Shown here: positions 1 to 64,000 of the stretch, piece by piece
Layout: each line of letters starts with the position of its first letter
How positions within the stretch are numbered: the stretch's first letter is position 1
Origin: Halichondria panicea
Lineage: Eukaryota; Porifera; Demospongiae; Suberitida; Halichondriidae
Assembly (NCBI RefSeq): GCF_963675165.1
Contig: NC_087390.1
Span: 3,300,001-3,364,000, forward strand
Direction: 5' to 3'
Length of the DNA stretch: 64,000 nucleotides
Notes under the pieces: generated by a model
The model's input: only the letters and a program-made list of their open reading frames with translations
Told to the model about the DNA's origin: nothing
Database searches by the model: none
Position numbers and translations under genes: made by a program

Positions 1-1440
1 GCCAGAACAAAACTGTGGACAGGCTTGATTCCCGACCTCCCTTTCAGAGGGAGGCGACGCCCGACTACATAATAGGCTGAATTTGGGGCAGTGCTCAAAA
101 GCATAATAGGGGGCAGAATTATTTCTACCTACTCAGATATACTCGAGGTTTTGCAGTTTGGAAATCTAGGCACCGCGGGAGAATAATAATACGGACAATA
201 ATTATTTTTTGTAAAGGATTTGATTTCCTAAAGAGCAACATGTACATGTAGGTGGACATGTACCTACATGTACATGTACAATGTAGCTGTCAAGGAGGGC
301 TTCACTAACCCCGGGTTTGTAAATCTGGCCAATATCGTCTCCTGCATAATCGAGTGATCCCTGTGGCTAGCCGTCAGTCGTCACCAGGAGCTGGGGGGGA
401 GGAGGATATAGCTCTGATAGCAGTGATAAACATCAGTACAGTTTCACAACTGTACCCCCCCCCCCACACACACACACAGGCTCATAGCTAAGGCCACTCC
501 AAATGAGACTGTAGTTTCCCGTCCAACTCGCGCTTCTTGCTTTAGCTACCTCATTGATAGTCATTATGATACATCCGCTTATAATTTACTAGAGTCTCTG
601 ACGGGAAACTACAGTCTCATTTGGAGTGGCCTAATGTACTGTACACAACTTCCCCCCCTACAAGTGGATAGGCCTGGAAGGGGACAGAAGCTTCAATAAC
701 CAGCCTTGAGCCAGCCCAAAAGTACCAAATTATTTTCAGGCTCTAAATCTGAAACGCTCTGCTCAAGGCCCTCCTGCAATTAATTATAATACGTGAGTAA
801 GCTTAATGGATAGATATACAGTTCTCTTCAAATTGCAAACTTTCTCAATAATTTTTTTCCACCTGTACAGTGGAAGACAAACAAAAGGACTTTATATATC
901 AGCTGCAACAACTAGAACAGTTATACAGCACATGCATAATTATAATAAATTTATTTGTCTAGTTCACATATAATCATCTCACTTACCATAAGCCATATAG
1001 CTAGCTAGCTTACTGCTTGTGTCTTGGTACCACCATGGTGTCAGTAGTTTGAATTAATTTCTATTTAAAGCACTAGCGCTGCGGCTTTAAATCCACTGAC
1101 CGCGGCCACTATAAAGGAACAATCCGCCGCTAGCTGCACAATTTAGATGGCCACCTTTACCTGCATATTTGTAAAGATCGTCAGTAAGAAGAAGAGTTAG
1201 GAGTTCAGGAACAACGCATTTGTGCTCTCCTTGGTGAGTAGATTCAGATTTATGGCGCAATATTAGTGCCAAAATTAGAGTATATACGTATTTGTATCTA
1301 GGGGGTACTCTTTTTGTAAACTGGTATAGAAAATAAACATTCAGGGGTACACTTTTTATCACTTGGGGGTACTCTTATCAGTTTAGGTACACAAATAATT
1401 CTTTTGAGGGTACCTACTCTTCCATATTATAATGACCTGA
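1..1440. other. Non-coding stretch with no recognisable gene
   Basis: Apart from the MITE at 492-631 and a palindromic ACATGTAC run near 239-281, I see no gene here. A short minus-strand open frame at 1087-1362 has no recognisable domain and is probably chance. Confidence 0.5.
492..631. mobile_element. 140-bp MITE with GGCCACTCC ends
   Basis: Perfect 32-bp terminal inverted repeats (492-523 and 600-631) begin GGCCACTCCAAATGAG. The 3-bp repeats TAA at 489-491 and 632-634 look like a target duplication, which fits PIF/Harbinger-type elements (TWA targets). There is no coding capacity. A second element with the same first 11 bases lies at 15070-15344, so this is a family in this genome. Superfamily is inferred from the target only. 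Confidence 0.8.
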
Positions 1441-1444
1441 AGAG

Positions 1445-1790
1445 TATGTGTGGTACGTTGGTCTGTTTGTTACCCGAGGCGCGTGGGCGGCCACGGGTAT
1501 AGTAGTCTGTTGGTTTGTTTGTTAACCCGAGGCGCGTGGGCGGCCACGGGTTATAGTAGTCTGTCTGTTTGTCTGTTTGTTTCTTTGTTAACCCGAGGCG
1601 CGTGGGCGGCCACGGGTTATAGTAGTCTGTCTGTTTGTCTGTTTGTTACCCGAGGCCGTGCCGCGGCCAGCGGGTATAGTAGTCTGTTGGTTTGTTACCC
1701 GAGGCGCGCGTGGGCGGCCACGGGTATAGTAGTCTGTTGGTTTGTTTGTTTGTTTGTTTGTTTGTCTGTTTGTCACTAGTATATCTACTC
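1445..1790 (+). repeat. GC-rich minisatellite with TTTG runs
   Basis: About six imperfect copies of a 50-65-bp unit. Each has a GC-rich palindromic core (CCCGAGGCGCGTGGGCGGCC followed by ACGGGT) and then TATAGTAGTCTGTTGG and (TTTG)n. Single copies of the same core recur inside the large array near 34056 and 34822, which ties the two repeat regions together. Open frames across it are by-products of the repeat. Confidence 0.85.
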
Positions 1791-3380
1791 ACCTGGATGC
1801 CATAGCGCTGCGTTTGCAGCATAGGTAGCCTTCACATAACAATATCTTGGTTTAAATAGTGGCAGATTTTGATGTTAAAGCTTCTTTGTCGAGCAAAAGC
1901 TAAGAAGCTTGAATAAGCTTGTGACTAGGTCTGCTTACCTGGATGTTCTAGCACTGCGTTTACAGCATGAGTAGCCTCCACACAACAAGTTAGTACTTTT
2001 GATAGTGGCAGCTTTCGGTGTTAAAGCTTCTTTGTCTAATAAAAGCGAGCAAAATGTAGCTTGAACAGAACTTGCACATGCGTTACTTATAACTGAAGTG
2101 ATCCTGTACCAAGAACGATGGAACAGGGTCACTACAGTAGAAAGCTGTATATACCAGGAACAATGGAAGAGGGTCACTAGTAGAAGCTTGAATATAGCTC
2201 CTGCTGCTGACTGGGATCCTACTCCATGCAGAACCTGGAGCCATACTTCTCTGAGACTCCAGGCTTCTTTACTGTGATCCTAATCCACAGTGCATATATC
2301 TATAGTACCACTACCTGTTCTCAAATGTTCTGAGTTGCTGTGCAAGTCATACATGATAACAACATCACTATATGCACTGCATTATATTTCTGGTTTCTTT
2401 ATAATCATGTCACCAGCCGAGGGTTTGCACTTTAGTGCTCTAGTTTGTTTGTTTGTTTGTTTGTGATGGGGTTTTCTACTCACCTGGATGCCATAGCGCT
2501 GCGTTTGCAGCATAGATAGCCTTCACACAACAATATCTTGATTTAAATAGTGGCAGATTTTGATGTTAAAGTTTCTTTGTCGAATAAAAGCGAGCAAAAG
2601 CTAAACTTGCCCGTTGGCAGCTGCTAACTACACGCGGCCTTTATTCGAGATACCCTATGTTACATATGTGATTTTTTCCACATGGGTTACTTACAGCTGA
2701 CGTGATCCTGTACCAGAAACAATGGAACAGGGTCACTAAAGTAGAAAGCTAGAATTACTGCCTCTGCTGACTAGGTATTTGCAGCTGAAGTGATCCCGTA
2801 ACATGAATAAGGGCCAAGAAAGTAGAATTGTGACTGGTTGTTGACTGACTCTGGATCCTATACTCTAGCCTGGAAGGAGCCATACTTCTCTTAGTCTAAG
2901 ACTCCAGGCTTCTTTGCTGTGATCCCAGTCCACAGTGCATGTCTCATGTGACATACTCAATGTTTCAGCATCCCTACAGTCTGGTTTAGTTTTATTGCTC
3001 TTGAGTTGCTGTGCTAGTCATACATGCACTGCATTAATCACTCTTCTGGTTTCTTTATTATCATGTCACCAGCCGAGGGTTTGCACTTTAGTGCTCTAGT
3101 TTGTTTGTTTGTTTGTTTGTAACGAGTATATCTACTCACCTGGATGCCATAGCACTGCATTTACAGCATAGATAGTCTTCACACAACAATATCTTGGTTT
3201 AAATAGTGGCAGATTTTGATGTTAAAGCTTCTTTGTCGAGTAAAAGCGAGCAAAAGCTAAGAAGCTTAAACTTGCCACGTGGCCTTGAGTCAAGGTACGG
3301 GATCACTTCAGCTGAAAATACGTAGTCAAGGCTTGATTACGTATTTTCAGCTGAAGTGATCCCGTACCAGGAACAATTGA
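1780..3380. repeat. About 700-bp repeat units upstream of the Helentron
   Basis: Two to three diverged copies of a unit that recurs at 30930-36890. Landmarks are TACTCACCTGGATGCCATAG, AGTGGCAGATTTTGATG, a CCAGCCGAGGGTTTGCAC box and a (TTTG)n tract. The last copy ends in a near-perfect inverted repeat (3300-3369, arms around GGGATCACTTCAGCTG), directly before the Helentron 5' region. Position and the matching blocks in the Helentron 3' tail near 22185-22260 suggest that these are terminal or non-autonomous Helentron derivatives; that part is inference. Confidence 0.75.
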
Positions 3381-3508
3381 TAGTTTTGTCATGCGCACTA
3401 TGAGCATAACCAAGCCCATCCACGTGGTTTTAATCATTATTGAAGACCTGTGAAAGCCTGAATTACAAGGACAGATCAGACTAGACTTCTTGGACCGAAG
3501 ATATCAAT

Positions 3509-4129
3509 ATGCCCTTCTCTAAACCTTGTCCCCAATGTGGGGATGAGGTCCACATCAGGACACTGAGGTGTCCAAATTGCGACCATGTTCTGCGGAATAG
3601 TAAGTCCCTTACTGTACGTAGAAAAAGCAATACAGCATCTATGATGGTACGTAGAGCTTTAGAAACACCAAGCAAAGTTCAACAACGACTACAGTACGAG
3701 TGTGAGCGTGCTAACAAAAAGCGACGTGAAGAATCACCTGAAACAACTAGTAAGCGTAGGAAGCTTGAGCATGAGCGTGTTATCAAAAATCGAAGTGTAG
3801 AATCACCTGAGACAACTAGTAAGCGTAGGAAGCTTGAGCATGAGCGTGTTGTCGAAAATCGAAGTGTAGAATCACCTGAGACAACTAGTAAGCGTAGGAA
3901 GCTTGAGCATGAGCGTGTTGTCAAAAATCGAAGTGTAGAATCACCTGAGACAACTAGTAAGCGTAGGAAGCTTGAGCATGAGCGTGTCATCGAAAATCGA
4001 AGTGTAGAATCACCTGAAAAATCTCAAAAGCGTAGGAAGCTTGAGCATGAGCGTGTTATCAAAAATCGAAGTGTAGAATCACCTGAGACAACTCAAAAGC
4101 GTAGAAAGCTGGACAACGAGCGTGCTTAA
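3509..4129 (+). pseudogene. Helentron N-terminal zinc-ribbon segment with 23-aa repeats
   Basis: The frame opens with a four-cysteine ribbon (CPQC near residue 8, CPNC near residue 21). It then has about six tandem 23-residue repeats built on RSVESPETTSKRRKLEH, encoded by a 69-bp minisatellite (about 3715-4125). The basic KRRK blocks could act as nuclear localisation signals (inference). The frame stops at 4127-4129, but the same protein continues in another frame from 4131, so a single-base indel has broken it. Copy 2 of the element keeps the ribbon at 25822 but has only degenerate traces of the repeats, so the expansion is specific to copy 1. Confidence 0.75.
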
Positions 4130-4130
4130 A

Positions 4131-4810
4131 AAATCGTGCCTTAGAATCGCCTGAGACAACTCGCAGACGTGTAAAGCTTGAGTGTGAGCGCACAGCTTCT
4201 AGACGCTCTAATGTTTCTATAGATAACGCTATAGAATCATTTATTAATAAAACGAAGGAAGGACCAAATTATGTATGTGTCTCTTGCAATCGACTAATGT
4301 ATAGACAATCAGTAGTATCCTTCACTAAAAGTAAGTACACTAAAGCAAAAACGCCCATGTTAAATACAGTAGTAGGGAATGATAATTTGTATGCTAGTTT
4401 TAACGGAAAGTATTTCATATGTAGAACTTGTGATGGTGCCCTGTCTAAAGGATGCATGCCTATACAGTCTGTAGCAAACAATTTGTCATTAGCTTCTGTA
4501 CCCCCTGAGCTTGCCTGTTTGAACAAACTAGAAACCAGATTACTCTGCCTAAGAATAGCATTTATGAAAATGGTTGCCCTTCCATCTGGTAAACAAAGGT
4601 GTATCCATGGTCCCGCTGTAAACGTTCCAATAAGGTTAGACAGTGTTGTTCAAACATTGCCTAGGTTACCTGATCAAAGTCAGCTTGTCCCATTAAAATT
4701 CAAAAGAAAATTAGAATACAAAGGCCATTATATGTATGAATACATTACTCCAGAAAAGATTTTCAGTGCCCTAGACTGGCTTAAAGCAAACCACCCCAAT
4801 TATGCTAGCA
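4131..4810 (+). pseudogene. Helentron DUF6570-like segment
   Basis: Continuation of the Helentron protein after the frameshift. Visible are a CVSC/CRTC cysteine pair set and then the region commonly found before Helitron Rep domains, with GKQRCIHGPAVNVP and the LPRLPDQSQLV motif (DUF6570-type by resemblance). The reading frame runs directly into the TTAA target of the Kolobok-like element at 4811-4814. The annotated-looking stop at 4831 lies inside that insertion and is not the ancestral end. The equivalent region in copy 2 is 28262-28620. Confidence 0.75.
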
Positions 4811-4896
4811 TTAAACGAGAAGCTTGCGCATAAAATTGATACGCAATCTATGAACTGCGCGTTTACGCACTCGTTGCTAGAGCGCTACGCCCACGG

Positions 4897-4903
4897 TATA
4901 AAA
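4897..4903 (+). promoter_or_regulatory. TATA box in the left end of the Kolobok-like element
   Basis: TATAAAA followed by a GC-rich block, in an arrangement mirrored in the right end. It lies about 210 bp before the start codon of the P2X7-C-like gene. The duplicated TATA/GC arrangement at both ends suggests that each end serves as the promoter of one gene. Confidence 0.6.
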
Positions 4904-5111
4904 GGGGCAGGGCCCGGCCGGAAGTGAATGCTGCTGCAAATGGCGGCTAATTCAAACTCTGGCTGCTCTCTGACTCTATGCACACACACGTACAGTACAC
5001 AAACACACTTATTTTACTGCACATGCCCAGAAGTAGCCTTAGAAGGCCTGAACACATGGCAGCAACACTTCTAAGTTTTTTCAAGACCCATATGGTTTTT
5101 TTTGTGGTACA

Positions 5112-6011
5112 ATGGCTTCTGGCAGCTCCAACAGCGATGGAAATAGAGATATAACAGTAAGAACACAATAGAACAATGTAAAAAGTCATACAAATCCATA
5201 CTTTAGCTAATACTAATGAGTGGGGAAGCAGTTCCAAGTGATTGGGTGGACAGGTTCAACGACTTTCTCCGGAACAACCAACCAAGCGGCAATCGAACAG
5301 TACAGCTGACGTTGAATGCAACACTAGCACTAGACACTCATAGCGACGACTCAGAACCACAAGAAGGTACATGTACATAAAAGTAGAAATAAACACACAA
5401 GTCAAATTTTTTTATTAGAATACCCGCACCATGTTCGTGGTTACCAGCACAACCCAGCAACTCCAGTTCTCCGTGGCATTGATCACTGCATACACTGCCT
5501 GTGTTCACCGTGTGTGATTCAGCTTCCTCCAGACTTTCTAAGAGGATCTTGTGGCCCCCATCCTGCCAACGATGAGAAAAGACATCAACTGTACAGAAAG
5601 TTCTGGAGGTTGCTGAATACACTGAGAGTGTGGGTAGATGATGAGTATTTGGCTAGGAAGGAGACGAGGACAGTGATACATGACAAGAGGGAAATAATCC
5701 CGAAATGTGTAGTTTTAGTAAGTGATAAAATTTTACAGGTATGTACATGTACTGTTTCTCTTGTGTAGGAGATTAGGAGGAGGTACCCCAGCCACAATGG
5801 CATATACCGTGACTACAGGTAAGGCCTTGATATCAAATGGAATAGTGTGCCTACTATGCTAAGAGACTAGGAATTTAGCATAGGGGGGCTAACAAGAGCA
5901 AAGCAAATACTAATTCCTTATTACTATTACAGATCAACATTTGAGGCAGAAACTGATGAGTATTTGCCAGAAGAGGCTGGTATGGAAACCGAGTCCACCT
6001 CTAGAGAGTGA
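5112..6011 (+). CDS. P2X7 C-terminus-like zinc-module protein of the Kolobok-like element
   Basis: Five exons (5112-5156, 5207-5366, 5419-5717, 5769-5818, 5933-6011) join in frame to 210 codons ending in TGA. The core matches the cytosolic 'ballast' domain known from P2X7 receptors and from stand-alone invertebrate proteins: clustered Cys/His (H91, C92, C95, C97, C100, C113, H116), an aromatic/basic stretch LYRKFW, then EIIPKC and a terminal IRRRYP..GIYRDY block. There are no channel or membrane segments, so it is not a receptor. The C-terminus is acidic. Its place beside the transposase in one TTAA-flanked unit suggests a role as a DNA-binding or accessory transposition factor (inference). 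The short second intron (5157-5206) was chosen because the alternative acceptor at 5220 gives an early stop. Confidence 0.72.
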
Positions 6012-6120
6012 CTGCCTTATAATTATCCTGTACACACCAATTACGTAGTAAATAAAACTCATTAATTGTTAGTCGGCCATGTCATCATTAATTGTTAGTC
6101 GGCCATGTCATCATTAATTG

Positions 6121-8635
6121 TTAGTCGTCCATGTCATCGTCCTCAGCCTCTGACTCGTCAGAATATTCTGGTGGCATCACTCCGTCTTCTAAGGTCACGT
6201 CATCATTCTGCTCCTCTACTACGTCATCTTCTTCGATCAATTCTCTACGAAAGTTACATGTCAAATGCCCTTACATGTACGTACACATTGTAATCATACC
6301 TCATGTCAGCTTTGTTTTGTTCAACATACATTGCCCATAGCAAAGCAACAAATTTAAAACCTTTCTTCACTAAGGCTTTCATTGCTGTGCGGCGATCTGG
6401 TCGTCGAAGGTCACTCACTTTGCTCATACTGGTGTAAGAGCGATTGACGTTCTCATTCTAGAATAAAGCAATTATCGATAGTATAGACTGAAATTTAAAG
6501 TAAATGTAAGCTCTAAATACTACTACAAATTAGTGTACGAGAATCTCTCCCCCCACATAGTGTACACATAATAATACTCCATGTACGTACCCAATCCAAG
6601 ACAGCCAAATTCATTCGCATTATGAACGTCTCAGTCGAAAAGTGAATGCGCTTGGGTAGGTAGGTGAGGAGTTGATGGTTGAACGACTCAACCCAGTAGG
6701 TATCACGACACTATACAATATACGGGTATGTTATACAAACAACACATGTTTAATCCTTACCGAACAGAAATCTTTAGCATAGCGGTAAATGTACGTCGTA
6801 TGGAGCTGCTTTATGAGAGCTTCTATAGCCTTTCTGCTAACAAGCTTGTCCCTACTGGGTTCGTAGTCGTCCATGTGGCAAGTAGAGGAAGGGTGGCAAT
6901 TTGTGTGGATTCTCTACAAAAACATCAATGTATTACTAATAAACACGCAACAATAATAACTAACCTGGTAGTGATTAGGGATATTCATTATTATCTCCTT
7001 CAGTTTCTCAGCAGACCCTCCGCAATTTTTCATTGCCCAATACAGGTGGATCTTTATACTTCTTCCTATTAATGCACACCTTACTAGTGTACATGAAAGT
7101 TTAATTAGTAGATTCTTACGTTTATCTGATAATTCAGGAAACCAAACCTTCCCTCTATCACGAACTAGGCCCTGTGTTACTTTCTTTATTTCCTTCGACA
7201 CATTCTTCGTTCCTAAAATGTGTGTGAAAATGATACAACATACCACACATTTTCTTACCATGCCAAGTGTCGTAGGAATTGATGAGTCCCAACTCGTCTG
7301 ACACGTACTTTGCGACCTGCACCTGCATATCATGAGCTACCTCGATGACTTCAATACCTAGATTTGGCAATAATTATTATGTGCATTCATTTATTATGGG
7401 GATAAACCTCTGCTTTGCACTTGAGGGATAACAAGCTTGGTACACGCAAGTTCTCTGGTCTGTGCAGTGGAGTGTTCGGCCCGAGAGAGAGTTGATATGC
7501 CGAGTATCTTCTTGTTGCTGAAAATATACAAAATAAATACAAAACCGACAGAGACACACTAACTTCCCACCTTCCAGACAGGCAAGGCACAGTTGTGTGG
7601 TATGCGTTGGCTGTTGAGTCGTGCCGGGCATCAGTGATTACCCACTAAGTTTAAAACAATAATAAAATTATTTATTACTAGTAATACGGTACACAAACAC
7701 ACCTCTCCTTTGTTGGTGGTATACTCAGGAAGGGCCTTCACATCAAAAACAGCCGACATCATGCTCACGTTTGCTGCCCTTTGTACAATGTCACGGTAAC
7801 CTAGCTTTCCGTACACTGAGGAAACATATGAATTTACTTACACTCTGGGTATAGTTGGAGTGAGCTAACCTTGTCGGATGTAACTTTGACCAACAGTCCC
7901 TAAACCACAGAACTGACTAAAGTGGGTGTATTGGGAGGGTAGAATTCCAGCACAAGTAAACCCATGAACAACCCTATATAAAATATACCAGAGATGCAGT
8001 AAACACATAACTATGGTGTGGTATCCATAAGCTTACTTCTGGTTCACCAAATAATGTCCTCCAAATACACGGGAGCTAGACCACTTTCTCTTCTGCACCT
8101 TACAGCGTCGGCAGCAAAAAAGAGCTCGTACCACATGTCCTTTCTACAAAAAAACACACGTGTAATTTATAAAACTGACAGTCAACTTTCAACACACACC
8201 TGTACTATTGACTGGACTTCCCAGGGACTTCTAGTTACCCCACACGGACAGGGCGTGGCAAGCCCTTTCACTAGGTCAGTGAAACAATGATACTCCGTGG
8301 CAAAGAGTTGTTGCCCATCGGAAGTATCGTTTTTGTACATACCTGCACGATGCTTCATAGAGCATTTACTTATGATGCTTGTATTGCTTACCATTGTTGC
8401 TCATAAAGCTCCTGATTGCAGTGACAGGGGTAGGGGGAGGGTGTGAGTGATCTGGGTCACCTTCAACAGAAGCACAGAGTGTGCTCAACAGGCTAAAGTT
8501 GTCAAGCAGAGGGCTTCCAGGAGGCTTTAGCAGCTCACGGACGTGCTTTAGGCGACCAAGAAACGCTTGCTTCTCCTCTTCATCAACGAAGTGAACGTCC
8601 ATTGTGTAGCGCACCCGTTTCCTTGAAGTAGCCAT
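6121..8635 (-). CDS. Kolobok-like DDE transposase, 14 exons
   Basis: Exons, in transcript order: 8635-8392, 8342-8200, 8143-8037, 7973-7870, 7815-7703, 7644-7571, 7517-7408, 7357-7259, 7212-7120, 7065-6965, 6913-6761, 6710-6591, 6457-6300, 6244-6121. All have GT..AG introns with consistent phase, giving 580 residues with no stop. A four-cysteine zinc knuckle comes early (CPCG, then CCRRC), followed by KWSSSRVFGGHYLVNQK. The presumed catalytic triad is D242 in ITDARHDS, D308 in VAHDMQ and E455 in YWVESFNH. NSYDTWHG and KRIHFS..F..R are conserved in this transposase family as I know it. The tail is acidic. It is expressed toward the P2X7-C-like gene, probably from a TATA box at 8830-8836. The family name rests on motif memory plus the TTAA target. 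Confidence 0.82.
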
Positions 8636-8829
8636 CGCAAACTAGCTTACTGTTTACTGACTAAAAGACCACGTGTCTAAGCGGATGTCAAGCGTTCAAT
8701 ACGCCCCTTTTACGCTCATAAAAGCATTGCTAAAGGCAGTGAATCTGGGATACAGCCTGAGCGCAAAGAGTAGCCATTTTATCCCTTATAAATTTTGCGT
8801 GCGACATTTTTTTGGCCGGGCCCCGCCCC

Positions 8830-8836
8830 TTTTATA
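8830..8836 (-). promoter_or_regulatory. TATA box in the right end of the Kolobok-like element
   Basis: On the minus strand this reads TATAAAA within GTGGGTATAAAAGGGGCGGG. It is nearly identical to the left-end copy and lies about 195 bp before the transposase start codon at 8635. Confidence 0.6.
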
Positions 8837-8854
8837 CCCACGCTTCTCGTTTAA

Positions 8855-9718
8855 GATTAATGCTGAATGGTCCAAAAACTCTAAAGAGTTAGACCTTGAT
8901 TTATTTGATGGCTTAATGAAAAATACTGTTAGTGATTCTGTTGCTGCAGGTGACAATAAACTTGAAAAACTGGTCAAAGCCAGTGTTGTTAGTACTACTA
9001 TCCCAGATGAAACCTCTTTAAAGGGTGTTAGCACCTCCTTACCTGAAGATAGAGTGGCCTCAGCATTCCACAGTGATAGTAATTTGTCTGGGTTAGTTCC
9101 TTTGAAGTTTGCTACTCCCTGCCTAACAGTTGCTTCTAAATGTTTAGAGCAGTTTGCCTCTGGCTGTAATTTGACTATTCATAATGTGCCAGGAGATGGC
9201 AATTGCTTATTTTGGGCAGTAGCTTACCAGCTAAATACAAAGACTGTGTGCAGTACTAGTGCCCCTGAACTGAGACAGATGGTAGCCTCTTACATGGAAA
9301 ACCATAGTGACCATTTCAGCAGCTTTTTAGCTGGATCTCAACCCTCTAGTAACCCGTATGACAATGATACAGAGGCTCCCACTATTGAAGATTCTTTCAT
9401 TGATAGTATGACTGATCCTGATTTGCAGTTACTAGCCAGGTGGACTAGATATCTTGAAAGGCTTAGACACGGTGCCTGGGGAGATAACCTATGTATAGCA
9501 GCAATAGCTGACATCTTTTCTGTAACAATCAATGTGTATGCTGCGAATGAACAAAGATGTAACGTTCTTACAGTTAAGCCTCAAAATGGGTCTACTTTAT
9601 TTGAGGTTAATATTGGACTTATATTACAATGGCACTTTGTAGGCCTTGATGAAGTACCTGAGCTTAATGAGCCTACTATCAGCTTAGGGTCATCTGCAAC
9701 TACACAGGGTATATCTAC
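8855..9718 (+). pseudogene. Helentron OTU-domain segment
   Basis: This part of the Helentron protein resumes at the right TTAA copy (INAEWSK) and encodes an OTU-type cysteine protease fold. The nucleophile motif is NVPGDGNCLFWAVAY (Asp and Cys of the OTU signature), and the catalytic histidine is in LQWHFVGLDEV. OTU domains are a known accessory of Helentrons; a role in ubiquitin removal is inferred from family. The frame is open up to the CGAT target of the next insertion at 9719-9722. In copy 2 the Cys motif reads NVPGYGDCLFWAV, with the preceding Asp altered to Tyr, consistent with decay. Confidence 0.82.
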
Positions 9719-10269
9719 CGATCACCGCTGTTTCAAGACTGCCACTTAGTTTGTAATTAGAACATACTGCAATTCAATGAAATATTGGAAAAGTGGGTGT
9801 GGTTTTCTATCTGTAAATTTCCTGTCTTGTGCAATATTCATACCCATGGCAACTGCTCAGTTATTCATTTAAATCACATGCAAGCAGAGTGACTGTCATG
9901 TGCATCTTGTCATCTACTGAATGACACCAAATGCGCATAGCAACAGCCAATAGGCTGCGCGTGCGCACATGGAAACTACACTGCACTTAATTAATGTACA
10001 ACTACAAGGTTGTAAGTGGATGTGTTCATAAGTGATCACTGATCAGCTGGAGTTTTTCCATGAAGTGTACTCTGCAGCAACAGGAAGAGGAAGTGTTACA
10101 CTACTAGTTTGACTGCAACAGGTAATTGGACACATTTTTTACAACAAGATATTAGGTCCGAAACTTGATGCAAATTTGATTAGAATACAATACATACGTA
10201 CACAAATAATAGTGTAGAAACAATATAACAATGAATAATAACATTAAGTCATTTATATAATGTTTAGGA

Positions 10270-13200
10270 ATGAATCAAGAGCACCTAGGTGCACTCGCCA
10301 AGCACTGCCGAGTGTGTGGTTCTCATTATAAAAATAAAAAAGGCCGAGCGTACTCTTGCTCAGAGAGAAAGGTCGATATCCTAAAGGTGTTCGGCATAGA
10401 CATCAGTGAAGATGTGGAAACAACTCATCCACAGTCCTACTGCAAGCAGTGTAACAATATTATGTACAACACAGCAAAGAAAGCTATGGACGGAAGACAA
10501 TACAACCCCAGAAAGGTGATTGCATCGTGGTCTGCTCACAGCGAGGACAACTGCCTAGTTTGTTCTAGTTGTAGTACTCACAGTATTGGTGGGAGGCCAA
10601 GAAAACAACTTTATGCACCTGGCAGGCCAGCAAAAGGCTCCTTCCGGTCATGCATCCAGTACGTTCACACGATCGCTCCTCCCACCTTCTGTCAGCAAGC
10701 AACAGTAATAGCCCCACACGATATTTTCGAATGCCCTCTTTGTTTACACATTGTAGATAAGCCGATCGAGCTGGCTTGTGGTAGTCTGGTCTGTGCGGGT
10801 TGTTTGTGCGAGCGCTTAAGAGTATCTCAAAGCCTGTCGTGTCCCTGCTGCCACTCAGAGCACCTCGATGACTTCACCACCATACACCCTCCGTCTGAGA
10901 TCACTCTGAGGGCGTTAGGAAACATGGAGGTCACATGCAGTATGTGTGCAAAACGTGGTCATCTGAGAAATCACAAGGCTCATGTTGACAGCATGTGTGG
11001 GACCACACACTTTAAGTCTGCACCTCTCAATGCAACTGACCTATTGAGCATACCGGAAGACGTGATCTTGACACCACTTGAGGAGAAGCTGAAATCCAAG
11101 CTGATTAAGCGTAGCATGCACAACTCCCACACTCTAGAAGTGAAGACAGGAGGACAGGTGAGAACAATATTATTATTCTTAATAATTATACAATTATATA
11201 ATTTCACAGCCTCTAACCTTGGTGCAAGTGAGCTCACCTAGAGTGGCCAGTGGAAGTGCCAGTCAAACCACCCTGAGACGCCGCAGTTCTGAGTTGCTAA
11301 CGGTACGAAAGAGGGTGAGCGGTGGTGAGGAGGCGATACAGATGTGTAATGAGGTCAGGACGACTGGGCAGGAAGAGCGGGAGAAGCTTATCGAGCAGCT
11401 CAAGACCACTACAGGGTGTTTCCAGGTGAAATTCTCGGTGACAGAAAGCCTGGGGATTCAATCGGTCCTTAATATACCAATGAACAAGTTACGACTTATG
11501 AAACGGTAAATAAATCCAGGAAGACTTTACTTTTTTAACCAAACAATTCCATCTTAGCATGTTAGGACCAAACGTGAAGATTGCTTCCGAGAAGAAGATG
11601 AGGGCTGAAGCTGATATTCTCGCAGGGGTGGACAATCTTAAGAGTCAGCTTGTTCCCTTCACCTTCCCACTCAAGGATGGCAGGCACACAGTTGACATTC
11701 GAAATGTTCCAATGTGCTCCACTCCGAATCTCTGGGAGAAGATTGAAAACATGCTGGACTTCAATGACGATGATGAGAGAGGGTATATTACTTCTGTATA
11801 ATACACTTAGACAATTTATAATGGTGTATTTTATTTAGAGTGCACCGACTGACCTGGCATGGAGGGAAGATACCCGCCGACGAGATATGGGTGAAGCTTG
11901 GTGGGGATAAGGGAGGAGGGAGCTTTAAGATGACCTTCCAAATTTGCAACATTGATCACCCCAATTCCCCAGTCAACACTTGTGCCTTCTGCGTGTTTGA
12001 AGCTCCAGACAATGTCACCAACCTCAAGATTGCTTTGCAGAGGTACGAACATGAGGTGGACAGTCTTCACAACAAGACATGGAGGTACTACATGATTAAA
12101 ACATAAAATAATAGTCAACTTTAAAAATATTTGTACAGGGGAAAGACGATCAGGGTGTTCTTTAGTGGAGACTATGAGTTCTTATGTGCAGCATTTGGGT
12201 TGTCAGGTGCTTCAGGTAAGCATGTATAATTATTATATACACGTACACACGTACCTTGTATCATATGAATAGGCCGACATTGCTGCTTATGGTGTGTGAT
12301 CAAATCAGAGCAGCTGCGTGATCCACCCGCCAATGTTCCAACCAGAAGCACTGACAGCATCCTGCAAGACCACCGCAGCTTTGTTGCAGCTGGAGGGAAA
12401 CTTGCTCATGCCAAACACTACAACAACTGTGTCAGGGAACCGTTTTTCAAGAAAATCCCTCTGAATCAAGTAAATTAACACCTGTTTACACACACCCACC
12501 TTATTCATTAATTGGATGCAGGTTTGCCCCCCAGGACTGCAGTTTAGGGATTTTCTATCGCCTGTTCTCCATTGATGGAAGATGAGTGCCACCAGCTGGA
12601 CATGGAAGTCAGAGGAGAACAAGACAGTCGAGAGAGGGGTGGCCCATCTTACTCCCACTATGTGGACGACTTTGCCAGAGCCAGGACCCTCAAGGATGAG
12701 CTGAACAGGTTAGTACATGTACCACAAATTACATGGAAAATATAGAGAGATTTAAAATACATTATTTTGTAGGGCAAACGAAGAAGTTGATGAACTCAAC
12801 GATCTGGTGGCTCTACTGGTTGTGCTAGGTGAGGGTGAGGAAGGTGAGGAGGAGGATGACCCACGACTGCAAGCCCTCCGCTCCGAGCTCGAGGAGAAAG
12901 CCCTGCGAGCAAACAAACTGGTATGTGCTAATAGGTACACTAAGACATTATAATCATACAAATGATTTAGGATACTGAGTTGGCTAAACTGAACGCCACC
13001 ATATCGAAAGGGTTCAAGAAAGAGGATGGCCCATTTATTAAAGCCCTCGATGCAGCCCTCGACAATTTTAACGTCAGAAGGCAGTCCTATTATGGAGGGA
13101 CATTTGTTGGAAACCATGTTGACCTAACTCTCCAGGTTTGTACAATTAATGACTAACCCTTACTTGGACTTTGCTCTCCACAGGCTGACAACATAGAGCG

Positions 13201-13741
13201 ACTGTGCATCGCGGTTGTACGGGCAGCAGGTTGCTATGACCATACAATTATACAGAGAGCCGAGAAAATCAAAAGAAAGTTTTCTGTCGTGATGGGTCTG
13301 TTTAGTCAATGCCACAATATCTACAACAAGTGTGCAATTACTGACGAGGAAATTGCTTGCCTAGGTAAGTTTGATTAATTGTAGAGACAATAATTATATA
13401 GATCTCTTGTACTTTCATCCACAGATATGCACATCCCAACGTTCATGACATACTATCGGGAGCAATTTCCTCACGCATCAGTAATCCCGAAGATGCACAT
13501 ACTAGAGAAACACGTTGTAGAGTGGCTGTACGAGTGGAAGGTGGGACTAGGGCTGATGGGAGAGCAAGGGGCAGAGTCCATCCATGCGTACTTTAATAAC
13601 TTAAAGGCGTCATATCGGAACATACCTAATGGTGTCGAGAGACTTCGCTGTATGATGAGGCATCACTTCGTTCATATAGCGCCATCAAATATAATGTGCA
13701 GACCTCCACCTGTGAAGAGGCAAAAAAAGAGCAAGATATAA
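10270..13741 (+). CDS. Transposase with RAG1-like zinc/RING N-terminus (frameshifted in exon 7)
   Basis: Coding exons: 10270-11157, 11210-11505, 11558-11782, 11839-12084, 12139-12215, 12273-12469, 12522-12708, 12773-12920, 12971-13135, 13184-13364, 13425-13741. A 5'-untranslated intron ends at about 10267. The N-terminus resembles the non-core part of RAG1: CRVC (13-16), FGIDISEDVE, HPQSYCKQC (53-61), and a RING-like C155..C158..C170..C175..C178..C191..C194 in which the usual His is Ser172, then a CSMC..H..C finger. The catalytic part shows D493 in KLGGDKGGGSF, D563 in FSGDYEF and Glu in GEQGAESIHAYF. Exon 7 needs two indels to keep frame (near 12545 and 12570), so this copy is probably dead. 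It resembles the molluscan 'N-RAG-TP' type as I remember it; it is not a V(D)J recombinase. Confidence 0.75.
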
Positions 13742-14195
13742 TTGTTTTGTATCTTTTATCTTCAAGAAATCACATGCCTACAAATGCCAATTTCAAATGA
13801 ACAAAACACACTTTTAAAAAAGTGTCCAATTTCGGATCACTAACGGTGTTCGCCTCCAACTTTTAATTGCTTCCGAAGCGGGGGCGTAGCTTCATTGCAT
13901 ACTTTACTAACCGTAGTAGCTAAATGACCTTTGACCTGCCCTTATTTGTAGGAAAAATTAATGATACTGGCTGAAAGATACTGGCTGAAGAAAACAGATG
14001 ATACTGGATGGATAAACTGATCCAAAAGGAAACTGGGATGGTTGATACTGATAATAAGAAAAGTGGTGTTTCTGGATGTGAAAACAAGGGAAAGTGATAT
14101 GATACTGATGTTCCTGGATGGATGAAAACAATGAAGAGTTAATCGAGTGAATAATACAATCATGATTGATGGATGGACAGATATATGATTTTGGC

Positions 14196-15024
14196 TTAGA
14201 CTGGATACTGTGTGGCGATGTCAGCCATTACTTGGGTAAATGCAGCTTGTTTCGATTGAGGGGTTGACAGTCGCTCTCTCCACATGAACTCGTCAAGGTA
14301 TGATGGCAACTGTTGTTCTGTCACCCCCCGCATCCTCTTCAGCTTGATCTTAATTCTATTCCAATAGCTCTCAATGTTTTGTGTGTGTACCCCTGTGACG
14401 CTGTTCACAAACTCAATACTGTGGTTGACGGTGCCATGGGATGCAACATTTGGCAACGATGCTACATTATTGTAAGCGGCCCAACAGTCGGAATGTATCA
14501 CTGTGCCTGGTTGTACATGTGCCTGTATTATAGGCAAGAGTGTGACTGCTCTTCTATCTGCCACTAACTGGACAAAGCCAGTGGCAGGGGTTGTTGACGT
14601 GTCAGCCAACCCAAACACCCACAAGTCACTCCTGGGTCGCCTACCCCGTCCACCCTATTGTGTTTAAGTGTTTACAATATTATTGTGAGCACAATTTTAC
14701 CTTAGGTTTGTGTCGGAACAGACTTTCATCGATCTGAACAATAACACCAGCTCCTCCAAGACGGATAACAGTTGCGATTAGCTTTGCTGAGCATACCTCC
14801 CTGAGCCATTGGTATATATCACACCCCGTGGATGGTCTCACCTCAGCCTCCATTGCCATGTCTGTCACAGGGTATTCTCTGGACCACCACAAAATGGCTA
14901 CCAACCACTGTTGGAGAGTAATCCTACTCTTAGAGAAGAAACTGAGGTGTCTGATGTGCAGGACCAACAGACGCCATCCGACCCTGCTGAAGACCTTCGC
15001 CGTTCGATCATTGGAATAGCACAC
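14196..15024 (-). pseudogene. Merlin/ISXO2-like transposase, N-terminus degraded
   Basis: Two exons (15024-14701 and 14654-14196) join in phase across a 46-bp intron. Catalytic motifs of the ISXO2/IS1595 family (Merlin in eukaryotes): Asp in IVQIDESLFRHK, Asp in VIHSDCWAAYNN and Glu in HTQNIESYWNRIK. The SFFSKSRITLQQW stretch precedes the catalytic core. Upstream, the expected zinc-binding DG..W.C region appears in another frame (GSDGVCWSC near 14990), so the N-terminus looks frameshifted. The listed start is merely the first ATG. Function: cut-and-paste of its own element. Confidence 0.75.
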
Positions 15025-15069
15025 CTATTTTTGTTTATTATTTTGATCACACCTATTTTTCCTTTATTA

Positions 15070-15344
15070 GGCCACTCCAAGTGATACTCTGGTTTCTGGT
15101 CCACCGCCCGCATCAGATTTTATTCTTGGATTTCTATCTCATTATTGGATTTCTATCTCATTATTTCTACTGCGCATGCGCAGAATGGTCCATGTGGTAC
15201 AAAATAGTGTGATAATGATATTCATTTGAAAAATAATGAGATTCATAAGGTGAAATTGATAATGACATAATGAGAAAAGCAGCCCGCCCGCTTGCAATTA
15301 GAAAAACTTCAGGACCAGAAACCAGAGTATCACTTGGAGTGGCC
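15070..15344. mobile_element. 275-bp MITE with GGCCACTCC ends
   Basis: Perfect 33-bp terminal inverted repeats beginning GGCCACTCCAAGTGATAC (15070-15102 and 15312-15344). It shares its first 11 bases with the MITE at 492-631 but differs inside. It is non-coding and sits within the Merlin-type element, the innermost layer of the nest. Flanks TTA and TCC do not form a clean duplication. Confidence 0.8.
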
Positions 15345-16003
15345 TCCTTATAATGCTTATTATTAATAATTATAATAATTATACCTACCTTGTACAGTCG
15401 CAGGTAGTTGCAAGCAGTCCTTTACCCCTAAGATAACTGATAATACCACCTCCCACCACTGTTGACATGCTCAAGATAGACATACTGATAGAGTGGATGG
15501 ATGGATGGATTATCAAAGATCTCAGAATGCCGTGTGTGAGCGAATATCCCGGCAGTACGCACCGAGGTCAAAGGTCATTTAGCTACTACGGTTAGTAGAG
15601 TATGCAATGAAGCTACGCCCCCACTTCCGGAAGCAATTAAAAGTTGGAGGCAAACACCGTTAGTGATCCCATCTCATTTGACAGGAGAGCGTTTTTGCTG
15701 GAGACACTACATTTGTTGTTCAAAAACATGTACCAGACAAGCAAGTACAACAAGAACTGCGATAGCTTGATTCATACGTAGCTACCGTCAATAGAAAGCA
15801 CATGCTCTATACTTCCTGCACATGCACATTTTTCACATAGTTAGAAGCCCCCCTAAGCCCCCCTCCACAATGGGATGCTTTAAAACCAGCACCCACTTCC
15901 TCTAGGCTTGTGGTTTTGGAGAATGTATTATCGGTCATGATCATGTACTACATCCTGATAAACTAAGTGGTGAATTTTCATTGTTGTGAAACAGCGGTGC
16001 GAT

Positions 16004-16531
16004 ACTGTTGATACTACTAGTTGTGATGATGATACTGTATCTCCTGAATTTGAAATTGATGATAAAACATTCGATGAGGGAGATGAGCATACCAGACAAA
16101 TCACAGGTGGTCCTACAGCTAGTATGCTGATGTCCATTGAAAACCCTGAAGCGTTTGTTGAGATTGTCTGCCTAGCACCGGGTGAAAACCAAAAACCATT
16201 GTACATAATGTCTGACACTAATTTTGAGGCTATGAGTAATCCTGACAAGTTTCCATATGGGACTGGGTGTTTTAGTGCCGACAGACCTAAAAAGTTGACT
16301 TATCAAAAATACTTTAACCAAAGACTGTTAAATGTCGACGGTAGGTTTGCCAGTGATACTGACTACTTGTTTACTGCCCAGTACATAGTAGAAGCCAAAA
16401 AAATACAAGGTGACTGTAATCATTTCATTTTTAGACAAAAGCCTGGTAGCCTCACTGCTAGTCAAGCTAGAGATGACTCGTTCGTGAGCCAATGTCTACG
16501 TAGAGATAAAGCGTATCGTTTCATGAAAAAC
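16004..16531 (+). pseudogene. Helentron segment before the Rep domain
   Basis: Helentron protein resuming after the RAG1-like insertion (TVDTTSCDDD; the same block is at 29628-29660 in copy 2). It contains FPYGTGCF and the KYFNQRLLN region typical of Helitron replicase N-termini. The frame closes at 16570, but the family motif RGSPPYYQKTFFEMLAM reads in the +1 frame from about 16532. A 1- or 2-base indel therefore separates it from the Rep segment. Confidence 0.78.
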
Positions 16532-19500
16532 ACGAGGATCTCCCCCATATTACCAGAAAACCTTTTTTGAAATGTTAGCTATGATTCGGCAGCTAGGTAC
16601 ACCTACGTGGTTTTTTACATTAACAGCAGCAGATATGAAGTGGCCCGATATTATTCAAACCATAGCCCGACAGTATGGTCAAAATTACACGGATGATGAG
16701 GTAGCTGCCCTTTCATTTGATGAAAAGTCAAAATGGATTAGGCGTAACCCAGTTACTGCAGCTAGGCACTTTCAATACCGTTTAAACACATTCTTTAATG
16801 AATTTTTAAAGTCCCCAGCTAAGCCTCTCGGTGAAATTGTAGACTATGCAGTTAGGATCGAGTTTCAAGCTAGAGGTTCTCCTCACGCACACTGTGTGCT
16901 TTGGGTAAAAGATGCCCCAAAATTTGAAGAAGCCCCTATGTCTGAAGTGTGTGACTTCATTGATCAGTATGTTTCTGTGTCCATACCTGATAGTGGTAAA
17001 CTAAGAGACTTGGTGTTGCAGCTACAGCAGCATAGGCATTCCTCATATTGCAAGAGAAACCAAACCTGTCGCTTTAATTTCCCACACCCTCCTAGTGATG
17101 AAACTTTGATAGCAGAGGAGAAGCACGAAGATCGAACTGATTATGTAGAAACTTTGAAAAGTGTGCGTAAAGTACTAACAGAAGGCGATTGTGACGACTT
17201 CACAATTGACGATGTGCTATCTAAAGCTAACGTAACTCAGTCTGAATACAAGGAAGCATTAGCAGTGTCTGCAAATGGTTTTGTTATTGTGCTTAAGCGT
17301 AAACCAAATGAATGCAACGTTAACAATTACAATCCGCATGTACTACGAGCTTGGCAAGCTAACATGGATATACAGTATGTCCTCAATGGCTATGCTTGTG
17401 TGATGTATATAGCTTCGTACATAATGAAAACAGATAGAGCCATGGGTGAACTCTTGAAGCGTGTAGCAAACGAGACTAGAACCGAAGACCTTAAGACCCA
17501 ATTAAAAAAAGTAGGTTCAGCGTTTCTTACACACAGGGAAGTCAGTGCCCAAGAAGCAGTTTATAGAATACTACCACTCCCCATGAAAAGGATGAGCAGG
17601 ACTGTATTTTTTGTTGATACCAATCCCCAAAAAGACAGAATCGGTGTATTAAAGCCTTCTTCTGCAATCGAGAACCTTGATGATGATGACCCTAACGTAT
17701 TTTGTAAGAACCTAGTAGAGAGGTATCAACACAGACCAATTGAGCTTGCAAATATATCTCTAGCTGATTTTGCTGCTAATTATAGTACCGAATATAAAGT
17801 CGTTGACGACGATACTGGTGACACTGATGTACTTCCATCTGATGCCAACAGTACTGAGAATACAGCACGTAAAATTACACTCACAGGTGGATTCGGTAAA
17901 ATGAATAAACGTAATCGGGAAGCAATCATAAGGTTCACAAAGTACAATAAGGAGAAAGACCCCAGTAACTGGTATAGAGCCAAATTGATGCTTTATTTCC
18001 CATGGTACAGTGAAGAAACAGATTTGTTAGGTGGCTATTCAACCTTTGAAGAGCATTTCCGTAATGTCCAATTGTCTGTGATAGCTAATGAGAAAAAGTA
18101 CACACTGTCTGACGTAGAAAACATTGAAATTGATGAGGATGGCCCCCCACAGCATGCTTGGGATCAAGTAGCACCGGGTACTGAAGCTGACAGAGCCCAA
18201 CATGAAGCTGAAGGTCCTGAAACTCTAACAGATTTGTCTGAGCAAGACGTTAGGGACAATAGTGCATTGTTTACGTCCACTACCTCTAGTAGCTTACATG
18301 TGCGCTATGAAGGCGTAGCTAATCATGGGGAAATTCCACCTGATGAATACAGAAAGCTTTTAAGAGGTCTTAACAGCAAGCAAAAACAAATCGTCATGTT
18401 TCACCGTAATTGGTGCAAGAAAGCTGTGATAGCATTAAAGCATGGTAAACCCATTGAGCCATACCGTGTGTTTGTGAGTGGCCCTGGGGGTGTAGGAAAG
18501 ACCCATGTTATCAAACTAATACATTCTGATACTGTTAAATTGCTTAGGTTGTCTGGCACAATAGAACCTGATGATGTTACGGTTTTGCTTACAGCCCCCA
18601 CTGGTGCAGCAGCATTTATTATAGGTGGTATGACGTTACATTCTGCTCTTGTACTAGGTACCAGTAGATACGGTGGTTTTCAGCCTCTCAATCACGATCG
18701 TTTAAACTCCCTACGAAGCAAATTGTCCAAGTTAGCACTACTGATCATTGATGAAATAAGCATGGTTGGTTCCAACATGTTGCTAGAAGTGCACAAGAGA
18801 CTAGAGCAAATCAAAGCTGTCATGCCGGATAGGAATACCTTTGGTGGTGTCAGTACATTAGCAGTAGGAGATCTTTTTCAATTACCCCCCGTCTGCCAAA
18901 CACCTGTTTTTAGTGTCGTCAACGATAGTTATGCTAAACTATACAACTCTGGTTCATTGTGGTTAGATGAATTTCAAATGATTGAGCTAGATGAGATTAT
19001 GAGGCAAAAGGGTGACTCCGTATTTTGTGAACTTTTGTGTAGGATTAGAACGGCTACACACAATGACAATGACGTCGCTGTGCTAAAGTCCAGGGAAATT
19101 ACTCCTCAGATGCCCAATTACCCAAACCATGCTCTACATGTGTATAGACTCAATGCTGACGTTGATGAGCGTAACATGACCATGTTGAATGCCTTGGTTC
19201 CAGAAAGTCAGCAATATTCAATAAAGTCTCGCGATTCTAGAGCTGGTCAAACTAGCCACATTAACCTGTCAACCCTGTCTGACAAGAGATCAGAAACTGG
19301 TGGCCTACACGGCGTTTTGAAAATTGCAATTGGTGCCAGAGTTATGCTAACAACCAATGTTGACGTAGCAGATGGGCTAGTTAATGGTGCTAGAGGTGAA
19401 ATAGTCGATATAGTGATGGCTGCTGGTAAGGTTACACACATTCTTGTAAATTTTGATCACCCTAATGTTGGAGCTAAGGCCAGACAAGGTAGTCAATTTT

Positions 19501-20510
19501 TGCAAACGTTCCCAACTGCTGTTCCACTAGTAAAACACGAAGCTGTTTTTAAGGCTAAAGGTAAACGAGGCTCTGAAATTACTCGGTTACAGTTCCCATT
19601 GACTCTAGCTTGGGCTACTACTATACATAAGGTACAAGGTTTAACACTCGATGAAATTGTGGTAGACATGAAAGGTAGCCGCTTTAGCTCTGGTCAAGCC
19701 TATGTAGCATTCAGTCGTGTTAAAAAGCTTGAAGGTTTGCATATATTGAACTTTAATGAGAAGGTTATTAAAGCGAGTGATGACGTCAAGACTGAAATGT
19801 CTAGATTAAATGATAGGGTACTCAGCCCTTTGTCCGTTGACACATGTCCTGAAGATTACATCACAATTACATTACTCAATGTGAGATCGCTGCTAGCTAA
19901 AGTACCAGACATTGAATGTGATAAATTATTTACTTCAGCTGCAATTCACTGTTTTACTGAAACATGGTTGCAGTCCGGAATAGCCAGTCCATTAATACAT
20001 ACAAACCATCAATGTTTAAGACTCGATAGTGTTTCTGGTGATAGAAAAGGTGGGGTTTTGATTAGTTTGCCTGAAAATATAGAAATACTGAACTCTTATG
20101 CTGGTGTTGCAATAGAAATGCTATGTGCTCTGCTTCAACTACCTAATGGACAAACCATTCATTTAACTCTTGTGTACCGATCTCCAAGTGTATCAATGAA
20201 TGATTTATTAGGCTACATGTATCCCCTGTTGCAGCATCTAAAAAGCTTTAATGTATCTATTGTCCTAGGTGACTTTAATGTGGACATTCTAACTAACACT
20301 AATTCACAATTAGAAGTATTAATGCTTCGTCATGGTTATTCTCAGCTAGTGCACACTCCCACTACAGACAACGGTACTCTTATAGACCATGTATATTGCA
20401 ATAGCCTAGCACCAGAGCGTGTTCATACAAAGGTTACTGATGTGTACTACTCGGATCACGATGCAGTTCTCTGCTCCATTCCCCTCGAATCTATCAGTCT
20501 AACTACGTGA
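16532..20510 (+). CDS. Helentron Rep-helicase-endonuclease
   Basis: The first ATG is 16572, but homology begins at about 16532, just past a frameshift. Numbering from 16572: HUH nuclease His105-Ala-His107 in RGSPHAHCVLW with tyrosines Y279 and Y283 in MYIASYIMK (rolling-circle relaxase); Pif1-type helicase with Walker A GPGGVGKT (about 637-644), Walker B LIIDEIS (D727, E728) and a C-terminal AYVAFSRVKKLEGLHI motif; then an exonuclease-endonuclease-phosphatase domain from about residue 1094 (NVRSLL, TETWL, GDFNVD, IDHVY, SDHDAV). It would cut, strand-transfer and unwind DNA for rolling-circle transposition. The C-terminal EEP domain marks the Helentron branch. This 1,312-codon stretch is uninterrupted. 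Confidence 0.9.
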
Positions 20511-20804
20511 CCTGTACACTTAGTGAGTATTTGAGGCTATATAGCTCAACTTACTTACATTACTGAATATTTCTGAATAATACGAGTTTGAGACACCTAT
20601 AATTATTCTTGTGTATGTCCACGCTCTGACCATGTTCTATGCTATACCTTGTCTGAGACAAATTTGCTAATTGGTTGAAACCAGTGCATTTTATACAGCC
20701 TCTTCAGCTAGATTATCTCTGCCTGGTTTCAACCGTAACTGCCATAAGCATTCTTTGTACGCTTGTATACTTTTTTCTGGCTTGGCCAATCCGTTTTGCT
20801 GTTA

Positions 20805-20900
20805 CTCTATGACTCAAATGACTCCTATGACTCAAATGACTCCTATGACTCCTATGACTCAAATGACTCCTATGACTCAAATGACTCAAATGACTCAAAG
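20805..20900 (+). repeat. 9-bp microsatellite in the Helentron 3' tail
   Basis: About ten copies of ATGACTCAA/ATGACTCCT. A short version (ATGACTCTAATGATTCC and following) occupies the same place in copy 2 near 30004-30038, so the tract grew within the element. Open frames here in three registers are artefacts. Confidence 0.9.
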
Positions 20901-21679
20901 TTTACTAAGTGTTCAATTAACTGTTCCTGGTTCCTGTTGAAGACTAAGAATGTCTACCGCTGCAGTGAGTTAAATCCAACCATGGTGAGTGTATACATTT
21001 GTAATTATATCATCTTTACCATAACTAGTGTCAAGAGTAGATCTACTATTGCTAGTGTACAGTGTCATAATTCAATTCTACAGATATAGTTTTTGTTTTT
21101 TGTGTATAATGCTATACTATACAAACATCCTTCATATCTTTGTCTTATATATACACACACTAAGGGCCATTTGTAGTCCCAAGAAAATTGATGAACACTG
21201 GCTAATGTAACGACTTCTAATGGCTGTCTCGACATACTACAACTGTACATTGTACGCAAGAATTATAACTATGATAAAATGGCTCTGCGACACTCAAAAA
21301 TTGAAGAAAATTAATGAACGAACTATTCTTGCATAGAGACCTCAATCTAATGGCTGTCTTCGACGCACAGATTGTGGCAGATAACAAACATACATCATAC
21401 GCAAGAAAATCGATAAAACTATGAACTATGATTATATAAGAGTGATACAGCAAAAATAGATGTCGCTATCCTGTTTCTACCTTCGAGCAATGCTCCCTAC
21501 TTGAATTTGGCACTTTAATTTTGACAGCCTTCCAAAAGCCACATGGTCAGTCACTTTCGGCCTGAAGCCATGTTTATACGTGCACAAAGAGTGGGTATAT
21601 CGACCATGATTGTTGTTAAAAACGATCGATGCCAAAAATTCAAGTCTAAAATTAATGGCAATTAGCAGAGCTCTCGCAG

Positions 21680-22000
21680 TCAATTTCGCTTTTATTTATT
21701 TATTGTTACAACTATTTTCAGAATCTATTTATACATCCTTTTTTTACACTTACTTTTGTTATACTATTTCTCTTATTTATTTATTGTTACAACTATTTTC
21801 AGGATCTATTTATACGTCCTTTTTTTACACTTACTTTTGTTATACTATTTCTCTTATTTATTAAACTACCATTACATCATCATAATCATTATTTTTACAC
21901 TTACTTTTGTAATACTTATTATTTTCATTTTTAAACTACCATTACATCATCATAATCATTATTTTTACACTTACTTTTGTTCTACTATTTCTCGTCAAAG
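21680..22000 (+). repeat. AT-rich tandem repeats
   Basis: Two related arrays. One has a unit of about 70-80 bp with TTTATTTATTGTTACAACTATTTTCAG; the other has a unit of about 68 bp with AAACTACCATTACATCATCATAATC and ACACTTACTTTTG. They lie in the region shared with the tail of the second Helentron. No coding content. Confidence 0.8.
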
Positions 22001-22002
22001 GA

Positions 22003-22132
22003 GGTTGACATCTGCGTGTCATGTGTTAACACACATTCCTGAACTTTGACCTAAGGAATGACACGCGGATGTCATGTGTTAACACACATTCCTGAACTTT
22101 GACCTAAGGAATGACACGCGGATGTCTTGCCT
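22003..22132. repeat. Tandem fold-back repeat with GACATC ends
   Basis: Two near-identical 63-bp units contain TGACATCTGCGTGTCATG/GACACGCGGATGTC with TTAACACACATTCCTGAACT between. Each boundary is a GACATCCGCGTGTCAT inverted repeat, so the segment reads as two head-to-tail palindromic MITE units sharing an end. Confidence 0.65.
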
Positions 22133-22401
22133 CCTCTGATTTCTCGTTATCCATTTCTACCATTACATCATCATAATTATTCAGTAATTACTGATCCTGT
22201 ACCACCAGGAACAATGAAAGGGGTCAGAGTAGAAAGCTACAATTACGTGTATCATTCTTGATTCTTTGCTTAGAACATACCATTCAAAAAAATTCCAATA
22301 GTAGAGGCACCTCTACTGGGTAATAATAATTATATTAAACATACATAGATCTACAGTTCTCAATAATATTCCAATGTTAATGTCACTGTTTCTGTTTCTA
22401 T

Positions 22402-23531
22402 TTACACTGCAGTCTCGGGATGATCATGCTCAGTTCCAGGCAAATCGAAAGAAAAATCTGTAATTGTGTCTTGACCATTAAATGAAACGGATGCTAGTTT
22501 TGCAACACTCAGCAAAGACAACTCATCTACAGCATCATTGTCAGCCGCTCCGACCAACTTTCGCAGTATGAAAGCATTTGCAGTCAAGGTAACATTCTCT
22601 CCATCATCGACCTTGAAAATGAGCCTTGCTAACAGAGAACTACTGCAATTGTCATACCTCTGAGCAACTTCACAACTTAAACAGCGTCCATGGATTGGCG
22701 GGCTACCAGGACCAGGCTCAACGTAACCATTGCACCCTTCTTCGATAGGAACTCCATCACACAAACAACAGTAGCATTCATTATCTGTCCACCTGTAGTG
22801 ATATTGTCTGTATCCAACTTCATTACTTGCCCAATGTCATCCACCTTCTCAATCGTTGATCCGTTTTTACGCATACTCAGATATTTGTTGCCACTAAATT
22901 CTTTAACCATAAATCCGGAAAACAAATAGCACTCTCCTACAAACACTGTTCCAACGAAATCTCCCCACACTGTGACCCGTCCAACACCACTGCCATCTGA
23001 AACGCTGACATCTTGCTTGATGTAACCACCGTCAAAAAACTCTCTTTGGCAAACTTGATGGACCTTTACACGGATCGTCACTACATCGAAAACACATCTA
23101 TCTTCTAATGCTGCAATTAATATTTCTGGGACAACACCATCATCAAAGTCAATGTTTGTAGTGTCGAGTTGTTTTGAGCTGTGTGCAATTTCACTGCTGG
23201 ACTTCAATACAATTTCCATTCTGTCTCCCCTCATTGCTCTCTTTACCTGACAGTCCCTGATCTCCACAGTCTCTTTGGCACCCTTGAACTTCTTCAAAAT
23301 ATCCAGCTGTCTTTCCGAAAATGATAACAATCGACATGTCTGCTTACCATCACTTGCATTTCCATCAAAATATTTGCTCTTTCGGCCTTTCTTGATTGGT
23401 GATAAGGAAGTTAATACACATCGAATAGTTGCACTTGGGATTGGATCATTACCAATGTCATCGAAGTCAGTAACTTCCCGTGGTCTTTTTTTTGCCATGC
23501 TAATGTTGGTTGATCTGCAGTTGAACAACAT
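22402..23531 (-). pseudogene. RPA1-like OB-fold protein, one frameshift
   Basis: Minus strand. The first frame (23531 to about 22738) begins with a lysine-rich tail (MAKKRPREV at an internal Met). It carries the single-strand-DNA-binding OB-fold of the RPA70 type: KQDVSVSDGSGVGRVTVW, then VGECYLFSGFMVKEFSGNKY. NATVVCVMEFLSKKG then needs to join CNGYVEP and GRCLSCEVAQRYDNC, the zinc ribbon of the third OB domain, which is in the next frame (to 22402). A single missing base near 22738 explains the break. RPA-like genes are often linked to Helentrons, and this one lies just past the Helentron tail, on the opposite strand. A second relic is at 41476-42065. Confidence 0.78.
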
Positions 23532-23690
23532 TTTTATTATAATTATTACGAAATCATTATTATGATGCTACACAAACTACATTCAGAGCATATAAAAAAA
23601 TGCAATTTTCATTTACTTGCACTAAAAACTTGTCAAATCCTCAATATGAAGCTGCTACAATGAAAGTTTAAAACCTGCATTCAGTTGTAC

Positions 23691-24368
23691 CAAGGGCGTA
23701 TACAGAGAAGAGGGCATGCAACTCACTATGTACCCTATGTACTCATCCGATTTCGTATCAGAGACCGGATATGCTAAAAATAGAATCCATTATACGGACG
23801 TGAACAAGTGGGCGGTGTTGTTTACGGAGTTATAATTATGGGCGTGTACATCAGAGCTGCCTAGCCTTTGCTAGCTAGCTAGCTAACAGTAGAGTATTAT
23901 TTTAGAGACGTGTCATGACCAGTCCTAGTCCAAGACAACCCCTTCGAGCGGGAAGTTAAGTGCTGGGCGCATTGTTAAGAAGTACCAGAGACTCAGGAAG
24001 ACAGGTTTATTGTACCTAGGTTTCATCTTCTTGGAGTTGCAACTGTTGGATGGTTTGCCTTTGACACTGCTAGTACGAGCCATACTGCTGCTGAGAACTA
24101 GTTTTACTCTGCTGCAATCGAGCTAGCTAGCTAGCACAGATATAAAAAAGACTTTGATTTACCTTGTCACAAGGTAAATCAAAGTCTTTTTTATATCTGT
24201 GCTAGCTAGCTAGCTCGATTGCAGCAGAGTAAAACTAGTTCTCAGGCTTGTGCGGTCAAAGATTACGCGTGGGCGTTTTGTGGGCAGTTCTAAAAATAGC
24301 TCAATAGGAAGTCGGATGATTTTGAGAATTGGGCGAGTTGCATGCTCTCTTCTCTGTATACGCCCTTG
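23691..24368. mobile_element. 678-bp inverted-repeat element with 7-bp duplication
   Basis: Ends are inverted repeats of about 34 bp (CAAGGGCGTATACAGAGAAG at 23691; reversed at the right end). GTTGTAC is duplicated at 23684-23690 and 24369-24375. The downstream tandem copies at 24673 and 24974 have the uninterrupted sequence CATTCAGTTGTACACTCAA, which is a natural empty site. It is non-autonomous and contains the perfect hairpin at 24091-24245. Confidence 0.85.
24091..24245. repeat. Perfect 76-bp hairpin with 3-nt loop
   Basis: Arms 24091-24166 and 24170-24245 are exact reverse complements, separated only by TCA. The arm contains GCTAGCTAGCTAGC and TATAAAAAAGACTTTG. If real it would form a long cruciform or a double-stranded transcript. 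Confidence 0.9.
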
Positions 24369-24375
24369 GTTGTAC

Positions 24376-25160
24376 ACTCAAATAAAATGTTATACACGTC
24401 CACTCACTTGTACTGTGTCTATAGGCTGTATCAGTAGCCGCAGTCAGTCGCCGATCTTCCAGTTAAAACTCTTCGATCCGTCCACTCACTTGCACTGTAT
24501 CAGTAGCTGCAGTTGAACAACATTTTTATTAATTACGAAATCATTATTATGATGCTACAAACTACATTCAGAGCACATAAAAAATGCAATTTTCATTCAC
24601 TTGCACTAAAGAACTTGTCAAATCCTCAATATGAAGCTGCTACATGCAATGAAAGTTTAAAACCTGCATTCAGTTGTACACTCAAATAAAATGTTATACA
24701 CGTCCACTCACTTGTACTGTGTCTATAGACTGTATCAGTAGCCGCAGTCAGTCGCCGATCTTCCAGTTAAAACTCTTCGATCCGTCCACTCACTTGCACT
24801 GTATCAGTAGCTGCAGTTGAACAACATTTTTATTAATTACGAAATCATTATTATGATGCTACAAACTACATTCAGAGCACATAAAAAATGCAATTTTCAT
24901 TCACTTGCACTAAAGAACTTGTCAAATCCTCAATATGAAGCTGCTACAATGAAAGTTTAAAACCTGCATTCAGTTGTACACTCAATAAAATGCTATACAC
25001 GTCCACTCACTTGTACTGTGTCTATAGACTGTATCAGTAGCCACAGTCAGTCGCCGATCTTCCAGTTAAAACTCTTCGATCCTTCCACTCACTTGCACTG
25101 TATCTAGATCTATATAGCCTGTATCAGTAGCTGCAGTCTCCGATCTTCCCAGACAGTTAA
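24376..25160. repeat. About 300-bp tandem repeats derived from the RPA-like gene promoter region
   Basis: At least two full copies plus partial ones of a unit that contains CTGCAGTTGAACAACATTTT (the start region of the RPA-like gene at 23517-23531 in reverse), TCATTATTATGATGCTACA, AAATGCAATTTTCATT and CAGTCGCCGATCTTCCAG. Units are 95% or more alike by eye. Thus the 5' flank and first codons of the RPA-like gene were amplified in tandem, without the gene body. Confidence 0.8.
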
Positions 25161-25927
25161 AACAATCCAAAATAATGAAGTTTAGCTCAATGAGTTCTGC
25201 TTTTATAACAGTCTAGCCGCGCTGCGCAGAGCTAAACCACAACGGCGTGCACTTTCTTCGAACGCTTCTTTGCTGTACTGTATGATCATTACACATGCGC
25301 ACAACCGGAGAAGGTTGGATAGGATCACGTGTAAGAAGAGAAGCACCACTTTTTTGCTGAGCTGGCACAGAAATGGACAAGGATTTTCTATGTAAACTTC
25401 TAGGTGTTGCACGGTCATTGGAGACTGAAGGCGACATTTACTTATCTCTCTGGCTACTTTGAATATAAAACTTTCATTAATCAACCCGATCCCCATCTAT
25501 TCTGGCGGGTACCAGGTACAGTGTAGTGTTTACCAGATTCTTGCCAGCCAGTACAGTGCAAGCTACATACAGCACCGCTTATTCTACCCTATAGTCTTGG
25601 TCCAACCAGACAACAGACACAGCTAGTCAGATGTTATAAGCTTAGCAAAGTATTATGTACATGTAGCCATAACTTTTTTACAGTTGCTCGGTATCTATGG
25701 TAACGTGAGCAAAACGTCACATGACAGGGCCAACCTCCTCTGCACTACGGCCATAACCACGTGGTTTTATCATTACTGAAGACTTGAAGCTAGGCCTGAA
25801 GGAACGACTGACTGGATCAAGATGCCCTTTTCAAAACCTTGTCCCCAATGTGTGGGTGAGGTCCATATCAGGACACTCAAATGCCCACCGGGTGTGGCCA
25901 TATTCTGCGAAATAGTAAGTCCCTTAC

Positions 25928-27197
25928 TAGCGATGTCAGACCGATTTTCATTTTTGCTATTTCTAACTCCTATGTATTACTATCTCTTTTGAACACTCTA
26001 GGCAAACCAGAAAAACTTTACTGCACTGGATTTGGTCAAGCAAATGCAGAGATACAGAGTTTTGAAGAACACTAGTCAGGGAAAAATTCGTACAAAAATT
26101 TACCGCATTTTAATGTACTTGGGCGGGACTTATGAAATTTGTTGTTAATACCGGAAATGATCTTAAAGTTAGCATATCTGCTGAACCGCTTGGTCTATTC
26201 TCTTTTAAAAAAGTATGAAATGGACACTCAGGACTCAGGAGTTGACATTGTAACCATTTGATATCTATTATGAAGTTTATAATGTTTCTGTAATGTATAT
26301 CTTTATGATGTCCCTATAATAGTATGATGTCTCCTGCTTCAGAGAGTTCTTTTGGATTTAAAGTAACCATGCTATCTTTTCTTTCATACAGTATATTGTA
26401 TCATGTTTCAGAACTCTCATCAATGTCCACCTTACGCTTGTATCTGTTTCTTGATCTTTATAAGCAATTTTTCTGTCAATTTCATTTGGTCTAAATAATT
26501 CGTTTTTAGTGTGATGTAGATTTAAGGCCATACAACTATAAATCTATGATACAACTCTGTTGACAGCTTCTAATTAATACAGTAGATTACTCTTGTCTTT
26601 TTTGTGTGCAAATTGAATCAGTTCTTGCAATTTAATAGTTTTGGTAGATTACATTGTTGTCCCTGGAATTCTCTCCAATCTTTCTTGTTTCTTTTCAACA
26701 GAGGCTTTCAGATTGCTTCAATAATTACTTTCAGTAACTTCTAAGAACTTCTAAGAAATAAATACAGCTATTGGTACACTTGGCTTGATTTTACTGCATT
26801 TCTATTCTCAGCTCCACCCATCTATCCATGCAATATGTGATTCCGCAAGAAATAAAAGCTTATTGTAGCAACTTTTTGCATAATCTGGAGAGAGTTAGAG
26901 ATGAAAGACATGCTCACTTGTGTTTTTGTTCATTTTCATGTTTGGTTGCCAAAATGATGATCACCTTTGAGAAAAAATCACACACAAAACAAGCATCAAA
27001 TGCTAAAATCATAAAAAACTGTTATAAAAATCAAATTCTACGCTATTTTTTACCCCTGGGAACAACTGTTGTTTGCTAGACTCTTCCAGGGCTTGCGGAA
27101 AGCCCCTTCTTGTTCACTCACTTTCTGGTCCCGTTTTTTACCATTGAATTACTGTAAGAAAATACGCCCACGCACTACTTCCGGTCTGACATCTCTA
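25928..27197. mobile_element. 1.27-kb hAT-like element in Helentron copy 2
   Basis: Inverted ends TAGCGATGTCAGACCG / TAGAGATGTCAGACCG (16 bp, one difference) and a duplication of CCCTTAC at 25921-25927 and 27198-27204. Copy 1 (AGTCCCTTACTGTACG at 3602) shows the empty site. TAGNG ends with a 7-8-bp duplication fit hAT. The interior has no recognisable transposase; an open frame at 26828-27079 is not identifiable. Confidence 0.78.
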
Positions 27198-27517
27198 CCC
27201 TTACTGTTACTGTAGAATCAAGGTTACGTAGAAAGCGCAATGCAGCATCTACAACTGTATATAGAGCTTTAGAAAGGCTTTAGAAACATCAAGCAACGCT
27301 GAAAAACGACTAAAACTAGAGTGTCACCATGCTAACAAAAACCGAAGCTTAGAATCACCCGAGACAAGTCGTAAGCGTATAAAGCTTCAATGTGAACGCA
27401 CAGCTTGTAGACACTCCAATGTGTCTATACACATTAACTCTTTCATTGATAAAACGAAGCAGGGCCCTGACTTCGTCTGCGTATCGTGTCATTGCTTAAC
27501 GTATAGACAATCTGTTA

Positions 27518-27812
27518 GGCCATGCAAAGTCAATTTGTAGTTTCTCAGGCCCTCCAGCTTGGAAATTGACAGCTTTACAAAAAAGTTAAATATCACGTGA
27601 CCTTAAATTAAAGGCACTAAAAGAAAAGAAAAGGATAAATTTGTATGGTTTTTTATCATGAATATAATTATGACTAAAATTAATAGGTAAAAATTATGCA
27701 CTTCCGCTTATTGAGGAAGTTAGGGGTGTGTTTTCAATTAAAATTCTATGAATATCATTATCATTGCCTCAATCCGCTTGCTATTTTAGACTACAAATTG
27801 ACTTTGCTTGGC
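27518..27812. mobile_element. 295-bp MITE in Helentron copy 2
   Basis: Inverted ends with CCATGCAAAGTCAATTTGTAG on the left and the reverse of CCAAGCAAAGTCAATTTGTAG on the right. TTA flanks both sides (27515-27517 and 27813-27815), a Harbinger-like target. Without it the reading joins to match copy 1 around 4310-4330. Confidence 0.75.
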
Positions 27813-30800
27813 TTTATATTGCTTGCCACTAGTAAGTGTACACCAAGGTAAAAAAGTCCTTGTTAAATACAGTTTTAGGTAATGATACTCTGTATGCTAG
27901 TTTTAAGGGTAAGTATTGGATATGCATTACTTGTCATCGTCAGCTGTCTAGAGGATGCATGCCTATACAATCCCTAGCAAAAAATGTGTCATTAGCTTCT
28001 GTATGAGCTTGCCTGTTTAAACAAACTAGAGACAAGATTGCTATGTCTCAGAGTAGCATTTATGAAAATGGTTGCCCTTCCAATAAACTGGCTTAAAGCA
28101 AACCACCCCCATTATGCTAGCAATACTGAATGGTTGGAAACACAGAATAAATGGACATAGATTTGTTTGTTGATTGTGCTGATGACCTTTCTGGTAATAA
28201 ACAACATCCAAAACTGCTGTTTCTGAAAAAGGTGTTGCTACTAATGTCTCATATAAAATAGCTGTCTAGAGGATGCATGCCTATACAATCCCTAGCAAAC
28301 AATTTGTCATTAGCTTCTGTACCCCCTGAGCTTGCCTGTTTGAACAAACTAGAGACAAGATTTCTATGTCTCAGAGTAGCATTTATGAAAATGGTTGCCC
28401 TTCCATCTGTTAAACAAAGGTGTATCCATGGTCCTGCTGTAAATGTTCCTTTGAAGTTAGACAGTGTTGTTCAAACATTACCTAGGTTACCTGATCAAAG
28501 TCAGCTTGTCCAACAAAAGAATATTAGAATACAAAGCCATATGTACCAGTACATTACTCCTGAGAAAATTTTTAGTTCCCTAAACTGGCTTAAAGCAAAC
28601 CACCCCCATTATGCTAGCTACTGAATGGTTGGAAAACACAGAATAAATGGACATAGATTTGTTTGTTGATTGTGCTGATGACCTTTCTGGTAATAAACAA
28701 CATCCAAAACTGGGTAAACCTGTTTCTGAAAAAGGTGTTGCTAGTAATGTCTCATATAAAATATCTTTGAAGGGTGTTAGTTCCTCCTTGCCTGGAGATA
28801 GAGTAGCTGCCTCAGCAAATTTGAAAGCCCACAATTCCCACCAAGGTAGTGATTTGTCTGGGTTAGTTCCTTTGAAGTTTGCTACTCCTTGTGTAATGGC
28901 TGCTACTAGATGTTTGGATACTTTTACCTCTAGCTGTAATTTGACTGTTCATAATGTGCCAGGATATGGAGATTGCTTATTTTGGGCAGTAGCTTACCAG
29001 CTAAATGCCAACACTGTGTGCAGTGCCAGTGCCCCTGAACTAAGACAGGTGGTAGCCTCTTACATAGAAAACCGTAGTGACCGGTTCAGCAGCTTTTTAG
29101 CTGGATCTCAGCCCTCTAGTAACCCATATGACAATGATACTGAGGTTCCCAGTGTTGAAGATACATGCATTGATAGTATGACTGATCCTGATTTGCAGTT
29201 ACTATAGGCAGGTGGACTAAATCTTGAAAGGCTTAGACACGGTGCCTGGGATAACCTATGCAATAGCTGACATCTTCTCTGTTACCATCAATGTGTATGC
29301 TGCTAATGAACACAGATGTAATATTCTTACAGTTAAGCCTGAGGTATTTGTGATGTAACTACTCCACACCCTACCAACTGTTCTTAACTTTGCCACAGCT
29401 AGACATCATTTACTTATTAGATATTCTCATTTATCTCTTTTCTTTACATACTATCAAAATGGCTCTACTTTATTTGAGGTTAACATTGGACTCATCATGT
29501 AATGGCACTTTGTAGGCCTTGATGTGGTACCTAAGCTAAATGAACCTGCTATCGCTTAGAGTCATCTGCAGGTTCATCTCGTAGTGCACAGAGTATATCT
29601 ACCAGTACTCTTGACAAGAATGTTGATACCACTAGTTGTGATGATGATACTGTATCTCCTGAATTTGAAATTGATGATAAAACATTTGATGAAGGTGATG
29701 AGCATACCAGACAGATTACAGGTGGTCCTACAGCTAGTATGATGTCCATTGAAAACCCTGAAGCATTGCAGAGATAGTGTGCCTAGCACCGGGTGAAAAC
29801 CAAAAACCGTTGTACATAATGTCTGACACTAATTCTGAGGCTATGAGTAACACTGAAACCAGTGCATTTTATACAGCCTCTTGCTAGATTATCTCTGCCT
29901 GGTTTCAACCATGACTGCGATAGGGTTAAACATTCATTTAAGCATTCTTATTGTACTGTTGTACTGTGGCTTGGCCAATCACTTGCAAGTGATCCATTTT
30001 GCTATGACTCTAATGATTCCAATGATTCAAATGACTCAAAGTGCTTATTTTTAACTGTTCCTGGTTCCTGTTGAAGGCTAAGAATATCTACCGCTGCAGT
30101 GAGTTAAATCCAATCATGCATGGTGAGTCTCCATGCAGTGTGTGTATAGCATTAAAAAAATGCAAAGCAGTGTACAATGCATGTACAGTACCAGTTGCCC
30201 ATGCTCCCTTACTGAATATTTCTCGTAATTAATTAATGAGTTATAATATATACTGTCATCTTTACACACACACTGACTTGCAGTTCCCAAGAAAATTGAT
30301 GAACACCGACAAACTACTTGGTCTACACATGTAGAAACACAATTCGCATTTTACAACTGTTACAGTACATCACACACAAGAATTACAAAATATACATGAC
30401 TCAGTGACACCGCAAATGAAGTAAAGATGATCAAACTACCTAAATTGGTCACACACATGAAGACCTCAATTTCATTCATTGTCTTTAACTTGCTTTTTGG
30501 CAAATTATAATTATCTGTACATCACTCACAAGAAAACGATAACGAACTACATGAACTCTAATTGTAATGGTGCCTCATCAGTGACACAGGAAACATTTAT
30601 TCCCAATGCTTGGAAAAACCAACATCTTGGCATCTTGCCCAACTTTAACTGTGGCCAACCACCCGTTTTCCAAATTGAATATTTATTCAGGTCTCGCTAT
30701 CCTCACCTTCAACTAATGCCTCCTCCATTTTGTGTTTTTGTATTTCACCAAAATACAGCAGTCAATAATATTTTGTTTTTACACTTACGTTTTTACACTT

Positions 30801-30929
30801 ACTTTTATACTTTATTGTATTTTTCAGTATTGAACATTCATCATGCATTATTTCCACTATACTACTCTAACTAAACTACCCAGCATTAAACCATCACGTA
30901 CATTCAGTTCATCATCACATGTCCACATG

Positions 30930-33900
30930 ATTTTTGTATCCTTCATACAACAAGTTATTTGTTGATGTTAAAGCTTGAACTTGCTACCTAACTACACTCG
31001 GCCTTTATTCGATATAAACTACGTATTTACAGTTGCAGTGATTCCTTACCAGGAACAATGGAAAAGGGTCACTAAGGTAGAAAGCTACAATTGTGTCTCG
31101 TTTGTTAGCTCTTTGCTTGACTCTGAATCCAGCACCAATAAGCCATACTTCTCTAACACTCCTGGCTTCTTTGCTGTGATCCTACTCCACAGTACATCTC
31201 ATGTAGCCTCATGACTCCAGTTCACTCTATAGTTTTATTGCTCCTGAGTTGCTGTCCTAGACATACATACTAGTTTCTTACAATCATGTCATCAGCCTAG
31301 GGTTTGCACTTTAGTGCTCTAGTTTGTTTGTTTGTAACGAGTATATCTACTCACCTGGATGCGATAACACTGCATTTACAGCATAGATAGTCTTCACACA
31401 ACAATATCTTGGTGTAAATAGTGGCAGATTTTGATGTTAAAGCTTCTTTGTCGAGTAAAAGCGAGCAAAAGCTAAGAAGCTTAAACTTGCCACGTGGCCT
31501 TGAGTCAAGGTACGGGATCACTTCAGCTGAAAATACGTAGTCAAGGCTTGATTATGTATTTTCAGCTGAAGTGATCCCGTACCAGGAACAATTGTCAAGA
31601 AAGTAGAATTGTGACTGGTTGTTGACTGACTCTGGATCCTATACGTACTCCAGCCTGGAAGGAGCCATACTTCTCTTAGTCTAAGACTCCAGGCTTCTTT
31701 GCTGTGATCCCAGTCCATAGTGCATGTCTCATGCATGTACGTTGTTAGTTTAGTTTTATTGCTCTTGAGTTGCTGTGCTAGCGCATGCTAGTCATACATG
31801 CTACATGCACTGCATTATCACTCTTCTGGTTTCTTTATTATCACGTCACCAGCCGAGGGTTTGCACTTTAGTGCTCTAGTTTGTTTGTTTGTTTGTGATG
31901 GGCTTTTCTACTCACCTGGATGTCACAGCACTGCGTTTACAGAATGGATAGCCTTCACACAACAATATCTTGATTTAAATAGTGTCAGATTTTGATGTTA
32001 AAGCTTCTTTGTCGAGCAAAAGCTAAGAACCTTGTGACTAGGTCTGCTTACCTGGATGTTCTACCACTGCGTTTACAGCATGAGTAGCCTCCACACAACA
32101 AGTTAGTACTTTTGATAGTGACAGCTTTCGGTGTTAAAGCTCCTTTGTCTAATAAAAGCGAGCAAAATGTAGCTTGAACAGAACTTGCACATGCGTTACT
32201 TATAGCTGAAGTGATCCTGTACCAAGAACGATGGAACAGGGTCACTAAAGTAGAAAGCTGTATATACCAGGAACAATGGAACAGGGTCACTAAAGTAGAA
32301 GCTTGAATTATAGCTCCTGCTGCTGACTGGGATCCTACTCCATGCAGAACCTGGAGCCATACTTTTCTGAGACTCCAGGATTCTTTACTGTGATCCTAAT
32401 CCACAGTGCATAATTGTATCTATAGTTCCACTACCTGTTCTCAAATGTTTCAGCATGCCTCCAGTCTGGTTTAGTCCTGAGTTGCTGTGCAAGTCATGCC
32501 AGTGCATGATGATGATAACATTATAACAACATCACTATAATATATGCACTGCATTATATCAGTCTTCTGGTTTCTTTATAATCATGTCACCAGCCGAGGG
32601 TTTGCACTTCAGTGCTCTAGTTTGTTTGTTTGTTTGTTTGTCACAGGTATATCTACTTGCCTGGATGCCACAGCACTGCGTTTACAGCATGGATAGCCTT
32701 CACACAACAATATCTTGATTTAAATAGTGGCAGATTTTGCTGTTAAAGCTTCTTTGTCGAGCAAAAGCTAAGAAGCTTGAATAAGCTTGTGACTAGGTCT
32801 GCTTACCTGGATGCTCTAGCACTGCGTTTACAGCATGAGTAGCCTCCACACAACAAGTTAGTACTTTTGATAGTGAGTGTTAAAGCTCCTTTGTCTAATA
32901 AAAGCGAGCAAAATGTAGCTTGAACAGAACTTGCACATGCGTTACTTATAACTGAAGTGATCCTGTACCAAAAAAACGATGGAACAGGGTCACTAAAGTA
33001 GAAGCTTGAATTATAGCTCCTGCTGCTGACTGGGATCCTACTCCATGCAGAACCTGGAGCCATACTTCTCTGAGACTCCAGGCTTCTTTACTGTGATCCT
33101 AATCCACAGTGCATATATCTATAGTACCACTACCTGTTCTCAAATGTTTCAGCATGCCTCCAGTCTGGTTTAGTTTTATTGCTCCTGAGTTGCTGTGCAA
33201 GTCATGCATGATGATTATAACAACATCACTATATGCACTGCATTATATCAGTCTTCTGGTTTCTTTATAATCATGTCACCAGCTGAGGGTTTGCACTTTA
33301 GTGCTCTAGTTTGTCTGTTTGTTTGTTTGTTTGTATTAAACAAGTATATCTACTCACCTGGATGCCATAGCACTGCGTTTACAGCATAGATAGGCTTCAC
33401 ACAACAATATCTTGGTTTGAATTGTGGCAGATTTTGATGTTAAAGCTTCTTTGTCGAGCAAAAGCTAAGAAGCTTGAATAAGCTTGTGACTAGGTCTGCT
33501 TACCTGGATGTTCTAGCACTGCGTTTACAGCATGAGTAGCCTCCACACAACAAGTTAGTACTTTTGATAGTGGCAGCTTTCGGTGTTAAAGCTTCTTTGT
33601 CTAATAAAAGCGAGCAAAATGTAGCTTGAACAGAACTTGCACATGCGTTACTTATAACTCAAGTGATCCTGTACCAAGAACGATGGAACAGGGTCACCAA
33701 AGTAGAAAGCTGTATATACCAGGAACAATGGAACAGGGTCACTAAAGTAGAAGCTTGAATTATAGCTCCTGCTGCTGACTGGGATCCTACTCCATGCAGA
33801 ACCTGGAGCCATACTTCTCTGAGACTCCAGGCTTCTTTACTGTGATCCTAATCCACAGTGCATATATCTATAGTACCACTATAATTATGTTCTCAAATGT

Positions 33901-36890
33901 TTCAGCATGCCTCCAGTCTGGTTTAGTTTCATTGCTCCTGAGTTGCTGTGCAAGTCATACATGATAACAACATCACTATATGCACTGCATTATATTTCTG
34001 GTTTCTTTTTAATCATGTCACCAGCCGAGGGTTTGCACTTTAGTGCTCTAGTTTGTTACCCGAGGCGCCTGGGCGGCCACGGGTATAGTAGTCTGTTGGT
34101 TTGTTTGTTTGTTTGTTTGTTTGTGATTGGCTTTTCTACTCACCTGGATGTCACAGCACTGCGTTTACAGCATGGATAGCCTTCACACAACAATATCTTG
34201 ATTTAAATAGTGGCAGATATTGATATTAAAGCTTCTTTGTCGAGCAAAAGCTAAGAAGCTTGTGACTAGGTCTGCTTACCTGGATGTTCTAGCACTGCGT
34301 TTACAGCATGAGTAGCCTCCACACAACAAGTTAGTACTTTTGATAGTGGCAGCTTTCGGTGTTAAAGCTCCTTTGTCTAATAAAAGCGAGCAAAATGTAG
34401 AGAACTTGCACATGCATTACTTATAACTGAAGTGATCCTGTACCAAGAACGATGGAACAGGGTCACTAAAGTAGAAAGCTGTATATACCAGGAACAATGG
34501 AACAGGGTCACTAAAGTAGAAGCTTGAATTATAGCTCCTGCTACTGACTGGGATCCTACTCCATGCAGAACCTGGAGCCATACTTCTCTGAGACTCCAGG
34601 ATTCTTTACTGTGATCCTAATCCACAGTGCATATATCTATAGTACCACTACCTGTTCTCAAATGTTTCAGCATGCCTCCAGTCTGGTTTAGTTTTATTGC
34701 TCCTGAGTTGCTGTGCAAGTCATACATGATAACAACATCACTATATGCACTGCATTATATTTCTGGTTTCTTTTTAATCATGTCACCAGCCGAGGGTTTG
34801 CACTTTAGTGCTCTAGTTTGTTACCTGAGGCGCCTGGGCGGCCACGGGTATAGTAGTCTGTTGGTTTGTTTGTTTGTTTGTTTGTTTGTTTGTGATTGGC
34901 TTTTCTACTCACCTGGATGTCACAGCACTGCGTTTACAGCATGGATAGCCTTCACACAACAATATCTTGATTTAAATAGTGGCAGATATTGATATTAAAG
35001 CTTCTTTGTCGAGCAAAAGCTAAGAAGCTTGTGACTAGGTCTGCTTACCTGGATGTTCTAGCACTGCGTTTACAGCATGAGTAGCCTCCACACAACAAGT
35101 TAGTACTTTTGATAGTGGCAGCTTTCGGTGTTAAAGCTCCTTTGTCTAATAAAAGCGAGCAAAATGTAGAGAACTTGCACATGCATTACTTATAACTGAA
35201 GTGATCCTGTACCAAGAACGATGGAACAGGGTCACTAAAGTAGAAAGCTGTATATACCAGGAACAATGGAACAGGGTCACTAAAGTAGAAGCTTGAATTA
35301 TAGCTCCTGCTACTGACTGGGATCCTACTCCATGCAGAACCTGGAGCCATACTTCTCTGAGACTCCAGGATTCTTTACTGTGATCCTAATCCACAGTGCA
35401 TATATCTATAGTACCACTACCTGTTCTCAAATGTTTCAGCATGCCTCCAGTCTGGTTTAGTTTTATTGCTCCTGAGTTGCTGTGCAAGTCATACATGATA
35501 ACAACATCACTATATGCACTGCATTATATTTCTGGTTTCTTTTTAATCATGTCACCAGCCGAGGGTTTGCACTTTAGTGCTCTAGTTTGTTTGTTTGTTT
35601 GTTTGTCACAGGTATATCTACTCACCTGGATGCCACAGCGCTGCGTTTACAGCATAGATAGCCTTCACACAACAATATCTTGATTTAAATAGTGGCAGAT
35701 TTTGATGTTAAAGCTTCATTGTCGAGCAAAAGCTAAGAAGCTTGAACTTGCACGTTGGCAGCTAGCTAGCTACAGGTGGCCTTGATTACGTAGTTGCAGC
35801 TGAAGTGATCCTTACCAAATATAATTATAGTAGAGAGCTAAAATTGTGACTGGTTGTTGGCTGACTCTGGATCCTATACTCCAGCCTGGCAGGAGCCATA
35901 CCTCTTTAAGTCTAAGCTCCAGGCTTCTTTGCTGTCATCCCTGTCCACAGTGCATGTCTAATGTAACATGTACCACTCAATGTTTCAGCATGCCTCCAAG
36001 TCTGGTTTAGTTTTATTGCTCTTGAGTTGCTGTGCTAGTCATACATGCTACATGCACTGCATTATCACTCTTTTGGTTTCTTTATTATCATGTCACCAGC
36101 CGAGGGTTTGCACTTTAGTGCTCTAGTTTGTTTGTTTGTCTGTTTGTCACGAGTATATCTACTCACCTGGATGCTATAGCGCTGCGTTTGCAGCATAGGT
36201 AGCCTTCACATAACAATATCTTGGTTTAAATAGTGGCAGATTTTGATGTTAAAGCTTCTTTGTCGAGCAAAAGCTAAGAAGCTTAAATAAGCTTGTGACT
36301 AGGTCTGCTTACCTGGATGTTCTAGCACTGCGTTTACAGCATGAGTAGCCTCCACACAACAAGTTAGTACTTTTGTGATAGTGGCAGCTTTCGGTGTTAA
36401 AGCTTCTTTGTCTAATAAAAGCGAGCAAAATGTAGCTTGAACAGAACTTGCACATGCGTTACTTATAACTGAAGTGATCCTGTACCAAGAACAATGGAAC
36501 AGGGTCACTAAAGTAGAAAGCTATATTATACCAGGAACAATGGAACAGGGTCACTAAAGTAGAAGCTTAAATTATAGCTCCTGCTGCTGACTGGGATCAA
36601 AAAAGAAAGTAGAATTGTGACTGGTTGTTGACTGACTCTGGATCCTATACGTACTCCAGCCTGGAAGGAGCCATACTTCTCTTAGTCTAAGACTCCAGGC
36701 TTCTTTGCTGTGATCCCAGTCCATAGTGCATGTCTCATGCATGTACGTTGTTAGTTTAGTTTTATTGCTCTTGAGTTGCTGTGCTAGCGCATGCTAGTCA
36801 TACATGCTACATGCACTGCATTATCACTCTTCTGGTTTCTTTATTATCATGTCACCAGCCGAGGGTTTGCACTTTAGTGCTCTAGTCTGT
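30930..36890. repeat. Six-kilobase array of about 700-770-bp repeats
   Basis: Seven or more head-to-tail units share GCTTACCTGGATGTTCTAGC, the CCAGCCGAGGGTTTGCAC box, GATCCTGTACCAAGAACGAT and (TTTG)n. The starts of the ACCTGGATGTTCTAG block are near 32046, 32809, 33499, 34274, 35042 and 36307. Units at 34274 and 35042 are almost identical over 768 bp; others differ by several per cent, so expansion is both old and recent. On the minus strand each half-unit ends in a good splice donor (CATCCAGGTAAGC or CATCCAGGTGAGT). The block CCAGGAACAATGGAA..AGAAAGCTACAATT also occurs in Helentron tails (22200, 31045), suggesting that the array is made of non-autonomous Helentron ends. Confidence 0.8.
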
Positions 36891-36899
36891 ATTGTTGTT

Positions 36900-37160
36900 G
36901 CTTAAAAAGTCATATCAATTGAAACACTGTTTAAAGATCCACGGATAGTTCCCTCACTAACAGGCTAGAGAGGCTAGTCTGTTACATCAGGACCATCGTA
37001 CATTGCGTTAATTAATACATGCTGTACATGCAGTCATTGTCAAGAAAAAGCACAAAAGGGTTAATTGATAAAAATAAAAGTTTTACTAGCAAATTAATTT
37101 TTCTATTCAGTGAATCTACCCATGGCAAACAGTACACCCACATTGTAATAAAGGCGTAAT
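36900..37160. other. Short non-coding stretch after the array
   Basis: AT-rich and single-copy within the window. It probably contains the 3' untranslated region of the RING gene on the minus strand. Confidence 0.4.
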
Positions 37161-37189
37161 TACATTCTAGCATGACACTAAAAATCAGT

Positions 37190-37606
37190 TCAATTTGTAT
37201 AAATTCTTTCTTTATGTTCTATTATGGACCTGCAAATGGGGCATTCATCCAAGAGTCGAATACATTCCTCACACAGAGAAAAATGGTTACAAGGTTTGCT
37301 CAAAAATTCCTTTGGATTGGTGAGACACACAATACAAATGCTGTCTGGAGGAGTTACAGGCCAGATTCTATGATACAAATTGCGCAGAGAAATGAAACTT
37401 TCAGTCACCAAAAGAGCCAGAAAAGTCACTATACAGACAATCGACAATAAAACCAGAATGAAACGAGACAGAAATGACAGAGCCTTGACAATTACAATGC
37501 TCTGTTCACGTACAATGGCATCGCATATAGAGCCGATCAAAGCTAAAGCACACGATAAAATTGAAGTGCTGAAGAAACGTGCTTTGAGAATGTTTACTAT
37601 GGACAT
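37190..37606 (-). CDS. Small membrane-anchored RING-finger protein (probable E3 ligase)
   Basis: 138 residues from the ATG at 37606. An upstream in-frame ATG exists (37660), but a polypyrimidine tract and CTACTGCAG just before GTTTGGAAAATG suggest an intron there, so I chose the later start. Two hydrophobic segments (about 12-30 and 45-68) would anchor it in a membrane. The C-terminal RING is of the compact type: CIVC, then PCNHFSLCEEC, then CPIC, with one His. This should bind an E2 enzyme and promote ubiquitin transfer at a membrane; substrate unknown. It is one of the few apparent host genes in the window and has no transposon signature around it. Confidence 0.7.
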   Translation of the reverse strand: MSIVNILKARFFSTSILSCALALIGSICDAIVREQSIVIVKALSFLSRFILVLLSIVCIVTFLALLVTESFISLRNLYHRIWPVTPPDSICIVCLTNPKEFLSKPCNHFSLCEECIRLLDECPICRSIIEHKERIYTN

Positions 37607-37772
37607 TTTCCAAACCTGCAGTAGGAAATCAAACTGTAAAGGTATAATGAAGGCCCTCACTTTTTATCGTATAGGTTTGAAAAACTTGTCCATTTACTCA
37701 CGTTCACAATGCAGACACACACAAAACTCAAGTTTGTGCATTCAGCTTCAACAAGAGTATAATTATGTTATA

Positions 37773-37883
37773 GTTATTGACTGGTTGACTAGTAATTATG
37801 GCTTATAAACAACCAATGCCGAGGGCGCAGCCCGAGGCTGAGGTTGTTTATAAACCATAATTACTAGGCAACCAGTCAACAAC
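37773..37883. mobile_element. 111-bp fold-back MITE
   Basis: 42-bp arms (GTTATTGACTGGTTGACTAG at 37773 and its near-reverse ending at 37883) with three mismatches and a GC-rich loop, CCGAGGGCGCAGCCCGAGG. It lies just upstream of the RING gene and could fold into a stable hairpin. Confidence 0.75.
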
Positions 37884-38412
37884 TGATTTATTTACTGCAA
37901 AAACAGCAAAACAGTCATTTGAACATCAGTGGAGACAGTCAAACTTGCTCTCACAGCCTCAGAATTATGCAGTTAGAACAGTTACAGGCATAGAACTAGC
38001 AGTACTACTGTGGAGCTACATGAGCTAGCTATAGGTTCAGCTAGCTGGAAGCCATGCATAAACTTTGACCAGACCCGCCCACCACTAAATGCAGCTGCGA
38101 GGTTTGTACATGTAGCTAGCTAGCTAGCTACCTGTACTGTAGCTGTTACTGTACTGTAGCTCTGAACTAGTCTGTTATTGTCAACAACACCAGAGTCTAC
38201 TTGTAATCCTCTACTTCTGAGCCACAGCCTTGACTACTGAGAAAGCACAGAGCAAGAATTTGACTACAGGCTTCAGCTAGTTCAGTTCAGCTTACACTTG
38301 AATTTTATTGTGTGCAATGTACCAAATTTTGTCAAGATGCATCATATCAATTCAAATCTGCTGAGGAAGTAGATTATAAGAATAGTGCCTGGGGGAAGTA
38401 ATTATATATATA

Positions 38413-38553
38413 GGTTATAGGCTGAGTCCAAGGTCTCTATGGGGTTTTGAGAACCGAAGGCCCGAGGCTGTAGCATCTCGAGCGTAGCGAAGGTGCTACT
38501 AAGGGCCTAAGGGTCTCAAAACTCCATAGTGACCGTTGGACGAGGCCTATAAC
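38413..38553. mobile_element. 141-bp fold-back MITE
   Basis: 40-bp arms (GGTTATAGGCTGAGTCCAAG at 38413 and its reverse at 38514-38553) with several mismatches; the centre is rich in CGAGCGTAGCG. Its right junction is followed by TGATTTA, as is the element at 37773-37883, hinting at a shared target preference. Confidence 0.65.
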
Positions 38554-38951
38554 TGATTTAGAATAGTGCTAAGCAAGCTAAGCTATTATTAACACAAAGA
38601 AGACTCTGTTTCTACAAACCTCAAGCAACATTAAAGCTTTGCTCTGGCTAGTCTACATAAAAAAAACTCACATTGAAGGCAGTTTCCGTCTCTTGCATAG
38701 CAAAAACGATTAATAGAAAGTTGTTATTCTACTTAGTAGTTAGCTCTGCACTAGAGCACTAGCTATTGGTAGCTGCAAGAGTGAGATAAAAGCTACAAAG
38801 CGGCACTGCAGAACACAAAGACTTTTAAAAATTAGTTTTTAATGATGCACTGCATCATGGTTACTATGATTTCGGTGTACTTGTGCATGTACAAAATAGA
38901 TGTTGCTAAGCATTCCATGTATAATTGTGTAAAAAATGTTAAATGCATGTA

Positions 38952-40827
38952 CACAGCCAAAAATCCACGGGTCCGTTTCAGGCCATTAGTTGAAAACGGG
39001 CCGTTACGGCCCCGTGAACGGCCTGTATACAGGATGTAGCCCACCCACGTCCTGTTTACAGCCCGTGGATACGGGCCTGTATTAGGGCGTAGCACCCACG
39101 TCCTGTATACAGGCTGTTGCAGCTGTAGCTTATGCGCATGCGCTAGCTTGGGGCAGGATGACGTCACCTGACTACAAAAAGAGAATGAGACAGACAGAGC
39201 TCTGAGAAAAAATCCTGCTGCTTGTCACAAGAGGAGCTGGTCCAAAAAGACAACTTGAAGAGGACTATACACTATTAGTCTACCTGTGAACAGAAAAAGG
39301 TGAAGCTGTAGCAGCATGTTATTATATTAAACAGTTATATTATTTTTATTGAACTTTCTCATAGCAGTTTGTGTTCCTCTAGTTCCACAGCTATTTCAAA
39401 TCTGTAGTGAATTTGACCTCTAGTGTAGTTGGCAACAAAGGTCTGTAAATTTCACCTCTACTGTATGTTTATAAATTCAGGTTTGCACGTTGTTATGGAC
39501 TTTTGAAGCTGGAACACTGGCCAATTTTACAAGGTAAACGTTTCGTTTTGCTTCCTTTTTGAAATAATCCTCCTCATCGTAGGCTCCCATCTGAAGTTTT
39601 TTCACTTTTTTGATAAAGAGGTGTTGAAGAATGCTCCCAGGTTTGTTATTCTCTTTCACTAGCATTCACATATTAAACACGCGATCAAATTGACTTTAGA
39701 TAATGCTGCCGAGTTGAAGTCTGGACTAATTACGTAAGTGCCACTGTTCTATTGTGTTTTGTGATACGTTATTGCTTCTGTAGACACTAGATGTTGTCAG
39801 AAGAATGAACTAAAGAAAAAGCAACAGTTTCCTGGTAAGAAAATTCAGCAACTATGTAATCTGTGTGAATAGCGTATTGGTGTACAGTTGCGAGATATCT
39901 TCGAGATGAAAAAGAGCCCTTGTAATGTGTACAGCACACTGTAAGCTGTTGACTGACTTCATAGTACGCCGGTAAGATTATTCACAGTGGTGTGTTCTTC
40001 TTTTAATCTTCTAATTTCCAGATGTTGAAAAACTCAAGGTTTGTTTATTGTTTTCATCTTTAGCACTCGTTACACATGTTATTTAATAGATTTCTTTATT
40101 GGCATGCCGAGTTGGAGTCTGGATGTGTTAGGTAAGTGCCATTATTTTGTATGTGTTGTGGTGATGCATTATATGCCTCATAGATTGAAGTTTTTAGACG
40201 AATGATAAAGAGAATGCAACAATTGCCTGGTAAGCAACTTAGTTTAATCTATGTGAATAAGTATTATTAGTGTACAGCTGGTGAGCTATCTCGGAGATGA
40301 AGAACGGCCCTTCAAGCTGTTCACTGACTTCATAGTACGCCGGTAAGCAGTGGTGTATTTTTTGTATAATTCCCAGCCTCTTCTCTTCAGAGTCTATCTT
40401 TGTGCACAAAAACAAGACGAATAATTATAAATACAGTAAGTTAGTATACTTATGTGGCGTTAACGTACGGTTCAACTGGTTGTTTTTATCTGCAGTGCCA
40501 CCGTGGGGATGTGAAGACACGGACATGATAATGAATAATGAGAGACATAATGTAGCTGAACAGAAATTAATATATATATATATCTTGTTCTTGTCTTCTT
40601 AATTGTGACCTTTTGAAGCATGATACTAGCTTATTAAATTGTGCATGAGAACAGTATGATACAGGCTGAATACAGGCCGTTTGTACGGGCTGTTTACAGG
40701 CTGTATGTGAACGGCCTGTTTAGTAGTGTCTACCCAACGGTCCGTATCAGGATGTGGTAAACGTCCTGTAACGGACATGTAACGGACATGTAACGGACCT
40801 GACACGCCCCGTGGATTTTTGGCTGTG
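38952..40827. mobile_element. 1.9-kb element with CACAGCC ends and TA duplication
   Basis: Perfect 20-bp inverted ends (CACAGCCAAAAATCCACGGG) flanked by TA (38950-38951 and 40828-40829). Both sub-terminal 200-bp regions are packed with copies of the motif CGGCCTGTATACAGG and relatives, as in CACTA-type elements. The interior holds two diverged copies of a segment of about 290 bp (39690-39975 and 40055-40345), with CCTGGTAAG and GTACGCCGGTAAG junctions. I find no transposase, so it is non-autonomous. The superfamily is uncertain. Confidence 0.78.
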
Positions 40828-41475
40828 TAGTGAACATATAATGGACCTCCATAGAAGACCTCTGAATGACTGAGAGGTCTCTATGAGAAATAAAGGACCT
40901 CCAAGTAACCAATCAGATTGCACCATTTGTGACAAGCATTTTCTAAAATATAATTACTGGACATCACCATGGATACGGACTGAATCAGTAAATAATATCT
41001 AATAATAGACAGTCTATTAGGGTCCGCAACTCAAAAAATCAATGTCAACTAATTCAAGTTTTTAGTGGTGCCATAGATAATCATAAAAATGGTAGCAATA
41101 CACTTGCACTTACTAATCTCTTGGATCGTTAGCCTTTCTCCAGAAATTGTTTTGGGCTGAGGTCAAAAGTGTAAATTCAAAATAAAATTGAAATTAAGGT
41201 TACGGTCAACCGTTTGCTCATTAATTATTCATGAGCTAGATCTAGTGATCTTTTCCAGCTAGAATGAGCTGGAAGTCCAGCTGAAACGCAGTAGTCATTT
41301 CATGGCAAGAATAGACATTTTTACTACTAGGAGAATGTTGAACATTGTGGGGCGAGCGTAAGAAAACATGCTTGTTTTACGAATTAAAAGAAATATGTTG
41401 TATTTAAATTCAAGGTTATTAATTTAGTATATGTATATGTATAGTAGAAGCATTTTACATTCGCACTGGTAGTTA

Positions 41476-42065
41476 TCAAGGTCGCGTAACTGAGTTCATG
41501 ACAGTACCATTATAAGAACATGAGAAGGGCTGTGCAGAGATTAGGTTGTCAGCAGTGACTTCGGCTTCATCTATTTCAGCAATTGCTGCTACATTTTGGC
41601 CAAATACGTCCAATGTAAGATAGTTTCCACCTGGTGTGCTTATGATAACTTTAGCTCTCAATTGCTTTGTGGAGTGACGAAGACTTTGAATCAATGAGCA
41701 TTTGTTGCATTTGCCTGTAGTGTCAGTTGAGATGGTGATCTTACTTTTGCAGTTGAGACATGAGATATACGAGTCGAGTGATAAAACACCTACAATTTCA
41801 GCTGATGGTACAGTTGGGAAAGTGTCTGGGACATCATCATGGGCCACAACATTTGGCAGTTCCTCAATTTTTGTCACTGTTGACCCGTTGCGAGGTACTT
41901 GAAGATATTTTTCGTGCTGGAACTCATTGACAAGAATGTTTTCAAATTTGTATGTTTCACCTTTTACAAGCGAATCAATCTTGTTCTCAAAAAGAATTAG
42001 CTTAGTTGATGTCGTGGAATCTGCGATATAAACATCTTGTTTCCAGAGCCCATCTGATATCTGGG
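41476..42065 (-). pseudogene. Second RPA1-like OB-fold relic
   Basis: Minus-strand frame with KQDVYIADST, GETYKFENILVNEFQHEKY and RNGSTVTKIEELPNVV (second OB fold), then AEIVGVLSLDSYISCLNCKS and GKCNKCS, the four-cysteine zinc ribbon of RPA70 DBD-C, and LTLDVFGQNVAAIAE. An in-frame stop (TAG) lies near 42075, just upstream, where homology still continues (RVTVNAKVLM), and the N-terminal half is missing. It is a fragment of the same family as the gene at 22402-23531 but well diverged from it. Confidence 0.72.
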
Positions 42066-42261
42066 CCTTAGCCTAAGGCTTAGGTGAAACCATCAATACT
42101 TTGGCATTCACTGTGACACGATCATACCCGTTCCTTGTTCGACACTTCATCAAGATGTAGGTATGTCTGTATTCAATATTTTATTAACATCGACGTGGAA
42201 GTCGGTAAGGATCATGAGTCCCAAAAGCAAATCATTGTGCCAGTCCATGACGTATGGATAC

Positions 42262-43349
42262 TAGCCTCGATCCCAGGCCGAGTTTTCGCTTTTATAACTG
42301 TTAGGCGAACAACTGGGCCTGGTACTAGTTGTCTGCGCATGCGTCAAATTTTCATTGTATATTTGTGGTCGGCAAAAATATTTAATAAATCAATAATAGA
42401 AATTTGTACACAGAAAATGCACAGAGTGAGTACACAAAAGATGCACATAGGGAGCTGCTTCACAAAGGCCTGGGGAGTTGCCAGTTGTGCTGCAGCACAA
42501 TTACAGTGACCCAGGGCAACTTCAGGATGATTGAATGCCTTCAAATTACGTTTCAAAAAGATTTAGCAGGCTGCTGGACTTCTCTGATTCTAGGCCCCAA
42601 CTCGTAACTCATTACTTGAGAAAACGTAGATTCTCTTGATGTCTCTGAGCTACCCAGCAACGCTCGAATGAGCAGGTCATACTCCAGTCCTGTGTCTGTG
42701 AGTATAGGACAATATTAAAAGAAACCAAAGACGGTTAAACCCTTACCTCAAACTGTCCAGTCTCGTCCGTTAGTATAGCCAAGAGGAGCACTGTTGGGAT
42801 AGCTGGATATTTTGCTCCTGTACAGAGAAGTAGACATTTTAAATACGTGTAGATCTATACATATTAAATTTCTCGGTTATAGTGTCATTGTCGACGAGCT
42901 GATGATGGCAGCACCAAGTTCTCTAGCTCACACTCTTCACTTGATCCACCATATTAATGATGAAACTATAGTCTACCTACATTCTTGCCAAACATGAACA
43001 AGACTTGATAGCATAGCCTAGCCGGCCATAGGGCCCACACAAAAATATCTGACCTTAACAAGCTTGACAAAGCTTTATACCTCTTCCCTTGTTGTTCAGT
43101 CTTCAGAATAAGCTTCAGAGAAGAGAGAAGCTTCAGCTAAGAGCCATTCCAATCGATTCCAATAATGATAAAACGGGAACTGACTTCTAGTACACGATAG
43201 TACACGAATATAAATGTCACGAAAGTGAACGAGAATATCCATTCGTCAGAATCTGACGAACGACTGACGCATGCGCAGACAACTAGTACCAGGCCCAGTT
43301 GTTCGCCTAACCGTTATAAAAGCGAAAACTCGGCCTGGGATCGAGGCTA
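42262..43349. mobile_element. 1.1-kb element with 85-bp inverted ends (TAGCCTCGA family)
   Basis: Arms 42262-42346 and 43265-43349 match over 85 bp with one or two differences, starting TAGCCTCGATCCCAGGCCG. The ends resemble the small fold-back elements at 44757, 59329 and 59864. No target duplication is clear here. No recognisable gene inside. Confidence 0.75.
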
Positions 43350-43454
43350 GGGTGAGATCCAGAGGGGGCCTTTTTGCTGTTTTCGACCCAACCCTACTAT
43401 TAGCACTACCGTGCTAATGTATGGGGTGCCGTTTGTGTCAAAATCCAAAAACAG

Positions 43455-43735
43455 TCGATGTTATGAAATGGAGTCGACGTCATAAAGGTCGACCTTATAA
43501 CAGAGTCGACGTCATAAAGGTCGATGTTTTATAAAGTAGTCGATGTTTACCAAGAGTCGACGTCATAAAGGTCGATGTTTTGCCGTTTGTATTATGAAAC
43601 GGAGTCGACGTTATAAAAAGAGTCGAAATGGAGTCGACGTTATGAAACGGAGTCGACGTTATAAAAAGAGTCGAAATGGAGTTGACGTTATGAAACGGAG
43701 TCGACGTTATAAAAAGAGTCGATGTTATCCCTTTC
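43455..43735 (+). repeat. GTCGAC-rich minisatellite, first block
   Basis: Tandem units of 20-37 bp alternating GAGTCGACGTCATAAAGG TCGATGTTTT-like and GAGTCGACGTTATGAAACG-like sequences. The same repeat resumes at 44660-44910, so one array was probably split by the intervening insertions. Confidence 0.85.
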
Positions 43736-43979
43736 CTTGCCATTCGTGAAATCTGGAACAGGAGCGTCTTTAGGTCGATCAATTAGTGTGGATCCGGCCT
43801 CACCACGCCTCCATGTCATTCTATTAGTCTAGATCCGGCTAGCAATTCTAGCTGGGACTCCCAGTTCTAGCTCCTTTTGTTTAGCGGGTCAGAGACTGGG
43901 AGAAGATGATTGGCACTCCCTGGCTCCTTTGGATGTACAGCTGTCCAGATCCCTAGAACATACCCTCCATTCTGACGAG

Positions 43980-44350
43980 TTATCAGTGCATAGGGTGCTT
44001 ACTAGATTCTTGCCAGCCAGTACAGTTCAAGCTACACACAGCACCGCTCAACTATTCTCTACCCCATTATCTAGCTAAATCTGGTCCAACTAGACAGCAG
44101 ACACAGCTAGTTAATTCAGTAAAGCCAGGGGTAGCCCTACTTCTACGGTTGTTCAGTACCCACGGTAACAATTCCTCTGGGCTGGGCTAACTAGTTGAGC
44201 CACGCCTCCCAATTCTCAAGGCTAGGTACATGTCTCTGTCTAGCTGCTTCGTCAGCTTCTTGCTCAGTTTTGTGGCTTAGAGAAAGGCCAGCTACTCAGG
44301 GGGAAGAGTCCAGATGAAAGTCTGGCAGCCAGGTGACGTCCAAACGGTCA
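43980..44350 (+). repeat. Dispersed repeat matching the flank of Helentron copy 2
   Basis: TTGCCAGCCAGTACAG, AGCTACACACAGCACCGC and the following 150 bp match 25540-25730, immediately upstream of Helentron copy 2. It may be a solo 5' end of that element lineage or an unrelated repeat; the window alone cannot decide. Confidence 0.6.
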
Positions 44351-44659
44351 GTTATTCTTTCCACCAACTTTTTAATCTAGTCTAGTCCTGCTTGCACTGC
44401 TACTACTACTGCTGCTACTCTTCCTAGCTAGTCAAAGGTTTTTTTTTTTTTTTTTTTTTTTTTAACTACATATGCACAAAGAGACATCAAAGCTTACATC
44501 AAAGGACACAGATTTTTAGCCTACTTGACTGATAAGGCGGTTACCTAGACTACAGTTTGTTTGTCAGGGAGGAGCTCACATACAACTTCATCTAATTCAT
44601 CATAACGATTCCTTACCCATTGTTGTAATTTCTACAACAGATTGCCAAGGAAAGAGTTA

Positions 44660-44910
44660 TGATATGGAGTCGACGTTATGAAATGGAGTCGACGTTATAA
44701 CAGAGTCGACGTCATAAAGGTCGATGTTTTAAAAAGGAGTCGACACAGCCTAACAGTAGCCTCGAGACCAGCCATTCGTTATGTTCTTTCAGATAACGAA
44801 CGGCTGGTCTCGAGGCTACCTAACAGTGGCTGCAGTTTAGCTAGTTGCCAAGGATTTGTTGTTATAAAAGTCATAAAGGTCGGTGTTTTTAAAAAGCAGT
44901 CAATGTTTAT
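44660..44910 (+). repeat. GTCGAC-rich minisatellite, second block
   Basis: More copies of the 43455-43735 repeat, including GAGTCGACGTTATGAAATG. It is interrupted by the small fold-back MITE at 44757-44818. Confidence 0.8.
44757..44818. mobile_element. 62-bp fold-back MITE (TAGCCTCGA family)
   Basis: Almost all hairpin: TAGCCTCGAGACCAGCC at the left and its reverse at the right, with CCTAACAG duplicated at 44749-44756 and 44819-44826. Its ends equal those of the 237-bp element at 59864-60100, of which it looks like an internal deletion derivative. Confidence 0.82.
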
Positions 44911-44929
44911 GATTGGCGATTCTTACGCC

Positions 44930-46640
44930 TAGCTGGAGGACCTTGCTCACTTTTGTGAGGGTAGGACTAGTAATGTATTGATAGCAGGTAGTCTTAGGCT
45001 AGCAGAGAGTGTGGTGTCACTGACTGACTTAAAGTACTGAGTAGCCAGATAAAGAGCCTATTATAGTGTACAAGTAGTGTACAAGTGTACTAAGCGGGTA
45101 GCAATGTAGTGTACAAGTGTACTAAGCGGGTAGCATTGCTACCCGGTACCCGTACCCAGCTTCAAGCCTGTATGGATAAATTGAAGGGCTCTTTCAGCCA
45201 AGTAAATATTAAATATGATTCTTTATAGGTCATTGTCGATAGTAAAACTCTGTCATTGGGGTCTGGAAGGCATTCTCTACATAGATTTTTCATTATAATG
45301 TCTTTAAAATGTCGTTCTTCGAACTTTTGTGATTCTGTGATTCTTTACTCACTAATTCTGCAGCTACCCGTCGTTTATCTATTCTCTTACCCCTGTATAG
45401 GATGACCAGTGTGGCATTCTTCTGTTGGTAGTGAAACAAAATAGAGGGTACACGTTGTTACACACTGTCAGTTTCCATCAAACATTTTCTTGTCGCGAAT
45501 CGTACACTTTAGTTACCGCTCAACTTTGTATATACTCGAAGTTGTATTTTTTGATGTAATGTGTGCATAGCATGTATGCGTATGCGTATACCCTATTTCC
45601 TACTACCATTGACTAATATTCGTGTTTAATTTTTCTTTTTGTAGTATTATGACCTTGTAGTATTATGACCAAACTGACAATTCAACTGCCGAGTTTCAGC
45701 AATGCATAACAGTGTTATTCCGTTCCATCCGTCCACGATTCCAGAAGAGTCAGTGGGCGACTGTCATCTGTATCTGTGGAATTGTGCACTCAAAAACTAA
45801 CTCCCCTCACCCCCTTTCAAATGTTCTGTTTGATGTATAGTGCTCATATTTTCTTGCTGCATTAATTGCACTTACTAGAAGCTTTTGAATATAATAATAT
45901 ACTTGTACCAAGTCTAACAGTGCATGGCCTTTGATAGGAGACTATCAATTAAGGTCTTCAACCTATCCCTCAAGTCATAGTAGATTTAATTCCCCTAGGC
46001 CTTGTGCTTGTGCTATAATCCCTTTGCCCACTGCCCGGCCATGCAAGCAGCTCGGTCTCAGATATTATGCAGAGTAGCTAGCTAATGGAGGGGTGGGGTC
46101 TCATAAAGGAAGTGCATCAAACACGGTGAACTTAGACAAACCCGTCTGTGTAGACCGCTACAGCTGCTCAAGGATGAATCAAGTGCAAGTAAGAGTTTCT
46201 ATAGGCTTCTAGTCATGTTTACTTGGATTTTAATTCGTGGATTTGCAAAATAATGCTTCGTTCTCGAGTTATGCCTAGTTTTGCTTACTTGGAATGCCAT
46301 TGCAGCCTTTTCAGAAGAGTCCGTAGCAAAACTTGTTCACCGAGTGTTACTACTCTACTTAGTAGTTAGCTCTGCACTAGAACGCTAGCTATTGGTAGCT
46401 GCAAGAGTGAGCAGAGAGCTGCAAGGCTCTGACTTGCAGCCATTAATAATTTTAGACTTGAACTTTTGGCATTGATCGTTTTTAACAACACTCATGGTTG
46501 ATCATTACCCACTATTCGCATACAGCAAAATAAAAGATGTTCACTGTTCATCATGATCAATGTGTATAAACTAGTTTTATGTTATGGCACCTCCACCGAG
46601 GCATCAGCACCCGCGGTGCTTTCATTGCCATAGCATTGCA
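44930..46640. other. Intergenic stretch without recognisable gene
   Basis: Contains a short duplication (GTGTACAAGTGTACTAAGCG near 45080-45130) and a block (TTAGTAGTTAGCTCTGCACT near 46358) that also occurs near 38730. No open frame with recognisable domains on either strand. Confidence 0.5.
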
Positions 46641-46774
46641 ACAATTATCGTAAAATGATTGCATGCATGCTCAAAATCTTATTAGCTTTGATGCTCCTTA
46701 TACAAACAAATGTAGAAAAGCAAGTATAACATGTACATGTACTGTACAAGTAGTGGGAAAATTCTGCAACAATG

Positions 46775-49700
46775 CTAAACATCAATAACATAATAGTCTT
46801 TGCCTGAATACTTAGTTGTTGGGTAACCTGGATTGTTCGTGGGACCTGTGCTTGAAGTGGGAGTGGCTCGGTTCGTACTTCGTGGATCACCGCCTCCTCC
46901 TTGAGCCACTGGAGGTTGAAATTGAGAATTGGGGTAAGAAAAAGTGTTTGCTCTTCTCTGTACTTGGGTGGCCGGCCTTGTATCAGCAACAGTTGCTCGT
47001 CGCTCCATCTCAACACGCCTTTGATCAGTTGCCTGTCTTGAGTATGGCCGAGAAGGCACACTTCCTCTGTGTCTTTGTTCCATATCGTATCCAGTAGCAG
47101 AATGGGAACTGAGTTTAATTCGTTGACGCTCAAACTCTCGCTGTGTTTCGATCTCTCTCTGTCTCGTTGAATCGGGCTGTCTATTTCCGGACACAGGTAT
47201 GGAACCACTTCTCTGTACTCCTGTCGGTCTGCCTGATCCAGGCCTAGAACTAGATCTTGGTTCTTGTGTGTGAGCATTTTCATCAAGATCATCAATGGAA
47301 GCATACACAGGAGCTTGTTTCTGGTACGGCTTTGTAGGAACAGTCATGTTTGTGTCTTTTTTCATAGGCGCCTTTTCTTGATTGCGTTTTGTTTGTGAAT
47401 TAGTTGATGACTGTTTCATCCAATCAAGCACTCGCAATTTACGACTCCCTTTCACCTCCAGTTCCTTGAGATGTTCTTGAAATGATGCGTTTTGGGCCTA
47501 CAGATAAACAGAATAGAAAAACAGTAACAGTGGTACATCTGATAGAATAATAGCCCAGGTGTGAGTGTGTCTAACTGCAGTGTAAACTGAGAGGTTAAAC
47601 TCAAGAGACTGATGTACTGTTCATGCATGCATGGGAAACTTTAACTTCAGTGATGTACACCTGGTATATAGCAGGTTGAAACTATGTAACAATAACAATA
47701 AGGTGACAGCCTGCCAATTACGTAACACAGACTGGTTGTAGTAGATGCAGTACTTACAGCAGGTGTCTCAAATTTCATGGCAGTAAGGGGAATTTTAACC
47801 AGGCATACAAGACTTGCATGAGGTATTAAAATAAGGTAATCGTGAAACAATGAGCAACAGTACATAGAGAATGGGTATAAAGGGATCAAATGTGGAATAG
47901 ACGCTGGCAGATTAAGGGGAACAGGTTCATAGTCCATTTCTAAAAGCATTAGGAAATAGATATACTAGATCTAGTTACACAACCATAAACGCTACATTTG
48001 TTTTATATACACGTTTTATTATCATTACACACGTACCTGTGTAGCAGGAGAGGGTGTGTCCCTATCATCATTAGGATTGTTAGTGATGAAATAAGTGGGA
48101 GAGTTTGGCAGCGAGTCGTCACTTATTGGTGATATTGTTGGACGTTGCTCTTCATGTGGATAGCGATTGGACCATCCTGAATCTCGGCCAGTACTAAACG
48201 TCTGTGTCCTACGAACATCACCTCCTACATGTCCCCCCTGCGATGGGGGCCTGTAGTTTCGAGACCGTGGATTCGCTTGGTTATAGCTCTTCAGTTGCCC
48301 AGTTTCAGGCCGTGTATTTTGCCCCTGTGTAGTACCAGAGTTGGTAAATGGAGGTGGCTGTTGAAATCGTGTTGATTTTATGACCTCATGATTCTGTGAA
48401 GGAGGCAGGTTAACTCTAGTTGGATAGGTAAATGTATTTGGGGCCAGATCACTGTGGGTGTGCTGTGACATAGGGGTTAGCGGAGTGCTCGGACTGGGAG
48501 GGGGGCGGTACGCAGTGGGAGTGGAGCCCAGGGATACGGTAGGTTCTGTTGAACGTCGCTGCTGTGAACTGGAGTAGCCAACTTGCTTTGTCTCTGGTTC
48601 ATCAAAATAGTTTGTGTTCCAAGTGTGTGCAAACTGTTTCTGTTCTTGAAGTGGATCCGCATTTCTTTGCGCGTATTTCAAAAGGCCTGTCGATTTATCA
48701 TTTTCTATAAATGAAGATCGTTTATTTGGCTCTCGAGTAACGACCTCAGGGTACACAAGGCTTGTTTGGTACTGCTTGTGAGCTGCTTTTGGTGTGTCGT
48801 ACACAACTGCATCGGAGCTACTGGTAGTTATGGTAACTGAAGCATCGGAACTATAATAGTTTGTACTGGCAGTTCCAATGGTTGAAGGGTGCGCGTTAGC
48901 AGAACTGACAAACGATGGAGTTTTAATCGACTTTTTCATTTCTAGGTGATTATCATCATCTATCCATTGCCTGTGTGTGATATCAGCGCTCTTCAGAGTG
49001 TTATTCTTTGAGGATTCCTCTTCATTAAACGTATGCGGACTGACTTTGATGGTGGGTGACATTTGCATGCGAACAAGCCTGGGTGAATCGTAAGTAGGGG
49101 GTACGGCTACTAGTGGAGACAAGGGTCGAGAATTTTGTCTACCTTCAGTAGAGTTACTTTGTTGTTTCAGAGTTGATGCCTGATTTACACTGGCTTTTCT
49201 TTCACTTGTTTCATCCAGAGGAGGTGAAATAGCTCCATCCGAACTGTCAGCTGGTTCTGTAGACGACTGTCGCACCCTGGAGAGAAAACTTGCTATCACC
49301 GGAGGCAGTGTTGCCGTAGCGCTAGAAGGCCGGAAATTGTTCATCTCAGTTTTACCCGTCACATTGAGATCAATCTTCTGTAAATGTTCCACACTGGCAT
49401 GAAATGGAGAGCTGTAGGAGGAGACACTAGATGGGGGGAGTAGACGCGGGGAGGTGAAGCCAGAGGGAGAAGGACTCCTCAGATCAGACCACTGCAGGAG
49501 AGGAATTGCATCATGCCCAGTATTCTATGATTAACATGAGGCAATTACAAATATATGGCACAGGTCATTTCCTTTACACTCGTGCAGACTTAAACAATAA
49601 TACTGTTAAATCCACTATTTTACTGTCGTACTGCCATTTTTACTGTCGTACTGTCATTCTAGTCCATCATACAGTACAACAAAAACTTCTATGTATGCCT

Positions 49701-52260
49701 CAAATGTACCTCTGCCTCCATATCCTGTGAGAGTGCTACAAGGTGGGCCGGGGGTCGGGGTACCATTTCACTCTCCCTTACTTCATCCATTATCTGGGGG
49801 AGGGGGGAAGGTTGGTACAGTACGGAGTTTCATTACAATTACGGACTATATCAGTCTCCTGGTCAGATTTACTACACAATGAGGTTTTTTTGCTGGAGAT
49901 TAGATGCTCTAATCAATAATATTTTATTTTTAAAACCACATAAACCACAAAATTAAATATACATGTACGTCGTACGTAAACACACTGTTTGACAGAACTT
50001 AATGCTCTAGCCTGAAACTCAAGTTATGAAGATGAAATAAATAAACATCACTTACAGTTTTGAAGTCGGTGGGTGAGGTCACTCGAGGTGTGTCAGTCCA
50101 CCCCGACAAGTTCTCCTCTGTGCCCTCCTGTACTTGCGGCTCTGGAGACTCAACATTCTTATCAAACCAGTTATCAACAAGTGAAGGGGAATTGTCATTA
50201 ATGACTTGAGATTCATGCTCAGCAATTTGAACGTGTTTTCTTCGAGGCTCGATGTCATGACTAAACACACCAATGTCACTTTCTCGGTTCTCGGACAACA
50301 ATTGGTTGACAGCTTTCTGGGAGTTGAGAAGTTTTCTTTCAGATGCTCGGCGATTATGCCTTGCTTGTTCTACTTTACTATCGCTTGCTCTACGGAATCG
50401 CTCCAACTCAGAGTTAGGTTCATCGCCATGAGATGGGTGCTCCAGTTTGGAACCTGAAGTGTGTCTTGGATGAACAAAGTGTTCGTTGTTAGCGGTAAGT
50501 TCATTTAAAAGGTCATCAACTTCACGGATAGGATCAGTGGTAATATCAGATTGCTTGTAATTGGAGGTTACAATATTAGATTCTCTACTTTGAGTGGGGT
50601 AAATTGCCTCGCTTGACTTGTACTGTAGTAATGGACTCTCAGGTTTTTGAAAAGCATTGTTTCTATTCGGGGAGGTATTGGGAGCTTTCCTGTCTTTCTT
50701 TGGTGAGGGTAGTGTCTTTGAGTGTGATGAGATGTGATCATATAGTTCCGAACTGTCTGGGTAGTAATTTCGTGGTGGTTTAGGTGGACCTTGCATCAAC
50801 TGTGATGGTTGTGAAGGGCCTTGTGAAGTGAGTGGAGAGGGTGGTGTAGCGTGCAAAACTCGTAGTTCAGGGGAGGGTTGAAAGTGTTCGAGGTTGCCTC
50901 CTATACTGCTGCTACTGGTGCTGTCCTGTGAGCTATGTGATGGTTGGAATGACCTGCCAGAAAAAATGAGAGTGTTACATGTGCGTACAAACGCTAAATA
51001 CAATCAAGGCTCATGCAGTATGTCTGGTGATACTTTTCCTATCACTAGCCTACAAAACAAATAATAGTCACTATTTAGTCAATTTTTAGTTGTCAGGAAC
51101 TACAACCTATTTTTATGAGCAGATAAATGTAACATTATTATCTACCTGAGCCGTTGCTCCTGCACCCACTGTCTCACAAGTTTTTTCCCATCCTTCTTCT
51201 TCTTGTGCTCTCGGCCGGTCGTTTGAGATGACCCAATCTTATGTTGCTCGGTAGGACTGTGCCTAGGGGCCTCTTCCTCCTTGTACGGGGAAACCCCGGG
51301 CTTATGCTTGGGTGAGTGTGTGTGGTCATCCTTGTATGGGGAGCGGTGGTGATGGCGATCAATTATTGGGGGAGTGTGCTCGGGAGAGTGGAACGATCTC
51401 GGTAAGGTTTGTGAGTTCAGCACAGCAGGTGATTTCTGGAGCTGTAGTACATGTACCACTCATCAGACATTACTGTACGTATTTTAATGTTTATGCGCCT
51501 TTAATATATTATAGCACTAATCATTTAGTCGTGCAATTTTTCGTATGTGTACAATTTAAATACATGCATGAGGTGTCACCTTACGTATTATAACAAGCAA
51601 GTAACTTACACTGCTCGTGGGGTACGGTTCCTCCACGATCCCTCTGTCTGTCTCCCTCCCCTTGGGCGCCATACTCACAAGCTCCTCCTTCTCATCCCCC
51701 AGTTCATCTGCCAAGTCCAAAAGTGAGCCATCCATATCATCATCCTGAGAAAAGTTGCTACTACGACTCGACTTTGAGAGACGAGAACTAGACCCGGACT
51801 TTAACCCCTCTCTCCAAGAATTCCCGTCTTGTTGTGGTTCATGTGACCTAGTACCTACTACCCAAACTGTCTTGTTGCAGGGCATGTGGAGATTTATCTT
51901 CATAGTGATTGGGAATTCCTCGTGTATGCTCATGGCTAGTAGCCAGCCTATGGGGGACTGAGGTTGCATCATCTTGATTCAAAATGTGGGGCATGTCAGG
52001 CAGGAAAAGCTGCATGTTGTCAACAGTTTGAGGCTCCTTTCGCAGATCTGGACTGTCTGTATCTTCGTAATGGTCTGGTTGTTTTGCCAAGCCTCGATGA
52101 GACATGGCAGCTATCAGAACTGGATCGTCACTGGGTAACTTTCGAGGTAGGCTTCGAGATTTCTTCAATTTGGCCCCGTGTGATTTGTCAAGGGAATCTA
52201 TGGGATATCCAAACATGTCCACAGTGGGAGGTATTACCATAGGGCTGCGTAGATCAGGAG
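46775..52260 (-). CDS. Large disordered Ser/Pro-rich protein, 5' end not found
   Basis: Minus-strand exons: 52260-51610 (with an internal frame change near 51860), 51435-51146, 50953-50056, 49491-48037 and 47497-46775, all joined in phase by GT..AG introns; about 1,340 residues in the window. Composition is Ser/Pro/Gln/Asn/Arg-rich with short polar repeats and no globular domain that I can recognise. Motifs: KKSRSLPRKLP (basic), PPKPPR (SH3-type), a charged helical stretch QREIETQREFERQRIK, and the C-terminus YYVIDV, which fits a class II PDZ ligand. These suggest a cytoplasmic scaffold at membranes or junctions (inference). In the first listed exon the frame closes at GSRY-stop and continues in +1 (RSHEPQQDG): either a sequencing error or a real defect. 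Earlier exons probably lie beyond the pogo element at 52671-57989. Confidence 0.62.
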
Positions 52261-52781
52261 CTAAAGAGGGGAGGGGTAAACTGGTAAAGGGTATGAGCCA
52301 TTTGTTATGCAAGCCTTAGTATCTAATACTAGAACCTTGAAATTACTATGACAGTTATTCAAAACAATCGCGACACATGTTTAGAATAATTATGCTTGTC
52401 ACAAATGGTGCAATCCTATTGGTCACTGAAAGAGGTTCATAAGAGATTTGTTAGACATTCAGAGGTCTTTTACGAAGGATTAAGCCCGGAAGATAGAACA
52501 GTCGAATACAACGGTGCGGTGCGCTACTGCAAAAATAGAGACTATAGGCTAGCTCCAAAACAGTAGTTAAGCAACACGTCATCTTCTATAGAGTACGTTT
52601 CACAGAATTAAAATGTGTTTATAACTGCATGGAACAAAGCATATTTTCCAGCTCTCAATGCAGTGAAGTAGAGTAAGTAATCAAACCTCGGACTATACCT
52701 ATATTCGGACGCGTTTTCCATGGACTCAAAGCAGCTATCCAGATTTTAGCCACATCTACAAGTCACTGGTGCTTGGTACTA

Positions 52782-53302
52782 CCATAGATTGAAGAGTTAG
52801 AGGGATAGGAAACGGTTTGTATCTCGAGTAACATCCGCGCTACGGTGCGGTTTAATCGAGGCCATCACAACAATATCTATTTCTACACTCAGTGCATAAT
52901 AAACTACAAGTAACTGTGCTTAGTCCGTGCAACTCACTTATATTTCAAGGTCTATACCTATTGTAGTAGTCATAACCAGCACGCTTACACGTTACATGTT
53001 CCAATAGCTCTAAAACAGCCTTGGGAACATATAACTTTATTGGAAAGTCTCTTTTTACTGGGTGTGGTCAGTCATTAGCAAGTACTACACGTGGCTCATG
53101 GACTAGGCGTGTTTTAAGTTGCTGAAAGAGATTATGTCTCGAGGAAACACAGCTTTGGGAGTTACCCGGCAAAAGTGTGCTTAATAGCCTCGTTCATAGG
53201 GCGTAGCGCGGATAATTTTCGAGGCTCCACTGCAGATTCAATGTAAAATCATCACGTGCACCACTCCGTTTCCTATCCCTCTCTCTTCAATCTATGGTAC
53301 TA
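52782..53302. mobile_element. MITE-like insertion in the left arm of the pogo element
   Basis: Present only in the left arm; the right arm reads through (CTAGGTAGTACCAAGCACC). Ends are the inverted pair ATAGATTGAAGAG / CTCTTCAATCTAT followed by a shared GGGATAGGAAACGG block. TACTACC (or a slightly longer stretch) flanks both sides, which would be the target duplication. About 520 bp, non-coding; it also holds GCGCTACG/CGTAGCGC palindromes. Confidence 0.75.
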
Positions 53303-53696
53303 CCTAGCAGCCAACTCTCAGCCTGTTCCTCACAACGACGCACTGGTCACGAGCTCTCAAAAACGAGTCCGAAATAATCAAAATACGGACGAAGGTACCG
53401 TTATCCGGACACTACTTTAGACTGCGTAGCTTGAGATATTTCTAGTTTCTGTGCCTCCTGTACTTCTTCTTAGCTAGATCTACCATCATGCAAAAAATCA
53501 GCAGTGGCAGCTGCACAACAAACTCCAGAAACCAGACTGAAAATAGCAGCCCCACCCACTAATTTAGGATCTCGGACACAGAGTTCACTTAATGGTTAAA
53601 AGAAAATCGATCTCTACCAGAGCCCAGAAAGGTAGTATACTGTATTTAATCACAACTATACACATTGAATATAGATCTACACAAGCTTACTGTTCA

Positions 53697-56600
53697 TTAT
53701 ATACATTGTACACAAGTAAACTGTTTCTTGGTTTTCTTCAGTCCTATACAGTAAAGATGATACCACCTGGAGCACACATCACAACTGATCCACACAGGGA
53801 ACTCTATCCCGCTCTTTTGTACAGAGCAATCAGTAGCAGAACAAAAAGAATCGTCCTCGAGCACTACAGGGTAAATACATGGAACTCCCTAACCACTATT
53901 TCTTTTTATTGCGTTTGTACATGACGTTAATTGAGACGAGTAACATGCATATATAGTGACATTGTCATTTAGGAACTTGACTATATATGAACCAGAAATG
54001 TACAGCACACATGGGTGGGCTCTTTACCAATTTCAATACGGTACTATTAAACCACTAACCTGACGGGTTAGCTCTAGTAGATTTAATAGCTCTCACTCCA
54101 ACATTGCTTCCTGGGCCAAAAAATACACATGTATGTGAATGCGACAACAGATGGTACCATGAACCACTAACCTGACGGGTTAGCTCTAGTAGATTTAGTA
54201 GCTCTCACTCCAACACTGTTTACGGGCTCTAAAAATAGACGTGTATGTGAATGCGACAACATAATTATGGTACCATGAACCACTAACCTGACGGGTTAGC
54301 TCTAGTAGATTTAGTAGCTCTCACTCCAACACTGTTTACGGGCTCTAAAATAGACGTGTATGTGAATGCGACAACATAATTATGGTACCATGAACCACTA
54401 ACCTGACGGGTTAGCTCTAGTAGATTTAGTAGCTCTCACTCCAACACTGTTTACGGGCTCTAAAAATAGACGTGTATGTGAATGCGACAACATAATTATG
54501 GTACCATGAACCACTAACCTGGCGGGTTAGCTCTAGTAGATTTAGTAGCTCTCACTCCAACACTGTTTACGGGCTCTAAAAATAGACGTGTACAACATAT
54601 GCCACTAACCTGACGGGTTAGCTCTAGTAGATTTAGTAGCTCTCAATCCAACACTGCTTCCTAATAATATACATGTGAATATGACGGAGTTCAGAGCTAC
54701 CTTTAAGAGTCTTAAATTGTTTCAGGGGGGTAGATTTGCTTTGGGGGTGGGTCCTAATATGAAGGGGGATAATTAAATTTACTCACTCACCAGATGGGTT
54801 AGCTCTAGTTGCCCTCACTCCAGCGTTCCTTCTTTGCTCTGCAACTAAAGGCACATCATCCGAATTGGTCGCATATAATTATAAAATAAACCTACTTACC
54901 AGACAGTACCTTGGACTTGACTGGCTCTTCATCTGTTAGAAAATGTATTAATCACGAGTATAGTCGACTGCAGTACTATAATTATGCTCAATAGAAATAG
55001 CCTCATGCATCGCCAAATTGAGCGAAAGTTATGACGTGTTAAGCGGACATGTTGCAGGCTATTCAATTCAAGTGCTATCCAAGTATATATAACATAATTA
55101 TGTAGCTGTATAATTATAGCTAAATCAATAATCAACACACCAGATACGCCACTTGAATCTATCCCCGTCACGTGGCACAACTCATCAGCATCACTCCAAT
55201 CTGCAATTATGGATATTAGCTATGTCAATATTAAATAGCAGAAGTAACCACCTTGACCAATGCTTTCTCTCACTTTGAAAGTACGCTTCGTAACTCGCTT
55301 TTGCCTGGCTAAATACAATAGAAACATGATTATACCACATTCTGCAGTATACCAAACACTATATACACACCATTCTGGGGAGATCCATTTTCTTTTAACC
55401 ATAAGTTATATCGGTCATCATGCGTGAGGTCAAAACCATTTTCAAACCTGGTGGTAAAAAGTTCAAGTTCTTTAGCAGTAAAAACCGGTTCAGGTGGGTT
55501 TTCAACACATAAGGAATGCTGAGCTTTAGACACTTTTGTGGAAACACTCTTTCCCGATTTCTTGGCTAATAGCTTCGAAGCTCGTTTTTCAGCCAGCAAA
55601 CGCTTGTTTTCAGCCTTCAATTGCTTCCTCTCAGCCTGCAAACGCTTTCTCTCAGCCTTAAGCCTTTCCTTTTCATCTTTCTCTTCTTTTTTTTTATCCA
55701 TAATAGCCATACATTCGCTGCTAGTGAGAATTTTACCACAAGATTTTACTTTCAAAGGATCAACTTTTCTTGGAGGTGGGATGGGTGTTTTCAGCATTTT
55801 TTTGGTTTGGCTGCAGTAAATTAAAGGTGTCACACGATCAGTGTCACTGGAACTGTTGTCATCCGTATCACCAGTAGACGTATAGGGTGGCATCTTGGCA
55901 TGTTCACCAAAACCAGGTTCTCGTGCTGCACTCTCATAATCAAAACTGCCACCTACAGGTGTATGTACTGCTCGTACGTCACTGAACGATTCTTCAGAGC
56001 TGATATCATCATCTTCTGAATAACGTACTAGATCTACATGTATAGCTGCAGCTTTCTTTTTCCTGGGCGCAAGACTAAACATGGGTTGATACGGCAGAGA
56101 AAAACTTTTGGCAACACCAGAAGGCATATTAATTTGCTTGAAAGCTGCTTCACGATCAAATGGGTACACACCGGTTACTTTAAATCCCGCTTGCACATTG
56201 GATAATCTCATACATCTTTCCCATGATCTTCCCAAAATTTTGGAAAAGGTAAAACAGGACACTACTTCGCCTGGATTTTTGCTCATAAATTCGTGACACT
56301 CCTGTTTCCAATAAGTCTTTAAAGGGGAAAATGTCCCCTTATCCAAAGGCTGCAATAGGTGGGTAGAGTTTGGAGGGAGAACAAATACAACTATATCATG
56401 TTCATCAGCTAGATGAACTGTTTCCGGGCAAAAGTGGCTGGAGTGGCCATCAAGAAGCAGCAATAAGGGACGTTCTTGAGGAGCATATCGAAGAAAATGA
56501 AAAGCAAACCACTGGTGAAACAAGTCACGGTCAATCCATCCTTTTGGTGACAGGCCATATTTGGTCCCAGGAACTTCTCCTTCCTTATAGCAGCTCGGAA

Positions 56601-57354
56601 CACTCTTCCGATTCAAGATCACCAAAGGTGGCATACAATAGCCTGCAGCACTCACACAGGCTACTACTGTCGTCTGGGATTTATTACCACTAGAGCGTGC
56701 TAAAGGATTTTTTTCTCCTTTTCTGTAAACGCTTTTAGAAGCCTTAGGATCCATGGGGAGGCCAGTTTCATCCATGTTAAATATGCAGCACGGCTTATCT
56801 TTCAGTTCATACCGTAACAAAGTCTCCTCAAGTAGATCAAAGTACCTGTTCATGATATCAGGATCTGTTGCATATGCTCGAGCATTTGATAGTGGAGAAG
56901 GGGCCCTTAAAGTGATGTTCGCATTTCGCTTGATAAATCTCTGCCACCAACCAGCCGTAACAGTTGAGTGAATCCCTTTATAATCAATAATCGTTTGGAC
57001 AAGAGATATAACTTCTAATCTTGTCTTAGGATATCCAATACCAGCACATTTTATCAAGAATTTGGCTAAGTCATTTTCTTCCGCAGTTGAGAGGTATTTT
57101 AGGGGGCCACTGACATCACCGTGTTGAACTCTGCCACTGATTCGATCCCCCAAAGTTGACTTGGGCACACCAAAGCAAACTGCTGCCTCTCTAACACTTG
57201 CTCCATTCTTGACAACTGCTTCCATAGCTTTTTTCATACTGTCATCCACCCATGACTTGTACAGCGGTCGTTGGTGAGTAAATCTACTGTCAAACACTGC
57301 TGGTGTTGATGGACGTGATGCAAGCTTACTTCTTAAAATATAGCCTTCAGCCAT
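53697..57354 (-). CDS. Pogo/Tigger-type DDE transposase with mini-exon repeats and C-terminal PHD finger
   Basis: Twelve exons, all phase 1: 57354-55371, 55308-55252, 55200-55141, 54932-54900, 54838-54791, 54660-54610, 54575-54519, 54459-54403, 54344-54288, 54228-54172, 54110-54060, 53863-53697; 892 codons, no stop. Order: Psq-type HTH (about 37-75), CENP-B-type HTH (about 88-148), DDE domain with D195 (FNMDETG), D302 (LLDGHSSH) and D338 (QPLDKGTF), an acidic linker, a Lys/Glu coiled coil (about 560-605), and the ELELFTTRFENGFDL tail common in Tigger proteins. Then come duplicated short exons encoding a 17-19-residue SVGVRATKSTRANPSG repeat, and finally a PHD finger with all eight ligands (FC, DC, SCDVC, WYH, YC, FTC, QC). 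PHD fingers read histone H3 tails, so chromatin-guided integration is a plausible role (inference). Confidence 0.85.
54060..54660 (-). repeat. Tandem array of six duplicated mini-exons
   Basis: Six units at a spacing of about 115 bp, each consisting of a 51- or 57-nt exon plus its intron, with identical phase 1 borders. The exon sequence GTTGGAGTGAGAGCTACTAA is almost invariant; introns vary in length (54610-54519 is the shortest spacing). A diverged founder exon lies at 54838-54791. Because every exon is a multiple of three, any number may be spliced in or skipped without changing frame. Confidence 0.85.
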
Positions 57355-57999
57355 ACCTAGTTAATTACTAACAATCTGTATACACACAAAAAATCATCAC
57401 ATAAAGACACTCTAGTTATAGTCTACTGTATGCAGATCTAGTGTGGCACTTACAAACAAATCCACCGATTCTCTGCCCCTCCTTTGATTTTGTCCTTCAG
57501 GTAGAGAGTTTTTCTTTTAGACTTTTGGCTAATAGCTCATAGACTCTCGCATAGACTAGCTCATTAACACGTGTAGATCTGCCTATATATGCATTGCACA
57601 TGCGTCCGAGATCCTAAATTAGTGGGTGGGGCTGCTATTTTCAGTCTGGTTTCTGGAGTTTGTTGTGCAGCTGCCACTGCTGATTTTTTGCATGATGGTA
57701 GATCTAGCTAAGAAGAAGTACAGGAGGCACAGAAACTAGAAATATCTCAAGCTACGCAGTCTAAAGTAGTGTCCGGATAACGGTACCTTCGTCCGTATTT
57801 TGATTATTTCGGACTCGTTTTTGAGAGCTCGTGACCAGTGCGTCGTTGTGAGGAACAGGCTGAGAGTTGGCTGCTAGGTAGTACCAAGCACCAGTGACTT
57901 GTAGATGTGGCTAAAATCTGGATAGCTGCTTTGAGTCCATGGAAAACGCGTCCGAATATAGGTATAGTCCGAGGTTTGATTACTTACTCTAGTAGCAGC

Positions 58000-58600
58000 A
58001 CCATGAAACGTTTGTCCGAAGTCCAGAAAGTTTGCGTACCTCTCCTGCTCTTACTGTACATGGTAATCTAGTTGAAGTGCTCTAAGACACAGTTTAGGTA
58101 TTAGAAAGTGGAACACAAGTATCTTCATCTGTATTGTGTGATCGAAGAGATGGCATTTGAAGGACTTGGGAACAGACGTGTTATGAATTGTAGAGTGTAC
58201 TGACACCCCCTTTGGAGCTCACTTTCTCATCACTTTGCATATAGTAGCTCTAAAAGATTAATAGCCTATGTCTAAGTGTATCTGGTGTCTCCTCAAGAGC
58301 ACAGTTTGCTATAATACTACAAACTATTATACTGACATTTTGAGTGCACACACCACTTTTTGCTCATTACACGCCCCTTTTTAGCAACTCGCCTCATCCA
58401 ACGGAAGTGCTGGGTGTTGCCTATCCCTTTCTTTCGTGTATCTATGCCTAATCCTATAGCTCTCTTCCCCGAGTTATTAGGTCTGGCCCCCAGACTACAA
58501 GTAAGGTTGGTGCCTCAATCAGATGCAGATCACATAAATTGGAACTGGAACAAAGCAAGTTCATTTTAAGCAACACAAATTTTGTTCATGCACTCGTACA
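58000..58600. other. Non-coding stretch right of the pogo element
   Basis: No recognisable gene. The open frame at 58360-58569 has no domain. Any upstream exon of the disordered-protein gene should be sought here or beyond. Confidence 0.4.
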
Positions 58601-58615
58601 ACTATAGAAGTATGT

Positions 58616-58835
58616 ACCGTACGGGTGGAAAATTTTGAGGGTGTACATTTTCGTGCAATTCAATAGTCTGTCTTATTTGGAAAATTTCACAGGTAGTAAA
58701 TTTCGTGGAGTTAGGGTGTGGCACTATTTCGCATGCGTATACAAAGCCTTCCATGGGTTTTAATTTTCGTGTTCTGCAGCCACCCACGAAAAACGCGAAA
58801 TTAAAAACACCTCGAAATTTTCTACCCGTACGGTA
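58616..58835. mobile_element. 220-bp MITE, TACCGTA family (member a)
   Basis: Inverted ends TACCGTACGGGTGGAAAATT / reverse ending CCGTACGGTA. Interior rich in TTTCGTG. With TA taken as target, the element end is CCGTA, as in the four relatives listed at 60145, 60624, 62479 and 63193. Confidence 0.75.
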
Positions 58836-59328
58836 TCACTACAAGTTTAGTGTACCCGTGTTGTAGTGTCTGCGGTCCCCTTAAGCTTTAAGATAAATTG
58901 TCCCTATTCAGTCACTCGGCTCTATTTATTGAAAAATAGTGCTAATATTAATCGCAACCAGTGAACATAATCTACAAACACCAAACAGTGTGAATCTTTT
59001 TCACACAATGGTCGTGTAAAAGACAACCTATACTAAGTACCATTAATATAGGGCATCGAATGCGTGGTTAATCATTTGCAAGAATGACACCTTATAATTA
59101 TTACAAGCCCTTGCTTCTCTATGAGTAAAAGTGAATGCATAACACACACTAGGAGTGTCTGTGCTACAGTTATATAAAATCATGCAATACAGGATTAAGC
59201 GACGTACACGTAAAACCAAATGCAAGTTTACTTTTTCGATAATTGTATTACTTAATAGCTATATATAGTTAGACTCGCCAGCCAGCCCTTCCTCGGGGTA
59301 AGGGACTGGTGGATTGCCTATCTGAGAG

Positions 59329-59368
59329 TAGCCTCGATTCAAGGCCGATCGGCCTGGAATCGAGGCTA
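59329..59368. mobile_element. 40-bp hairpin insertion (TAGCCTCGA family) with 9-bp duplication
   Basis: TAGCCTCGATTCAAGGCC and its reverse, almost no loop, flanked by ATCTGAGAG at 59320-59328 and 59369-59377. A 40-bp unit that still shows a clean 9-bp duplication is remarkably small. Confidence 0.8.
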
Positions 59369-59863
59369 ATCTGAGAGTTGTGTGAATCTGGTAATGACCA
59401 ATCAGAGTGCAGTATCAATGTCATGTGACATTCTTACGCCCACAGTATTGCTTAGTTAATTTCTTTGTGGTAGAATGCATGATAATAACAGGATGGGCAA
59501 GACTGTGCTAGTGCAAGATTAAGCAACCAAGCAGAGCTTATCAATCAAGCTGCAATTGAGACAAATCCTCCAGTGACTTTAGTGATTTGCACCACTTGTC
59601 TTATGTTGGAGAAAATCTTTCCAGTCTGAAAGTATGTGGGGATGGAAAGGGCTTGACAGTAGCCTTCTACCACCAGTTCTCAATGTTTCTTGGTTTCTCT
59701 GCCACAAACTAAGCAAGGGGAGCTTATTTGTAATTGTGTAGCTATTTGCAACCCACGCATATCAGACATTACAAACCACATGATGATGTCATACATGATG
59801 TCATGCAACTCATTAAAATTCCACCGTCACAACTCTCAGATAGGCAATCCACTGCAGTCCCTT

Positions 59864-60100
59864 TAGCCTCGAGACCAGCCGTTCGTTATCTGAAAGAACG
59901 CCTGGTCAAGTTCTAATGTGCAACTTGTCCAGCTGAGTCAGCGTTTTATAGCATCATAATGATATTCATGGGTAATACACCTTGGGCGGACCTTGTGCGG
60001 GCAATTACCGGTCCAAGAAATTCCTGGACCGCTGGACGAGTGCTACATTGGAACTTGACCAGGCGTTCTTTCAGATAACGAACGGCTGGTCTCGAGGCTA
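59864..60100. mobile_element. 237-bp fold-back element (TAGCCTCGA family) with 9-bp duplication
   Basis: Perfect arms of about 50 bp beginning TAGCCTCGAGACCAGCC, flanked by CAGTCCCTT at 59855-59863 and 60101-60109. A 9-bp duplication is typical of Mutator-like elements, so the family is tentatively MULE-derived. Confidence 0.85.
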
Positions 60101-60144
60101 CAGTCCCTTACCCCGAGGAAGGAAGGGCTGGCTGGCGAGTCTAA

Positions 60145-60372
60145 TACCGTATAGCGCGAAATTTTCGAGGCACTTATATTTCGTGGATTAGCCTCTAAAA
60201 GCTATTTCGTTGCACAATGTTCGCGGAATGACTGCTTACCGGAAGCCATGCCTTTAAATCTATGCATGTTATAGCAGGTAATTCAATTTTCGTGGACTTA
60301 ATTTTCGTGTAGGATTCTAACCCACGAAATTCGCGAAAATTAAGCCCCTCGAAAATTTCGCGCTATACGGTA
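60145..60372. mobile_element. 228-bp MITE, TACCGTA family (member b)
   Basis: 26-bp perfect ends TACCGTATAGCGCGAAATTT continuing TCGAGG; the interior contains TTTCGTGGATTAG and reverse. It lies directly against the element at 59269-60144. Confidence 0.82.
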
Positions 60373-60623
60373 TATAGTTAGTTAGCTGTATTGAAGAAAA
60401 TTCAATTAAGAAAACAAACTGATATAGTTTTGAGTTACATTGTTTTCTCGTTTAAGTCTGAAAATGTGCTCAATGCTCAAGAGTGCCTGCTAACATATGA
60501 ATCTGCCAAGGTCTAAACCTGACCTCTCTTCTTTACGGTCGGGCCACGCCCAACTATAGTTTCAATGCAACAGTATAACACAGCAATCAACTGCGTGTCA
60601 ATTTTAATTTCTCACAGTCAGTT

Positions 60624-60828
60624 TACCTTATAACTAGAATATTTTGTGGATGAAAAACCTTTGCGAATGAGCCAAATCAGCAGAAAATTTGACCTTTTGC
60701 GATCTAGCTATTGCATTCTGGCAAGGATCGTGTGTATTTACTAGTAGGTTTTGTCTGTTGCGAATTGATCAACTCTCGCAAAGTTCGCATATGTTTGATG
60801 CTCGCAAAATATTCTAGTAATACGGTAT
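60624..60828. mobile_element. 205-bp MITE, TACCGTA family (member c)
   Basis: Ends TACCTTATAACTAGAATATT / reverse of TACCGTATTACTAGAATATT. Interior with TTTGCGAATGA and TTCGCAT blocks. Confidence 0.7.
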
Positions 60829-60863
60829 ATGAATATAATTTTTTGCACAGATTCACCCATTAT

Positions 60864-61838
60864 TTGCACGTGCATATGGCGCGCCGTGTGTTTCAATAAC
60901 AATGTCTGCATGTACATAGGCGTGTCCTGGTGTGAATATACCGAGATAGCATGCACGTGCAATGATCGCCTTATGCAGTGATCATGTCTGCACATGCAAC
61001 CATTAGTCTGTGCACATGCAGTGATCATGTCTGTACATGCAGTGATCATGTCTGCACATGCAACCATTAGTCTGTGCACATGCAGTGATCATGTCTGCAC
61101 ATGCAACCATTAATCTCTGCACATGCAGTGATCATGTCTGCACATGCAACCATTAGTCTCAGCTCATGCAACCTTAACCATTAGTGTCTGCAGTGATAAT
61201 AATTATAATTATGTCTTTTTTCTTAGCTGATTTTGCGGCGGGCATATGCGCAGTAGAATTTTGCCCTCGTGGCTACATGTTGTGAATGTTTAACGTTTGA
61301 TGGCGTGATGGCTGGTCCTTCAACGGAGATAAGCTTCCTTCTTGACTATAAGAGTTCCAGACGAAGTCTTAGGGCTAACAGCTTAAATCACATGATCACT
61401 GCACACGCAAAGACTAATGGTTGCATGTGCAGACATGATCACTGCATGTACACAGACTAATGGTTGCATGTGCAGACATGATCACTGCATGTATACAGAC
61501 ATGATCACTGCACACGCAGAGACTAATGGTTGCATATGCAGACATGATCACTGCATGTGCAGAGATTAATGGTTGCATGTGCAGACATGATCACTGCATG
61601 TGCACAGACTAATGGTTGCATGTGCAGACATGATCACTGCATGTGCACAGACTAATGGTTGCATGTACAGACATGATCACTGCACACACAGAGACTAATG
61701 GTTGCATGTGCAGACATGATCACTGCATAAGGCAATCATTGCACGTGCATGCTATCTCGGTATATTCACACCAGGATACGCCTATGTACATGCAGACATT
61801 GTTATTGAAACACACGGCGCGCCATACGTGCACATTAA
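60864..61838. mobile_element. Large fold-back structure with minisatellite arms
   Basis: Arms begin GCACGTGCATATGGCGCGCC and run inward for about 130 bp of near-identity (TTTCAATAACAATGTCTGCA, ATACCGAGATAGCATGCACG). They then enter arrays of a 31-35-bp repeat (GCAGTGATCATGTCTGCACA plus TGCAACCATTAGTCTGT) that continue in opposite orientation on the two sides (about 60960-61170 and 61385-61735). The centre, 61171-61384, is unique. No transposase. Confidence 0.8.
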
Positions 61839-61981
61839 TTTTTATCATGTGTCTGTTTCCTGTTTTAATGCATGTACATGTAGATACTTCAGTGATGTCA
61901 TTGTTATGATGTCGGTGATGTCATTGTTAATATGATGTTATTTGTGGTAGATAACTTGTTAGTGTATATCTTGGCACTGTC

Positions 61982-62357
61982 ATGTCAAGCATTATGTCCG
62001 AGGCAGCAAAGTACAAAGCTTTCATAGATTGTTACAATGATTTTAAACTGGTGGTCAAGATCTCACCAGAAGACGTCTGTGATCAATTGATTCCTCTTGA
62101 ATTACTACCACAAGCAGTGGTAGACTACGTTAGTAATGAGGCTCATGATAGTGGTGAAAAGGCGTCTCGAATATGTAACACTGTGGCAAGCCAAATTAAA
62201 ATCAATTCAGATATTGTTTTTTCTTTCACTAGTGCTCTAGAAAAAGCTGGCATGTGGACACGTCCAGCAGTCAACAAATTCAAAAAAGCACTGAAGAACC
62301 GCAAGCAAGAAGAGTGCAAACAGAAAATTAACAAGCCACTTCATATACAAGAGAAAC
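61982..62357 (+). CDS. First coding exon with a CARD-like (death-fold) domain
   Basis: ATG at 61982; open for 125 codons, then a good donor, AAACGTGAGT, at 62358. Helical pattern with DVCDQLIPLELLPQ, GEKASRICNTVASQIK and SFTSALEKAG fits a caspase-recruitment/death-fold domain (about residues 15-95), followed by a Lys-rich segment. CARDs mediate homotypic assembly in innate-immune or apoptotic signalling. The rest of the gene is not seen: a MITE (62479-62881) fills the next intron, and later exons may lie beyond the window. Domain call by pattern only. Confidence 0.55.
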
Positions 62358-62478
62358 GTGAGTTATGGGGATGACTTGAGCTTGAGGGTTAATAATTATC
62401 ATTAATTGGTAGTCTGCATAATTATATAGTGAAGACTTCTTTGCTCTTTAGCACAAATCTGGGTGTTGAAATAGTAAC

Positions 62479-62881
62479 TACCGTATATGCTTGATCAGGA
62501 GCCGCGGCTACTAAATGTTTATTTTGCTGGCAGAAGAGGCTACAATTTGAGAGAGGCCATTGTTCAAGAGCGGCGTTTATTAGCTCCAGCTAATTCAATT
62601 AACCTTAGTTTGTCATCAAAAGTGATGCATAAACTCGAACTCTGCCATGAGAAAGTCTTCGCAAAGCACTAACAAGCTGCTACCTGCACCTAGAGTACCT
62701 ACGTACATGTAGCTCGCTGCTAGTATTAATAAATGTAAATGTTTTGGCTGCCACGTGCAGAAATGCTAGAGTCAAAGTTCACTGAGGCTACTATTTGAGC
62801 GGCTACTAAAGTTAATGTTTCATTTTGCTTGCCAAAGAAGACTACTATTTGAGAGCGGCCTCTGATCAAGCATATACGGTA
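62479..62881. mobile_element. 403-bp MITE, TACCGTA family (member d)
   Basis: Ends TACCGTATATGCTTGATCAG and its reverse; sub-terminal GCGGCTACTA / TTTGAGAGCGGCC blocks are repeated in both directions (62560-62580, 62795-62860). It is flanked by TA and lies in the presumed intron after the CARD-like exon. Confidence 0.82.
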
Positions 62882-63192
62882 CATCATAATCAGAGGACGT
62901 TGGTCACATATCATGGTAGGAATGTGCCACAACATTTGCTCTAAGTGATGCCGGCCTTAGCTTCCATTAATGCAACATTTTCTATAATTATTGTACAAAA
63001 ATGTGCGCGCATGGATAGAATAATATACAAGGAGAAAAATAGCTTCGCTAGCTAAGCCAAAAAGCTGAAAACGATCTAAATCTCTATCATGTAGTGAAAG
63101 GATGGTACTAACTTTTGGATCAGCGATCCCAGTAGGATCCCGGCTCAATAGCTTGAAATTCACCATCAAACCTTAGTGGTTTTCCCTGTACG

Positions 63193-63408
63193 TACGTATA
63201 GTGGGTAATTTTCGTGGGGCAAAATATTCGTGGCTTTCGTGGTTGAAGGCCTGATGCCTGACCACGAATATTTTACCCACGAATGAAGCGACCTTGCCTA
63301 CCTTTACCTGCAGTGCAAGTAGCAACCACGAAAATATTACCCACGAAATGTCTCAATATTGCTGAACCACGAATATTTTGTCCCCCGAGAATTACCCGCT
63401 ATACGGTA
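63193..63408. mobile_element. 216-bp MITE, TACCGTA family (member e)
   Basis: Ends GTATAGTGGGTAATTTTCG / reverse of GTATAGCGGGTAATTCTCG with repeated GAATATTTT and ACCACGAA blocks within. The left end has lost one C (TACGTATAG). Confidence 0.78.
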
Positions 63409-63409
63409 G

Positions 63410-64000
63410 GCTACTATGGAGAGCAGTCTAGGGGGGTTAACTCAGGTTAGTTGCCGTCTTTCATACCAGTTTACAATATTCGAGATTACTAGAAAGTGAT
63501 GTGAGCTTGTTAAAGAGCACAGCAGTAGATCTACCACAGGCACCATAGCTACACACTGAAATGTAAGGACAGGTTAAAGGTCAAAAGCCTAACGTAAAAC
63601 ATTTTATGCCACACATTCTATTGCCATGTGACTTATGACACGTGTCCTTCCTCCTCTGACCCATTCTAGCATTTGTCTGAGGAGGTTGTTCACATAGCAA
63701 AATGTTTTACTGAGGAATGTGTGTCCACGGAGACAGAGAAAAGATATACGGAAATTTGCAGAGAAAAGTAGCTGTCCTAGCTAAGCCACAAACGACCGTA
63801 GCCTTTTATATACTAGTACTAATGATGCTAACAAAATACTCATTATGACTAGAAAGTGAATAGCATAGTCATACTCGAATCAATGAGCCAGAATCTTGTG
63901 ATTAGTCACAAACTTCCAGTTGTTGCTGCACTTTCCTTGTTTCTTTGACTCTTGTCTTAAATCTTAATGTAGCAGGTGTAGCAACAATAGTTTTACGATT
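63410..64000. other. Window end, no recognisable gene
   Basis: Contains a GAGGAGG/CCTCCTC inverted pair around 63650-63690 but no open frame of note. Confidence 0.4.

Follow-up and report, generated by a model that had tools for sequence, protein, structure and literature searches.

The transposon and its transposase

The window, a 64,000-nucleotide stretch of the genome of the sponge Halichondria panicea, contains a pogo-superfamily transposon whose gene, read from the minus strand, opens with a transposase exon and appears to close with an exon for a PHD finger. The bounds of the element and the features of its first exon are as follows.

52669..57991, minus strand: entire element with its flanking TA on both sides, 5,323 bp
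57601..57991: right terminal inverted repeat, on the 5′ side of the gene, 391 bp
52669..52783: outer 115 bp of the left terminal inverted repeat, corresponding to 57877-57991
53295..53580: inner 286 bp of the left terminal inverted repeat, corresponding to 57601-57886 apart from 1 mismatch (53578/57603)
52784..53294: nested insertion inside the left repeat, 511 bp, with a 10-bp direct duplication on either side and its own imperfect inverted ends
55371..57354, minus strand: exon 1, with ATG, psq HTH, DDE domain and charged region; 661 codons, ending in phase 1
57121..57246, minus strand: HTH_psq DNA-binding domain, residues 37-78, Pfam 34.1 bits (cut-off 20.4)
56269..56676, minus strand: DDE_1 match, residues 227-362, Pfam 79.5 bits (cut-off 22)

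The element termini read 5′-TA-GAGTAAGTAATCAAACC. A sequence-only reading of this DNA had placed the gene between intact inverted repeats; the gene does lie between the repeats, of which the left one is interrupted by the 511-bp insertion, and once this insertion and its duplication are subtracted the element measures 4,802 bp. By direct count, the arms of the window copy are identical at 390 of 391 bases, and this agreement indicates a young, recently mobile insertion. The four frames adjoining the element have no Pfam match.

The transposase frame carries the three catalytic aspartates proposed earlier, in DD35D spacing: D195 stands ahead of the DDE_1 match, D302 and D338 lie within it, and none of the three varies among the 7 family members aligned. 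Extended into intron 1, exon 1 forms a complete 674-aa frame from the ATG, without the PHD finger. The features of the pogo superfamily are all found, namely DDE_1 with a DDD triad, a TA target site and terminal inverted repeats; TA is present at both ends of the window copy and of a second copy, C13, and a third copy, C16, lacks the last bases at one end. Excerpts of a published pogo survey (PMC7386202) define Tigger elements by CENP-B_N together with HTH_Tnp_Tc5, or by HTH_Tnp_Tc5 alone, and Fot and Fot-like elements by HTH_psq with DD35D. In the window transposase, Pfam gave no CENP-B_N match at E ≤ 1, HTH_Tnp_Tc5 reached 12.4 bits, under its cut-off of 22.2, and both HTH_psq and DD35D are present. 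The Tigger half of the earlier pogo/Tigger label was rejected on these grounds and the pogo half stands; judged by its domains, the element fits the published Fot-like criteria. Solved structures searched with the transposase sequence yielded no match at E ≤ 0.01, and NCBIfam gave a weak IS630 match (31.6 bits, cut-off 100) and two weaker ones.

The exon array and the PHD finger

Between exon 1 and the end of the gene lie ten small exons, all predicted, and the terminal exon.

55252..55308, minus strand: exon 2, 57 nt, phase 1-1, prediction
55141..55200, minus strand: exon 3, 60 nt, phase 1-1, prediction
54900..54932, minus strand: exon 4, 33 nt, phase 1-1, prediction
54791..54844, minus strand: exon 5, 54 nt, phase 1-1, prediction; contains GVRATRANPSG, as in the later repeated exons
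54060..54660, minus strand: exons 6-11, 6 tandem exon–intron units, prediction
54660-54610, 54575-54519 and 54459-54403, minus strand: exons 6-8, array units
54344-54288, 54228-54172 and 54110-54060, minus strand: exons 9-11, array units
53697..53863, minus strand: exon 12, KDM5-PHD3-type C4-H-C3 PHD finger, followed by the stop

Exon 1, joined through 11 predicted GT..AG introns, all of phase 1, to the terminal PHD exon, gives a protein model of 894 aa; the introns proposed by the sequence-only reading are present as predictions, and its model length of 892 aa is corrected accordingly. These eleven introns are not independent observations, because 6 of the 10 small internal exons belong to repeats of a single exon–intron unit of ~116 bp. 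The linker is largely an exon–intron minisatellite, with 6 units in the window, 11 in the C13 copy and 32 in the C16 copy, and of these units 6 of 6, 11 of 11 and 25 of 32, respectively, have an intact exon. Both boundaries of each linker exon are in phase 1, so the frame is kept and the PHD left unbroken whatever the number of units. Omission of symmetric phase 1-1 exons also preserves the frame. The frame of the PHD exon has no Met between the upstream stop and its end, and the PHD therefore needs splicing. Intron 6 of the model, at 34 nt, is perhaps too short for splicing.

Pfam scores the PHD finger at 27.7 bits (cut-off 24) in a match that spans only residues 32-62 of 63. The complete Cys4-His-Cys3 set claimed for it was recovered when the finger was aligned to KDM5 PHD3 and to five related PHDs, which places all eight ligands (C-x4-C, C-x2-C, x4-H, x2-C, C-x2-C); the first Cys pair, outside the Pfam match, rests on this alignment.

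Several observations bear on the ligand of this finger. First, a profile of six related PHDs searched against solved structures found KDM5B PHD3 (3.3e-12) and KDM5A PHD3 (1.3e-10) as the best matches, with the third-best structure at only 3.9e-8; searched alone, the window PHD is nearly equally close to KDM5B (4.2e-5) and to a plant ALFIN-LIKE PHD (5.9e-5). Second, the cage of KDM5A PHD3 consists of two tryptophans, Trp18 and Trp28 (PMC9814790, in excerpt), and by alignment both cage positions are Trp in the window PHD, which also keeps the D after the third Cys. Third, all six PHDs keep every ligand and the first cage Trp, although the five besides that of the window are only 31–44% identical to it; one of the six requires a gap at the last Cys pair to be aligned, and the second cage Trp is absent in one, L017. 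At the first cage position, four aligned C-x-C PHDs from families with an Ulp1 protease carry Met or Val. Structure prediction for the PHD alone, from the single sequence, was poor (mean pLDDT 53.8).

Because KDM5 PHD3 is the closest match, its C-x4-C spacing is common to both and both cage Trp are kept, the best prediction is that the window PHD reads H3K4me3, which strengthens the earlier suggestion of a chromatin reader. It is also conceivable, if rather unlikely, that the finger binds DNA or stabilizes the complex without reading histones, like the cysteine-rich domain of piggyBac. The C-terminal cross-brace zinc domain of piggyBac indeed binds DNA, and the related domain of PiggyMac shows weak H3 binding and no DNA binding (PMC8086355, in excerpt); the nearest matches of the window PHD, however, are PHDs of chromatin proteins, and the aspartate that follows its third Cys, like the two cage Trp, also speaks against such a role.

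Related elements in the same genome

In each of the three copies of the window family (window, C13 and C16), and in elements of four further families (L015, L033/L034, L035/L036 and L037), terminal repeats enclose the PHD, which bears out the earlier view that it is part of the element and not a host fusion. The transposase frames of the other two full copies are broken and the C16 copy is incomplete at one end, which leaves a single copy as the basis for any present function.

We read the DNA downstream of 21 related transposase loci and found a PHD or PHD remnant at 19, a count that includes L021/L029/L035, L028, which has only the second half of a PHD, and L031, which has a stop inside it. 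Elements lacking the PHD, together with a host-gene origin of this one, had been named as counter-evidence by the sequence-only reading: the PHD was not found at 2 of the 21 loci, both with other long frames downstream, and no family member among the 21 was shown to have lost it. L021/L029/L035 had been candidates for families without a PHD and were rejected as such when a looser search located one there, on a 94-bp exon that is duplicated in tandem in C1 and occurs once in each of the copies C15 and C3; its final Cys pair reads FECC-stop, and it may continue in a further exon.

Searches of up to 6 kb downstream on the same strand placed a PHD behind at least 17 of 50 related transposase clusters. 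By Pfam only, with 150 of 379 candidates scored, a PHD is downstream in at least 12 of the 50 clusters, with 0.17 expected; on the same scale, it is downstream on the opposite strand in none of the 50 and behind none of 20 other DDE_1 loci. The PHD match is upstream instead of downstream in 2 of 50 clusters. These counts weigh on the explanation that a host exon was caught by transposon insertion, or that splice sites were assembled by chance: small exons with short introns can be fitted by eye, and the introns here are predictions, but at least 12 of 50 clusters against 0.17 (150 of 379 candidates) and a PHD between the terminal repeats of five families leave it a negligible probability. We consider host-gene fusion or chance to be ruled out by that position in five families.

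The related families show two architectures, transposase–Ulp1 protease–PHD and, as in the window element, transposase–small exons–PHD. It is the PHD of the second architecture that comes closest to KDM5 PHD3 and has its C-x4-C spacing. L015 has a different repeated linker, also of phase 1, and its PHD exon begins at the corresponding place; several Ulp1 families have it fused into a single long frame of ~270 aa. With five Ulp1 frames as queries (tblastn, E 1e-3), matches were found in L019, L020, L023, L025, L026, L027, L031, L032 and L017/L004, and none in L013, L014 or L002/L009, which together span the window element. Pfam Peptidase_C48, run on six frames, was above cut-off only in L031 (24.0 versus 20.7), with L020 below it (19.5).

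This distribution bears on two further alternatives. One is that the gene has two products: the working enzyme would be the unspliced 674-aa transposase, and the spliced PHD form would be a regulator or minor isoform with no role in target choice. Exon 1 does run in frame past the first donor to a stop with psq and DDE complete, and the 34-nt array intron may suggest inefficient splicing; the PHD or its remnant in 19 of 21 loci of the clade argues for a need for it, and its place in a single ~270-aa frame in several Ulp1 families also tells against this alternative, which we regard as unlikely but worth keeping in view. The other takes the PHD for a functionless remnant of an Ulp1–PHD tail after loss of the protease, in keeping with the Ulp1–PHD tails of related families and the lack of an Ulp1 match in the window element. 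Invariant ligands and first cage Trp in six PHDs, five of them at 31–44% identity, would be unlikely for a dead exon and make such a remnant highly improbable.

A transposase tree of the genome's own families has two changes of Ulp1 state, and a single clade without Ulp1 has a p-AU of 0.106; in this tree L018 was set as without Ulp1 although its tail was not located, and the tree is in effect unrooted, the L039 outgroup being too distant. The PHD tree, built from 15 short sequences, has no starred branch and gave long-branch warnings. A search of genome contigs returned 27 stretches, none confirmed; viral contigs yielded one distant relative, L040 (29% identity), whose frames showed a terminal CCHC-like knuckle and no PHD.

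Candidate mechanism and known systems

With slightly better than even confidence, we favour a pogo-superfamily transposon in which transposase, linker and PHD form one spliced protein and the PHD tethers it to H3K4me2/3 chromatin. The transcript would be spliced through the phase-1 exons into one protein with a transposase, a flexible basic linker and a PHD. The psq domain would bind the terminal repeats, the DDD core would cut and join at TA, and the PHD, with both cage Trp, would bind H3K4me2/3 and hold the excised complex at active promoters or open chromatin, which would bias insertion sites or restrict activity to such chromatin. Linker length would change by unequal exchange, with the PHD left intact. 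More tentatively, and with less than even confidence, the whole psq-type pogo clade might steer integration by its own histone reader, with a KDM5-PHD3-like H3K4me3 reader in this branch on a minisatellite linker (6, 11 and 32 units), so that the reach from core to nucleosome could vary without loss of frame.

For most families of cut-and-paste transposases, it is an open question whether they select sites by reading chromatin. In this element the predicted reader forms part of the transposase, with cage residues that are identified by name, and the genome also contains Tigger-type elements, with no PHD found in them, that could act as controls. The growable phase-1 exon array would be a simple route to linker-length evolution. 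The possible choice of landing sites through chromatin reading could be tested with this transposon, whose design recurs in related elements of the genome.

With Fot, Fot-like and other pogo elements it shares DDE_1, HTH_psq, DD35D and a TA target site, and its 4.8 kb without the nested insertion lies inside the published pogo range of 1.2–5.2 kb; in the same excerpts, repeats of 392–856 bp occur only in unclassified insect elements, compared with ~391 bp here (PMC7386202). The survey's listing of Fot-like elements, as excerpted, has no animals (PMC7386202), and a later paper, also in excerpt, reports them in six bees (PMC8472432). The word PHD has 0 occurrences in the main texts of PMC7386202, PMC7325037, PMC10027918 and PMC8472432, and no pogo element with a PHD is among the matches listed from titles and abstract starts of the open-licence literature, Repbase apart. 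Within the same genome, L039, of Tigger/pogoR type, is alike in its DDE_1 core and superfamily but has CENP-B_N and HTH_Tnp_Tc5 and no psq match; no PHD was found in the 3.6 kb read there or among the 150 of 379 Pfam candidates scored.

Ulp1–PHD tails were known before, in Ginger1. According to excerpts of PMC2836005, Ginger1 elements, such as Ginger1-9_HM of Hydra, carry a C-terminal Ulp1, plus a PHD in one listed family; Ulp1 also occurs in Mutator, and a figure legend aligns the Ulp1 and PHD of Ginger1 and Mutator. Ginger1 is a cut-and-paste DDE element with the Ulp1–PHD tail seen in relatives of the window element (PMC2836005), but Ginger1 and Mutator belong to other superfamilies with other catalytic cores, and the window element differs from Ginger1 in its lack of Ulp1, its repeated-exon linker and its C-x4-C PHD of KDM5-PHD3 type. 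A pogo-type element joins the transposons with Ulp1–PHD or PHD tails, and it is a possibility that such tails pass between superfamilies. CR1/L2 retrotransposons, too, are selfish elements with their own PHD, for which the excerpted source knew of no functional study by then (PMC4120745), but they are retrotransposons.

The PHD3 of KDM5A and KDM5B (2kgg, 2ma5), the top sequence match, shares the C-x4-C first pair and two cage Trp but belongs to a histone demethylase, not a transposon. In engineered LEDGF–ING2 fusions, an H3K4me3-binding PHD redirects integration (PMC8149907, in excerpt); that tether is man-made and serves a retroviral integrase, whereas the window arrangement is natural and the PHD is predicted on the enzyme. 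Finally, in RAG and RAG-like transposons, H3K4me3 binding by the RAG2 PHD ties a DDE recombinase to open chromatin (PMC8355894, in excerpt). There the PHD sits on a second protein, RAG2, and in the window element, of another superfamily, it is predicted on the transposase; if H3K4me3 tethering is true, this transposon would be a natural one-polypeptide counterpart of the RAG2 PHD.

The window element and its predicted gene

The transposase exon of the window element carries HTH_psq and DDE_1 domains, both above the Pfam cut-offs, ends in phase 1 and can be read onward through ten small exons into one terminal exon:

57354-55371, minus strand: exon 1, 661 codons, transposase
53863-53697, minus strand: terminal exon, C4-H-C3 finger (Pfam PHD, 27.7 bits against a cut-off of 24)

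The catalytic triad (D195, D302 and D338; spacing DD35D) is invariant in all seven aligned relatives. The introns predicted from the DNA are all GT..AG and all of phase 1, and the joined model comprises 894 aa; the sequence-only reading had proposed a DDE transposase joined by such introns to a complete Cys4-His-Cys3 PHD, and both the join and the finger hold in this model. Intron 6, at 34 nt, is the weak point of the splice model. From its upstream stop to its end, the frame of the PHD exon contains no Met, so the exon alone gives no protein.

Exons 6–11 are copies of one exon–intron unit of about 116 bp. The window gene has 6 such units and two further copies of the family, found by searching the genome with the window repeat, have 11 (C13 copy) and 32 (C16 copy); donor, acceptor and frame are intact and stop-free in 6/6, 11/11 and 25/32 units, respectively. 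Each unit contributes 17 or 19 codons, and an intact unit leaves the frame unshifted. In the related L015 family a different pair of small exons is repeated, unrelated in sequence to the window array and again of phase 1, and the PHD exon starts at the corresponding place.

The window gene lies between inverted repeats of 391 bp, with TA-GAGTAAGTAATCAAACC as the outermost bases at both ends. The arms agree at 390 of 391 bases, pointing to a young insertion. The repeats had been described as intact around the whole gene; the gene does lie between near-identical arms, but the left one is split by a nested insertion:

52784-53294: nested insertion, 511 bp, in the left repeat arm, with a 10-bp duplication TGGTACTACC
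C13:2542575-2547963: full element, C13 copy
C16:3338157-3346035: full element, C16 copy, last bases of one end missing

With its own imperfect inverted ends of about 30 bp, the insertion is, judged from its sequence, a short non-autonomous element. Separately, perfect 21-bp inverted repeats at 59309-59329 and 59832-59852, 502 bp apart and with more inverted pairs around them, perhaps mark another short non-autonomous element.

Both further copies hold transposase remains, with broken frames, and a PHD between their repeats. Their PHD exons (C13, C16) are 100% and 98% identical to that of the window, which alone is no proof of selection because the non-coding parts of the copies are nearly identical as well.

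PHDs across related transposases

Searching the host genome (131 Mb, 39 contigs, with the window at C14:3300001-3364000) with its transposase gave at least 75 matches, which we grouped into 50 clusters, with copies of the same family not independent. With two PHD searches combined, a same-strand PHD lies no more than 6 kb downstream of 17 of the 50 clusters. The Pfam search alone, in which 150 of 379 candidates were scored, places one there in at least 12 clusters, against 0.17 expected by chance placement; among the Pfam matches listed, a PHD lies upstream in 2/50 clusters and downstream on the opposite strand in none. At 20 DDE_1 loci outside these clusters, no PHD was found among the Pfam matches listed (DNA was read for L039 only).

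Reading the downstream DNA at 21 clusters, the window's included, revealed a PHD or PHD remnant at 19. Eight of the 21 clusters had been chosen with no PHD match known beforehand; a PHD or remnant is present in six of the eight, of which three are copies within a single family. The DNA read downstream of C9:4002763 and C6:1457403 contains other long frames, and no PHD was found in it; near relatives of these two (L016 and L026) have one. Elements that have both repeats and hold the PHD between them occur in the window's family and in four others (L015, L033/L034, L035/L036 and L037), which bears out the earlier claim that the PHD is part of the element. The terminus TA-GAGTAA is common to the window element, L033, L034, L035, L036 and L037, and is not that of L015.

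Many PHD matches in the genome fall in frames that are repeated and alike in length (12 places, for instance, score 36.7 bits in frames of 213–215 aa), so the genome probably contains other PHD-bearing repeat families.

Two architectures can be distinguished. At eight loci (L019, L020, L023, L025, L026, L027, L031 and L032) the PHD follows an Ulp1-like protease frame; among six of the frames scanned with Pfam, Peptidase_C48 was above the cut-off only in L031 (24.0 against 20.7) and just under it in L020 (19.5), the other frames being assigned by mutual similarity. Four aligned PHDs of these families begin with a C-x-C pair. Ulp1 was not found in the window family, L015, L016, L024 or L035/L036, where the first pair is C-x4-C; L016 is a deleted copy, in which a missing Ulp1 says little. 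L028 gave neither an Ulp1 match nor the first Cys pair of its PHD. On the transposase tree the window element groups with L015 and L018 (89/93) and the Ulp1 state changes twice; the test does not reject a single clade of the families that lack Ulp1 (p-AU 0.106).

Locus L017 (C6:62000-68000), with L038, has an Ulp1-like protease and a C-x4-C PHD 45% identical to that of the window element. The 12.5 kb of DNA read at this locus showed no transposase, and the locus may represent either a pogo relative after transposase loss or another element type. A small frame is repeated at L017 in what resembles a tandem exon array of its own, and a (CA)n run over 1 kb in length lies upstream.

Other loci show further variation. 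At L024 (C17:5540000-5549000), the open frame that contains a related transposase is 2255 aa long and adjoins a long N run, which may form part of the frame; a C-x4-C PHD follows 2.2 kb downstream. In the L035/L036 family (C1:8378800-8388500; C15:1481500-1491200), the PHD exon occurs twice in tandem in C1 and singly in C15 (unit 94 bp), and other small frames have GRPKK/GRPRK motifs, which we take to be AT-hook-like. In the 'viral' contig L040 (IMGVR_UViG_3300009325_000066), two transposase-like frames have CCHC-like knuckles at their ends and adjoin frames resembling phage genes by eye; the contig is probably chimeric.

Resemblance and possible role of the PHD

Against solved structures, the window PHD alone matched KDM5B PHD3 best (4.2e-5), followed by a plant ALFIN-LIKE PHD (5.9e-5) and KDM5A (0.0032). 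A profile of six related PHDs separated the matches more clearly, with KDM5B PHD3 at 3.3e-12, KDM5A PHD3 at 1.3e-10 and the next match only at 3.9e-8. KDM5 PHD3 shares the C-x4-C spacing of the window PHD. As described in the available text of PMC9814790, the H3K4me3 cage of KDM5A PHD3 is built from two tryptophans (Trp18 and Trp28); in our alignments both positions are Trp in the window PHD, and among the six PHDs the first is Trp in 6/6 and the second in 5/6. Structure prediction of the PHD without an alignment gave no usable model.

A host KDM5-like gene, recognized only by PLU-1 matches and by PHD exons at C13:4587773-4591620, scores best once the elements and the C6 Ulp1 locus are set aside (3.0e-4, equal to element copy L007); its second PHD, at 23.7 bits, is just under the Pfam cut-off of 24. 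A KDM5-like source of the element PHD is plausible, from a resemblance over a 50-residue domain that cannot prove it.

The DNA itself establishes the element with its ends, the transposase frame, the position of the PHD inside the element and the recurrence of this arrangement. We propose that exon 1, the linker exons and the PHD exon would be spliced into one protein, whose PHD would bind H3K4me2/3 and could tether it to active chromatin. In this clade the PHD is very probably a functional component of the predicted protein; from the cage residues, it rather probably reads H3K4 methylation. That it biases integration is a more tentative prediction, which we consider possible. Alternatively, the PHD might restrict activity to open chromatin by analogy with RAG2, which uses a PHD for H3K4me3 (PMC8355894, in part), or have a structural or DNA-binding role like that in piggyBac.

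Comparison with known systems

The sequence-only reading had labelled the element Tigger. In the available text of PMC7386202, Tigger elements are defined by CENP-B_N with HTH_Tnp_Tc5, or HTH_Tnp_Tc5 alone, and Fot/Fot-like elements by HTH_psq with DD35D; the window transposase has the latter pair, so the label is replaced. L039, an element of the Tigger/pogoR type in the same genome (CENP-B_N, 41.5 bits), has no PHD in the DNA read or among the Pfam matches listed. The same text gives pogo elements a total length of 1.2–5.2 kb and reports repeats of 392–856 bp only in insects. Without its nested insertion the window element, at 4.8 kb, is within that range, whereas L035, L036 and L037 are longer (6.5–7.4 kb, any insertions included).

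The main texts of two 2020 pogo surveys contain no occurrence of PHD (PMC7325037, PMC7386202). Elsewhere, PHDs are present in CR1 and L2 retrotransposons (PMC4120745, in part) and, in the portion of PMC2836005 available, Ulp1 is reported in Mutator elements and OTU or Ulp1 domains in Ginger1 transposases, with Ulp1 and PHD together in one listed family, Ginger1-9_HM. An ING2 PHD joined to LEDGF has served to redirect retroviral integration (PMC8149907, in part). The window element is thus a PHD-tailed, psq-type pogo element, and tails of Ulp1 and PHD were already known in Ginger1.
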